In this document: one piece after another, positions 1-64,000 of the stretch
Numbering within the stretch: the first letter of the stretch is position 1
How the letters are laid out: every line of letters begins with the position of its first letter
DNA from: Pachyseris speciosa
Taxonomy: Eukaryota > Cnidaria > Anthozoa > Scleractinia > Pachyseridae
DNA length: 64,000 nt
Assembly (NCBI GenBank): GCA_016490735.1
Contig: JAEMWC010000359.1
Location: 317,501-381,500 of the forward strand
Reading direction: 5' to 3'
Notes under the pieces: model-generated
What the model saw: only the letters and a program-made list of their open reading frames with translations
Told to the model about the DNA's origin: nothing
Database searches by the model: none
Program-made: the position numbers and the translations under genes

Positions 1-2383
1 TCTGTGTTGGACCCATTCTTATAGCAAATTACATTTTAATATCCCCTCAATTTAAAAAAATAGATTCAAATGAAATTTACCGTAAGCTTAAGCTTATAAG
101 TTAAACATTGTTGTAAAAAGGTTTTTCCTCAGACTACCATTGTAAATAGGTGCCACAAACCAGAAGCGTAACACTTTGTAAAACTGCCAAATCTATTAAA
201 ACAATTATTTGCTAATCTTTCTTTGTTTTTTTAGACTGGTTCTTGGTCGGTTTTGACATAAACTTAAGTACTTGACGTCTTCAGAGTTATTTAGCCTAGG
301 TACTTTCCGCGTTTAGCGCGCACGTACACGAACTCGCACAAACAGCCGTGATTTTAAAACTTTTCTCTGTTTCTGCTGAATCTTTGACATACAATTTTTA
401 GCTTTATAAAATTGAATTAAATTATGTGAACCCCCATGCATTACAACCTCTGTGAAAACGTTGTTTGTAGTACAGTAATTTTTCAGATACAACAAAATGT
501 TTCGCCACTCAAATTAAACTTTTGTGTCGGAATCATGTAATTCATTAGGGTAATCCATTTGAAAGCACGAACTGTTCCAGCATTTGTTTATGCGCAACTA
601 TTTTTCTTAGGCCAATACTTTGAATAATGGCTTTATTGTACACTTTGTTATTGTCATAGGGAATTTAGTTCATGGACAGTATAAAATAAAGTTTTGATGT
701 CTGTGCGAATGAAGGTAACGTTTTAAGTTCCGGTTGAAAATAAAGTAATCATTTATTCCGTCACTGTTTAAGATACGTTTTTTTACCTTCAAATATCGTA
801 TTTAGTAAAATTACTGAGCTCGCATCGGTTGCCTTAAAAAACTTTAATTGTTTCATTTAATGTTAGCATTAATTTGATTTCATTCGCATTGCTGCAACTT
901 CTAGTTTAAGTTTTATAATTTCAAGAATTAAACAACACTTTTTAGGTGGGACGTGCATTTAAGTGTACCACAAACGCGCTTTTTTGTTTTTGTTTTGTTT
1001 TTTAACAAACAGCAACAACTATCTGTATCAACTTACCTTCTCAAGTATACATTGTCCCTGAGCAGACAGCAGCCATAAAAAAAAATTATTAAGAAAGTCG
1101 TCAAAAGTTCCGTTTAAAGAAAATGCAAGTCCAGTCCGTTGTCCAGTCCTTGGAATTTTTTTTCTAGCTAACCTTTTGTGGCGCGGCGTCGCAGTGAACA
1201 AAAAGCGCGCGAAAGTATAGCCTCGTTTTCGTTCTTTCCTCCAGGCCCTCTCCTCTGAAAAAAATCTTAAACATCGATCATCGCCAAAAGCAATTGAAAT
1301 TAGAAGAAACTGACAACGCCATCATAAAGAGCATACTCTCAAGCCTTAGGCAAAATTTTCTTTTATTCCTACCTCAAATGGTTGTTGAGCAGGAAGCTGA
1401 CAAACTTTTCAGTTAGATTTTCTACTGCCGCACTTTTTTAGGAAAAAGTAATCATGGCCATTTTTTAAAACACTATTTATTAAACTACAACTTCGCTTAA
1501 AAATATTCTTGGAGAAAGGTTTTAGTAAATTTTTAGAGCGAATATTAAACTTCGGTCCGTTCTGGTCACGTGACCGATGACGTCACAGCATTGAAAATCA
1601 CAAAAATGTATATTTCATAAAAATATTCACCCATATCCAAATTTTTGTTTCCTCGCGTTTAATGCAACGCGAGATAGCACTTGTACCCAGACTCCCACTT
1701 TTTGAAAATTGTATATACCTCCCTTAATATTTATATTTTGTTCGGTACCCGGGTAGTCCGAAATGGCTCACACCATTGTGCTTCAAACCACGTTGACTGC
1801 TTTTTCAATAACAAAATAATTTCGTCACAGTGAGCAAAAACGCACTTGTGAGCAAAGTCACGTGACAAATGACGTCATCGCCCTTAGTCTTGTACAATAA
1901 TTAGTTTATGGTAAGACTTATTTCTTGACAACATGGGGGTCTTGCTGCCCTCAAACTGACCAAGTTATTTGGGATTGACGATTTTCCAGCTTCAAAGGAT
2001 TCTGGGAAGGTTCTTATTATAATTATATATTGTTATTTAATTATTATTATTATTATAAAAGAAACACGCCGACTGGTCCAATATCAAAAGGTGGCCTCAA
2101 AATGACTTATTCTGTGGACGTAGAAAAATCACTGAAAGCTGCCTAGGTGTCTCAGTCACTATCGTTTCTCGGAGAATACTGACTGGTGGGCGTTCCTTGA
2201 TTACATGCTTAAAAAGTTGCAGTGATGACTTAAAATGTTGGGTCTGACACCTTTCTAGAAGAGCATCCTAGCTGTGTGGCAAGAACTTCATTCGAAAACT
2301 CCCCTTAACGGAGATGAAATGAAAGAAGAGATACTTTGGAATAACCGTTGAATATATGATTCATATATGATATATATGATTCA
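1..2383. other. Intronic or intergenic DNA without genes
   Basis: I see no coding exon here. The stretch is AT-rich with short homopolymer runs. The only structured signal is a composite motif present twice: GTCACGTGAC, 3 nt, TGACGTCA at 1565-1585 and at 1857-1877. It joins an E-box core (CACGTG) to a palindromic CRE at identical spacing. Given the downstream LRR exon on the + strand, this is probably intron or 5' flank of that gene. Confidence 0.5.
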
Positions 2384-2698
2384 TTTCATATATCATTCAC
2401 ACTCATTTCTTTCACGGGAACATATATGAACCCACAATTGACCTGCTTCCAACGTCAGTGGCTTCCTAGCCCAGTTGGTTAGAGCATCGCACCGGTAATC
2501 GCGAGGTCACGGGCTCAAACCCCGTTGAAGTCCTGAATTTTTTTTTCAAGCTTCCTTTCGCAACTGCATTAATTGCGTTCACAACTGCGAGGATCATTCT
2601 TCATTTGATTTCATTTCCGCAGTCCATATATGATTCATTTCATACATCATTCACACTCTTTTCTTTCACGGGAACATATATGAACCCAAAGTTGACCT

Positions 2699-2739
<41 letters not shown>

Positions 2740-2875
2740 ATCGCACCGGTAATCGCGAGGTCACGGGTTCAAACCCCGTTGAAGTCCTGAATTTTTTTCA
2801 GGCTTCCTTTCGCAACTGCATTAATTGCGTTCACAACTGCGAGGATCATTCTTCATTTGATTTTTCAAATGAATT
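2384..2875 (+). repeat. Tandem pair of tRNA-derived SINE-like units (period about 254 bp)
   Basis: Two near-identical units follow one another, the second offset by 254 bp (a landmark GGGAACATATATGAACCC begins at 2416 and 2670). Each has a 5' part, a tRNA-like head (about 2460-2535 and 2714-2788), a T-run and a body ending with the direct text CAACTGCGAGGATCATTC. The heads carry an A-box-like TAGCYCAGTTGG and a B-box-like GGBTCAAACC, so an internal Pol III promoter is likely. The anticodon region reads CCGGTAAT, an 8-nt loop in place of 7 with C rather than U before GGT, so the heads are derived from a tRNA-Thr(GGT)-like ancestor but are not good tRNA genes. A related single copy sits at about 58749-58900. 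Confidence 0.75.
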
Positions 2876-3070
2876 TTGTTTGGCAAACTAACTGGAACCG
2901 GCTCCATGATTACCGGCTTAATTAAACTGTTGTTTAACTTAATAGAAAGTCATTTAACCAATGAGGACTATGGAAATCCCATGTAATAACTTTAATCAAT
3001 GTTACCAAAGGGATCAATGTAAAAAGTGAAAACAGTTACTTAATACAGTGTTATGACTATTCGTTTGTAG

Positions 3071-3142
3071 GTACTTGAGTGAAAACCAGTTGATAGAGCT
3101 GCCCATAGGTGTCTTTGATCACAATAAGGGGCTGCGGGAGCT
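3071..3142 (+). CDS. Leucine-rich repeat exon 1 of 3 in the window (host gene)
   Basis: A 72-nt exon bounded by TTTGTAG on the left and GTAAGTGC on the right. Read with one leading base belonging to the previous codon, it gives YLSENQLIELP then IGVFDHNKGLRE, a typical 24-residue LRR (LxxNxLxxLPxGxFxxxxxL). The exon ends with CT, which is completed to a Leu codon by the G that starts each sister exon, so the exons are symmetrical (phase 2 at both ends) and can be added or lost without breaking the frame. One LRR per 72-nt phase-2 exon is the layout known from LGR-type receptors (glycoprotein-hormone and relaxin receptor families), and many other extracellular LRR proteins look similar. The signal peptide, membrane part and C-terminal domain lie outside the window, so the exact family is not decidable. 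Confidence 0.85.
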
Positions 3143-4528
3143 GTAAGTGCTTCTTTTGTTCAGTGCCAATCACCATTATTGCCATACAAACGACATGCAT
3201 GGTGAAGACGCTCCAGGAAATGCGCGATTAGTTGGTAGTCAGAAATTTGGGGACAATTCATATACATGGTTGCAAACTCAATTTTGTTTTCTCTCTATTC
3301 GCGAAGATGAGAATAAGATACTGCTATGTTTTATTTCAAGATTTCAAGTTCCATGTCCATAAAGCCTTATAGACTGCCAGCACCCTCTTTCTGGATAGTG
3401 GGGAGAAATAAGGAATGTTAGGAGACAAGTGAGCATAATTTGTAGCGCCGGAGATATTCATTAAAATCTCACATTCTGAGAGAAATAACCGTCTTAATTG
3501 TCAGTTGGCTCTGTTTCCTTTGTTCTTTTCAGGGGAATATATTACATAACCCCTCATTATTATTCACTGTCTGAAAAGTTGGTGGCGGCTTTGATTGTAA
3601 CAGGGGAGTGCGGGGCTGAAACAATAGCTGATAACAATATAGCAAAACAATGCAATATATATTTCCTCTGCTCATATTCCCCTGCTCATATCCCCCTACC
3701 CATATTCCCCTTGACTTAGTCCCCTGCTCATATTCCCCTGCTCATATCCCCCTGCTCATATTCCCCTCGACTTAGTCTCCCATCACTTGTAAACTCTAAA
3801 GAAAAAACAAACAAACACACAGGAAATGTCAAACAGTTACCCACCACGCGGTGGTCTCTCGTGTGTTAGCTGGTATCTAGTCACTGCTTCGTTTAGCAAC
3901 CTCTTCGTCGGCAACGACTTGCATACCGCGTTTTTACCCTTTCTCTCCTCCTTAACGTGTTCGTGGAGCTTACTCGCTGCAGCGACATTGGTAGCGGGTG
4001 GACCTTCAATCAATAAATCAGTTCCTCCGGTAGTGTTAAAATCCGAAACAGCAGTCTGAGCATCCTAGCTGTGAGTCTGCCTTGTCCCATTCACAAAGCA
4101 AATCCATCTTCACCATCGCTTATCGTTGTTTACAAACAGTACTAGGCGAGAGCTCACTTTTCTAAAAATTTAACGGCAGTCGTTTAGCTACGTGACTGTT
4201 GTGTACTAAACGCACTGTTTATGCAAAACTAACAAACATGTTTACCACGCATACTAGCAGACAAAACAAAACGTTTATACATATTGCTGTGTAAATAATA
4301 CAGAACTAAATTCAATCCCACTGTGTACCAGTATAACAAAACACGTTGTCTACGTATTGTCGCAAAAACAAAACCAAAAACCAAAAACCAAGAAAAACAT
4401 GTTAACAGTCGAAACCTCACCCCCAACAATCTACCATTAAAAGTATTTTTAAAATAAAACACCACCAAGTAGAAACTAAGTTATTCGTTATTTAATAGCT
4501 TTCTATTTATTTTAGAAAACATCACTAA
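3143..4528. other. Intron of the LRR gene, no genes seen
   Basis: No supported coding sequence. It holds a small pyrimidine-rich minisatellite at 3664-3780, listed separately. Confidence 0.5.
3664..3780 (+). repeat. CTGCTCATATTCCCC-type minisatellite
   Basis: A short tandem array of degenerate 12-16-bp units (CTGCTCATATTCCCC, CTGCTCATATCCCC, ACCCATATTCCCC). A higher-order repeat ends each group with CTTGACTTAGTC or CTCGACTTAGTC. Strand asymmetry is strong (pyrimidine-rich on +). Confidence 0.7.
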
Positions 4529-4680
4529 CTGACAAATAAGCATGTTATTTACCTGTCGCTCGTGGTTATGTGATATCTTAACCTAGCACCACCCCTCTGG
4601 CTACGCCCTCGGGGCGGTACCGGGTTGATATATCACATACCCCCTCGTTCCAGGTAAATAACCCTCACTAAGCTTGTCAG
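4529..4680. mobile_element. Small foldback MITE or hairpin
   Basis: Inverted arms face each other: GTTATTTACCTG near 4544 and CAGGTAAATAAC ending 4662, with a further match of TATGTGATAT to ATATCACATA inside. The pairing extends outward to CTGACAA (4529) and TTGTCAG (ending 4680). There is no coding capacity. The size and structure fit a MITE. A target-site duplication is not clear. Confidence 0.6.
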
Positions 4681-5304
4681 GATTTCAGAACGAGGTACTG
4701 TATCAGCGATGTAAATGTAGTTTACTAACCGTGAGAATACAGCTCAGGCAATTAAACAAAGCGAAAACACGTCATAGTTTCCTTAGAAGTTGCCAAGATA
4801 ACGGTTTTGAGGACATCACATGTCACTGTCACTGGAACCGCTGTTGGACCAAAGCAAAATCCTCAGTTCGTTAGAAAAAAGTCTTCTTCGCTTATTGGAC
4901 GTTAAGAAAACTCGTGATGATAAGAAAATTAAATTTTGTTAATTTGTGTCGGTCCGAATTCGACTAAGTTCGGCTCATAAAAAGATCGGTGTCTGAATCG
5001 GGCCTAAGTCTTTGTGGGCTCAGATTTACCTGTGCTATCTAATTCCCAGACATAAATTATCAAAAGCAAGTACTAGTTCCTCCTCTTGTGTACATCTTTC
5101 GTTAGTCTTTTGTAATATCTTGCTGAAACGGTTTTTTTTTTCCATTTGGCCGTTTTTACGATCGCAATTTTAATTGTAAATTATGGGCGTTGGATGGTTG
5201 GAATTTTAGATGCACTATACGGAATGTATGCCAAGCGTTATGCACTTGCCAGCCAATGTACAGAATATTTAACAGAAAGCGAAGGAGCGGGACCTCAAAT
5301 GACC
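4681..5304. other. No genes seen
   Basis: Intronic DNA without recognisable coding or repeat structure. Confidence 0.4.
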
Positions 5305-5577
5305 CAGGGGCACCCAACGAGCCATATCAACAAAAACCTGTAGAAACGCATTTCTAAGTACCTTATGGTGTTGGAAGTCGATCCATTTCAAGTGAAGTTT
5401 TCGTTAGCAGAAGAACGTGATCTGTTCGAATTTCTTATCTGAAATATTAATTGCCAGAAAATGTTAACGAGCAAAGATCTTCCTTTGAGAAAATGCTAGC
5501 TGAAATTAACTTTCCACGAACTTTCTATGGAAGTATTTTCTTTCCGAAAATGGTAGCTGACGTTCCTGGTAGCTGAT
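5305..5577 (+). mobile_element. hAT-like MITE (CAGGGGCACCC family), 3'-truncated copy
   Basis: Begins with the terminal repeat CAGGGGCACCCAACGAGCC and follows the complete copy at 12435-12872 for about 270 bp (shared landmarks AAGTACCTTATGGTG and TCTTCCTTTGAGAAAATG), then diverges. The right terminal repeat is missing, so the copy is truncated. Confidence 0.75.
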
Positions 5578-5854
5578 GGTGTGGATGGCGAAATGGCGTG
5601 GATACGGAATCGGCGTGAATAGCGATTATCATAATTAAAACGTAAATAAGTCACGGCTCACAACTAGCACATTTCTTACCTGCACTCCTATTGAGGTATG
5701 GAGGTCTGGCGGCCACACAGGAATAATACTAGAACACAAGGTACTACGAATAGCCAGCCCAGTAAGCATACCCAGCCTCAAAAGAAAATCCCCAAAACTA
5801 AAACCCGAAAGAGGAAAAACGTCAAAGGGAAAAGTAAAAGCTAAAGGGGAAACC
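5578..5854. other. Probable 3' flank or terminal region of the tyrosine-recombinase retrotransposon
   Basis: No coding sequence. It lies downstream of the recombinase stop codon on the minus strand. I could not identify the terminal repeats of the element here. Confidence 0.35.
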
Positions 5855-7218
5855 TTAGGAAGGAAGTAGACGTTTAGGGAAGGACGTAGCGGGAAACGCG
5901 GTGACGAAATTCTTTAAGTCATTAAAATCAAGATAAACCCGCGAGGCTTCTCGAGACTGAGGCAAGTAGGAATCTGAAGCAAGCAGGTCACAGGGGGCCC
6001 CAGCCCGGAGGACATCGGCTAGCTTAAGGTAATATAACGCAGTTTTTGAGTTCATCCAACCAACATGCGAGATAACATCTGCCAGCGGAGAGCCCGACAG
6101 GGCTAAGGTGACAGCGCAGCCTGAACGAAAACTATGAAGGGTTTCGCCATTGTCAATATGGGCATCCCGCAGATACTTTCTAAGGCGGGATTCGGCCGTA
6201 GAGCCTAAAAGTGGTTTGTCGACGATGTGGCCCTGTGGATTAGTGGCACGAAATAAATGGCCACTGGAGAGACTAATTCCCAATTCTTGAGCGATTGCTA
6301 CATAAGTCTCAATACCTTTAATAGGGCATAAAGTGGGATTAGGATGACGGCGCATTCCAAAAATATTGGAGGCGCCATCCCTAAGAGTCTTTCCCCATAT
6401 GTGATTGAACAAAAATCCATTATCATCTGGGAAGCGAGCGATTTCAGGCGTTTTGACTTGCCCTAGGTCACCTCCTCTATCTCCGGAGAAGAACAGGGTC
6501 TTGAAGAATGCTTGATCTTTAGCCGTAATAAAAATGTCGGTCGGCGTGAGAGAAGTGAGGAGAAGACGCTTTTCAAGATGACGTGAGAGTAAGAGTAGCT
6601 TGTCCAGGAAAATGGGAGAGGCTTGCTTGGGAGCTACCCGAGCCTGAAGTTGTTCAGTGGTAACCTCCTTTAGATACTGCTTGACCAGAAGATCAGTAGC
6701 CGGATTACCGAGCAAAAGAGTTCGGTTCCAGTCTCCTTGGCGTCCCACCTCGGAAAAGATAGAACGTAGCTTCCCAATATAGGAATCCACCGTGGAATAC
6801 GCAAGACGCAAAGGACATTGACAAAGGGATGTGCCCCGTTGACCAAGATAAGGGCATCCGGACTTATGAACTTGCGTCTTACCCTTGAGATCCTTAAACA
6901 CCAGGAACCGACAAACATCCAAGGGGTAGCATCGAAAAGGCTTTTTTGGCCTGGCAAAGCAAAAAGGAAGCTTTCTAGTTCCATCTTTAACGACTGCTTC
7001 TGCTTGGAATAGGCTGTTGACAAGTGACTTGATTGGAGGAAGTTAATACGGTCGTCAATAGCAGAGAGGTTAAAGGTAACGGGCGTCGGGGCCAGATTGT
7101 GCACACGTCGCCTGGAATAACCACAATTCTGGCAAAAACGGAAGGTATGATCGTTGGCATAATGGCAAGTTGGGCATGACACGGCAGGAACAAATAAGCG
7201 AGGGACAGGGGGAAGGCC
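5855..7218 (-). pseudogene. Tyrosine recombinase with N-terminal zinc ribbon (one frameshift)
   Basis: Integration enzyme of the YR retrotransposon. The frame opens directly after a splice-acceptor-like TTAG at 7220-7219. It first encodes a zinc ribbon (SCPTCHYAND with FCQNCG) and a helical region. Near 6910-6925 the reading shifts by one base into the catalytic frame, which runs to the stop at 5855. Catalytic landmarks are the first Arg in GDRGGDLGQ, the H-x-x-R box LHSFRSG, then SHVGW and the nucleophile Tyr in ALYYLK. There is no in-frame ATG before the zinc ribbon, so an internal start would lose it. Splicing from the leader exon at 12066-12200 would supply one, as both junctions are phase 0. 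The single frameshift makes this copy probably inactive. Confidence 0.85.
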
Positions 7219-7237
7219 CTAAGGAGAAAGTAAGAAT
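7219..7237 (-). promoter_or_regulatory. Candidate splice acceptor for the recombinase exon
   Basis: The minus strand reads CTTACTTTCTCCTTAG and then GGC. A pyrimidine-rich tract followed by AG stands exactly where the zinc-ribbon frame begins, in phase 0. Inferred from sequence only. Confidence 0.6.
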
Positions 7238-7399
7238 GATAAATAGTTGAATAAGCGAGAACTCATTTTATTAGATAACAAAATAGACGTCTACTTCGCT
7301 GCATACAGAATTCTATTTTATTGTTGTTGTTGTAGCTAATCACAGGAGATGGGTTAACAATGTTGTAAGAACGCTGCAAAAGAAGTTCACGAAACTATT

Positions 7400-9663
7400 T
7401 CATGGCAAAACTATGCGAAAAACCCATAAGTCCCAGGGAAGGGGCCAGGAAGAAGAAAAACCATGGGAAGAGGGAGAACAAACTATATCCGGTGTTCCTC
7501 GAGGTGCCAATAGGAAAGAGGGAAATGATTGAAGTAGAGGCCACCAAAATTTACGAGGCCGAACGTCAGGAACAACAAGAGAGCAAGTAATAGACTGGGT
7601 TTTAGCAAAGCGCAAAACTTGAGGAATGAGTACAATGGGAGGGAAAATGTAAGGGTTAGAAAACAGGTGACCATGACTAGCCTGAAGCTGAACAAAAACA
7701 TTGACCCCAGAACAACCAGGAGTTGGGTATGGAGAAAAGAAAGGAAGTGGGGAGCCATCCAAAGAGCATTGTACATTGGACGGCAAAGCCATCAAATCTG
7801 CAGAGTGACCAAGCCGGCCCCCAAACTTCACCTGAACCTGCGACCAGGCAGACGGAGATAACTTGGCATCCTGCAGAGACAAAACTCGCGAAGGGGGTCC
7901 GCAGGATTAAGGGGAGAGGGAATATAACAAAGGTTGAGATGAATATTAGTTCTACTGACAACCCAAAACAGCTTCTTAAGAGCGTTAGAGAGGGCATGTG
8001 ACTTTGCACCCTGAGACTGCCAAGACCTAATGAGAACTTGGCTATCAGTAAATACGTCTACCCAGCTGTCACGGAAAGATAAGGCCTCTAGAGCATTGAC
8101 AAGGGCTAATGTCTCCTTGACATTTATGTGAAGACCGCGTTGATCCGCAGGCCAGTAATCGCGTATCATGGCGTCATGGGCGTTGGGACCAAGGGTGCAC
8201 GCCCAAGCGAAGGAAGAAGCATCAGAAAATAATTTAACTTGATGATGAAGCTCTTGGCGCCAAGGGAGGTAAGCAGTCCAAGATTCAAGGAACAACCAAT
8301 GTTGAATTTTGTCTTTTAAAGACCCTGAAACAGAAATTGGACGAGAAGAGCGGAGACCTTTTGCAATAGCAATGTTGAGCTCATTAATGAAGAGGCGAGT
8401 TCCCGGGACCGCAAGGGCAAAAGACATGTACTTCCCAGATAAACGCTGAAGGGTTTTGACGTCCGTGGAGCTACAGCTAAGAACATGGCGGGTGAGAGAG
8501 AGACACTTTTGCTTCTTTTCCTGGATAAGCAAAAAGGCCTGACGAACCGAATCTACCAAAAAGCCAAGGTAAGGGACAACCTGCCTAGGGGTGAGGATGG
8601 ATTTTTTAAGGCCAAGAAAGTATCCCAGACTAATGAGGGTATGACAAACTATAAAAATTGCGGATGATGCCCGAGCAAGGGATTTCTCCCGTTGCGAGGA
8701 GAGTGGGGCATAAGCTGGGGCCTTGATGGATAGCTGGATTTCCCCTGTGTGGCGATCATCGATGTACAACGAGCAAGGTATAAGAACAGAACGAAAGTAA
8801 TGAGAGGCGAGAAGCCCAATAGAATGGTAGATGTATGCCGAGGATTTCCAGCCGAAGGGTAGAGTATTACTAGTAAAAAACCATCCACCCCATTGAAAAC
8901 CAAAATAGGTACGACTCTCTGGGCAAAGCAAGACATGATCGTACCCGGATTTGTCATCACACACTGACTGGAAAGAAGAAGGGGTAACATAACGTGGCAG
9001 ACTAGAAAGAGAATCCAACTTAAAGGGTGTGTCCTTGATCCATAAATTAAGAAAGCGATTATCATTGCACAGACGCGGCTTTGTCTCTTCCACTGTTAAG
9101 GGTAAAACCAGATAAGGAGGGTCAACGTGACCCACTTTTCCCCAAAGGGAGATTGCCCCGGATGCTAGGCGAGCGATAATAGTGTCCGAGATAAACTTAG
9201 AGAAGGGCTTACAAGAGATGGCATTAGGAAAGGTCTTACGCGGGGGAAAACCAGAGTCAAAGTTTTCCCCCTTATATTGGCCCTTGAAGGGTCGAAAAAA
9301 TTCGTGTATGTCAACACAGTTTTTGATCCAATGCAAAATCTTGTGAGTGAGTTCGAATGGAGCACACTTGGAGATACGTTCCCAGGCAGGAAAGCAATTG
9401 TGGAGATAACCTGCGACAAAGGTTTCCGGATCTCGAAACGCGAGCATAGAAGGGTCTCCAAGGGCATGGCCATCAAGAACTGCTTCCACAAATTCCATAG
9501 AGACATGACAATTGTTATCTGTCATCCCCTGAGCCATCCCAAGAGGTGAGTTATCAAACTTGACCCAACGTACCGAAGGTCTGGGTACACTTTCTGGGTT
9601 AAAACCAGAAGTAACTTCCCATTCCGGAAAGGTATAGGCGAGCTTAAAGCGCTTGGCAGGGGA
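7400..9663 (-). pseudogene. Reverse transcriptase / RNase H of the YR retrotransposon (one frameshift)
   Basis: Copies the element's RNA and removes the template strand. The frame is open from 9663, right after TTTTAG, through a segment starting SPAKRFKLAYTFPEWEV that precedes the first ATG (9537). RT motifs include GKVGHVDPPYLV, the palm TLPFGWKSSAYIYHSIG and the active site YIDDR. RNase H follows, with LFSDASSFAW, the Glu in VKETLALV and FTDSQVLI, and then NPADP. At about 7885-7900 the frame slips by one base and continues as LSLQDAKLSP, with PFFSPYPTPG and VVPDVRPRKFWWPLL, the conserved C-terminal extension in these elements, to a stop at 7400. The size and domain order are normal, and the frameshift is the only obvious lesion. 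Confidence 0.88.
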
Positions 9664-9682
9664 CTAAAAGAAAAGAAAAAGT
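9664..9682 (-). promoter_or_regulatory. Candidate splice acceptor for the RT exon
   Basis: The minus strand reads TTTTTCTTTTCTTTTAG and then TCC. The tract is almost pure pyrimidine, and the RT frame is open in phase 0 from the next base, 42 codons upstream of the first ATG. This supports a spliced rather than an ATG-initiated RT message. Confidence 0.65.
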
Positions 9683-9883
9683 GAAAAAATTAAGGGAGGA
9701 GATGGCTCAAGGGATGACAGCTTCGAGCCTCAGTAATCCGAGAGGGAATTAGACTCCCTTTCAAAACTGTCATCCTAGAGCGGGGCGCAAATAGGGAGAG
9801 ATAAAGAAAAATTAATGGACTCTAGGACAATATAATTTTATTAACCAGGAAATTTAGAGGGAGATACAAGAAATAAGAGAGGT
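9664..9883 (-). other. Spacer between gag and RT
   Basis: 220 bp without coding sequence, probably intronic in an RT transcript. The + strand at 9701-9720 repeats in inverted orientation the text around the RT ATG (9519-9538), with one mismatch in 20. A second short inverted piece, CTGTCATCC, lies near 9769. Confidence 0.5.
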
Positions 9884-10420
9884 CTACTTATTAACGCCAC
9901 GAACCCGCCTAGAATACGGGGTGTAGCGGTTTACAAATTGGCTACGACGAAAACATCTATTAGCAAAGTGGCCAGGGATGCCACAATAGAAACATACGAG
10001 ACGCTGGGGCCTGGAGAACCCTCTACCAGAAGAACCAGGCAGATTCTGATTAACGGCGGGAACTCGTTGAGTGGGTTCTGAACGAAGCGACTTGTCCACC
10101 TTCGAGATGCGGTCTAAAACCTGCGTATACTCTTTATCGGCAAACAGAGCAATAAAGTAAGCTTGAAATACTCTATCCGACTTGTGAAGGTGACTTCTTA
10201 ACGTCTGAGAGGCAACGGCAAGGAACGACGCTTTTGAATGGTTGACTTGCTTCACCTGCGAGGCCAATGATTCAGCCAGGGACAGTGCAGTGTACTTGTC
10301 GAAATCGGCTACGTTTCTATGGCCGTACGTGGATAGACGGGTTATTTGGCCCTCAACATTACCCTTCTGTTGGCTTTCGAGAAGCTCAATACGTTTTCTT
10401 AGCTGCTGGATAGTATCAGT
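9884..10420 (-). CDS. Gag exon 2: coiled coil and CCHC zinc knuckle
   Basis: Structural protein of the YR retrotransposon. From the acceptor at 10421-10423 the frame reads TDTIQQLRKRIELLESQ, a short amphipathic coiled-coil segment. It continues through a helical region (about residues 40-120 of the exon) to one zinc knuckle, CFYCGIPGHFANRC (C-x2-C-x4-H-x4-C), and a basic tail ending at 9884. The 178 codons contain no methionine, so this cannot be an ATG-initiated gene. It must receive its start by splicing, and the exon at 12066-12200 fits in phase 0. No frameshift or stop is present. Length and zinc knuckle are usual for Gag of this element type. Confidence 0.85.
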   Translation of the reverse strand, partial: TDTIQQLRKRIELLESQQKGNVEGQITRLSTYGHRNVADFDKYTALSLAESLASQVKQVNHSKASFLAVASQTLRSHLHKSDRVFQAYFIALFADKEYTQVLDRISKVDKSLRSEPTQRVPAVNQNLPGSSGRGFSRPQRLVCFYCGIPGHFANRCFRRSQFVNRYTPYSRRVRGVNK

Positions 10421-10440
10421 CTGGCACAAATAAAGAACAA
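10421..10440 (-). promoter_or_regulatory. Candidate splice acceptor for gag exon 2
   Basis: The minus strand reads TTTGTTCTTTATTTGTGCCAG and then ACT, a good polypyrimidine tract with a CAG. The gag frame continues in phase 0. Confidence 0.7.
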
Positions 10441-10969
10441 AGGAATGTAAATAAATGGATTTATATGCAACGAAAAGACATTGAATTCACTGAAAGCGCT
10501 CAAATTTTATAAGTGTGAATCTGGAGATAGGCGTCAAAGAGGGCGCAGAGAAACATTTGCATTGCATAAGACACAAACAGTATCCAGAAAGCAAAGAAGA
10601 AGAACATGTAAGTAAAATGATATGAACAAACTTGAGCGCGATCGGTGAGGAGAAAGCAGAAGATACAATACTTAAGACGGAAGATATTCTAACATCGAAA
10701 ATGGAGTAAAAAATAATACAACATTTTAGCGGGAAAAACAAGCGAAACTGCAAGGTAAATAGTAATATGAAGTCTCATACCGAGAAATAAACAAAATAAA
10801 CAAAAACAGGAAATAATCGTATTTCCAGCCAAAAACATGAATGCACAAATCAGATATCTGGTGCTGTGCCCGAAGACATCTACAAACCGATATCGGTAAA
10901 AGAGGCACGAAATAATAAAACATCAGGAGTAAGAAAAAAAATATGAATCCAATCGGATAAATTAACGCT

Positions 10970-11740
10970 CGTTACGAGGTAACAAACACTTTAAACATCT
11001 CGTGCCAGGCAAGATGGGAACTAAATAAATGACATGGCCAAGAGGAAACGAATAATAAGAACATCTCATTCCGGGAAAAATTCGATCGAAACATCGGCCA
11101 AGAGGAAACAATAACAAAAACATCCCATGCCGGGAAATATACGAATTGAACATCGGCCACGAGGCAACAAATCAATAAACCGCCTCATACCGGAAAATAT
11201 GCAAATACACATCGGCCATGAGGGAACAAACGAGAAAACATCTCAAGCCGGAAAAGATGCCAATTAAACATCGGCCATGAGGAAACAAATAACAAAACAT
11301 CTCACGCCGGAAATATGCCAATTAAACATCGGCCATGAGGAAACAAATAACAAAACATCTCATGCCGGAAAATATGCCAATTAAACATCGGCCATGAGGA
11401 AACAAATAACAAAACATCTCATGCCGGAAAATATACCAATTAAACATCGGCCATGGGGAAACAAATAATAAACATCTCATGCCGGGAAAATGTGCCAATT
11501 AAACACCGGTAATGAGGAAAACAAACAATAAACATCTCATGCCGCAAAATATGCCAATCGAACTTCGGCCATGAGGAAGCAAATAACAAAACTTCTCATG
11601 CCGGAAAATATGCCAATTAAACATCGGCCACGAGGATACAAATAACAAAACATGTCACGCCGTAAAATATGCCAATTAAACATCGGCCATGAGGAAACAA
11701 ATAATAAACATCTCATGCTGGAAAATATGCCAAAGAGGAC
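10970..11740 (-). repeat. 59-bp minisatellite, about 13 copies, inside the gag intron
   Basis: Each unit on the + strand contains CATCGGCCATGAGGAAACAAA, then TAACAAAACATCTCATGCCGG and AAATATGCCAATTAAA. The GGAAACAAAT landmark recurs at 11281, 11339, 11398 and 11457, giving 58-59-bp spacing. Units in the middle are nearly identical and those at the 10.97-kb edge are diverged, a pattern of ongoing unequal exchange or slippage. Short reading frames through it are artefacts of the repeat. Confidence 0.9.
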
Positions 11741-12060
11741 TAATAAGTTAATAATAGCAGGGGGAAGCAAATAAAAGCGGCACTACTATAAATATGCAAA
11801 AGTGAAGGGAGCACGCGGTAATGAAGAAGGCACAAAACTGCCGAAAACTGAACAAGCTGGAAAAGGGAGGGTAAAAGCTAGCTAAAGCTACACAGTACTA
11901 AAAATACGGAATAAAATGAAGAAGCCGAATAATACCACAAAACTAATAAAGGGAGAAACGAAGCGGATAAAAGACCACGAGGGTAACGGGCGCGACAAAC
12001 CGATCCGAACTCGTGCAAAACAGAAAAGCATAAAAAGAAAGAGGAAAGGCTAATACTACA

Positions 12061-12068
12061 TGTACCTC
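12061..12068 (-). promoter_or_regulatory. Candidate splice donor GAG/GTACAT
   Basis: Minus-strand TTGAG/GTACAT at the end of the leader exon, phase 0. It is the only strong donor I could pair with the three downstream acceptors. Confidence 0.65.
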
Positions 12069-12200
12069 AAGCTGGTCAGGAGTAGTCGGAGTATCCCCAG
12101 CTGGAGTTGCTGAAGCAACAATGCTTTGTACGACAGCGTCTTGAGGCGGCCTTGGCACCTGAGGAGGTTGTTCCTGTAGTTGAGGAGCCGGATCAGGCAT
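12066..12200 (-). CDS. Leader exon of the YR retrotransposon (gag N-terminus), 45 codons
   Basis: The ATG at 12200 begins MPDPAPQLQEQPPQVPRPP, a Pro/Gln-rich segment ending TTPDQLE. The codon GAG is followed by GTACAT, a consensus-like donor in phase 0. Translation past the donor continues only into hydrophobic low-complexity sequence, which supports a splice here. It supplies the start codon missing from gag exon 2. Because the acceptors before RT (9663) and recombinase (7218) are also phase 0, the same exon could serve all three proteins. The Pro-rich composition fits a Gag N-terminus. Transcript evidence is lacking. Confidence 0.7.
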
Positions 12201-12428
12201 ACTGCTTGAGTCTTCTATCGAAATGATAATGAATGCATTTGGGGAATACCTCTTATATTCGCTTGGGTAAGACCGCTGTAAATAGGCGTCTCAATAAGAG
12301 TCCCGAACAATAACCCGAAAGTGGTACCTCAGACCCCACTCGTGTACAGTCACGGTGATTGCACTTCACCACACAAACTGCCTTGGTGGATCAGGTAGCC
12401 TGCGTAGCTTGCGGTTTTGTAGGGGAGC
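12201..12428 (-). other. Upstream leader of the YR retrotransposon, boundary unresolved
   Basis: No coding sequence. By position it should hold the 5' terminal repeat and promoter of the minus-strand element. I saw no TATA box or repeat match that I would defend. Confidence 0.35.
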
Positions 12429-12434
12429 GCGCAA

Positions 12435-12872
12435 TAGGGGCACCCAACGAGCCAAATCAGCCAAAAGCTGTAGAAAGGCATTTTTAAGTACCTTATGGTG
12501 TTTGAAGTCTGTTTAAAGTGATGTTTTCATAAGCTAGAAGAACTTCATCTGTTCGGATTCCCTAGCTGAAATTTTAATTGACCGAAAGTGTTAGAGAACA
12601 AAATCTTCCTTTGAGAAAATGCAAGCAGAAACGAATTTTCCACGAACTTTCTAGGGAACTATTTTCTTTCCGAAAATGTTAGCTGACGTTTTTGACTGTC
12701 AAAAACCGCAATCACGACCTTTTCGAAAACCTCATGGGCTATGATTTCCCCATTCCGAATCTTTTAGGCCACGTTTTAATCCGAGAGCATTCTTTAATGG
12801 ACGCCGAAAGTACAAGGCGAATTACCCTCCACCGAACAGATATCTACGGAAACTTGTCGTTGGGTGCCCCTG
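12435..12872 (+). mobile_element. Complete hAT-like MITE, 438 bp, with 6-bp target duplication
   Basis: Terminal inverted repeats are (C)AGGGGCACCCAACGA at the left and TCGTTGGGTGCCCCTG at the right, with the first base T rather than C. The direct repeat GCGCAA flanks it at 12429-12434 and 12873-12878. CAGGGG termini are typical of hAT elements, and hAT subgroups with target duplications shorter than 8 bp are known. It has no coding capacity. Other copies are at 5305 (truncated), 15237/26278 (split by the Helentron) and 58252-58954 (minus strand, split by a SINE). Confidence 0.85.
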
Positions 12873-13286
12873 GCGCAAGGCTATGGATTAGGTAAAATGA
12901 GTGTCTTACTCCTAATTAATTAGCGTTACTCTGAGACAATCGAAACAGTAGCCTTTCCTAGACTTGCCTGCTGTTCGTTAACCCAGAAATCTATGTTTTC
13001 GAAATAAAAGCGCGCTCTCCGATATTCCTGCAACTGAAAAGTCGATTCCTCGCCATCGCCTGTTATTTTCATCACAAGATGGTTTCAAACATGCAAGTCG
13101 AATTAAGCACTATGCAAATAATTTATACAGGTACCATGAACTCGTTTAAAAAAAAAATTATCAATAACAATGGTTTGGTCCGATTCAACTCAATTGTATA
13201 TAAACAATGGCAGGATTATGAGATGAACACGCGCTTCTACAAGGAAATGACACTTGGCAAAGAATAAAATTCAATTGAACAACACA
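12873..13286. other. No genes seen
   Basis: AT-rich spacer between the MITE and the minus-strand coding remnant. Confidence 0.4.
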
Positions 13287-13819
13287 CTAGATATTGTTTT
13301 GAAATACATTTTTATTGATACCAAAAACACAAAGGCCAAAAACATCTTGTGGAATGGGTTCCTTCACAAACAATCGATTAAGCAAGAATTTCCAATTATT
13401 TATGGCTAGTTTTGTCGATTGGGGCCAATCGAATGCGTCTGTATCTTTGAGATCTTTTTGGGTTACCATCACTTTCTGGAAAGTGTAATCTTTCTTCATT
13501 GCTCGCGTCCACTGTACATACACTCCAAGAGTACTTTTCTCAGTTCTTTCCTGTAGAGAGAAAGAAGAACGTTCTGGGGTTTAGTGCATGGTAGCCACGT
13601 TTTCCGAATCTCCGTTCCTTTCATACCGGGCTCGTGCTGGGCGTCGTAGCGTTCCTGAGCTTCATCTAAAATGCGCGACAAGGGGTTTAAGAGCTCTGTC
13701 TCTTCTTGGGAATATTCCGTTTCTTGGCTGTACCGAGACTCTGCACTTTCTTCCCCGTCTTCGAAATTTCCAGTACACTTTTGAAGAAAGTAATCATTAT
13801 AGCATCCGCTCCAAGCCAT
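13287..13819 (-). pseudogene. Unrecognised protein, two-frame or two-exon coding remnant
   Basis: I do not recognise the family. The upstream frame starts MAWSGCYNDYFLQKCTG at 13819 and is acidic (EDGEESAESRYSQETEYS). The downstream frame reads ERTEKSTLGVYVQWTRAMKK and then DYTFQKVMVTQKDLKDTDAF to a stop at 13287, and it looks like genuine coding composition. It begins right after CTTCTTTCTCTCTACAG near 13555, a strong acceptor. The best donor upstream (GAGCCCG/GTATGA near 13627) does not give a matching phase, so either a base has been lost or another exon intervenes. An AATAAA overlaps the last codons, as is common in compact transposon genes. A DNA-transposon accessory protein is possible but unproven. 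Confidence 0.45.
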
Positions 13820-13945
13820 TTCTTGTTATGAACAGCACGAGGTCTGACAACAAACTAAACGTTCAAATGAAGCGCATCGTTAAAAAAAAAAAACCGACAA
13901 AAACGTGAAGCTTGTGGGATTTGGGTATTGGTATTGAAGTCGACG

Positions 13946-14137
13946 TTACTCTACGTTCGTCCCTTCATCGTCCTCGTACAAAGTTAGCCACCCAGGCATT
14001 AAATCTACTGTTCTGTAACGGTGTTTAATGCTGTCGCTCGCTTTTCCAATCCCTTTTGATAGACATTTCAGCGATTTGTTTACTCGTCTTGGTGTTGATA
14101 AATGATGGACGACTGTATCCTTTTGCTCTTCCTGCAC
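13946..14137 (-). pseudogene. Possible upstream exon of the unrecognised minus-strand gene
   Basis: The peptide MQEEQKDTVVHHLSTPRRVN and then KSLKCLSKGIGKASDSIKHR has the charged composition of real coding sequence, and it lies on the same strand just upstream of the 13819 ATG. An AG precedes it (CCCCAATCAG). I do not recognise it and cannot confirm a junction. Confidence 0.25.
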
Positions 14138-14582
14138 TGATTGGGGTGTTTCATTTCTTGAACGCTACTCATTTCTGGATAAATCATCACTCTTAGCTTA
14201 GGCTTTAATTACGCTTCTTGTAATCACTTTCTTCGATTGATATAATCTAAGCCATGTACATCTGAGATGATTAGGCATTTTAACGAGACATTCCACAACT
14301 TGGAATTGCGCAAACACGGCATACGCGTTTAACTATGTTAACCGTTCGAGATCTCAGCAAAAATAAAACCGTTTCAAGAAATTTTAACCTTATATTCCAA
14401 AGAAAGACAGGACATAAATCAGGACAAAAAAGACATTTTAGGAACAAAAGGGACAAAACAAGGCCATTCAGGACAAAAGGAGACCATCGGAACATTTCAG
14501 GTCTTTTTTTTCCCCAAGGGTATCACGCGCGAAGGTCTCGCAAGCGTCTCTCTTGCGCTAAATCGGGTGAAATTGCCAGCCG
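14138..14582. other. No genes seen
   Basis: Spacer, rich in AGGACAAAA-like words around 14405-14480. Nothing else is supported. Confidence 0.35.
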
Positions 14583-14852
14583 TTACTAGCGAGGGTGGTG
14601 CCAGTACTTTGCCACGCGATATTTACGTTTTACTGTACTTTTATTGTTTCTCAATACAACCATTGTAACACTTTGCGTTGCGGATAAAATATGAAAATGC
14701 ATCCTTGACATGGCGTTTTTGGCGAATAATATGAATTTGCATACCATTTATCCTTGACCCAAAGTTTTGCAAGCGTTGTATCGAGAAACGATACAAGTAA
14801 AGTTTAACGGAAATATCGCGTAACAAAGTACTAACACCACCCTCACTAGTAA
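14583..14852. mobile_element. Foldback MITE with inverted repeats of about 57 bp
   Basis: The left end TTACTAGCGAGGGTGGTG and right end CACCACCCTCACTAGTAA are inverted copies. The match continues through GTACTTTG and ACGCGATATTT to about 57 bp. The roughly 150-bp centre has no coding sequence. The termini TTA/TAA could be part of the target site. Confidence 0.8.
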
Positions 14853-15287
14853 AGCCTGGTTTCCATATGATCGCAAACGATCGCGGATCGCGGATCGCAG
14901 ACGATCGCAAACAGAGCTGTTTCCATATAATCGCAGACGATCGCAAACGATCGCAAAGCCGACTGTATCAATACAATTCGGTCAGCGGAAATGTCAAAAT
15001 GTACACGCGGGTTGTCGGAATTACAAAATATTATGGGATAGGTCTCGATCGCAGATCACAGAACTTTGGTTTCATTAGGCTAATTTAGCAACAGAACGGG
15101 AACGCCATTTGAGGACGCGAGAGCGCGCGGAAAGGACTTAACACGACTTCCGGTGCTCAATTTGCTGCTCTGCCATTGGTCAAGTCGGTTTTTAGATCTT
15201 AATCAGCCTAATATGATCGTAGGATTACAGTTAATCCAGGGGCTCCCAACGTGCCAAATTAACGAAAAGTTGTAAGAAGGCATTTTT

Positions 15288-15316
15288 GTGTCTACTGCGC
15301 ATGCACAGGTGGACAC
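15288..15316 (+). repeat. Helentron 5' terminus with hairpin
   Basis: GTGTCTAC (15288-15295) pairs with GTGGACAC (15309-15316) with one G-U pair. The first ten bases GTGTCTACTG are inverted at 25852-25861 with one change. Confidence 0.65.
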
Positions 15317-16411
15317 TAAGACGGAAAAAAAGTTTGTTAACCTGTCGATATGCAATCGCTAATCAATAAGTGATCTGTGATTCCGAGGAGGGTCGGTCAA
15401 GCCAATTCCGACCAATCACGTGTGAAATCGCAACGAGCGATCGACGTTTGCTAATCCGTGTTGCCAAGGATTCGGTCAGGCGTTTAATTTCGAACAATCA
15501 CAAGCGAAATCGCACGAAGGACATTACGTGCGTTAGAGTGTGATTTCACCAAGGTCTATTTCGTACGTGTTTTCTACAGGGTCTTCACTGTCTCACATCG
15601 GAGTGGTTGGTTTTCCGGTAAGTTTTGTTCTCTAAACTTCTGCTCTAAGCTGAAGGAACAACTCTTGAACATTCTGGATTGATACTTGTTTTACGGGCCG
15701 TTGGAAATCGTTGCAAAATGACTCTCCTTCGCGCTGCACCAATGATGGTTTGTGCAGTTCCTCGCGTTTGGCGAAAGTGTCAAAATCGAAATCTTTGCTT
15801 GTTGTTTGCAAAATTCGACCCACTTTGGTCACAAAGTCAGCCTGAACTATCACGGTTACAATATCAGAATACTAAAATGAGCGAACTATCACGGTTACAA
15901 GATCAGAATACTAAAATGAGCTTTCCATTCAAGCGATTCACCACGTGCATGTGTACCTTTCCAGAATTAGGTCTACATTGTGCTTTCTCCAGCTTGAGCA
16001 GAACTTTGAAACTTGGCTTACTGTCAAATTTATCATGGTTAAGTAAGTCACTTTACAATTTATTTTTGTATAAAAATCTTATCCAGTCCTTGGGAAGTTG
16101 GGCTCAAAATGTGGTTGTTCTACGTAGTGTTAAAGTGAAATCTTGTTCAGTTATGGAATTGCAATTAATGGTGAGCTTATGCACCGATATGTTTCGTTTG
16201 TCTCAGAGCAGCTTGTTTTCAAACAATTTATTTTCAAGGCAACATCTATACTATCAGTCTCTTGTGTACTTTCGGGTTGTGGGAAATCATGCTTAACGTG
16301 TGAAATATTTAGATCGAGTCGATGTAAATATCGATTGCAGAACAACAGTAAGAAGCAAGGAAAGATACTACCAAGTTCGTAAATCCAGGGACAGGGAACC
16401 TTCTAGGATTA
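15317..16411 (+). other. 5' region of the Helentron, coding status unclear
   Basis: No recognisable domain. A 205-codon open frame on + (15679-16296) and a charged peptide on minus (15632-15853, QTTSKDFDFDTFAKREELHK) overlap, and I cannot tell whether either is real. The minus peptide has the more protein-like composition. Confidence 0.3.
15844..15921 (+). repeat. Two tandem 39-bp units
   Basis: GAACTATCACGGTTACAA followed by ATCAGAATACTAAAATGAGC occurs twice at a 39-bp step, in the 5' region of the Helentron. Confidence 0.8.
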
Positions 16412-17638
16412 ATGAAAGGAAAGTTCATCAAAAAAAGAACCGGTAGAAAAAGAATGAAATTAGCTCTACGAAATTTCACTCCCCCATCATCTAGATTAAC
16501 AAGCATAGCAGTTCATTACAAAATGTGGTATGTGATACACCATTGTAGAAATGACTCTTTCTTCAGTTCGTTTTTTTGCAGAGGCCTCAAAAAACACAAG
16601 ATCCAGTCACTTAGAACTTCAGACAATAAACTCTTCGATGACAAAAAAATTCAAAACACTTCATCTGATCACACTTGTTACCAGGCATGTAGGATTTTAA
16701 ACTTGCATCTTACTTTTTCACCAAATGAAATAAATAATTATTGTTTCTCTACAGAAAATAATGTACATGTCAAATCAAATTCTAGACATCTTGGACGGTG
16801 TAAATATTTTTGTGCTGCAAGGAGAAAACTCTTATTGTCCAGTGATATTGAGTTGAATCCAGGACCTTCAGAATATCTTGTATTAATTCAGAGATTAAGC
16901 AATCTTTGCTTAAGGCCGCTAGATGTTGGTGGTGATGGAGATTGTTTCTTTAAAGCGGTTTTACATCAATTATTTGGAACTCCAAATTCTCATATTGCTA
17001 TTAGACATGCTGGGATTCAATATCTGAGAAATTCCCCTGAACAGTTTATTGAGAGCAATGTTGCAAACTCCTGGTTAGAATATTTGAACAGGATGTCTAG
17101 ACAGGGAACATGGTGCGATGGTTTAATAGTGCAAGCTGTTGCAAACTCGCTCTATATAAGAATATATATCACAGAATCGCATAATAATTTTACTGAGAGG
17201 ACAATTATTGAACCTGCAGTGTGCCTACAGGGAGAGTCAAGGATAATATACTTAGGCCATGTCAATGAAATTCACTATGTCTCTACAGTTCCAGATGTTT
17301 CAGTAATTTTTAGAACAACAACAGCAAATACATGTAGTTCTAGGACACATGCGGTTAACAATAACATAGGTAAGAGTACGTCCGCCAGTGATAAGAAAAA
17401 CCCTTACATGCGAACATATATGGCAAAAAGGAGAGCTAATGAAGATTCTGAGTGCAAGCAAGAAAGGCTAAGAAAACAACGTAGATATATGCACAGCAGC
17501 GAGCTGCACAGAAAAAATGTGCAGAGGAGCAACCCACACAATCTAAAAATGAAACACAACAGACAGTTCCTGACAACAACCACAGAGAAGAAAGACTTGA
17601 TGAGAATCAGCAATATCAAAAGTCTATGGAAAATTTAA
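16412..17638 (+). pseudogene. Helentron polyprotein N-terminus: basic leader, 2A-like motif, OTU cysteine protease
   Basis: The frame starts MKGKFIKKRTGRKRMK, very basic, with about 150 residues of no known domain. It then shows LLLSSDIELNPGP (16829-16867), which matches the 2A consensus D-[VI]-E-x-N-P-G-P. Such motifs make the ribosome skip the Gly-Pro bond and release the upstream peptide. The OTU domain follows, with catalytic Asp-Cys in GGDGDCFFKAV (Cys near 16943), TWCDGLIVQAVA and the catalytic His in NEIHYVS (near 17270). OTU proteases cut ubiquitin-like linkages and are known passengers of cnidarian Helentrons. A shift near 17490-17510 moves the true reading into another frame (HREERLDENQQYQKSMENL), which joins the next segment, so the last 40 codons here are not native. 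Confidence 0.85.
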
Positions 17639-17904
17639 TATCCAAGTTCCACTCCTTTGTTTCAAGTGGTCCTTTATATATTTGTAGTTGCTGTGATCAA
17701 TTATGGTACAAACACAGTGTTACTCTTGCAAGCCAACTGAGATTATCTAATGCAACTGTAGCAAAATACCTATTGAATAAAAAGAGTGTAGAAAACAAAG
17801 AATGGTTATGCAACACTTGCATGAAGTATTAAAAAAAGAATAAGGTTCCCCCATTGGCTGCTGTTAATGGAATGCAGTTTCCAGTAAAACTAGAATGTTT
17901 TGAC
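17626..17904 (+). pseudogene. Helentron polyprotein, zinc-binding segment before Rep
   Basis: Reads MENLISKFHSFVSSGPLYIC and then SCCDQLWYKHSV, followed by WLCNTCMKY, giving two Cys pairs that could bind zinc. This is usual just N-terminal to the Rep domain of Helitrons. A stop follows TCMKY at 17830, then PPLAAVNGMQFP continues in a nearby frame up to FDL, where the piggyBac-like MITE is inserted. The rest resumes at 18847. Confidence 0.75.
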
Positions 17905-18850
17905 TTAACCCATTGGCACCCGTGCCGGCCAAAACCGGCCGTAAAAAACTCCCATGCTTCAAAACATTGCAACTTTCTCAATCGCACGAATATTGCCTTA
18001 ACTGTTAGTTGTGAGCACGAAATGGAATGCCCTTTAAATTTGGATATCCAATAAATGTAAGAAACGTAGCGATTTTTACCAAATATGGCCTTTTGAGTTT
18101 GGAAAAGAACGAAACTGGCCGTTTTTAACGTCAAAGAGAAACAGCAAAAATGCCCCTTTTAGCCTTCATGTTTTTTAGGGAAATCACCATAACGAAATTC
18201 AGTCCTTTTTCTAGCTTAGAAATGACTTTTTTTGTTCATATTCTTCTCCCGAGCGTAGATACAGCCTTTTGTTCCAGTGCATTTTCAACATCTTGAGCGC
18301 ATTGCATGCTGGGAACTAACGAGAATTTTTGACAGCGCCCGTTCCTTCCCCCAATTCTTTCACACAGCCACTCCGACCTACCGCCCAAATTTCCTGCTCG
18401 TGGTCATCTTCAGTACACAGAAATTCCAAAATATGTGGCGGTAGGTCGAGAAATTCATAGTCAAAGTGTTCGACCGGCCAAATTCCCAGTTCGTCGAGTA
18501 ACAAGCCAAATTCAACAACAAAGTACATCACCTTGCTCGATTCTTTGAGAAAGTGGACTCTTAGCTACCGTCACGCTTAATGATGCTCATCAGGCAGCCG
18601 CTAAAGATGAAAAATGGCTGTAAATTTAGCAGAAATCGCAAGCAAACCGAACTTGGGCCATTGTTGTCCCTTCACGGATAAAAAATAGCTACGTCAAAAT
18701 GACGTTTTCAGAAACCTTGAGCCTCCAGTGGCTTAGGACAGCACCACTTTTCCCTGGTAGTTCAAATAAAGAGTCACGAATTGCTATTGATCGTTTATAG
18801 GTGGAAAATCACTCCGAAAATGTAAAAACCTCCGGTAGTCAATGGGTTAA
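17905..18850. mobile_element. piggyBac-like MITE, 938 bp, with TTAA target duplication
   Basis: The element itself is 17909-18846, flanked by TTAA on both sides. Ends are CCCATTGGCACC and AGTCAATGGG. Excising it and one TTAA restores the Helentron codons FDL-NEL across the site, so insertion happened when the host frame was already there. No transposase is encoded, and the short frames inside are not convincing. TTAA duplication with CCC/GGG ends is the piggyBac signature. Confidence 0.88.
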
Positions 18851-19568
18851 ACGAGTTAGAATAGAGATTACTTGCTCCAAGGTTAGCATTTCAAAAAGTA
18901 ATGCAAGCTCCAAGAGGAAAGCAATTGAAAATAACAGGCAATGTAGTAAATGTACCAGCAGATGTCAGCAGCACTGTGAACTTGTTAGCCAGGTTAGGAA
19001 ATGAAACTGGAACAATTAAAGTGAAGCTAAAGAGAAGATTATAGTACAAAAGTTCTGCATTTTCTTTAAATGTGAGGCCACATCAAGTAATTCAGGCTGC
19101 AAGCTGGCTTACGGAAAACAGTGATCTTTATAAAGAAGAAGGAATAATTGTCAACAGAGATTGGCAATCATGTTTTATAGATAATGGTCCATGAAGTGAG
19201 CGGGATGAGCCTGAAAATCAATCTTCAAAGGATCATGACGATATCATTACAGAAAATTTTGAAAATGATGCTCATGAAAAATAATTATCATGTAATGAAA
19301 ATAGTCATAATAATAACTGGATTGAGGATGACGATGAAATACCAGCAGGAGTTACTGACACCATGTTAACAGCTCCAGATTTCCTAGATGATACTGAATG
19401 AGAGAATATTCTTAATGTTGCACCAGCTGAAGGTTCCACCCCCTGAGCATATTTAGGGACAAACATTCTGAGGAATTAGCATACCCTGGTATATTTTTAG
19501 GTAAAAAACAAACCGAAAATGATAAAAGACTTGTACCAGCTCACTACAGTGATATATGTAAGTCTGTA
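18851..19568 (+). pseudogene. Helentron polyprotein, decayed N-terminal part of Rep region
   Basis: Conceptual reading after the MITE gives NELE, stop, RLLAPRLAFQKVMQ, then APRGKQLKITGNVVNVPAD, followed by TGTIKVKLKRRL, stop, YKSSAFSLNVRPHQVIQAAS and NSDLYKEEGIIVNRDWQS. This is the conserved block preceding the HUH domain in Helitrons, interrupted by several stops (first at 18862-18864) and frame changes before the next long frame. It is clearly homologous but non-functional. Confidence 0.75.
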
Positions 19569-20910
19569 TTGAGACGTTCAGATCGAAGGGCAGCAATGTC
19601 CGTTGAAAATATCTTCTTCAAAGCAAAAAAGTTACAAATGAAGATACTTTTAGGGAAATCACAAATTGCAATGCGAAAATGTACAGGTGTCAGCAAAAGT
19701 CTTACTGCGGGTCATTTGAAACAACAAGGAGCTTTGGAAAGACTAGTTCATCTTGATGAAGGAGTTAAATTTTTAAGAGCATTGCGAGGGTCTCCTCCTT
19801 ATTTTGAATGTGCTAAAAAATATCTCTTTGCAATGATAATACAGTTAGGCCCAGCAACACTGTTTTGTAGTTTTTCTGCAGCTGAAACGCATTGGATACA
19901 CCTTTTAAGGATTCTTGGTAAACTAGTGGATGGAAAAGAATACTCTGATAATGAACTTGAAAATTTAAATTGGGAACAGAAGTGTAGATTATTTCAAATT
20001 GATCCAGTAACATGTGCAAGACATTTTGATTATCAGTTCAATCAGTTTCTAAACAATTTTCTCTTGAGTAATATTGCACCATTAGGCTCCATTTCTGATT
20101 GGTTTTATAGAGTAGAATACCAGCAGAGAGGTTCACCTCATATTCACATGTTGATATGGATAACAGATACACCAATATTTGGAACTGATGATGACGAAAA
20201 AGTCATCTCCTACATTGATAGAATTATTTCTTGCAGTAAACCTACTGGAAATGTGGACCTACTCAACTTAGTTAACAGACAGATCCACAGACATTCACAT
20301 TCTTGCAGAAAAAGAAATAAGGATGAATGTAGATTTGACTATCCACAACCTCCCATGAATTCAACAAAAATCTTATATCCTCTTGATAAAGACACTCAGC
20401 CGCATGCAGTTAAGTATTATAGAGAAATCTGAACACGTATAAAAAAAAGAAATGAATGACCTTAAAGAAGGTAAAAATATTAGTTTTGATGAGCTTCTTT
20501 GTAATTTAAATGTAACTGAAGAGGATTATAAACTTGCATTGCGTTCATCTCTTAGTTCTCCAACTGTATTCTTAAAGAGGGAACCAAGTGAGTTAAGAAT
20601 TAACAACTACAATGCATCATGTCTGAGTGCATGGAGAGCTAACATGGACATACAATTTATCCTTGATGTTTATGCTTGTGTTGTGTACATTGTATCCTAT
20701 ATATCAAAGGCTCAAAAGGGGATAAGTCAGCTACTTAGAAAAGCATGCGATGAAGCAAAGAGAGGAAATTCAAACATAAAGCAACAAGTTAGAGATCTTG
20801 GTAACAAATTTCTTAAGAGTGTAGAAATATCAACTCAAGAAGCAGTAAATAAATGTTTATTTAGTACTTCAACTTCCCATGAAAAAATCATCTCGACAAG
20901 TAATCTTTAA
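19569..20910 (+). pseudogene. Helentron Rep (HUH endonuclease) domain, frameshifted
   Basis: Rolling-circle initiator that nicks one strand and becomes linked to its 5' end. The Helitron-like N-terminal block precedes the metal-binding H-x-H motif SPHIHML (His codons at 20139 and 20145). After a TGA and a one-base slip in an A-run at about 20430-20450 the frame goes on with MNDLKEGKNISFDELLCNL. It reaches the two catalytic tyrosines in VYIVSYISKAQKG (20686 and 20698, Lys at 20707). A further slip near 20870 leads into the helicase frame. All catalytic residues are preserved despite the lesions, so decay appears recent. Confidence 0.88.
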
Positions 20911-23127
20911 ACACACTGCACCTCCTGAGGAAAGAGTTGAACTTTTAAAACCTTTGAATGAAATTGAAAAGATGGAGGATGATTGTGAAGAAATACACAC
21001 AGGAGGCCTTCTAAAAAGATACACTGAACGACCTCATACACTTGACAGTGTAACTTTGGTAGATTGGGCAGCATGGTATGATGTATGTCATAAACCTAAT
21101 GAAAAGAAAATATGTAAACATGACACTGATAATCTATCACAGGAAAATTTGATTGATGACAAGAATAGTGATGATGAATTTGATTTTGATAATCACATTG
21201 CAAATATCATAAATAATACAGAAACTACTCCATACAAGAAACGATCAAAAGCAAGTATTATCAGAAGTGTTTGGTTCAACAAAGAAGCACACCCAGAAAA
21301 ACATTATCGTGAATTTATTATACTTTTCACCTCATGGAGAAATGAACAAATTGACTTGATTGGAAATTACTCCACCTTTGAAGAACGTTTCTTCCATTTA
21401 AAAGATCAAATATCTACACAAATGAGCCAGTATGCAATTTTCGCTGAACAACTGGATGAAATTCACGAAAATTTAAATGAAATAAATGAAGAACACTTTG
21501 ACTCAATAGCTCCAGACACACAACACACTGAACTCCAAGACGAAACTGAAGGTGCAAATGACTTGCATTGCGATTTCAATGAAACTTATGATTTATCAGA
21601 GGATATTGGAATCCCCCCAGCCTTGATAGCAAGTAATGACTCTCTTGTATTAAACGAAGTCGAAGATCAAGAATACAGAAACATGGTGCAGATGTTGAAT
21701 AAAGGACAAAAAGAGTTTTTTGATCATATTTTACACCTCATTAAAACCTCAAACAAACCATTTTACTCCTTTTTAAGTGGAGGTGCTGGTGTTGGCAAGT
21801 CTCAAGTTGCTAAAGCATTATATCAAGCAGCCCTGAAATATTATTATACTAATGCAGGAGAAGATTTCCAAGAAGTGAGAGTATTACTGTTAGCACCCAC
21901 TGGAAAAGCAGCTTACAATATCAAAGGAAATACAATACATAGTGCCTTTGGAATACCAGCCAATCAGTCTCTAAGAATGTATAAGCATCTCGATTCAAGT
22001 AGACTTAATAGTCTAAGATGTAAACTTGGAAAAGTTAAACTGATATTTGTGGATGAAACTTCCATGGTGGGTAGCTGCATGTTCAATGTGCAAATAAACA
22101 GTAGACTAAAAGATATAAAAGGCAGTAAACAAGATTTTGGAGGTGTCAGCATCATTGCTATTGGTGATTTATTTCAACTGCAGCCTGTTATGGATGGCTA
22201 TATCTTTAAGGATGTGGACAATTCAGAATAATTTATGGTGTACTTGCAACAAACTTATGGCAAAAACATTTTAAAATGTATGAACTTCATGAAGTCATGA
22301 GGCAAAGAGAAAGCAAACTCTTTGCAGAAATTTTGAACAGGTTGAGAGAAGGCAATCACACACAAGATGATATTTTAAAAATAAAAGAAAGACTCATTCA
22401 ACAAAATATCCCTACTTATCCATCTGATGCACCTCACTTGTTTATACAGAATGCTAAAGTAAACGACTTCAATGAACGTGTTCATAATGCTTCCACCAAT
22501 ATGAAATACAATATCAAAGCACAGGATAGTGTTGGTGCAAATTCATCAGAACTGACATAAAAGATTCTTAATCAGATTTCAAACGATCCTCGCAAAACTA
22601 AACAGCTTTTTTCAAATCTCAGACTGAGTGAAGGAGAAAGAGTAGAAATCGCCATAAATATACGAACAGAAGATGGCATTACGAATAGTGCAGCTGCAGT
22701 TATTAAATCTATTCGGCTATATCACAAAGAAAAACCAACTGGAGTTATATGGGTGCAATTTGACCATAACAATGTGGGCGAGAAAACAAGGTATGAAAAT
22801 AGGCAGTTAAATACACCAACAATTGGCCTCACTTGGACTCCAATAAAACCTGTAACTGTTCATTTTAATGTTGGCAGAACCAAAGCTGCTCAAGTAGTTC
22901 GAAAACAATTTCCCTTGCGTCCAGCAGCTGCAAAAACCATACACAGGTCACAAGGAGATACAGAGACAAGAATTGTGGTAAATTTTAGTGCGAAGAAGGC
23001 AATACCTCATATACATTATGTAGGACTCAGCAGGGTAACAACTCTCGAGGGATTATATGTTACTGACCTCACTGAAAACAAAATTACAGTAAGTTCTAAT
23101 GTTAAGGCTGAAATGCAACGACTGTGA
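20879..23127 (+). pseudogene. Helentron helicase (PIF1-like, superfamily 1B), disrupted
   Basis: Unwinds DNA during rolling-circle transposition and is fused to Rep. After a linker (20879-21660) come Walker A GGAGVGKSQ (near 21780), LLAPTGKAAY, Walker B FVDETSMVG (near 22046) and AIGDLFQLQPV. A frameshift near 22228 moves the reading into MYELHEVMRQRESKLFAE. A TAA at 22558 breaks the next part, which then gives AAAKTIHRSQGDT and HYVGLSRVTTLEGLYV, motifs V and VI. The frame stops with TGA at 23125, where a Trp codon would read on into the endonuclease. The length and motif order are complete. Confidence 0.88.
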
Positions 23128-23829
23128 ACACAAGGAACCCTTGACCTTTCCATTTCTCCCCTTTACAAAATCAGTAAGTCTCTGTTCAAAATCTGTTTTC
23201 TCAACGCACGATCCCTTCATAAACACATTGAAGATGTACGCCAAGACCACAATTTCAAAAATGCAGATTTGCTAATCTTTGCAGAAACTAGGTTTTCCTC
23301 ACTTGACAGTGATAGCATGTATGATATGGAAGGATTCACTTTGTTTAGAAATGATAACCACAATTTAAATGTAAGGCCCTATGGTGGTACTGCAATTTAC
23401 AGTCAGCATTCCTTTGTTTCTAGCTTTCCTCTAAAATGTAATATTAATGGGATTGAGATAACCACTGTGAGACTATCCACCCTGCTAAACGTAACAGTTA
23501 CAGCAATCTACCTTTCACCAAAAATCTCTGTAAGACTTCTGTGTTCCTCGCTTATCGAGATATTACAAAATATGTCATTCCAATTCAGAGTTATCATTGG
23601 AGATTTTAACGTCAACTGGATGAATGAAGTAGAAAGAAGGCCTCTTTACAATCTGTTTACACAACTAAATTACAAACAACTCATTTCACAGTATACAACT
23701 GACAACAAAACAATCATTGACCATATATATACAAACATCCCTGATTTTTATATTTCTTCAGGAATCTTGGAAACATATTTTACTGATCACAAGGCCATTT
23801 GGTTGTCCCTTCCATTTCAAATTAATTGA
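23128..23829 (+). pseudogene. Helentron APE-type endonuclease domain
   Basis: Lies in the same frame as the helicase C-terminus, separated only by the TGA at 23125. Landmarks are FLNARSLHKHI, LLIFAETRF (catalytic Glu), VIIGDFNVNW (Asp/Asn pair), TIIDHIYTN and FTDHKAIWLSL (Asp-His). This apurinic-like fold is related to the nucleases of LINE retrotransposons, and its fusion to the Rep-helicase C-terminus separates Helentrons from canonical Helitrons. It ends at a TGA in 23827-23829. Confidence 0.85.
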
Positions 23830-24133
23830 TTCACATTTCCTTTCAATCCAAAACTCAACTTGGAAATTTGTTTCTAGGTCAGTATTTATACATCACTACA
23901 AAACTAATTTAATCAAACCTACATACAAAATGTTCCTAAATCTAGTGATGCAAATTATTCCACAACTCTGTGAGCTAAAATAACAAGTGTTTATTACATG
24001 TGCTGTAGATTAATTTTGTACTATTAATATTTTTAACTTACCTATGTACAGTTAGGTAAGTATTTTGTCTTTATTTCTTATTGAAACTATTTCCATTCTA
24101 CAATATTAACATCTCTCTCATTTCTTTCTAGCC
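23830..24133 (+). other. Spacer between endonuclease and RPA-like gene
   Basis: AT-rich, without coding sequence. A TTTCTTTCTAG tract lies just before the ATG at 24134 and could be an acceptor or a coincidence. Confidence 0.4.
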
Positions 24134-25203
24134 ATGACAACAAATCACAAGCGCAAAGAAAGTGACACTGGCTTCATTCATGATGTAACGTTGATGCAAA
24201 AATCAAAGAAAGGAAGAAATTACTACAACCTCACATTACAAACTTCACCTACTAAATACAAAAGAGTAGTTGGTTTTGACCATAAATCCCATCAGATTGC
24301 AAAACACATGCAAACCACAGGTAGCCCGACTAAGATACTTGGTACAAGAGAGGAAAATGAACAACTGTTCATTAATCAAGGAACAACAATTCTAGAGGCA
24401 AATTAATCTGACATAGACTTCCCTAGCCAGAAACCAACAGCTGTCACTGACTGGAAGTCAAATGATCAAGTATCAGACATAACACTCGACCAAATCAAAA
24501 GTTAAACTAGAAACCAACGTGTGAATGTAAAAGGTGTAGTAACACTTGGAGAGTTGCCACCAAAAGAAGTAGAGAAAAGAAACGGAGAAATTGGCCATGT
24601 CAAAGAGGACTGTGTGATTGAAGATGGCAAAGGAACTTCAACTATACACATATGGGATGACCTTATAAAAACACTCAAGAATGGCAAAAGCTACTATGTT
24701 AAAAACCTCAGCGTCAAAAATTACTCGGGTAACACATTGTTAGGCACAACTCCCAGCATTTTATTTGAAGATGGAGATGCCACAATTTCCCTGGACAAAG
24801 TCAAAGGATCAAAACTTCTGGCCAATGCAGAGAAAAACGTCTCTGTGACTGAATTCAAATTCGTTGATAAGCTAAACATATACTTTATCTGCCAAATAAA
24901 AACATGTAACAAAAAAAATGCCACATATGCCGGGAAAAAAACGTTGTGCAGTGTCCACATTGTGGTGCTTCACAGAAACTAAAGAATGCAACAAAGAATA
25001 TCACTGTAAGACTCTGTGCTGACTTAAATGGACAAGAGGTTTGGTTTACAGCTTTTACAGACACAATTGAAGCATTTTTAAGCAAGAAGAACTTAACTAA
25101 AGCTGCTAAGTCAGATGAAATCAGTGAAGCTCTTCTAGATCTTGAAGACATCAACTTCACATATGACTCTACATCAAACTTCATCACTAAAGTTGCAGAG
25201 TGA
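24134..25203 (+). pseudogene. RPA-like single-stranded DNA-binding protein of the Helentron
   Basis: Starts MTTNHKRKESDTGFIHDVTL. The first segment (to 24404) includes NYYNLTLQTSPTKYKRVV, an OB-fold strand pattern. Two in-frame stops (24404 and about 24503) precede the second segment with VKGVVTLGELPP and GTSTIHIWDDLIKTLKNGKS, a second OB fold. A slip in an A-run near 24910-24945 leads to VVQCPHCGASQKL and VRLCADLNGQEVWFTAF, the zinc-ribbon OB fold as in the RPA1 C-terminus. Helitrons often carry RPA-like genes that may protect the displaced strand. This copy is broken. Confidence 0.78.
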
Positions 25204-25225
25204 TTGTCAGAAATAAGAAGCACTT

Positions 25226-25800
25226 CCAAAAACTTTCTAGTTGTTGATGTTGGTAATTACACCAATGAACAGACACTATTGTTCTGTTGTTGTTATTGTA
25301 AAACAAATTTATTTCTTCTTTACCATAATTTTATTATTTAACAGTTTAGATGTTCCAGTTCCTTGACAAAATCAAAGGACCAGATTTATTTTAGGATAAA
25401 ATGAATCAACACAAAACACATTTCCAAACCTTTTCTAGTTGTTGATGTTGCTAATTATGCCACTGAACAAAGACACTATTGTTCTGTTGTTGTTATTGTA
25501 AAAGACATTTCTTTCTTCCTTACCATAAATATATTATTTAACAGTTTAGATGTTCCAGTTCATTGACAAAATCAAAGGACCTAATTTATTTTAAGATAAA
25601 ATGAATCAACACAAAACACATTTCCAAACCTTTTCTAGTTGTTGATGTTGCTAATTATGCCACTGAACAAGGACACTATTGTTCTGTTGTTGTTATTGTA
25701 AAACACATTTATTTCTCCCTTACGTGTATTATTAAACAATTTACTTTGCTCATAGAAGATGTTGCAGTTCCTTGACAAAGTCAAAGGACCAAATTTACTT
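25226..25800 (+). repeat. Subterminal tandem repeat of the Helentron (about 197 bp, nearly 3 copies)
   Basis: Units start CTTTCTAGTTGTTGATGTT or similar near 25231, 25432 and 25632 and include GGACACTATTGTTCTG and TGTTGTTATTGTAAAA. The last unit is diverged and runs into the 3' terminus. Subterminal tandem arrays are common in Helentron families. Confidence 0.85.
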
Positions 25801-25851
25801 TAAGATTGTTGCAGTTTCCCAAACATAAGAGCAATATGCACCAAAACAAGG

Positions 25852-25880
25852 CAGTGGACACATGTACGCATTGCGTACCT
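25852..25880 (+). repeat. Helentron 3' terminus: inverted repeat plus hairpin
   Basis: CAGTGGACAC (25852-25861) is the inverse of the 5' end. The 15-nt palindrome GTACGCATTGCGTAC follows at 25864-25878, then CT and the resumption of the split MITE. ATTTTT appears on both sides of the element (15282-15287, 25881-25886), so the exact last base is uncertain by up to 6 nt. Confidence 0.75.
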
Positions 25881-26479
25881 ATTTTTAAGTACCTTATGGT
25901 GTTTGAAGTCTAAAGTGTTGTTTTCATAAGCTAGAAGAAGTTTATCTGTTCGGATTTCCTAGCTGAAATTTTAATTGCCCGAAATTGTTAGGGAAAAAAA
26001 TCTTCCTTTGAGAAAATTCAAGCTGAAATGAACCTTCCACGAACTTACTAGGGAACTATTTTCTTTCCGAAAATGCTAGCTGACATTTTTGACTGCCAAA
26101 AACAGCAATAACGACCTTTTCGAAAACCTAAGTGGCTATGATTTCCCAATTGCAAATCTTTTAGGCTACGTTTTAGTTACGAAAATCCGAGTGCAATCTT
26201 TAATCGACGCCGAAATCCCAAGGCGAATTAGCCTCCAAAGAGCAGATATCTACCGAAACTTTTCATTGGGTGCCCCTATTGATCGCAGACGATAGTAGAG
26301 GATAGAACATGGTTCTATCTTCTGCGATCGTCTGCGATCGTGATCGCAGGATCGCAGACGTACGATCGCAGACGATCGCAGAAGTGTGTTTCCATATAAT
26401 CGGAGACGATCGTAGAACATTTTGCGATCTACGATCCGCGATCGTCTGCGATCATATGGAAACCAGCCTTTAAACTCAT

Positions 26480-26618
26480 CCGTAAATGGTTTGAAACCAG
26501 GAGTCATGTCGTAACTAAGAGAAGTTCGATCGTCCGGGTGAGTGTAATCCTGAGAAGGACTGTTTGAAACGACATCGACTGACGTTTCGATCACCTGAGC
26601 GGAAGTCATGAGAGTCAA
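26480..26618 (-). pseudogene. Short coding-like fragment, unrecognised
   Basis: The minus strand reads MTLMTSAQVIETSVDVVSNS and then SQDYTHPDDRTSLSYDMTPG to GFKPFTDEF, where the GATCGC-rich MITE cuts it. The composition is convincingly protein-like, probably the N-terminus of a gene or mobile-element protein. I cannot name the family and do not see its continuation beyond the MITE. Confidence 0.35.
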
Positions 26619-26639
26619 GTGATTTGTGTAACGTCAGTG

Positions 26640-27014
26640 AATGGTATAAGTACTCTGGTCGTTGATTTTAAAAAATCTCATCGCATCACAATTCTCCTTT
26701 ATTCTTGTGATAATACAATTGATTTACGTACGCTTGATTTTCACTGAATTAAATCAACCGTGCATTTGCTGCCTAAATTTGATTCGTTACATTTTCAAAC
26801 AAACGTCAATTAAAAGCATTTTGTCATCGTTCTCATATAATTGCTAATATTGGTCAAGAAAAAGAAAACTGCTCAAAACTTAGCTTTAAAAAGTTGCTCG
26901 CAAATATTGCGAAATTTAAGAAGTCTCTCAAGTTTTGACGTAACATGTACAGAACATCTCGTTCCTTTGATTCGTCTTGTCGAAAGATATGAGGGAACTT
27001 GAACAAAATTTATT
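26640..27014. other. No genes seen
   Basis: AT-rich spacer without supported features. Confidence 0.35.
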
Positions 27015-27330
27015 CTAAGGGCCTGATTACATGGCCGGAACTTCAGCCCGGTTAACCGGGTTGAGATTTTAAATCGGCTTCCAGAAAAATCTTCTTAAAA
27101 AGGCGTTTGAGATCACATGAAGAGAATTTTAGCCCGGTCTCATTCCCAGAGCCCGCACCCCCTTGACCAGGGGACCGCAGGGGTGGGGGGGGGGGGGGTA
27201 TTGAGGTGGGATCAGGGTGGGACGCCCAAACGCCCTGGATGAAATTTCAACCCGGGATGTGATTCGCGATGTAATGGCAACAAAATTTCAGCCCAGTGGG
27301 CTGGGCGAAATTTCAAATTTGCCCTAACTC
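27015..27330. mobile_element. Probable MITE with repeated FATTTCARCCC-like words
   Basis: Starts GGGCCTGATTACATGGCC and contains several copies of the words CAGCCCGG and GAAATTTCARCCC on both strands, a pattern typical of MITEs in this type of genome. A 14-16-nt G run lies at about 27184-27198. The right end is not clear. Confidence 0.4.
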
Positions 27331-28292
27331 TTCCTGTGTTAGCTTCTGTTCATCGTGACTCTTCTTTCTCAGGGTCCAAAACCATGTAAGAAAACAAACT
27401 GTTACACCCTCTTTGCTTTGTCATATCGAAACATGACAGAGGTTTCAAGGTAATGTTGAAGGGCACTTTTTTGCTGTGAGCCAAATGCATTGGTTAGAAG
27501 ACTAAAAACTATTTCTGCAGAGGCTGGTTATCCGTTATAATATTAGACAAGAACAGCATCGAATCATTCGCTTCTGACAAGGATCGAAATAGTCAACCCG
27601 TGATACGTTATCACGTGACAGGTTATTTGTTCGAAAAGTTGATAAACATTCAATAAATTCGCAAAAAGGGTGGTTTTCTATCAAATTGTTCAGTATTTCG
27701 TGCCTGATATGTGCTTTATTTGGCAAAAGTTGCTCAAATAGGGAAACCTTGCTCGCGGTTTCCAAAACCGTAAAAAATTGCTCGAAATACCAAAAGCTGC
27801 TCAAACGTGTCTGAGTTGTCGAGCACAGTCAGGACAGGCCTGCATATACCCGATAGCAATGTAATCTAAACAGAGGACAACAAGCGAAACTGGCAGTCCA
27901 CGATCACAACTAGTATCTTTACACAATCAATTACTGTGCTATGCAAAAGGCCCTGAAATCAACAAAATTTTTGACCCTTACAGCGGGGTGTGTTACTCAA
28001 CAGAATGTCATAGATTTTCTAAAAAAAAAAAAAAACAAAGAAAAAAAAAGACCGCAATAACAACAGCAACTATGGGATATTTCAACATTTCTTATGTATG
28101 TAAATTCGGGATCATTTGCAGTCCAATTTGGGGATCATTTTGCGGTCCCAGGATGATTTGAGGACCCACACAGTTTGGCATTTAAGCCAAAATCTTGCGG
28201 GAACAAATAATTAAATTTAAAGACAGTAGACATATATTAAAGCTAATCCGATAACGAGGAGCTTATGGCCCTCTCTGTCGTCGCCCCAGCCC
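27331..28292. other. No genes seen
   Basis: AT-rich DNA with two A runs near 28020-28050. An 89-codon minus-strand frame at 27535-27804 has no recognisable domain and is not supported. Confidence 0.35.
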
Positions 28293-28295
28293 TAA

Positions 28296-28668
28296 ACCGC
28301 GGTCAAACGTAAAAAAAAACGTAAAAAAACGTAAAAAAAAGTCCTTTTAAGACAAGGTTTTTACGTTGAGAGCTGAAAGATGATAAGTCTTTCATCAGTC
28401 TGTCAGTTTACTAAATTATTTTATGAATTACTAAAAAAAAAGTTGTGAGTCTTTTTAAAGCGAAGAATGTGGTCACTGGTCGCGGTGTGTTTTTGTTTTC
28501 TGTTTCAATACGTGACTTCCGGAAAACCGATTCACCTTATTGTTCCTAAAACTGTTTTAGTAATTCATAAAATGATTTAGTAAACTCACAGACTGACGAA
28601 AAACTTATTGTCTTTGAGCTCTTAACGTAAAAACCTTATCTTTAAAGGACTTAACGTTTGACCGCGGT
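28296..28668. mobile_element. Foldback MITE, 373 bp, TAA target duplication (Tourist/Harbinger-like)
   Basis: Ends ACCGCGGTCAAACGT and ACGTTTGACCGCGGT are perfect inverted copies, with TAA directly on both sides (28293-28295, 28669-28671). The arms continue to pair through most of the element (for example TTTACTAAATCATTTTATGAAT against its inverse). The 3-bp TAA duplication fits PIF/Harbinger-derived MITEs. Confidence 0.85.
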
Positions 28669-28671
28669 TAA

Positions 28672-29240
28672 CCCCAGCTCTTTTCTCCTCGTGAGCATGA
28701 TCGCGGTTTAGTTTAGACGTGGAAACGACTTAGTCAGTGGTGTTCTACATAAGGGTTTAGTCTTGTCTTGTGTTACGCTTTGTTGGTCGAGTGATTGTTT
28801 CAAGAAACTGCATGTTAAAGCTTTGCTTTCCATTGTGGACTGGCTTCACTCACTGGCATAATGAACAAAAAATAAACGAGGTAAGCTGCATTAATTTTAG
28901 CCTACTCTTTGTACAGCTGTACACAAACTTTTAGTGCTCAGTCTTGTGTTTTTTTTTTCTTTAGAAGGTTAAAGTTGTTGGGTTTCCACTTTGAATTAAG
29001 CTCATATTAAATTATGCTTCGGAATGTCCTCAGTTGTTTCCATGCATGTACTGTTAACCTTTCAATTCCGAGAGTACACAAGCCAAATACCCTACATGTA
29101 TAAAGCTTACATGTGTTAATTTTTTTGGGGTTTGGAAAATATTCAAACAAAAGCAAAGGGGAGCACTGATGAAAATTAACCATGCTTGCCTCATTACTGA
29201 AAACCATTAGTGACGTCAACTGCTGAAGCATGGGTGACCT
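28672..29240. other. No genes seen
   Basis: No supported coding sequence or repeat. Confidence 0.35.
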
Positions 29241-30089
29241 GAAAACACTGGCCGCCGGTCCATGGATCCCACTACAGACCGGGTCCATGGACTATGTTAC
29301 ACACTGGCCCACGGACTACCCCTACTGATAACTCCCCCCCCCACCCCCCACCCCGTACTGAACCCCCTAAAAAAATGGTAACAAAAGATGGCAACTAGAT
29401 ATCTGATTTACTTAGTTTGTCTGGAAAAGCCATTCACGTGGGTGAAATTTCGACTATTAAGTGCAAATATTGCTGCCTCCTTCAGTTTGGTGATGTATGG
29501 AGGACCAAAGTACCTCGAAATATCGCCAACTTGCTAATGGGGTTGAGAGCTGACAAAGAGCATGACCAATAACTTAGTTTTACTTGTATGCTGTCCTTTC
29601 TGTCCTTGTGTATTATTTACCTCCACTTTTTTTGGGCTCATTTCCACACCACACGGGTTCATTATCTCATCCCAGGCTTCACAAAATAGTGCTCCTTCGG
29701 CAAAGAAAGATGTGTCGATGTCCGTTTCACTGTTATGAGTTCAGTTGCCAAATCTTTAAACAGGGTGATTTTGCTATGAATGATAGAGAAGGGAAAGTAC
29801 TGATAACAGAGTAATTCACATATGAAAAGCAGCAACTTTTGCATCACAAGAAGACAATACAGCAGCAATATTTGCGCAGCATAATAGTTGAAATTTCGCC
29901 CACATGAGTGGCCTATCCAGACCAACAGTAAGTAAATCAAATCTCTACTTGTCACTTTTTGTTTCCATTGTTTTTTTAGGGGGCCAGTGTGGGTGGTGGG
30001 GTCAGTAGAGGTAGCCTGTGGACTGGTCTGTAAAGTAGTCCATGAACCCAGTCAGTAGTGGGGTCCATGGACCGGGGGTCAGTGTTTTC
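29241..30089. mobile_element. Non-autonomous element with inverted arms of about 210 bp
   Basis: The left arm begins GAAAACACTGGCCGCCGGTCC and the right arm ends ACCGGGGGTCAGTGTTTTC. The arms (about 29241-29455 and 29885-30089) share inverted copies of GGTCCATGGACY, the YCTACTGA block and the AAATTTCGCCCAC-type inner edge. The 430-bp centre carries no credible gene. Flanks GGTGACC and GGTAACC are similar but not identical, so a target duplication is unproven. Long arms without genes fit a MULE- or foldback-type element. Confidence 0.75.
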
Positions 30090-31152
30090 TGGTAACCCGC
30101 TGAAATTAGCACTTTATAGGTATGTAGAGTTGTGAATTCACCCATCTGAAAATAATTATTCTGGTACCAGTGAAAAGTGTCTGAGTTGTGGTTTTACAGC
30201 AGATCATTACCTGGTTAATGATTGCTTCTTGCCTGGGGTGCAAACCAGCGGCACAAATAAGCATAATACAGCTGTAATTATGCATATGGCTGACTCATGG
30301 CACTGCTATTACACGACTGTATAGTTGATAAAATGCTAGAGTAACTCAATACATAGAGTTGTACAAATACACCATTAGGAATGTTTGTATTCTACCAACT
30401 CAAAATTTTACACTGGGAAACTGAAATTGGCTTTGATATGCCTTGAAAATTTGAGGAAGTTCTTGTGATGAGTATTTCTTGAGTATGAGGCAGCACTTTA
30501 CTGCGTGCCTTTATGTTCACCTTTGAAAATGTATCCTTGTGAATGGAGAGCAAGCACATACAGTTTACATTAATAAGAAGGTTCATTTAGGCTTAGTGCA
30601 GAAGATAAACAAAAGTACAGATCACAATCAGGCAGAGTCTTACATCGTGATGAGATAAGTGATTTAGAAAAAAAAACTGTCAATATTTTCAATGAATTTT
30701 AAACCAATGAAATATTTGATAAAGCTGCAAGCTTATTCTTCCTGTGCAATAGTAGAATACCATACAAAAGTGTTGGAAAAAGTAATTTTGTACTAGTAGT
30801 GTTGTTTTAGGCTATCTGTAAAAAACAAAAAGCTGATTTTGCCCATATTGTAATGTTAATTTGTTACCTACTGGGATGAAAAACTGTGGAACATTTTTGG
30901 GGTAACAACACATTATTCCCAAAGTGGAGCTTTCATTTATATCTGAAAGAATGAATCTGGTACCCAGGTAGCATTACACTCACACATAAATATTATTCTA
31001 AGATTGCACCTGTGTTTGAGTGGACAGAAAGCCAGCTAATAGACAAAATAGATAATTATTACAAAGAGGAACATTTCTGTTTAATTCACGATTCAGAGTC
31101 TTACCATTGTACTTGGAAAATTAAATTCCAGTTGCCCTTAGGTAATATCTTT
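30090..31152. other. No genes seen
   Basis: AT-rich intronic DNA. Confidence 0.35.
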
Positions 31153-31175
31153 ATATATATATATATATATATATA

Positions 31176-31242
<67 letters not shown>
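31153..31242. repeat. (TA)n microsatellite, about 90 bp
   Basis: An almost pure TA run with two TC-type interruptions. Reading frames through it give only Tyr-Ile repeats. Confidence 0.97.
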
Positions 31243-33566
31243 GTCTCTTCTTAGTGATCAACTATGACTACTATTTATAAAAAGCAACTTTGGATCTTGA
31301 GGCATGGCCCTTCCAAAAATTGATTTTCTTGAACTATTATCTGCAGGGCAAAGAAGTATTACCGGTAATTTTATGTCCCAACAAACTTGGTCAGCCATGA
31401 CTGAAGACATTCCATTGAGTCCATTGGTCTCTATACACATAGGTTTAGGTTTTTTACTCGTTCTAAGCAATTTGATTGACAATGAAAGTTTCACAAAATA
31501 CTTTGGGCTAATGACAATGTAATTACTTCATGTTGGTTATCATGCGTGCATAAAAATTTCTTGTATCCAATGATAGTATTTGTACAGCAAGCAATGTTCC
31601 AATATAAAGGAGCAATTCTCTAAGAAAAATTCATTTGTCATCGGGCCGATAAACAAATATCACTGCATGGATATAAAGAGCAGAAAAGAACCAAAATTAA
31701 GTTCTATATTATTTTCTCAACAGAATTAGGGAAGGACACCTAATTTATCCATGAATAAAAATTCCTTAACCCAGTTTTCTGAAAGTAAAGTTTTGCTTTC
31801 TGCAATTTAGTGAAATGACACTGTGGATGTGTTTTAATAGTTGCAAATTTTGTTTGCAATTTTCATAAAATTATATAAAAACATAACTTGACTAGGTGAG
31901 TTACCCTCAGTTGAGCATGTAACCACTTTGATAATTTTTGTCAGTAGATGTATGAGCTGACTTTGGCTGACCTTCAATTTTCATGGTACAAATTGGGCAT
32001 ACTCATGGGCAAAGAAGTCATACACCTCCCAATTACAAGCTGCAAAGACAAAAAATCCCTGGCGGAACCAGTAAATTAATTAAACCCATGTTACCTTCTG
32101 ACTGACGTGTTGAAGGTCCTTTGTGACTAGACTTCTCTTGGGCTTTGTGGTCGAAACATGATGAATACATTTTGCTACATTGGTTAGTCATTCGTACTCC
32201 AGTACATTACCTGCATGCTGTAGAGAATTATCTGCTGGTCAGGATACATTAATTCAAATATATGACTTTTTTTTAAACTGAGCCACTACAAGAACAACTG
32301 GAATTCAAAACGAAAACTGGGCCTATACAGTTTACAGCGATAAATACGCTCCAATCTGTAAAAATGTCATGCTTTTTTTGGGCTTCCATAAACTGTGCAT
32401 CTAGCTATAGACATCTACAGTAATTTATTATAAAGAACTTTCCTGGACATTTGAAAATTCGTATAATTTTAGGTCTGGGACATGACATGCACCTTTAAAT
32501 AGCATAATTTGACATTCTGTCTTTTTGGTGAATTTTTAATTCTCATCCAAGCAAAAAGACCAAGATTTCAGCAGGCTGACCGTAGATGAAGTCAGAATAG
32601 TTCAAACAAGAACATTATTTGCCCAAATCCTTTCATTGCTAACATACATCTTATGCAGGGCCTGCGGAGCAGTTTTTTTCAACTCAATTCAAGTATTTAA
32701 AGAAAAGTTACTGACAAAATAAGCTTTGTAATCACACTTAACGTAATCTGTAAACGAAGGTAGAGTAATCATAACTTTGGTTAATTTGTTCGCGTACTGT
32801 CACGATATCGGATTCCCTGAAAGTACCGAAATTCCTTTTTGGATTGTCGTTACGACCAACAAATTGATTTGCCAAGTCAGCAAGGCAAAATTTGTCTGTT
32901 CTGTCTTTGCGAGTGTTAAGTACTGTAAGCTTAAGATTACTGAACCTTTCTTGAGTCTTTTCTTTGAGCCTTGCTTAGCTCTTTCACAGACAACATAGAA
33001 CACTTTAAAATGCGCCTTATCTCTAGAAGTTACCCTAAGAAAATGGTGGAACAGATACTCTCAGAAGTTGACTATCGGACAGAAAAAGAGTTCTGATACA
33101 GAAACAGAGAACGCACAAAAAGCTTCTACCCTTCGTGACGCAATTTCAACCATCGTTACCATGTTTGAAAAAAATACTCATGGACAAATGGCATCTAATA
33201 CAATAACGACCATTACTCAGAGAGATATTCAAGGAACCCTTCCCATTGATTACCCACTAAAAAGAAAATCGCGTAAAGATATGCTTTTTTTACACAATGG
33301 GCACACAGGAGTCGCATTGGTCTGTCAACCCCATTTTAATCACAAACAGAAGACTACAACTAAGAGTATGAATTATAAAGATAGTGGTTTCAAGTAAAAT
33401 TTATTCCATCAGACAGGATAGAAAGAAACCAATCATAAATTTGGATGTTTTCCCGCTCGAGGTCCAAGCTCTATTATCTCGTGAAAGTACTTTTTTTGCA
33501 TATGTCTTTTACTTAAATTTTTATTTTTTCCACAAAAAGTGGGGAGGCCCTTGTCCCCCCCAGCCC
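31243..33566. other. No recognised genes
   Basis: AT-rich. The region 33068-33397 has a 109-codon frame of mixed polar composition (QKKSSDTETENAQKASTL) with no domain I recognise, and I do not call it a gene. The rest is featureless. Confidence 0.35.
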
Positions 33567-35895
33567 CATCCTCGGAGACCCAGGGGCAGATAGTCAGGAC
33601 GCGACAAAGATTCGGGACGAGCGAAAGTTTACAAGACAGTCGGGAGAGCCCCTGGGAACATTTCTTTGTTGGACTTGTTCCAGAAGCTATTGAAATCCAG
33701 CTTCATGATTGGACGGAAATTTTCTGGCAAGGAATTTTTTTTCTGCCCAATCGGCGATCAGCTTATATATCGCACTCCTTTCGTGACTCCTTACCCCAAC
33801 AAGCAGGCGGTCAATCTGCTGTCCACCATATTTTTAGTGGTTCCACTTGAAAAATCAAGATGAAGACCGACCACACTGAGGCATAGTAAACTTCACGCGA
33901 AGAACAGCATGTAATTCGGTCTCTTTCTCAGGTTAGGATCATTGTTGTTTGGTTTGGGCTTTTTTCTCTGGTTTACTTACGGGCAGTGGGAAACTCCTGA
34001 AACTCTTCGGGGCGACGAAATTTCTGTTGCACGGGCCAGGCGAGTTTGCCGATCGGGCAAGAAGCACGCAGCTCGGCGGTTTAATTTTTTGCTCACGAAA
34101 TCGAACCTTGCAATCGACCGTCTCAGCTCAATTTCGAGAGAGACCACGAAAAGGCCTTAGAGAAAGTATACAGTTCCACTGTGACCTATTGCAATGTTTT
34201 GGTTTTCATATTTTTGACTGGTATCTGTTGGCCAATATGCTTTTCTTTCCCAAGGTGTGCATAAAAATATGCAGATTGCCTTGCAGTTGTGATAATTGCT
34301 AATTGTGTTGTACTGCCCATGCAAGATGCATGCATGGTAATTTGCACAAGCTTTCCATGAACTCTTTTACCACAGTGAAGCTGAGCCCAGTTAAAAAAGT
34401 TTTAATTTAAGTTTTAAAAACATGTTTTAGAGTGGGCTTTTGCAAAACTTTGCTGGAAACATTTACATCATGGTGACTGTGCTGCAACTTTTAGATTGCA
34501 AAGTTTCAGATAAAGTTGTTTACAAGTTGATGCAGGATGTGTAGTGTCTTGTATGCACTCTTGTCTTTATAAACGCTCAAGTGTATCCATAATATAACAA
34601 TTATTAAACTCCATTTTTGCGTGATACAGTTGTAGCTGCTGTGATTGCTAAGCCAGTGGTACACCAGGAAAGGACTTGATTTCTCCCATGAGACCACACC
34701 AATTTTGGAATTGGTTCTTCCTGTCACCGCCCTTTTCCATGACAGTTTTTAAGACATGAGAGAATGCTTCCAGTTAATAAAGGAACCATGTTTTCAGTTC
34801 CTCACATAGTGTAAATGTGTTTTGTTCCAAAAGACCTCGATAACCACCTATTGACAAATCATTCTCAACTACACCGTTTACTGAGTCAAACAGTTACGGT
34901 GATACAATGGTATGGCTAAGTATAGTCAAATTATTTTAAGGTAGGTTTCAAATTAAAGAACACTACACACAAACCATAGCCATAACCTGAATACAATTAC
35001 AAAATATGTTAACATGGCCACTCAAACGAAAAAATTTAGTAGCTTCTCAGTAAGATATTCACTTTTAGATAAAGTGGAAACAAAAATTTTTAAAACAAAA
35101 TAACGATAAAATAAAACTAGAAGGGATTGTTATTTCATTTATTTTTTGTTTGTTCAGAAGGTCTCTTGACAGTGACATGTAACTTTAAATTCAAGTTTCC
35201 AATGTAATCTGTTTGGATATTGTAGTGATTATTTGTCACAAGCCTTATGGCCTCAGAGTTGTTATAAGGTTTTAGAGTATCCGACTGGAATCTAACAGAA
35301 GGTGGCTTTTTTATGAGAATTTAAACAGCCTTCAAAAAACGTTGGAAACTTTTCATTGAAAAGCAGGTGGCTCAAAATTTAAGGAAGCCACTTTTTAGCC
35401 AGCTGCCAGCACTTCAGGAGAAGCCTACCTTGTACTAAATGAAATTTCCAATGAGTATACCCAAGATGAAATTACACCCTTAGTTTCAAAAGGGGGTACA
35501 AAAAATTTAAAATAATTCTTAAAATTTAATTGTCTATCTGTTATCTGTTGGTCTTTCACTTTGCTTTTCTACGCTTTACTACAGCGGCCCAAAGGGGTCA
35601 ATCACAAATCAGTTTCCCATAACACGAAACAGTTTCTCAAAACACAAACAATTTCCCGAAACACAAGTCAGTTTACCATCATCAATCACTGCAACACCTG
35701 TAATAGGCTAATCATAGTAAGTGCACTGCACAAGATGTTCAGCAATACCATATCACACTGCCTAATTCTTAGGAGCTATGGAAGCCCTGTAATGCTACAA
35801 AAGGTATCAGGTCAATACCGTACTCTAATTACGATGCAAAATTATTAAATTAAATTATTTTTATATTATAATTATTTTTCCTTCTCTGTGCTATG

Positions 35896-36271
35896 AGCAC
35901 GCAGGCTTAATCTTGCTGCGCCAGAGGAGGGAGGATGCGTGCATAACATTTCTCAAGCGAAGTTACTCTTCTTCTGACCTGCTACGAAGCTTAGTGACTC
36001 GAGTTAGTCGCATACAAGACCGTATGCCCTTAGAACAGGAGAATCTGTTTCTGTGCCTGCCTCCTCAAGAACTAACAGATTTGGAAATTTTTGCACCATC
36101 AAATACCAGAATCACGTTTAAAATAGCGAAATGTGATATGTCTTAACATCAATAGTTATATTTACGTGTCATAATTCCGAGGTATTTGTATGTAATTAAT
36201 GTATTTGTATGTAATTAATTAATGACCCGCCTTGTAATTCAGTTTATGCTGCAAAAAGGTTGAATAAACGA

Positions 36272-36321
<50 letters not shown>

Positions 36322-36322
36322 A
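35896..36322 (+). mobile_element. 3' end of a LINE with (TTA)n tail
   Basis: A peptide frame, RQRREDACITFLKRSYSSSD and onward to about 36146, resembles the C-terminal tail of LINE reverse transcriptases. It is followed by about 130 bp of 3' UTR, AATAAA, and (TTA)n at 36272-36320. Microsatellite tails instead of poly(A) are usual for CR1/L2-like LINEs. The LINE class is uncertain. Confidence 0.5.
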
Positions 36323-36876
36323 AGCATTAGCCACAAATCTGCTAAGGTCTCAAAAATTATGCTAACTCTACCAATAGTAAGGAAAACATTAAGTGTCTAT
36401 ATGCTCATAAGAGTGATGATTTTTGTAAAAATCTGTTTTCATCTTAACATAATACATGCCATTTTTCATTCTTCCCCCCCCCCCCCCAAAAAAAAAAAAA
36501 ACACTTGGGTAGTTTCTATTCAAGTCTTACTCTATAACCAAGATAATCACCTATTTCAAAAGCATAATTTAAACTCACATCAACGTCAAAATGGCATCTG
36601 TATGCAAGAGAATGTCAGAGTATTGGGAAGCTGATTTTGATTTGATAAATTGGTTTGTGATTTTGGCCACCGTACTTTTCCACACAAAAGCAGCCTTCAA
36701 GCCCAACGATCTTGACCACTTAACCTGGTCTTTAATGATTGCCATAATATAAGTGGATGGAGAGACAACCACGACTACGGGTAAATTATTTTAAACTGGA
36801 TTTTCTCAGGCCACATCAAGGTCTCTCTCGAAATTGAGCTGAGCTGAGCTGCGACGCGACTTCGAGTCCATTGTAA

Positions 36877-37139
36877 TGCACCTATCAATGGTTTGCCACA
36901 GGATGGGGGGTGGCGGTCAACCCACGGGAAATTTGACATTTTCAGGTTTCCAAATGTCAATTTCACCACCCTTGCGTCGCCATTAGAAGTCAAATTCCCA
37001 CACCAGGCACTAGCACAACAAACTTTTCAAGATGGCAGTCAAGTCAAATTTCCCACCCTGGGGACCACTGTGGAAGTCTAATTCCCGTGAGTTTCCCCCT
37101 CCCCCCCCCCTATCCTGGGGCAAACCATTGATAGGTGCA
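36877..37139. mobile_element. MITE, 263 bp, TAA target duplication, nested in the right arm
   Basis: Ends TGCACCTATCAATGGTTTGCC and its inverse are flanked by TAA (36874-36876, 37140-37142). Removing it restores the arm sequence shared with the opposite arm near 34090-34120. It includes a C run of ten. The 3-bp TAA duplication fits a Tourist/Harbinger-like MITE. Confidence 0.85.
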
Positions 37140-37640
37140 TAAGCAATGGAAGGTTTGATTTCGTGAGCGAAACAAAATTCAACGGCTGCGTTTCACTCGC
37201 CCGGTCGGTAACCTTGCCTGGATCGTGCAACAGAAATTCCATCGCCCCGAAAAGTTTCAGGAGCGGCCCACTGCCTGTGAGTACACCAGAGAAAAACAAA
37301 ACCTCATGCGGCCAAACAGTTGTCAACTATTCTTCGCGTGAAGTTTACCTGCGAAGTGTCGATACAGCGATCGAAAATATGGCTGACAGGAGATTGGACG
37401 TTTGACCCTCGGAATAAGAGGTCACGAAAGGAGTGCGATAGATAAGCTGATCGCCGATTGGGCAGAAAAAAATTCCTTGCCAGAAAATTTCCGCCCAATC
37501 AGGAAACTGTATTTCAATGGCTTCTGGGACTAGTCCGATAAACATATGTTCCCAGGGGCTCTCCCATCCGTCTTGTAAACTTTCGCTCATCCTGAATCCT
37601 CGTCCCAACCCGACTGTCTGCCCCTGGGTCTCCGAGGATG

Positions 37641-39095
37641 CTCCAGCCTCTCCCCAGCGTGGTCCCTGTTAAGTTGAGTTCTTATGATATGCCTACTTGC
37701 TGGTTTTTAAAGTAAGAAATAGTGAAACAACAGTAATGGCGATTCAAATAAAACATGTATACTATAAGTGAAACTGATGCGATGCAGTGATTCTGCTTTG
37801 TCAGTCAATAAAGTAGATGTAGATGTGTACCACTTTGTGTAATGTGTAAATTGTTCAGCCGAAACACAACAAATACGACCTTCGGGAGAAACATAAACTG
37901 GTATCAGGCATCGCTGTTAACTCCTTTCTCCACAAAATTGGACAAAGGTTACTTACCTGCAGGATAATTGTGATGCTCTATAATGCATACCACCAGGGAT
38001 TCAGATTGAATTTGTTTTCATGGCTAATCACGAGGCCTTCCATGGAGTGGTCTGGTGTCGCTTTGTCGCTCGTTTACGACTCTGTCGCTTGTTTCGTTAA
38101 GGACAAATGTCGCTGTCGCAAAAAAAAACAACAACAAAGAGGAATGGACAGTGAATTGTCGCTGTAGCCAAGTTCAGCTCATGTCCATAATAGAAAAGGA
38201 GAAACATTAAATCGGGAATGGATACTATAGTTTATCAGGAATAATTCCTTTAAGGGTTATTGAGTTATTGACATCTTGCAATTGCTTCAAAGCCCTGGGA
38301 AATTCAAATCTTATTTTGTACTTTGATCATAACGCATGGGTGGGCAAAAAGCTGGGGGGTGGGGGATGGCTACCCTTACTACGGCCCTGCAGACTGATTC
38401 AAATTCAGTCGTAATTCAATTAATTGGGTACCAGTTACATGTACTTTGAACTGATCCTACTGTGTTCGCACATAAAACAAAGAGTGGCGACGGTAAATCC
38501 GTGACTTTGCGACACAGTTTAAGTTTCAGTTTAGTTTATTCTTTTTTGTACTATTTACAAACATTTCTACATTAAAGTACATTACATGGGTAGAGAGATA
38601 AGTCAGCAAACTAAATTACACAAGTGATAAAAAGCAAATATGCGCAGTGACCAAAGTAGCTTAAGCTTTCGAGTTGGTCACGGTGAGTCCACAGTTTCCG
38701 CGAACTCGACGCACTCGTTAATGATCGCTTAAGAAGTCAAGACACCGAGACGGCTTCGCGCAGAAATTCGATACAAGCTGCGAGATCCGCGAAATTTGCC
38801 AAATTTTTTTGCGAGACACTTATTTTTGGAGACACCTTTCTACGTACCTGATACCTGAATGTTGCTAAGGCTAAATATTAAGCCTCGTTTATATACCTTT
38901 GTGTCCAGTCACGGTCAGTGAGTGAAGCCAGTTCAGGATGAGAAGCAAAGCTTTTCAGGGTTCTTGAAGGCGCCTTTAACCAACCTCGAGTCCACAAGCA
39001 TATGCATGAACGCAAGCAGAAACGAACGAAAGAACGATCGAATTGGAATAGCTTGAACTAAATAATCGCAACTTTAGGCGTAACTGAACCATGCA
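37641..39095. other. No genes seen
   Basis: No supported coding exon. It holds scattered repeat-like AT-rich text. A block near 38520-38640 resembles a LINE 3' UTR but carries no codons. Confidence 0.35.
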
Positions 39096-39305
39096 TGGAT
39101 CCATCCATCCATCCATCCATTTTTTTAAATATTGTGTAAATTAAACATAGATTGTAGTTTAGCTGGAAATAATGTATTTTACCTTTTCTTTCTTACCTAA
39201 TTGCACGGCTCTTGTAAAGAACAAGATTTGTAAATTTTTGAACAAAACTACCATGATGAAATAAAGTTTTCTATCCATTCATCCATCCACCTATCCATCC
39301 ATTCA
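39096..39305 (+). repeat. (ATCC)n arrays bounding a LINE-like 3' UTR
   Basis: ATCC tetranucleotide runs at 39096-39122 and about 39277-39305 bracket 150 bp ending GATGAAATAAAGTTTTC. An AATAAA followed by a tetranucleotide tail looks like the 3' end of a CR1/L2-type LINE, present perhaps twice. Confidence 0.55.
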
Positions 39306-40639
39306 TGCTTTGGGCTTTGATATAGGAAAAGTATGACAGAATTGTTTTCTAACTTAGCAGAAAAAACCGTGATCTTTCCTCCCACTGGAGAATGTTGATA
39401 GGCAATGAACCAGTTGTACATCGTCAAATGCTTCAGTGGGTCAAGGTCACATTTTAGGAGAGTTTGGGAAAAGTGGGGTTAGTGACCAGATCTATTCTTT
39501 AGCCTGACTGTTTTGCGCAAGTGTCCCAAACAGTCTGGCTTATGATGGTTGACCGAATTCGGTGTTAAAACATATTTAAAATTTGATCATTTCTGGGCAA
39601 GTTACTGGGTTGCTTTGTCGGTTGCTTCTATTTTCTTGATTTTCATAGTTTTCTTATTTCCCTCAAAAACAAATTTCCGTAATATTCGCCAGAATTTTAA
39701 AATGACTAATATTTACAAGGCTAAAAGATTTTCAAAACTAAAAACGTAGGTTTTCGGCACTAAGCCATCCTTATCCTGAAGATGGCTTAGTGCGGAAAAC
39801 GTTCGGTTTTTTTACATTTTAAAATATTTTTGTCAAAAAGAAATATTCCTTAAGTTTCTGGCGCTTTTTTGTAGAACAAATGAGAGGCGTGAAATGGTTT
39901 GAGACTATTTTAGGGCCTGAACAAATTATATTGTCCGTTTCCAGTCGTACAAATCTGTGTCAATTTAAGAAGTGGTTTTTTCCCCTACTGTTTATATCTA
40001 GGATTTAGAACCAAATAAAGGCACCCTATTTAAGTGGTGGGATATTAGAGACAAAATACCAGTTTTGCGGATAAAGTTTCGTTCCGTTTCGTCCTCTCGT
40101 TTTTGTCAACAGAGAGGGATTAAAAAAAAATGATTTGAGACAGCGTCACCGATTGTGTTATTACTTAAAATTCAGCAGACAACAACCATTGTTTACTTGA
40201 CCACGTTTCTCGCCAACATTCTCACTACCGGTATCGCGAGGTCACGGGTTCATTTGCTTTTCTATAAGACCACCTTAAATTGCGATTATTTGTTGTGTTG
40301 ACTTGTCGTTTGCCTTTAAAATTTTGATTTACTAACCTCAGGCTGACAAAAAGCAGGTAATCATGAGATACAAAGTTCGGTCTGACAAGAAAAGCAGAAC
40401 TAGGTTACATTTCCTGTCAATTTCCACCTTAATGCTGTTCAGTTGTTAGCCAGTGCCCTGTTAGTGTACATCATGAACCAATAGCTATCTTTCGTGATAC
40501 TATATTTCAGGTCGCGTAGAATTAAAACGGATTTTAAAAAAGAGTATGAAGTTGCTAATGATTTAAAAAGTCAATATTTTATGACCGTGCCATCAAAGAA
40601 AGAAAGTTAAAGCTGATTTATTAATTTTTTCGTTTGTAG
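39306..40639. other. Intron of the LRR gene, no genes seen
   Basis: Includes a fragment GGTATCGCGAGGTCACGGGTTC near 40229-40250 that matches the anticodon-to-B-box part of the tRNA-derived SINE at 2.4-2.9 kb. Nothing else is recognised. Confidence 0.45.
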
Positions 40640-40711
40640 GAACTTGACTGCCAACCAGCTGAGGGAACTGCCCCAAGGTGTTTTTGATAACAATACAGAG
40701 CTGCGGTGGCT
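40640..40711 (+). CDS. Leucine-rich repeat exon 2 of 3 in the window (host gene)
   Basis: 72 nt between CGTTTGTAG and GTAAGTGC. It encodes NLTANQLRELPQGVFDNNTE and LRW, then the first two bases of a Leu codon. Length, phase, acceptor context and residue pattern match exons 3071-3142 and 53068-53139. Splicing to the exon at 3071-3142 would give an uninterrupted pair of LRRs (an intron of 37.5 kb if they are adjacent), although intervening exons may have been lost or missed. No stop or frameshift is present, so the exon appears under constraint. Confidence 0.87.
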
Positions 40712-42361
40712 GTAAGTGCATCTCCTGTTTACGCCTACAAAGCGATAAGGACTGTATGAGACTGAAACTCGAGGAAATGCATGAAGACGGCATTGGATAT
40801 TTCGGGACATTTAATAAATTTGTTTAGCAACAAGTATTTAGCCGTCTCTCACGAAAATTTCCAGTTGGTTATTTACTGATTTCGAGTCTCACGATTTATA
40901 AAGTCGCTTATTGAATGTTATGAGTTGTCATACCATGAATTTTAGATGCTAGTCATGACGACTTATTGGTAATGAATTATACCAATATTTTGACGAGGCA
41001 TTAGGTTTTGTTCATAATCGTCAAATACCTTATTTCCTTGAGTATGGGCGAGCTCACGCTCTAATAAGCACCCTCCCCCGAATTTGTTTAACTTGAAAAA
41101 TGCTGGGGAACTATTCAGGGACTGTATTACTACGAACGGCGTTAAAATAAGGAAAAAGAAAGAAAATTACCATCATGCGCTCACGTTCAAGAGAAAACCT
41201 AAACTTTGGTCATTTCACGTTGTTGTTTTGCCGAGGACAGCAAAGAAATGTACCAAAATGTAAAACGCACGTGCAGAGCGACTGTTTTTGCTAATTAAAC
41301 CCATTGTTTTGTGGCGTTCTCGTTGCTCTTGCCGTGCTCGTTGCTAAAGCTCCCTAATAAGTAAGCGCTTCTCTCGAATAAGCGCCTCCTCCCCTCCCCG
41401 TTCCTTTCTTGAATGGTAGGGATATACAAGGAAAACCTGTTCCTATTTTCACTGTAGTTAGAATCGTTTAAGCTTCAACTACACCGGCATCAGTACAAGT
41501 AGAAAAACAGTTTTCCGTAAAGTCGCTTCCAGTTATTTCCACATCAATGTGCTTTTAGAATTCCCCCTCCTGTTTAGCCGAAATTTTAAATAACTGTCCG
41601 TGCGCTTATTCGAGGAAATGCGGTAAATTAGCAGCTGTAGCCGATGTTTTCGCACATACACTGATCTGGGACCCTTTTCCTATACGGCATAATTACGTTA
41701 TCGCTTTTTGGTATTTTCTACTTCTCTCCGTATTCGTGAAGAGCAAGTTAGGTTTGGGTCAAGAGATATATCTTATTTTCCTTCGTTCTTAGAAAAACAA
41801 CAACAACAACAATCAAACAAACAAAAATGTGGCAGGAAATCTTGGTTTTGTGTGTCACTCTTCCTTCCATTTCTCTGTTGTGCTAAGGAATCGTTCTAGA
41901 AATAATTTGTAATCCCATTCGAGAAAACACATCAGTATTCGGTGAACATTTACCGAGTTTACCTTCACGAGCCAAAACTTTATGTCTGCATTTGAGTGAG
42001 CCAAAGGACAGCCTATAATAAAATTACTTTCAAAACATATGTTGAACTGTAATAAATCCTTTAAAAGGCTTTGCACGATTAGTCACTCTTGATAGAGAAC
42101 GTCAACATGATGGGAAATTGCTACCAACTAGCAATGAAAGTAACACTGCGTATCAAAGCTCGGGCTCAGACCACAGGGCATTTAAATCCAGAATTTCACC
42201 AAAATGTAGAAAAACGTTCTGCAAGCATTCAGTTTTGGAATAAACTCGGGATAAGCCTAAAATGACACGTCTAAGAAAGCTGCTCCAACTTGTATGGACG
42301 GAGGCAGGGGTTGGGAGTCCCACTGTCTGTCCTATGGCCTACATGAACAACAACTATTTAA
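40712..42361. other. No genes seen
   Basis: AT-rich intron with a short (CAA)n run near 41795. Confidence 0.4.
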
Positions 42362-42471
42362 CAATTATCCTGCGGAATCGCGCGGAATATCGTCTGATAC
42401 TTAGCCGACGAGGCGAGAGGCCGAGTTGGCTAAAATCAGGCGATATTCCGCAAGATGGAGCAGGATAATTG
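42362..42471. repeat. Palindromic element (CAATTATCCTG ... CAGGATAATTG)
   Basis: The outer 11-bp arms are perfect. Further pairing follows inward (GGAATATCG against CGATATTCC, and CCGAC-rich text). It is probably a small MITE or the end of one. Confidence 0.6.
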
Positions 42472-42670
42472 TTTTATTATTTAACACATTAATGACAAAG
42501 CGCAATTAACAATTCTCTGCATGTTTATTACAAAAAAGCTGGAAAAGGCGCCAGTTTTCTCCGCGACGCAGAAAATTACGTATATCGCAGGATATGAGTT
42601 GAGTGCGCGCTACGAATATTGATTTGGACATGTGTTGAATAATAATAAACAATCATTGGACGAGGTTGAG

Positions 42671-42717
42671 CAAAATATCGTGATTTGTTAGAGACACTGG
42701 CAAATCACGATATTTTG
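42671..42717. repeat. Perfect 17-bp hairpin
   Basis: CAAAATATCGTGATTTG and its exact inverse are separated by 13 nt. It is probably part of the same repeat as the palindrome at 42362-42471. A structured RNA is possible but not supported by anything else. Confidence 0.6.
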
Positions 42718-43449
42718 CAAAAACCGAGTTCAATAATAGTTTTATCATTCGACCACAAAGCTTGTTTTTCATCATTATTTTCGGGGAGCGTAAAACGATT
42801 TTTCACTGAATTGGAAGAGCTTGGACGCGTGGACACAACTTCGCATGAGCAGAATATTATTTGCAGCAAAATCACAGTTGGACGGTACTGCGCACGAGCA
42901 GTCCATTATTTGGAGACAGTCATTTGGAGGTCACGTGGTAGGCTCTGGACCAATGAAAAGGAAGGGAGAAAAGTATTGAATGATAATTACCAATATTCAT
43001 TAACTGAGCCTAAGAAGAGTAATTGTTTTAGTATAATTTGCAGAGATACCAAAGATCAATAAGAAAAAGTGAAAAACAACTCACACAGTTAAGGTAAAAT
43101 AGATGATTAAGTGATGCCAAAGTTCAAAGTTACCTCTACTCCAGAATAAAGTAAACAAAAAACTGACACAGAACCGACGCTGTGAGTTATGTACCTCGTT
43201 TTAGTTGCGTAATTCTTGCCTGCTGCAAAACTATTTGTAGCAATCGTGTGGATGATCCATGGGTTTTGGTCGAAGTGAAGCAGCGCCCGTTATTTCTATC
43301 GATTAGAGTTTTCTGAAACTTTTTTGACAAGGTTTAGTTATTAGTGTCTCGCAAACTATTTGTGTCCACTATATATTTTCTTTCCAAACATCTCGAGACT
43401 TGAGTATCATTTGACAGCAACAATATGGAGAGAAACTAAATATTGTAAA
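42718..43449. other. No genes seen
   Basis: A 125-codon open frame starting near 42685 has no recognisable domain. Confidence 0.35.
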
Positions 43450-43892
43450 CAGGGGTTTCAATAATAGCCGGGTAGCGGATAGATCTACCCACTTGTAATG
43501 AGCCCACTACCTGCTTGTAGCTGCACACAAATAGCAAGTAAGACAAGACAATTCCATTTTAGCTACGAATTCATGCCAAGAAATTTGGCATAAAATAAGG
43601 CCTCTGTTATAGTTAAACAAGAGGCAAGGTAAAATAAATGACATTCTGGTGTGTACCCTGCCTTTTGGACCATGAAAGGTGAAGAAAAGCCCAAACTAAC
43701 GAGTAATAAACAAGTGAACAAAGCAAAGTAAAAATGGTCCTCAAAATGCAGGAAAATGTGTCTGCGAGAATCTAAAATTTCAAAATTTCCCGGGAGCATA
43801 CCTAGGAGGAGAATGCCCTCTGGGCTTTCCAGAACAATACCCACCTGTTGCGCTTAAGTACCCACTTGTGCCAAAATTTATTGAAACCCCTG
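43450..43892. mobile_element. hAT-like MITE, 443 bp, TGTAAA target duplication
   Basis: Ends CAGGGGTTTCAATAA and TTATTGAAACCCCTG are perfect inverted copies. TGTAAA stands directly on both sides (43444-43449 and 43893-43898). The CAGGGG termini and 6-bp duplication agree with the family at 12435-12872, but internal sequence is unrelated. Confidence 0.85.
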
Positions 43893-43898
43893 TGTAAA

Positions 43899-45064
43899 CG
43901 TGCAATGGAATCCTCAATTCACCACTGGCCGCGGTGAACGTAAAGATAACGTCAAACGTTAATGCTCCCAAACCACGACATCGAGCAAAACAAGATATGT
44001 GCGAGTAAATGGGTAGGGGATGAAGCAGTGGAGTTGCCAAATCTGTGCCCCCCCCCCCCCCGAAAAAAAAAATTCGAGATAAATTTGGCCCACCCTAAAG
44101 GCTGTAATTAAGGGAAGGTTAATGCAGAACAATAAACATCTGTAAAGGCGATCATCAATTATCAAACGAATTATAGAGCATGTTTGCAAAGGCTCAGATG
44201 CAACTGAGGTTGTTTGTTCTCTTTTCCCTTGAGTTTTGATGGAACATTACGGGGAACCTGAGTACTTGTGCGTTCTCACTTGAATACTATTGTGTTCGGA
44301 CTTTCCCAATGTTTTGGAAATTAGCGACAGTGTTGCGAGTAAACGTGCATTTTATGCAAACCCGTTTGTTACTGCTGCATTTAAAAGGCTTTCTGAAAGT
44401 CATCGTCGCCACTCCGCAGTACGTGCTGAGAACAAACAAAGTTACGAGATGAACCTGTCACAAAACTACTCTCAAATTACTATCGTATTTTAATCTTTTT
44501 AAGCCGTAAAGGAAATTAAAATGATGGCGGTCGAATAATCGCCTTCTCTTCCCCGGGAATTAAATGAGCATATGAATAAATTAAATACAAGTGGATGCAG
44601 TTATCCGTTTCGAATTTTTTAGTAAAGCGTCGTATTATTCCTTTGGCCGCCCTTAACTGATGCAAATTGTCACTTTTGATGGCCTTTTCGCCATTTTTCT
44701 GCTTACCATCCCCTCGTCGCTAGTCTGACAACACACCCTGAATCAAACGACTGATTCGGAATTATGAAGCGTGAACATAGATGCAGCTTAACGTGAGGTG
44801 GAATATTGTTAAAGAACGAGGTACTTACTCCTGGCATATCGCAGAGGTGGAATATTCAATCAACACATTTGATCATGGGATACTTAAAGCAGTATTTTTC
44901 TTTCTCTGGTAGATTTCAGTAATTTCTAACTAAATTGAAAACGAGCGTCTTCTCGGTAGGTCACTATAGCTACAATCCCGGTCACAATATTCTTGTAACA
45001 CTCGACAAAAGCGTCACATATTTCACGACCACATCTCATATAGTCTACTCCCCTTCCTCTCAAC
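43899..45064. other. No genes seen
   Basis: A C run at 44048-44061 next to an A run. No supported coding sequence. Confidence 0.35.
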
Positions 45065-45408
45065 ATTAGCCAGCTTAAGATCCGACGACGGCGGACGTCT
45101 ATGACGGCAAGCGGAAGTGAAATTACTGCCAGAATTACTTCCGGCTGCCGTCGTTGTGAAGTTTCGCGCCGTAGCGGTCTTGTCTGTGACGTGAAGAAGG
45201 CCATTTTGCTGTCGCGTCTGAAACGTGAGTACAGTTGATCAAAATAATGCTATTTCAACTTGTTTTGAGCGAAATTCTTACGTAGTGTTGACAGTTTATT
45301 CTTATTAGACCATGTTTATTAAATTTCTAAGCAAGTACACACGATTTTTGTAAGGGAATTTTAATGTTTACACTTTTGCCTTTCTCTTATGGACCTGTCA
45401 CCGGAAGT

Positions 45409-45630
45409 GTAACATTCCCTGCAACAGCCAAAATCGTTGCGAGACAAGTTGCACGAATTGTTGCAAAAAGTAGAACTCGATTCTACTTTCTGTAATGGTT
45501 CGTGCAACTTGTGTCGCAACGATTTCGGCCGTTGCAGGGAATGTTACACTTGATACAATGTTTCGTGCAACTTGGCTCGCAATGGCGTTGTGACACAAGT
45601 TGCACGAAACATTGCACAGTGTAACAGCGC
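45409..45630. mobile_element. Foldback MITE, arm-duplicated
   Basis: AGTGTAACATTCCCTGCAAC near 45408 pairs with its inverse ending about 45552. Inner words CAAGTTGCACGAA and its inverse repeat four times, and a third half-arm continues to GTGTAACAGCGCC. No coding sequence. Confidence 0.65.
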
Positions 45631-45639
45631 CTTTAGAAG

Positions 45640-45889
45640 AGTTTGTCGTCAGAAGTCTTAAAGCCTCTCGTTTCACAAATCCCCTCCTAACACTGGGTGG
45701 GTGACAGGATGAGAAATGTGTATATTGAAATGTCTCAGTAGGCTTGACATGGGTTCGCACATCAAGAAGTGATGCTGTTTCGAATCGTGCACCTTTGTAT
45801 ATGATAGTGTCCAAGAAAGTTATTTCAGTTTCTGAAACTTCAGCCGTGAATTTAATTATTGGTTTGTGTTTGTTTGCTTTCTCAATAAA

Positions 45890-45932
<43 letters not shown>

Positions 45933-46140
45933 ATCTATCTATCTATCTATCTATCATTTCTGTTTCGACTTTTCCCATGAAGATATTGGCGAAGGCAACA
46001 GCCATTTCCGTCCCCAGAGCAGTTCCATATGTTTGGAGATTCTGTATGAAGGACAACACAAACGCATCAAAATGGCAAAGAAAGTCGTTTAACTCACCTT
46101 CAGAACCCGCCCTTTTGAACAATCGACAATGTGCTTCGGA
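45640..46140 (-). pseudogene. Penelope-like element reverse-transcriptase fragment
   Basis: On the minus strand, LQTYGTALGTEMAVAFANIF (about 46040-45975) is the G-T-A-x-G-T RT motif of Penelope-like elements. After a (TATC)n tract and LINE-like tail at about 45830-45955, the downstream part reads DTIIYKGARFETASLLDVRT followed by HVKPTETFQYTHFSSCHPP, a characteristic Penelope block. Codons for the active-site region between the two are missing. It is a dead fragment lodged in the Harbinger element. Confidence 0.75.
45890..45955. repeat. (TATC)n microsatellite
   Basis: About 16 tetranucleotide units, directly after CTCAATAAAC, so it is probably the tail of an inserted LINE 3' end. Confidence 0.92.
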
Positions 46141-46304
46141 CTAGAGTCCAGTTCCCGTCTAAAATATAAATTGTCTAAAGTGAACTATGCCCCCACCCCC
46201 TGGGGGCTGGTAAGTCGTCTAAGCACTTGCAAATCCCCATGTACGCCCCACGGCTCCCCGGGGTAGGGGTTTCCAATGACGAGTGCATTAGCAGTTCGAC
46301 ACTA

Positions 46305-47000
46305 GCTATGGCAAACAACTCGATCTCGACGAAGAAAGCAACGCAGTAAGTTTTACAATTTTCCTTTTTCGTGATTTATTTCTATCTGTGTATGTATACA
46401 AATAAATTATCGTAGACTTGTTCAACCATAAATTGAGGTTCAGTGGATTATTCCACTCGTCTTTTCTTGAAATAGCGAGTCAACAACTTGTCAATTACTC
46501 TGCTCATCTTAGAAAATGATTTTAATCAAGAGCTTAAATTTCAGTAAAGCTTGACAAGAACTGACAAGAAGAAAGCAGATAATGCTAAAGCTGGGGAGAT
46601 GCGGAATAGAGCAATGGAGAGCTTGCGCTCAACACAGAAAATGAAGGTGGGTGATGAGGTCGAGGATGTAGAGAATGCGGCACAACCAAAGCCAAAGCCA
46701 AAAATTACAAGTTGGAGTGGTGGGGATAAATTAACATATTTACGCGAGAAAAATGATATGGCTCAGAAATGGAAAACTGAAGAGTTGAAAGTGCAAAGGG
46801 AGCGCCTGGAAGTCAAGAGTAAACAGCAATATGAGTCCCGAAAGCAACATCAAGAAATGATGCAAATGATGGCCCAGCAAGTCAAGCAGCAACAGAATCA
46901 AATGCAACAGTCCCAGCAGATGTTTGCTACTATGCAACAACAACAACAACAACAACAATCACAAATCATTTTGAAGCTATTAGAAAAACAAACTAATTAG
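46305..47000 (+). pseudogene. Harbinger accessory (Myb-like) protein, N-terminal domain missing
   Basis: A start-like exon ATGGCAAACAACTCG near 46307 (MANNSISTKKATQ) ends at GTAAGT. After an AG near 46543 the frame MTRTDKKKADNAKAGEMRNR continues with a Lys/Glu-rich segment and a Gln-rich coiled coil (about 46840-46990, including six or more Gln in a row) to a stop at 47000. This matches the C-terminal half of the Myb/SANT accessory protein that helps PIF/Harbinger transposases bind DNA. The roughly 80-residue Myb domain expected between the two parts is absent, so an internal deletion has removed the DNA-binding part. A Gln/CAA run lies at 46940-46962. Confidence 0.6.
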
Positions 47001-47349
47001 TGACATGAACATGTTGAATGTAGTTATACAGGCTCTAGCCTTCATTTTTCTTCAGTCAATTTTCGAGGCTCTTTTACCATGTTTTTGTATGATGAGGGGG
47101 AGGGGACCTTGCGGTAGTTTTTAAATATTTTCTTTTTGTTTTTGAAAGACCCCTGCTCTCGTTCTCCCACCCTGATGTTGTTATACCTTGATTTTCAACC
47201 CGCTTTGCATAAATTGTAGTTGTTGTCCACTTGTTCTGAGTACAAACATTAGAGGATAAATACCAAACTTTATACAGTTTATTGACAGGGCTCAGATACC
47301 CAATGTTACATCTTATAGCTTTGTTGCGTATTCTTACATCAGCTAATAA

Positions 47350-48671
47350 TTAAAATTCATTTTTGGGTACAAGTAATTTTAGTTGTGAAGAAAAATAATC
47401 CTGAAGGGTCGGTGGGTTAATTTCAAAGAATTCTGAAGTGAAATTGCCATACAAACAAGTCATGGCATTCCTTAAAATCGCACATATAATGTACATCTTT
47501 CCCACTGCACTCAATGATATCTTTTGAGTTTTCGTAAAATCAAGAAATTAAAAATAATTAATAATGTACCCGAAAAGCCACTCTACTGAAACGCGGACAG
47601 TGCTCATGGACTTGTTGAACTCTTCCATCTGTGGAGTAATACCTGCAGCACGATATGGCATGACAACAGTGAAGTCTTAGCGGGTAAGCAGGGTCACCAT
47701 CTAACACCATGGGGTCACCAGTCGGCGAAAAGGCGTGGCGCTCAAGGTCTCGCAGAAGGCCAGAGCCTGCTAGCATTCCAGCATCATGTTTGCGGCCCTC
47801 TGAAAGAAAATGAGCATATTGCTTGAAAATTGAAATTTATACTGAATGTCAAAATATATATATCTTTATACCACTTTATATCTTTCTTAGTTTGAACTGC
47901 TTTCACCCATCTGTCACGCTGTTCGACTTGACAGTGTAACAGATGGTTATATAACGTAACTAAAACTTGAAAAAAATAATTTTCGTTACCTACTGGCCCA
48001 TACATGTTCGCTATCATACCACACGGCAATGCAGCAGATTGGTATTTCAATGCGTGGACTCTTTTGTGCCCAATGTACACGATCCCCTGATTTTCTTGTG
48101 GTCGGCAAATGGCAATTTTCATGTGGTCGGCAAATACTGTACCGTCTATGAAGTCAAAGCAATTTGGCAGGGCACTTCCTTCCCCTCGTATGGTATCAGC
48201 ATATGTCTGAAGTAGAGGGGGACTCATTAAGGTGTGGTTCCATGCCGTCAAACGATGATGGTGTAAGCTGTAGACAGTTCCCATAAGATGATTGGTGATC
48301 ATACAAAGTTCTGGAACTTGGCGGCCAAAACGATGGATTAGGTCACTGTACCCACAAGGGTACGCTAATCTTCTCAGCAGAAGACAAAGGCCTTCAATTC
48401 CGTCACAGACAGTTCCTTGTTCACAGGTGTACGAGTCAGGTAACCCCATTGCCTCTGCGAGAACAGGTATGTTCCTTTTGAGAAAACGAAATTCTGCCAA
48501 GCAGTCACTTTCGTCAAGTCCCTCCAGATCAAATTGTTCATAATTTTGGTAGGGAAAATCGGGATTCTTTGAACTGTTTGCATCATACAACAGTAACAAT
48601 TCATCTTCTGAAATGTCGCCATCATCAAAACTTGTGAGCAACAATTCACGAGCCTTTCTAAAGGTACCCAT
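47350..48671 (-). pseudogene. PIF/Harbinger transposase (one intron, one frameshift, one stop)
   Basis: DDE nuclease that cuts and pastes the element. Start: MGTFRKARELLLTSFDDGDI at 48671. Exon 1 carries the helix-turn-helix-like region (CDGIEGLCLLLRRLAYPC) and the first catalytic Asp in FDFIDGTV, then ICRPQ and YIGHKRVHALKYQ, to the donor GTAG/GTAACG (47990/47989). A 190-nt intron ends in TTTTCTTTCAG (47800), and exon 2 resumes in phase as EGRKHDAGMLAG with the second Asp in LDGDPAYPL. A frameshift near 47663 leads to EFNKSMSTVRVSVEWLFGYI, giving the catalytic Glu. A TAA interrupts NYF/FLDF before SLSAVGKMYIICAILRN and the stop at 47350. All three catalytic residues remain, but the lesions make it inactive. 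Confidence 0.88.
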
Positions 48672-48841
48672 TGCACTTCCTAAACTACGAAAGGAAAAGG
48701 CAATACTACGACAGCCCGCCGTCGCGACCGCTATCTTAAGGTTACTTTTCGCGCCATTGCAACGGCGACCTCTCCCCAAGCCTCCTCAACCAAGTCTGCC
48801 GTTGCAGACTTCCGCCGTCGTCGGATCTTAAGCTGGCTATT

Positions 48842-50199
48842 GAAGGGGAAGGAGGGGAAATAGGGAGCTAGCGTTTCAAGAATTGTGTCCGAGATTGTAG
48901 TCTCAGATGTTAGTAACTAACAAGAAAGTTATATTCTGGTCAGGGGATTAAAGTCAATAGACATCCAGTAATACAAGAGTTGAAAACTACGCTTGTGCTT
49001 AACGAATTGTTAACTCTTTTTGAAAAGTTTCTTAGTTGGTCTTCCGACGTACCAGCCAACCAATACCTCCATCGTGAGATGAGGGGATGGCGCGGGAGGA
49101 GCGGTTACAACCTGTTTATTCCTTTGTTATTACCAAAAGTTTTCTTGTGAGAATTTGAAACAGCATTTACAAAGGAATCGATTTGTTTTGGATTGTCCGC
49201 TTAATATTGCTAAAGAGGTTGTCATAGATGACCATTTAACACTGGTTTCTCAGCAGATGTCATTCATCGATGAAAAGTTACTGAGTGAAGAATCTGACTG
49301 ATATGCGCAAGCCCTGACTCCGTTGACGGCAGTATTTTCCGTTTTACGACATTTTTAAATTCATGATCAGTAATAGCAGTTAACAAGTTAAGTGTGTATT
49401 TTGTTGACAAAGATCTCAAAAAGTTTCTTTGGCTCTGATGCCAAATTACACATAAAGTTAGTTATCGAAAAGATAGTAACAAATTTGGCCATGCAAAAAC
49501 GTTTTCTTTTGTTCTTCTTTGGGGAATTGTGGATTGTAGGAGTAAAGTCGGTTGGAAGAAGTGTATCACCATTTTTCTACATTTGAAAGTTAATCAACAA
49601 CAACAACAAAAATAATAATAATAATGTAACTTGAAAACACGCGCAACCCTTTATTATAAATTTGTTAGCTGTTTTTTCGTCGTTAATTCACATTTGCGTT
49701 CAGTAAGCGAAATACGTGTTTAAATTGGATGCACCAAAATGTAGCCAAGAATCACAATGTTTTCTCAAGATTTAAATGTTTTGGACCTAAAATAACTTCT
49801 AGGCAGACGCCCCGAGTAAAGACCAACTTATTTTTCCAAGCCTCCTATCAGTCGGAATGGTATAAATGCTACTATTACTCTGCGTGCCATCCTGATGTTA
49901 TTTATTTGAATCTAATTACCTTTGCTTCATTGAAATGTTTCGACCATTTTGAGCTCATTTATTCAGTGAAACCATCCTCGGTGGCTCACACCGGTTTCCA
50001 GCGCTTCGATGGATCATTACTACCAAAAGTCTTTATATGTTGTTACCTTCATAGTGGTATCAAACAAATAAACAAGTTATTAATTTTTTCCCACTTAACT
50101 TGTTAAGAATACGTATGTCCTCATAGGATTTTCATATATTCATTCTCACATAACTTGTTAAGCTAGCTATGAAATCGCTGCTAGGAATTTTTGTTCAAT
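48842..50199. other. No genes seen
   Basis: AT-rich intron without recognised features. Confidence 0.4.
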
Positions 50200-50610
50200 T
50201 TGCAAAACGTTGTATCTCAATACGCTTATAGCTTTTCTACAATGAGCTCGCTTTTTTAATTATTGTGGCTTAAAGCTAGAATTATTGGTGTTTCTCAAGG
50301 CTCTAGTGAACCTATAAAGTGGAAGATTTTTTTTTCTCATAACTTCAGTTGTTCAACAACGATTGACATGCGTTTGATAACACTACAAAGGTAACAACAT
50401 TTAAAGATTGGCAAAACGTTGTATCTCGATGCGCTTATAGCTTTTCTATAATGTACTCGTTGGTTTTTGTTATTATGGCTCAAAGCTAAAATTATTAGTG
50501 TTTCTCAAGGCTCTAGTGATGATATTGTAACCTATTAACTGGAAGATATTTTCATATTTTGTTCACCAACGATTGGCACGCGTTTAATAACACTATATAC
50601 AGGTAAGAGC
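50200..50610 (+). repeat. Tandem duplication of about 213 bp
   Basis: GCAAAACGTTGTATCTCRAT, CTTATAGCTTTTCTA, GTGTTTCTCAAGGCTCTAGTG and CAACGATTG all occur twice in the same order at about 213-bp spacing. The copies differ by scattered changes. No coding content. Confidence 0.85.
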
Positions 50611-50973
50611 AAGAGTTGAAAAGTGCTAGAAACCGTTGAATGTGTTGTCCTGCAAGGGGCCATTTTATATCATTTGGCATCGGAATATCAGAGACTATTC
50701 GTTTTCAAGTTTTCCTTCCAATATTTTGGAGTCTTATGTTGTTCAAGGTTATTTTTCAGGAGCTCATGTAAGATTTATTGAGAGCTGGTTCATGCAATTC
50801 CTCAGAGTTGATGATACGTTTTTCGGGAATCACAAGTTTTGAGCTCTTTTGTGTTTTATTGTTTTAACAATTCTTAGCCGAATCTCAGCGGACACGAATT
50901 GTAAAAAAATCCTTAAAACTTGAATGTTGACTGAACTTAAGCAGTATACATAATTACTCGGTTTAGTTAATAG
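50611..50973. other. No genes seen
   Basis: Spacer between two duplications. Confidence 0.4.
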
Positions 50974-51731
50974 TAACGCTTTCAGTTGGACGCGACTCGG
51001 AACTTTATTGGTACATTGTACTTGTGCAAGCTAATTTCTACGCTTTATTTTCAAACGCAGACACAGGTGAACGCATCTTAAATAACTATTTTTCCATTTC
51101 GTGGTTTCAATAGTCGACAAAAACAGACAAAATTTTTTTCGCCGACATGTTTGTCTGTCTAATTTAAAACCCGCGCCATCACGCGAATTACCGCTAACCG
51201 AGAGGATACTGTGCCACCTTAAGTGTCTTCAATCTTGATATATATATTGAACGGATATCTCAGTAAACCTGATTTCTGGGGCTAGTTCTAGTCTACGAAG
51301 AATTAAAAGAGGCGTGCGAAAGGCGGTTTTTTTTAACTTCTCAATCAGGGCCCCTGATTACTGGAGCCAGGATGAGTTCGAGTCTACGGGGAATTAAAAG
51401 AGGCGTACGTGAATTTTGTAAACCCATTTGTTCGAAAGCCGAGAACTTAATCCAGGGTTAGCGTAAACGTTGTTGTTTTTATCGTTTTTTTTTTTCTCTC
51501 TCTCTCTCTCTCTCTCTTTTCAATTTGGATAAAAGTTTCTTTTGCTTTTTGTTTCTTTTGCTATTCAGGATTTTTGTCCCCTAATATAAAATTTTGCAGA
51601 ACATCATTGTGGATAGAGAAATAAACTGCCTGGTTAATTTTCAATCATCGGCTTTTGAACAGTAATGTAGCTTTTATTAGTTGGTGCACTTTACTAAATG
51701 AAGAAGCTTTGGACGAGAATATGCGCGGTTC
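50974..51731 (+). repeat. Intronic segmental duplication, copy 1
   Basis: Matches 52258-53018 in the same orientation (shared GGAACTTTATTGGTACATTG, GGTGAACGCATCTTAAATAA, CCCGCGCCATCACGCGAATT, TGTAGCTTTTATTAGTTGGT). Copy 2 is followed 50 bp later by LRR exon 53068. Copy 1 is not followed by an exon. A (TC)n tract lies at about 51495-51520. Confidence 0.88.
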
Positions 51732-51959
51732 AGCCGATGTGTTGTTGTTCTCCTTGTTTTCGGTTTGAGGAAATTAACGGCGTTTGTAAAGTTCAGCCCT
51801 GACTTCTTCAGTCTTTGCCTTGCGCTTCGAGGCTTTCGCCCGTCCGCGAGGAATAAAATTGATGTTTTTTGCCGCTGTGACTGTGGAGTTTGTTTGCTGT
51901 TCTCGTCCGTTTCTCCACAGTACGCGGTCCTTGAAAAAAAATCAAATCAAATCAATTAT

Positions 51960-52210
51960 TTAAGCTCGATAACGTGAGGAGTGGTTGCCCATTCTCCCGA
52001 GCCTGGGGCTCACGTAATAAACGTTCGAGCGTTCCGGATCGAATTGGAATTTAGAAGTGTTGGTTTTTGTGGAGAGGGGAAAACCGGAGTACCCGGAGAA
52101 AAACCTCTCGTAGCAGAGTAGAGAACCAACAACAAACTCAACCCACTTATGACACCGAGTCCGGGAATCGAACCCGGGCCACATTGGTGGAAGGCGAGTG
52201 CAGGCTTGTG
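51960..52210 (-). mobile_element. tRNA-derived SINE, minus strand (GGAATTTAGAAGTGTT family)
   Basis: On the minus strand a tRNA-like head with B-box GGGTTCGATTCCCG (near 52165-52180) and GCACTCGCCTTCCACC is followed by a body ending in the + strand text GATCGAATTGGAATTTAGAA. The 5' edge with the A-box is cut off at about 52205. It lies between the two copies of the segmental duplication. A related copy sits at 60868-61021. Confidence 0.7.
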
Positions 52211-52257
52211 GAAGACTGAAAAGAAAAATAATTATTGCGGCTCTCTTGGCAACGGTT

Positions 52258-53018
52258 ATAGTCACGCTATCAGTTCGACGCAACTCGGAACTTTATTGGT
52301 ACATTGTACTTTTGCAAGCTTATTTTCACACTTTATTTTCAAACATAAACACAGGTGAACGCATCTTAAATAACTCATTTTTACATTTCGTGGTTTCAGT
52401 GGCCGACAAAAACAGACAAAATTTTTTTGCCGCTATGTTTGTCTGTCTACGTTAAAACCCGCGCCATCACGCGAATTTTACCGCTCAGCGTGCGGAAACT
52501 GTGTGACCTTAAGTGATTTAAATCCCCATCGGTTTTTAACGACATGGTTTTGTCTTCAGTCTTGATATATATTGAACGAATATCTTAAACTTGATTACCG
52601 GGGCTAGGATGAGTTCTAGTGTACAAAGAAAATCAGAGGCGCGCGAAATGGGTTTTTGTTAATTCTCAATAAGGGCCCCTGATTACTTTGGCCAGGATGA
52701 GTTCTAGCCTACGAAGAATTAAAAGAGGAGTGCGAAACGCGGTTTTTGTAAAATCTCAATCAGGGCCCAGTTGTTTATAAGCCGATGAACTTAATCCAGG
52801 ATTAGCGTAAACGTTGTTTCTTCTCTTTTCACTTTTGGATGAAAGTTTCTGTTTCTGAGTTTTCCTTCTGCAGAACATCAACATTGAACAACGTTTGGTG
52901 ATAGAGAAATAAGCCCCCTGGTTATTTTTCAATCTTGGAGTAGGGTTAATCGGCTTTCGAACAGTACCGTAGCTTTTATTAGTTGGTGCGCTTTCCTAAA
53001 TGAAGAAGGTTTGGACGA
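52258..53018 (+). repeat. Intronic segmental duplication, copy 2
   Basis: Second copy of 50974-51731, ending just before the LRR exon. Sequence divergence between the copies is moderate and includes indels. Confidence 0.88.
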
Positions 53019-53067
53019 GAAAATGTTGACTTATATAACACCATGTTAATTGATTGATTGTTCGTAG

Positions 53068-53139
53068 GTTCCTCAAAAACAACGAGCTGAAGGACCTGCC
53101 TCAAGGAATCTTTGATCACAATACACGGCTGCATGAGCT
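53068..53139 (+). CDS. Leucine-rich repeat exon 3 of 3 in the window (host gene)
   Basis: 72 nt between TTCGTAG and GTAAGTGC. It encodes FLKNNELKDLPQGIFDHNTR and LHE, then CT of a Leu codon. Phase and length equal those of exons 3071-3142 and 40640-40711, so the three splice together in frame as three consecutive 24-residue LRRs. The intron before it, back to 40711, is 12.4 kb. The intron just upstream has a 760-bp duplication, which may be the trace of an LRR-exon duplication event. The exon is intact. The remaining exons of the gene must lie outside the window. Confidence 0.87.
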
Positions 53140-53437
53140 GTAAGTGCAACTCTTATTCTTTTGTGTTATAATTCAGCACCGTTCCTAAATTGACTTTAAA
53201 GTGAAGAGACGATGGAGACGGGATGTGAACTTGAATAGTTTTCAATGAAATATTATCAGTATCATAATAATACTATCTATAAATAAAAACTGGCCTTTAC
53301 TGTGAACTTAGATTCCATTAGATTATAAAAGTAAGTTAGACATTTTTATCATGTGAACGTCTTTGTAATTGCTTTAACATTGCTATTATAAAAATATTTA
53401 CACTTCGGAGATCAAATCCGTTCATGTGCAGTGGTTA
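53140..53437. other. Start of the next intron, no features seen
   Basis: Nothing supported. Confidence 0.4.
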
Positions 53438-53439
53438 TA

Positions 53440-54161
53440 CAGTAAAACCCCTTTAATAAGGACACCAAGGGGACATGACAAAGTGTTCGTATTATCCGGG
53501 TGTCCGTATTAAGAGGGTTGTCAGAAAATAAAACGTCATGGACTCATATTTTATCGACAGAAAGACTAAAGCAGACATTTTTTTTTAAAGGAAAGAAAAT
53601 GTTGTTTAATTTCTTAACTGTAACTGTAATGAGTTCAGACTAAAAAAACTTTTCGGTGATTTATGTGAAAATTTCTTCCTGGATTAGAGGATTCCATGTT
53701 TACAAGGACTGTTCGACTGTTACATGCGGTTACAATGTTACCTTCTGCAACCAGAGTGGGAAAATGCCAAGGATAAAGACGCAGTCGATGGGTGAAAAGA
53801 AAGTCGAGTTATCGGTGACATTAATTTCTTATCACCTTCCGGACACCTAAAATCCACACTTGTATAGTCACTCATTTTATTTCAAAGTCTACCAACCGAG
53901 GATCAGTAGATGTATGTGGAAATAACGGACCACAGTATAAGGATCAAACACTAAAAATAGACAGTGCGCAGATAACTAGTGTCCGTACTACGTTTTTCAC
54001 CCCGGACAGCGAAACTTGTCCGTTGTCCGTATTGACCGATGACCACATTAAGCGTGTTAGTTTTATAGAAAATATATGAAACTTTCGTCGGGACAAACGA
54101 GATTGTAAGCAATATCCGAGCGTCCGTATCAAGCGGGTGTCCTTAGAGCGGGGTTCCATTG
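53440..54161. mobile_element. Tc1/mariner-like MITE, 722 bp, TA target duplication
   Basis: Ends CAGTAAAACCCCTTTAATAA and, inverted at the right, CAATGGAACCCCGCTCTAAG share the CARTRRAACCCC pattern followed by GGACACC. TA stands on both sides (53438-53439 and 54162-54163). Internal text repeats the words TGTCCGTATTRA on both strands. No transposase is recognisable. The termini fit pogo/mariner-derived elements. Confidence 0.7.
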
Positions 54162-54549
54162 TAATAAGATAAAATTCCAATCCAAGTATAAAACTTAAGG
54201 AGAAAAAACAGCCGACAGAAACCAAGGGACCAACACTCAGTTGTATAACCACCAACTGATTGTTTGCAATTCTAACAGGAATTGTTTTACTGAGTAACCA
54301 TAGTAAGCGAATAATATCAAGATGGCGTATAACCGTTTAACGGCTTTCAGTAGGCCTTATTCAAGATGCCCACTATCTTTGAACATGCGTAGGTAGCAAT
54401 GGCAAAGGAATCATGTCATTGTACTGTCACGGAATAAATGTTGCTGACTATTAAGTTAATTAATTCAGACTCTAATGAAGTTATTCGTGATCCGAAGTAG
54501 TATTACGTTTTCAGCCTCAATCCGGAAAGACCAAGCAACCTCTAAAGTG

Positions 54550-55568
54550 TTAACCCCTTTAGCGCCTTATTGACGTACTCTGTACGTTACAAACGCCGTC
54601 AGTGCTTTGAAAACCTACAACTTTCCCATATCCCTTGCTGAGGTTGAAATGAACGACTCTTATTGCCAAATGCTCAGTTATGTAGACCTTTTCACTCCAT
54701 AAACTGACCAAGACTCCCAGTTTTCATTGAGTATGACCGTTTATTTTGTTGCAAAACAAAAAATGTTGGCTTTGAATGCCCTTTGACAACATCAAAAATA
54801 AGGAACATGCCTGGAAGTTTTTCGAACAAAAATATCTAGATCTTTTGAAGCTAAAATCTGCGTTGGCAGCAGACTTCCACTCCACTACTTGTTATCTGTT
54901 CGACATTTATACCTGCTCACTTGTTTAGCTCGATGCGGAGAACACTTTTGATTTCACTTGCACTCACTGGTCTGTAATTTTGCTTTTGTGACCCAAAGGA
55001 ATTTTGTGAGGGTCTTGGATAACTGACGTGTTGAAGTCTGCCAACTTCCATTTCAGATATGTTTTTTAAGTATCGAGCCACCCGGTCCTGCTGACATGTT
55101 GCACCGATTGCATTGTTCACAAGTCAAAACTCGCTGGATTGCCATGCCAGGTCTCAGAATCCCCTTACAGAACGGCTAGGGACACAACTTCACTTCGCGA
55201 ATGGCCATAACTCAATCGAGCAATTCCGGCGGCCCACTTCGTGTGAAATTGCTTCTCACCTCTGTTTTTTGCCAGAGGATTGCCTCTACCCACCAACCCA
55301 GCTTTATGATGCCAGGCCGGGGGTTCTGAGGTGAAAAATGGCTCGAAAAACACACTTATAAATCAAATACCTACCGAACTGTTAGCTGCAGTTGATTGCC
55401 TAAAGCGAGCGACGGCTGGCCTGACTAGCGTGACAAGCGTGACATGAAAGATAGAGCCTTTGATGTTGTGGACCAGCGAAATCACCGTGGTAACCCCTTT
55501 ATATGGACGAGCAGAAAATTGCAAAAAAAAAAAAAATGACGTGCAAAAAGTCGGCATTGAAGGGTTAA
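54550..55568. mobile_element. piggyBac-like MITE, about 1.0 kb, TTAA target duplication
   Basis: TTAA at 54550-54553 and 55565-55568 bound an element starting CCCCTTTAGCGCC and ending GGCATTGAAGGG, imperfect inverted ends. No transposase is seen. Same class as 17909-18846, but with a different internal sequence. Confidence 0.65.
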
Positions 55569-55769
55569 GGGAGTCGTTCTTTACAGCATGTTGACTACAA
55601 ATTCATTTGGCTTTGAAACATGAGTGAAATTGAGTTTACGTTTCCATGTAATAAATTTATACAGAGCGTGTTCGCGAAAGAACACGGGTGTTTGCGGAGG
55701 ATCGGTGCCCTGGTTAAAGCCAAAGATTAAAGATCTCATGTAAGAGCGTGATTATGAACATCAATATAT

Positions 55770-56397
55770 ATTGAGCTACACTGGAGTAATTAGAAAAGAT
55801 TACACAATGCTGTCGACACCAAAATGCGTAAAGAGAAATGTAATTATTATTCCAACAAGCTCTCAGGTGACCAGAATTCTAAGGAAATGTGGAAGACTTT
55901 AAACAACATCTTCCGCAAAGAAAAGAAATGCGGAACCAACAGTAGCCCGTCATATCTATTAGCAGCAAAGTTCAACGAGATTTTCTACGTCGATTGCAAG
56001 GAATTTATGCAACGTCTTTAAAGACCCTGACTTTTCCTTAAATTTTGGTCCCCATGGTTGAGAAGGACTTTACCCTACATGCTATCTCGGCTATTGTTTT
56101 GTACGCAATAAGCTGGCAAAACTAAAACTATTAAAGGCTACTGGACTCGACAAAATCCCTGCAAAAGTCACTTATCTTATAACCTTACTATTTTGACGGG
56201 TGAAATTCCATCACAGTGGAAGAAGCTAGAGTAACTCCAATTAATAAGACTGGGATGAAGGATGATGAGAACAACTGTCGTCCAATTTCAATTCTCCCCC
56301 TGGTTTCAAGTATGGTCCTTTCTTGATAACAACAAAGATATCTCAGATTTTCAATCCGGTTTCCGCATGAAACACTCTCTGAAACTGGTTGCTTATT
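55770..56397 (+). pseudogene. LINE reverse transcriptase, N-terminal part
   Basis: Conceptual fragments: RKEKCNYYSNKLSGDQNSKE with MWKTLNNIFRKE, then LKATGLDKIPAKV, EIPSQWKKARVTPINKTG, NCRPISILPLVSSM and DISDFQSGFRMKHSL. These are the approach to and first motifs of a LINE RT (AxGxDxIP, NxRPISxL, QxGFR). Several frame changes and stops separate them. The piece ends exactly where the foldback element begins. Confidence 0.75.
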
Positions 56398-57059
56398 AGT
56401 CAGGTGGCTTAACGCAAAATTTAGGCTCGATTGTGACGAGTGATAAAAGCATGAGATTTGGCACACAATTTGCTTGTATCCTACCGAATGATATTAGAAG
56501 GGGTGCCCATGTCAGTCTGCTCACGCTTCCATTTTAAGGAGATTTTACTTTTTGACCAAAATCAGCAAGATTTGGGGACCTGTGGTATTTTCAACAGTTA
56601 TTTTACCACATTTAAAACGAATGTCGCATTTTTGTCTTGATTTGATCACAAGTTAGTGTGCTTTGCTATTCTATTATAGACTGCATCTAAAATAGCGTCG
56701 ACAAGGCCACATCACAGTGCTAGTACCCAGTCTTCGCTTGGCAGATAACACCAGCAGAAGAAATTGTAGGAGAAACGCAGAAAAATGCGTTTGAATTGAC
56801 CGCGTCTTTTCGTACATTAAAACTGATGTTATTAGGAATGCTTGTGCTCTTTGCAATGCCCCTCGCTCCTAAGACTTGTTCCCTTGGCAGTCACATTTAC
56901 CCAATGGCGTGCACGTTGGCAGCGCCCTTTGCAGGTGCACTTGATGATTAGGCCAGGATGTAGTGAAGAACACCAAAAATGACAAACGCGTTGTTAACAT
57001 TTGTCACCGCAATTTGTGTATTATTTCTTCTTAAACTCATATGGCCAAAACTAAAAAGC

Positions 57060-57410
57060 ATTTAGTATCCAAACAACCCGAAGAACTATCAGAATCACGA
57101 GGCAGGTCGAGCAGCTGCGAAAGCTTTCCGTCGGCAAGGGAAAAACCTCTGTGATGTGGTGATCATAAGAGGAACCCGGAATTCGTTTCTTGACGACTTC
57201 CCTGAATTAGTCATTCTTGATAGCAGGGACCAGGCAGATATCAGTGTAGTTGAAACAGTCAAGAAACTTGACAAACTTGGTAAGAAGCAATACCAGAAGT
57301 ACTTCAAGGACGTTATTAAGGATTGCTCAAGTTCAATACACAATACAGTAAAGAAGAATAATCAAGGGGAAAAGATCGCAGTGCTCCAAAAGCAATTTAC
57401 AAAGCTGTGA
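57060..57410 (+). pseudogene. Unrecognised coding remnant of the foldback element
   Basis: Reads NYQNHEAGRAAAKAFRRQGK, then NLCDVVIIRGTRNSFLDDFP and ELVILDSRDQADISVVETVK, KKLDKLGKKQYQKYFKDVIK to a stop near 57410. Codon-level composition and the inverted second copy (about 58975-59180) suggest a real protein belonging to the element rather than chance. I do not recognise the family and see no catalytic motif. Confidence 0.45.
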
Positions 57411-57709
57411 CAGAGATATGAGATCAAGGTCAATCCTTTCACCTCCACTGTCGGAGTCGGGCAGTTTATGCCTCAGTTCCAAGTGCCAAGTCCGAAATCT
57501 TAAAATATCTGAAGTCAAATAGCTATGGTAATACCGATCCTCTCGCTCAGATTGACTGCAAAGTCTTGTAGAATGTCGGAACTTCGACGTTTGATGAATA
57601 CGCGGTGAAGGTATTCATACTACATTTCCAGCAGCAGCTCCATCAAAGCAAAGGTGTGGATCAGTGTACATGTAGTGTGGGACACATACATTCCTGACAG
57701 CCTAAAGGC

Positions 57710-58075
57710 TGGTTTTCACTAGCGCATAAGCACAAGCATATTCATAAACATAAGCGCAAGAGAGAACAGTAGCGACATAAACATAAGCATAAGCAGAAAC
57801 ATGACAAGAACGATCCACTTATTTGCCTTATGTTGTTTTCACTAGTAACGCACTCGACATAAGCATAAGCATAAACACAAGATAAATGAACGTTCTGTTT
57901 TCTTGTGGTTATGGTTATGCTTATGTCGAGTGCGTTACTAGTGAAAACAACATAAGGCAAATAAGTGGATCGTTCTTCCTATGTTTATGCTTATGCTCAT
58001 GTTTATGTCGCTGCTCTTTTCATTTGTGCTTATGCTTATGATTATGCTTGTGCTTATGTGCTAATGCACCAACGG
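57710..58075. mobile_element. Hairpin MITE made of CATAAG words
   Basis: Starts AAAGGCTGGTTTTCACTAGCG. The two halves, about 175 nt each, are inverted copies built mostly from CATAAG/CTTATG hexamers, including an exact inner block GTAACGCACTCGACATAAGC and its inverse. It is nested in the centre of the foldback element. The right terminal repeat is decayed (GTGCTAATGCACC). Confidence 0.8.
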
Positions 58076-58251
58076 AGAAAAGAATCCAAGGGGTCAGAAG
58101 GAAAGTAGCAGGCCAAACGAAGTTTCCAAAGAACTGGCTGATGTTTTTACGGGACCCTGACAACAAGTCTGAGCTGATGTAGAAGTTGCACAATTTCAAT
58201 GGCCCCTTGACAGAACATTATACAATACATCTGGTTAGATACGGTTCTAAA

Positions 58252-58954
58252 ATGTGTGGCCTAAAACATTCCCAATTGGGAAATCACAACCCCTGGTGTT
58301 TTTGAAAAGGCCGTAATTGCTGTTTTTGGCAGTGAAAAACGTCAGCTAGCATTTTCGGAAAGAAAATATTTCCTCAGAAAGTTCATAAAAAGTTCATTTC
58401 AGCTTGTATTTTCTGAAAGGAAGATTTTTTCCCCTAACAATTTCGGGCAATTAAAGTTTCAGCTAAGGAATCTGAACAGATCAAATTCTTCTACAATCAT
58501 CGACAAAAGTAGTTGAGACACTCACCTAATGAAAACCTAGCTCGTTAAACGTGTGAGTTTTCCATCCTCAAGTTCTCACATTTTGACCCCCTCCACGTGC
58601 CAGTATCTATGGAGCGTATTTCAACATTAAAAAGGGAGAGAGGGTTTTAGCTGTCGATAAGAGGAGGTTTTTTCAATTACGGGAGGACGCTGATAGAAAG
58701 CGATTACATTGCTCAAATGTGTCAACTCTTTTGTCCATGTTTGCAGTTGGCTTGCTAGCTAAGTTGGTAGAGCACTGCACCGGTATCGCAGAGGTCGTAA
58801 GGTTCGAATCCCGTACAAACCTGAATTTTTTTCAAGCTTTATTTTCACTCCTGCTCAAGCAGTGTTCATAACTGCGATGATCACTCACGTATTCATTCAC
58901 TTTTGTCTATGATTGCTACAGCTTTTGGTTGATTTGGCTTGTTGGGTGCCCCTG
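58252..58954 (-). mobile_element. hAT-like MITE (CAGGGGCACCC family), minus strand, split by a SINE
   Basis: Follows the inverse of the 12435-12872 copy from GTGGCCTAAAA (58252) to about 58497, is interrupted, and resumes at about 58916 to end TTGGGTGCCCCTG at 58954. The left end is truncated. Confidence 0.8.
58497..58915 (+). mobile_element. tRNA-derived SINE inserted in the hAT-like MITE
   Basis: The tRNA-like head at 58749-58825 has A-box CTAGCTAAGTTGG, an anticodon loop CCGGTAT (GGT, Thr-like, 7 nt) and B-box GGTTCGAATCC. A T-run and the body with AACTGCGATGATCACTC follow, as in the pair at 2.4-2.9 kb. Of the three heads this one folds best (stem CTGC/GCAG), but it has a C at the position before the anticodon and a weak acceptor stem. 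Confidence 0.7.
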
Positions 58955-59128
58955 ATTCCTAACATGATCAGATTTCAGTTTCTTGACTGTTTCAACTACA
59001 CTGATATCAGCATGGACCCTGCTAACAAGAATGACTAATTCAGGGAAGTCGTCAAGAAACGAATTACCAGTTCCTCTCATGGTCACCACATCACAGAGGT
59101 TTCTCCCTTGCCGGTGGAAGGTTTTCTC

Positions 59129-60593
59129 AGCTGCTCGGCCTGCCTGGTGATTCTTATAGTTCTTCGGGTTGTTTGGATACTAAATGCTCTTTAGTTTTGG
59201 CCATATGAGTTTAAGAAGAAATAATACACAAATTGCGTTGACAAATGTTAACAACGCGTTTGTCATTTTTGGTGTTCTTCACTGCATCCTGGCCTAATCA
59301 TCAAGTGCACCTGCAAAGGGCGCTGCCAACGTGCACGCCATTGGGTAAATGTGACTGCCAAGAGAACAAGTCTTAGGAGTGAGGGGCATTTGTAAGGGTT
59401 TTTGCAAAGAGCACAAGCATTCCTAATAACATCTGATTTAATGTACGAAAAGAAGCGGCCAATTTAAACGCATCAGTTTTTGCGTTTCTCTTACAATTTC
59501 TTCTGCTGGTGTTATCTGCCGAGCGAAGACTGGGTACTTGTGCTGTAATGTGGCCTTGTTGACGCTATTTTAAATGCAGTCTGTAATAAAATAGCAAAGA
59601 GCATTAACTTGTGATCAAATCAAGATAAAAATGCGACATTCGTTTTAAATGTGGTAAAATAACTGTTGAAAATCGTACCACAGGTTCCCAAATCTTGCTG
59701 AGTTTGGTCAAAAACTAAAATCTCCTTAAAATGGAAGCGTGAGCAAATTGACGTGGGCACCCCTTCTAACATCACTTGGTAGGGTACAAGCAAATTGTGT
59801 GCCAAATTTTATGCTTTTATCACTCTTGTCACGATCAGGTTTAAGGCACCTGACTATCAGCTGCTCGGCCTGCCTCGTGATTCTGATAGTTCTTCGGGTT
59901 GTTTGGATACTAAATGCTCTTTATTTTTGGCCATATGAGTTTAAGAAGAAATAATATACAAATTGCGGTGACAAAACTCTAAATGTTAACGACGCGTTTG
60001 TCATTTTTGGTGTTTTTCACTGCATCCTGGCCTAATCATCAAGTGCACCTGCAAAGGGCGCTGCCAACGTGCACGCCATTGTGTAAATGTGACTGCCAAG
60101 AGAACAACTTTTAGGAGCGAGGGGCATTTGTAAGGGTTTTTGCAAAGAGCACAAGCATTCCTAATAACATCAGTTTTAATGTGCGAAAAGACGCGGTCAA
60201 TTTCAACGCATTTTTCTGCGTTTCTCCTACAATTTCTTCTGCTGGTGTTATCTGCCGAGCAAAGACTGGGTACTAGTACTGTAATGTGGCCTTGTTGACG
60301 CTATTTTAAATGCAATCTGTAATAAAATAGCAAAGAGCATTAACTTGTGATCAAATCACGATAAAAATGCAACATTCGTTTGAAATGTGGTAAAATAACT
60401 GTTGAAAATCGTACCACAGGTTCCCAAATCTTGCTGAGTTTGGTCAAAAACTAAAATCTCCTTAAAATGGAAGCGTGAGCAAATTGACGTGGGCACCCCT
60501 TCTAACGTCACTTGGTAGGGTACAAGCAAATTGTGTGCCAAATTTCATGCTTTTGTCATTCTTGTCACGATGAGGTCATTAAACCACCTGACT
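59129..60593. repeat. Tandem duplication of the foldback element's right arm (about 730 bp)
   Basis: AGCTGCTCGGCCTGCCT occurs at about 59129 and 59859, and each unit ends with CACCTGACTAT. The two units are highly similar over their whole length. Confidence 0.88.
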
Positions 60594-60830
60594 ATATCTG
60601 GTTGATCATATTGTAGAACACATGGACAAGCAACAGTTAATCCGAGCTGCCTTTATCGATTTAAAAAAGCCTTTCGATCTTGTTGGTCTTGTTGATCACT
60701 GCCTTCTTCATAAGCTACAGCACTATGGTGTTAGAGGACGCAGTCTTACCTGGCTCATAAATTAGCTAACTGTTCGTTCGCAGATATTTCAATATGGGAA
60801 AAAAAATGTAAATGTAATTTGTTTACCCAA
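60594..60830 (+). pseudogene. LINE reverse transcriptase, central part (palm entry)
   Basis: Reads VEHMDKQQLIRAAFIDLKKP followed by FDLVGLVDHCLLHKLQHYGV, the motif-A region of a LINE RT (FxDxxKAFD, here LKKPFD). A TAA sits in LIN/LTVRSQ. The text decays into the SINE that begins near 60850. Confidence 0.78.
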
Positions 60831-60849
60831 GATCCACCTTAGGAGCTGA

Positions 60850-60943
60850 GAGCTCGTTCAACATGTTGCCGTGCATTCCAGATCGAATTGGAATTTAGAA
60901 GTGTTGGGGTTTTTGAGAAGAGGGGAAAACCGGAGTACGCGGG

Positions 60944-60985
<42 letters not shown>

Positions 60986-61021
60986 AACCCACATAAGACG
61001 CCGGGTCCGGGAATCGAACCC
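60850..61021 (-). mobile_element. tRNA-derived SINE fragment inserted in the LINE
   Basis: Same family as 51960-52210 (GATCGAATTGGAATTTAGAA, then CTCAACCCACATAAGACGCC and GGGAATCGAACCC). It ends at the B-box, so the tRNA head is truncated. Confidence 0.75.
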
Positions 61022-61232
61022 TCAAAGAATTATCATCCAGCCTTCCTTTAGACCTCGGCGTTCCGGAAGGTTCCTTACTAGGACCATTACTATTTGTTTT
61101 TTGTGTAAATGATCTGCCTAAGTGTCTGACGCACTCGGAAATTCGCATGTACGCCGACGACACAGTCATCTATTACACAGGGTCCCATGTTAACGCCGTC
61201 AGGGAAAATCTACAAGAAGGTCTTAAGGTGGC
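61022..61232 (+). pseudogene. LINE reverse transcriptase, catalytic motif region
   Basis: Reads SSLPLDLGVPEGSLLGPLLF and VNDLPKCL, then IRMYADDTVIYYTGSHVNAV. GVPxGSxLGPLLF and the YADD catalytic box are diagnostic for LINE RT. The frame is open for all of this short piece. Confidence 0.88.
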
Positions 61233-62577
61233 CGAACACAGTTTTTAAGTACCTATGCCTAATTCACCATTATTTTTCACCTATTTAAGCTTGAGCGCCC
61301 ATTTTTCGCTGTAGTCAAGATTAATCAAAGAAGGGTTTATTTTCGCAGTTTAGATCAATTGTGGGTCGTTACCATGGCAACGGGACCGGTTAAAAATAAG
61401 GCTTAAGAGATTGTTTTCTTTTCTTTAAAAATATTCAGTCGTTAGATTTTTTTCATCATTTGCCAACAATGAATTCACATAAAATCCCTTCTGTCAACAC
61501 TACTGCAATAAAATTTTGACAGACGCAGTTTTTGTAACTCGCCGTTTATCGTTTTCACTCCATATTCTGTATTATTTAAATCCTCTCTGTTAAATTTCAG
61601 ATCTTTTGTGATAGATCGTTCACTTGGTTTCTGAAGCATTTTTTGGCCAAATTTCTTGAAATTCTAACGACTGGATCGTAAGAAATCGGCATGCTTCTGA
61701 CAAAGCCACAAAAGCACTCAGTCTCAATTTTTCAATCAACTGCGCATGTGCAGTATTTAGCTGGGTTCTGCGACGGGTTCTCCTCATGCGAAAAACAACA
61801 ACAAGCATTCAGAGAATGTGTGGTTTTCTCCCTTTTGCTATTGTAATCCTCTGTTAAAATGGTTGAGAATTCGGTGGAGTACAACTGGGTCAGTACCACA
61901 TACTAGATGACGAGCAGATGAGACGGCTAATGCTGTTGTTGGATTTGCAAGAACGGCACTATCCTAGAAGAAGGCCTTGTTTGCCATGTTTTTCAAACGG
62001 TTGTTCTAGGTGCTGGTAGCCAACGCCAGTGTCAGCGAGTTTCTTCACTCGGCTAATCCCTTTTTCATTACACCAATGTCAGAAGAATGAGACAACTTTC
62101 CTTGAAAGGATTGCTGAAGGGTATAACTACATGCGGTCAGGGTAAATCAGTTCTTTGAATACAGATTCCATCGTTGTTGTTTTGCTTTTGTCTACAATTT
62201 CGCAAGCGTTGGCGCCAAGACGAGAGTCGGTATAATTTTGCTGCGTGCTTTCGCGTCTTTTAAATCATCGTGGCCTGGAAAATCCTTCTAAAAAGGACTT
62301 TTTAGACTGATGCTTGATTGGTCTTCACAAACAACTTGTCCACCGTTTGCAACGCTCGACATTTTCTTGGATGAGCTTTCGAATCAAACCAAGACTGTCT
62401 GAGAAATGAACGTTAAGTTGTTTTATTTTAGGAATGAGTCGTGGTGAATAGTGCAGCAATGTTCTACGCAAACTTGGAGGAGGAATTGTGGCCGATAAAG
62501 ATGACTTGTTAGCACAATCATTCCGTATTTTTGTTGCTGCTATAAAATTACAACAGAATGCGCGGAAACTGTGTTCG
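61233..62577. mobile_element. 1.3-kb insertion in the LINE with short inverted ends
   Basis: Bounded by CGAACACAGTTTTT (61233) and, inverted, GGAAACTGTGTTCG (ending 62577). LINE reading stops and resumes at these points. No coding sequence is recognised inside. A target duplication is not clear. Confidence 0.5.
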
Positions 62578-63335
62578 ATGAGTAACAGACTAATATTAAA
62601 TCATAGCAAACAAACGGACTACTCCTTGTAACAAGGCAACTATTGCAAACCTCATCAGACTTTGTACTGCAGATCTAAGGAAAGGGCATAGAGAGAGTGA
62701 GGAAGTTTAATTATCTTGGGGTTTTGCTCGACGAACTACTTCACTAGAAAGAGCACATTGACTCGATTTGTAACAAAGTCAACAAGCGACTGGGATTTTT
62801 AACACGAATAAGATCTTGTCTTACTCTTAGAGCAGTGAAGTGTGCCTACATTACACTTATAGAGCCAATCCTATGTTATACGGACACCGTGTGGGGTGAA
62901 TTGTCAGCCACCTCCAGCAAAACTCTACAACTGTTACAAAATCGTGCTGCCTGCATCGTTTTAAGGCGTGGCTGCTCCAAAGACACTTTTAAAGGTTTCG
63001 GGTGGGTTGAGCTAGAAACAAAACGGAAAAGACATATATGTACTTTTGTATATAAATGTCTAAATAATCTAATTCCTAAATATTTGAGTGACTATTTCAC
63101 AAGAAACTATAATGTGCATAGTTACAATACTTGCAGAAGCACAGATTTGCACCTGCCCAAACCAAAACTTAGCCTTCCAAAACGAACTTTTAGATATTCG
63201 GGCTCAGCTCTCTTAAACCTCTTACCCCGTAGTATTCAAAACGCCGAGTCACTTTCTTCTTTCAAAGTTTTAAGAGCCAATGTCAGAATATATCGAGAAT
63301 CTCAAATCAGTTTCGAAAGAGCGAATTTTGGTTAA
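62578..63335 (+). pseudogene. LINE reverse transcriptase, C-terminal part
   Basis: After broken text SNRLILNHSKQTDYSL, the long frame from 62835 gives CAYITLIEPILCYTDTVWG, then LQLLQNRAACIVLRRG and GWVELETKRKRHICTFVYKC, followed by LPKPKLSLPKRTFRYSGSAL and LLPRSIQNAESL. This is the thumb and C-terminal tail of CR1/Jockey-group LINEs (LxEPxxxY, LQNRAAR, RxxLxxPKP, FxYxGAxLWNxLP). It ends at a TAA in 63333-63335. Confidence 0.82.
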
Positions 63336-64000
63336 TACAACCCAAACAACTCTTTAGGAAAATTATTTCAAGAAATGATATTAAAAAATCACAGAGCGCT
63401 TTACAGTTGAAGAATTTTGGAAAAGTTCGAAAATTCGCAAAAAATACAATTTTTAGTCATGAAATTGGTCTGATTTTCACACAATTTCAAAGAAACAGAA
63501 CCAGCGCGCAAAAGCTCCTATTGGCTTCATCTTCCTCACATAATTAGAAGACTTCCAAAGCTTCAAGATCGTGTAAACGGTTTAAGCAAAATTACTTCAT
63601 AGTATAGATTTTAACCTTCGTTGCCTACCAAATCTTTGTATGTTGTTTTGAATGTGAAAAATCGCCCAACTTTAGCCGCCCAAAATCGATCTTGGTATAA
63701 TTCAAATTGTCATTTTATTCATAAGAACTGAAGTTTCAGCTCTGCAAATTTAAACGCTGGCGTGCAGTAAAATTTGAACTGGAGGACTTCGGAGCCCACG
63801 CGCGACTGAACGTGGAATGTAAACAAAGCGAAACAAATGTAATTAAAGCAAAGAAAGTCGCACGAAAATTATTTACGTCTCATAGAATCACTCGGCATTG
63901 ACATAAAATGATATCAAAATAAGCTTTTCTCCTTGACAAGCTAATAAAGCGAAGTTTTCTGTTGAATATTCTGAAACAATCTGGGAAAACAGCCAAAAGT
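63336..64000. other. No genes seen
   Basis: AT-rich sequence after the LINE end, without a clear LINE tail. Confidence 0.35.

Follow-up and report, generated by a model that had tools for sequence, protein, structure and literature searches.

A conserved 2A-like (StopGo) motif immediately ahead of the deubiquitinase in Helentron transposons

Introduction

The locus described here raises the question of whether a rolling-circle DNA transposon carries a site of ribosome skipping and, if so, which proteins such a site would separate. Recoding by 2A (StopGo) sequences is known from RNA viruses and from some retrotransposons. Among the latter, 2A-like sequences of APE-type non-LTR retrotransposons are reportedly the subject of work by Odon et al. 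in 2013, and L1Tc is said to contain a 2A-like sequence, as put forward by Heras et al. in 2006. Both non-LTR retrotransposons and sea-urchin NLRs are given as carriers of 2A in PMC4981915. Concerning the Helentrons, two accounts (PMC4067079, PMC9741609) describe OTU and VTD deubiquitinases (DUBs) in these elements, besides or instead of each other.

An earlier note on the 64,000-nucleotide stretch of the Pachyseris speciosa genome analysed here (the window) had proposed that a 2A-like motif is located in a Helentron polyprotein directly upstream of an OTU protease, and that two products would be made from one message, the first being a basic peptide of about 150 residues. The present analysis partly supports this interpretation: the motif, its position and its conservation stand, and the size of the peptide and the capacity of this particular copy do not.

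Results

The window element is a damaged Helentron

An AP-type endonuclease is a hallmark of Helentrons. Downstream of the motif, ORFs of the window encode an HUH-type Rep part and a PIF1-type helicase, followed C-terminally to the helicase by an endonuclease whose PF03372 match exceeds the Pfam cut-off (Table 1), and the element is therefore a Helentron; helicase matches in the two ORFs after 20849-22231 are weak, and no match to RPA was obtained in ORF 24506-24982 or in its likely counterpart in the sister copy L070. We take the GDC and HY stretches of the OTU domain to contain its catalytic Cys and His. Both stretches align with OTUD5 (PDB 3tmo, E 2e-5) and, with the PF02338 match, assign the domain to the OTU deubiquitinases, its activity being predicted from sequence. 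That the Helentron has a 2A-like motif just in front of its OTU domain is borne out.

Table 1. Features of the Helentron in the window (positions are those of the window).
Feature	Position	Strand	Remarks
Leader, first part (frame 1), from first Met	15718..16296	+	tblastn with L070 leader, 91% identity
In-frame stop ending the first part of the leader	16294-16296	+	
Leader remainder, frames 1 and 2	16297..16843	+	frameshift near 16.42 kb
2A-like (StopGo) site RRKLLLSSDIELNPGP	16820..16867	+	core 16844-16867; predicted skip 16864/16865
OTU cysteine-protease domain	16931..17197	+	Pfam PF02338 E 3.9e-10; frame residues 194-282
Inserted element, absent from L070 copy	17905..18850	+	0.95 kb
Rep part, Helitron_like_N	19431..20432	+	PF14214 E 2.9e-23
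PIF1-type helicase, several frames	20849..23127	+	PF05970 E 6.3e-21 in ORF 20849-22231
AP-type endonuclease	23128..23829	+	PF03372 E 7.7e-6, 26.3 bits vs cut-off 24.5

The sister copy L070, located on another contig, is 95.2% identical to window positions 15301-17908 and 97.1% identical to positions 18847-25117, its endonuclease sharing one frame with Rep and helicase and scoring just below the cut-off. In comparison with this copy the window possesses an extra insert, a stop and a frameshift. L070 represents the empty site of the insert, which lies downstream of the OTU domain, begins and ends with TTAA, carries terminal inverted repeats of 18 nt that are 83% complementary, and is presumably a piggyBac-type MITE. 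When the L070 leader was used in tblastn, frame 1 of the window matched to about 16425 and frame 2 from about 16421. P0087, one of the relatives, starts at the residue that matches the Met at 15916. The basic REPSR...KRK...P.SS core, which is also seen in relatives, is located in the leader remainder. A frame from the internal Met at 16412 passes through the motif into the OTU domain, the relatives' leader start having been cut off upstream. With that start removed by the stop and the frameshift, and with the frame closing at 17638, the window copy cannot yield both full products, contrary to what had been proposed. Its family includes copies in better condition; the window copy itself is broken and probably makes neither product in full.

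Several further observations were made on this DNA. A tandem repeat with a 200-bp unit, present in 2.5 copies with 93% matches, occupies window positions 25234-25723, after the Helentron genes; Helentron-borne satellite-like repeats have been reported from oyster (PMC7492417). On the minus strand, positions 5855-10486 contain a zinc-knuckle ORF, a weak reverse-transcriptase match, and a further ORF that matches Pfam ALOG (E 5.9e-22) and, with a score below the cut-off, phage integrase; this region is probably a DIRS-like retroelement. Elsewhere in the genome, L042 is a deletion derivative of the window family in which a match to window 15634-16926 abuts a match to 23181-24321, so that leader and 2A are kept and the part from OTU to helicase is lost.

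The octapeptide is a 2A-like sequence

The site RRKLLLSSDIELNPGP lies inside a 428-residue frame bounded by stops (16352-17638) and ends in the core octapeptide DIELNPGP, which is in frame with the downstream OTU domain. The core agrees with the StopGo/2A-like pattern (D/G/C/N)(V/I)ExNPGP, as had been claimed, and the predicted skip point is its Gly-Pro junction. Six-frame translation of the 64 kb returned a single match to [DGCN][VI]ExNPGP and, likewise, a single NPGP, both at this position. In 300 simulated windows (first-order Markov) the full motif occurred 0 times and NPGP alone 0.41 times per simulation. The degenerate DNA pattern of the motif was matched 385 times in the 984-Mb assembly, many of these matches being repeats of the same transposons, versus 0 times for the pattern read backwards. 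A chance match is ruled out by the simulations and the reversed pattern, and the motif is confirmed as a real 2A-like sequence.

The hexamer ahead of the core reads KLLLSS in the window and KLLLSG in sister copies. At p11, the residue preceding the core, Ser is present in the window copy and in L073 of the same family, and Gly in five other family copies (L074, L075, L042, L061 and L079, the last being the same place as L025/L070). Among 45 Helentron sites from the best 120 of 710 proteins (see below), 32 had Gly at p11, 12 had Asn and one had Ser. According to PMC12846837, (A/S/C)G closes the L-rich upstream classes just ahead of the core, Gly at p11 is strongly preferred by D-type cores, and an example of motif 6 was active in lysate. 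Judged by its residues, the Helentron context appears to fit these L-rich classes. Skipping in the family is likely. The activity of the window site is less certain than that of the family, because its p11 is Ser and family copies mostly have Gly.

The motif is conserved ahead of the deubiquitinase

For a set of proteins chosen independently of the motif, the DUF6570-Rep region of P0093 served as the reference for ranking by similarity, and the best 120 of 710 were examined. A canonical motif stood ahead of the DUB in 34 of the 40 proteins with OTU, in 11 of the 28 with VTD (17 lacking it) and in none of the 52 with neither, 30 of which have 250 or more residues preceding DUF6570-Rep; these counts gave a Fisher p of 3.8e-16, the relatives not being independent of one another. 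Three of the six OTU proteins without a canonical motif start (Met) after its place, two differ from it by one residue and one has no motif. All 45 motif-bearing proteins in this set carry one motif each, in no case at the helicase-endonuclease junction.

Within the coral's own genome, where the OTU query residues excluded the motif, the best 30 of 129 loci were scored, among them the window itself and some near-copies. The motif was in frame at 20 loci, one residue off at five and two off at one; of the other four, one retains a remnant whose frame is broken and three lack a recognisable motif. A first homolog set of 85 proteins has a biased share of motifs because its query contained the motif; with the 10 proteins from an OTU-only query added, 66 of 95 were canonical, the other 29 comprising six without the start of OTU, seven with fewer than 35 residues upstream, four one residue off and 12 without a good match. 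The OTU-only set alone had the motif in 8 of 10.

When 24 OTU proteins picked for carrying the motif were aligned, it stood out as an unvarying block flanked by linkers that differ greatly in length; in a second alignment, of 22 proteins picked on the same basis, six of the 14 invariant columns among 1091 are the motif residues D, E, N, P, G and P. The closest relatives for which a species is named belong to the coral Oculina patagonica, the one source of 2A-bearing Helentron proteins that carry a species name. On a Rep tree the DUB and 2A labels are clustered, yet need 23 and 24 changes; the tree was made by a quick method that gave long-branch warnings, and 'no DUB' rows within DUB clades may be truncated proteins. 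The 2A-like site at the DUB front edge is real and conserved in OTU Helentrons and in some VTD Helentrons.

Individual proteins depart from this layout. P0095, a Helentron protein, has two OTU stretches and no 2A motif, and in P0027 and P0029 Pfam places a PHD finger between the NPGP motif and the OTU domain, perhaps as a module inserted at the junction.

The amino acids of the motif are constrained

For a codon test, ten OTU families of the own genome were represented by one locus each, drawn from the best 30 of 129 loci. L085, L092, L095, L096 and L098 (motif unalignable or badly broken) and further copies of the same families were set aside, so that only families with an alignable motif could enter. 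For the seven motif codons with x left out, pS was 0.75 and pN 0.038, the corresponding OTU values being 0.73 and 0.30, and none of 128 seven-codon OTU windows had a pN as low. Omission of the variable x favours the motif; with x included the result is weaker, the motif pN being 0.083 and one of 127 eight-codon OTU windows being equally low. Six of eight codons in the motif are without amino-acid change, as are 26 of 134 columns in OTU. Synonymous sites of the motif are saturated between the ten families and its amino acids hardly change, which shows that the motif is constrained.

Leaders of better-preserved relatives

L070 reads from the leader through the motif into the first part of OTU in a single 517-residue frame; DUF6570, Rep, PIF1 and endonuclease occupy the next frame (1924 residues). 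P0087 has 318 residues before the core, with leader, motif and OTU in an unbroken frame. Complete arrangements in a single frame are seen in P0093 (2409 residues), with leader, core at 397, OTU, DUF6570, Rep, PIF1 and an endonuclease whose match is weak and below the Pfam cut-off, and in P0092 (2329 residues), with an 84-residue leader, 2A, DUB, DUF6570, Rep, PIF1 and an endonuclease above the cut-off. Many divergent relatives keep both the motif and a frame common to leader and OTU, so that, judged by sequence, neither of the findings named beforehand as speaking against the proposal, loss of the motif from all related intact elements or an upstream frame read apart from that of OTU, describes the family.

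The leader of L070 measures 397 residues from first Met to motif Gly. The previous estimate of about 150 residues, counted from the internal Met at 16412, is an artefact of the frameshift upstream in the window copy, and the best reading is that a basic leader of about 320-400 residues would be released. Ninety-four motif-bearing proteins have at least 50 leader residues, and 46 of them contain the REPSR core (lengths 106-404, median pI 10.3; P0087 included), the remaining leaders being shorter and some of them hydrophobic. The AlphaFold model of P0076 (22 rows) has a mean pLDDT of 53.5 and is confident, and helical, only at about residues 141-180; fold searches with the leader gave no usable match.

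Two deubiquitinases share one junction

The motif had been tied to the OTU protease. OTU Helentrons do carry it, but it also precedes the unrelated VTD, a herpes-tegument-like DUB (PF04843): in the own genome this was established by Pfam for L057, L021 and L032 and by similarity only for L005 and L038, the latter without a Pfam match. In L069, a longer stretch of L057, DUF6570, Rep and PIF1 continue in further frames, and the leaders of L057 and L021 have the same REPSR...P.SS core as OTU leaders. In 9 of 11 measurable proteins, 29-33 residues separate the post-skip Pro from the VTD Cys motif; in VTD Helentrons without 2A (17 in total) the first Met, a choice of the gene caller, lies 25-32 residues from that motif in 10 of 16 measurable. 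These matching distances place the skip site where 2A-less VTD proteins begin, which is a hint, and the strongest that the sequences give, that a free DUB N-terminus is selected.

Reading of 68 places among the first 69 of the 385 genome matches gave 45 ahead of a LINE-type AP endonuclease (called on the endonuclease alone), 14 OTU Helentrons, five VTD Helentrons and four unassigned. Twelve of the OTU Helentrons were assigned by OTU match; the other two, L042 and L061, are cut-down copies of the window family, and the endonuclease of L042 is the Helentron's own.

Discussion

The explanation that we consider highly probable is that a conserved 2A-like (StopGo) motif marks the front edge of the DUB, where ribosomes would likely release the N-terminal leader protein at ...NPG and resume translation from Pro, giving a deubiquitinase-Rep-helicase-endonuclease protein. 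The basic leader may then act on its own, perhaps in nucleic-acid binding or nuclear entry, and the free N-terminus of the DUB may be the feature under selection. It also appears fairly probable that the Helentron StopGo is a modular junction which accepts either kind of leader, long and basic or short and hydrophobic, and either DUB fold, and which replaces a start codon at the DUB front edge. If so, one message would give a leader protein and a DUB-RepHel transposase, and DNA transposons would gain their first StopGo site, one retained in many families and with both types of DUB.

A different role for skipping is suggested by sea-urchin NLR proteins, for which PMC4981915 offers a working precedent of a 2A within a dual-targeting leader: skipping would be partial and the hydrophobic leader of the unskipped chain would target it elsewhere. 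The VTD Helentron leaders of P0187 (58 residues) and P0163 (59 residues) resemble that arrangement, being short, with maximum 19-residue hydropathies of 2.48 and 1.95 in stretches that directly adjoin the 2A core, and by these properties both are candidates for such signal-peptide/2A dual targeting. As an account of the site in general it is unlikely, given that 46 of 94 leaders carry the REPSR core (median pI 10.3), that of P0087 among them, and that hydropathy in the leader stretch of the window reaches only 0.26. The sea-urchin sequences, similar in having the 2A on the N-terminal side, belong moreover to host genes, whereas the window family is a transposon with a long basic leader.

Two further readings dispense with skipping as a maintained function. 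The abundance of 2A in AP-endonuclease LINEs of the same genome, which accounts for 45 of the 68 sampled places, speaks for the Helentron motif being a functionless leftover of capture from such a LINE. This is very unlikely in view of the constraint on the motif's amino acids while its synonymous sites are saturated, its placement at the edge of two unrelated DUBs, and its occurrence once in each of the 45 proteins that bear it, never between helicase and endonuclease. Alternatively, leader and DUB might stay fused, or be cut by the OTU protease, with NPGP retained as a motif of the protein itself; we regard this as very improbable, since the conserved residues are those of StopGo in a matching upstream class, and since elements with a different DUB fold retain the site, which is therefore not an OTU-specific cut site. 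The reading preferred here thus remains release of the leader by a StopGo site at the DUB front edge.

Compared with known systems, the APE-type non-LTR retrotransposons and L1Tc have the same octapeptide, likewise borne by a transposon between leader and enzyme domain, but their 2A precedes an AP endonuclease, whereas in the Helentron, a rolling-circle DNA transposon, it precedes a deubiquitinase. Viral StopGo sequences with L-rich upstream motifs 2 and 6, as presented in PMC12846837, share the core D(V/I)ExNPGP and an LLLLSG-like hexamer ahead of it; they are located in virus polyproteins, in contrast to the Helentron sites, 12 of 45 of which have Asn at p11. The OTU and VTD Helentrons of PMC4067079 and PMC9741609 also combine a DUB with Rep, helicase and AP endonuclease, and the accessible portions of these accounts make no mention of a leader or recoding site before the DUB. 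In the literature searched, in part by title and start of abstract, no description of 2A in a Helitron or Helentron came up; an earlier mention, for instance in the survey of eukaryotic 2A sequences by Rao et al. 2025 or in Odon et al. 2013, is possible.

With a conserved site in rolling-circle elements, StopGo recoding would reach another class of mobile DNA, and the site would show how such a transposon could translate a single message into more than one protein. It points to a conserved leader protein that goes unmentioned in the available text of the Helentron literature (PMC4067079, PMC9741609), and it supplies many natural StopGo variants, with Gly, Asn or Ser at p11, that can be compared in activity. 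Furthermore, it hints at the reason for which a transposon may require a deubiquitinase with a free N-terminus.
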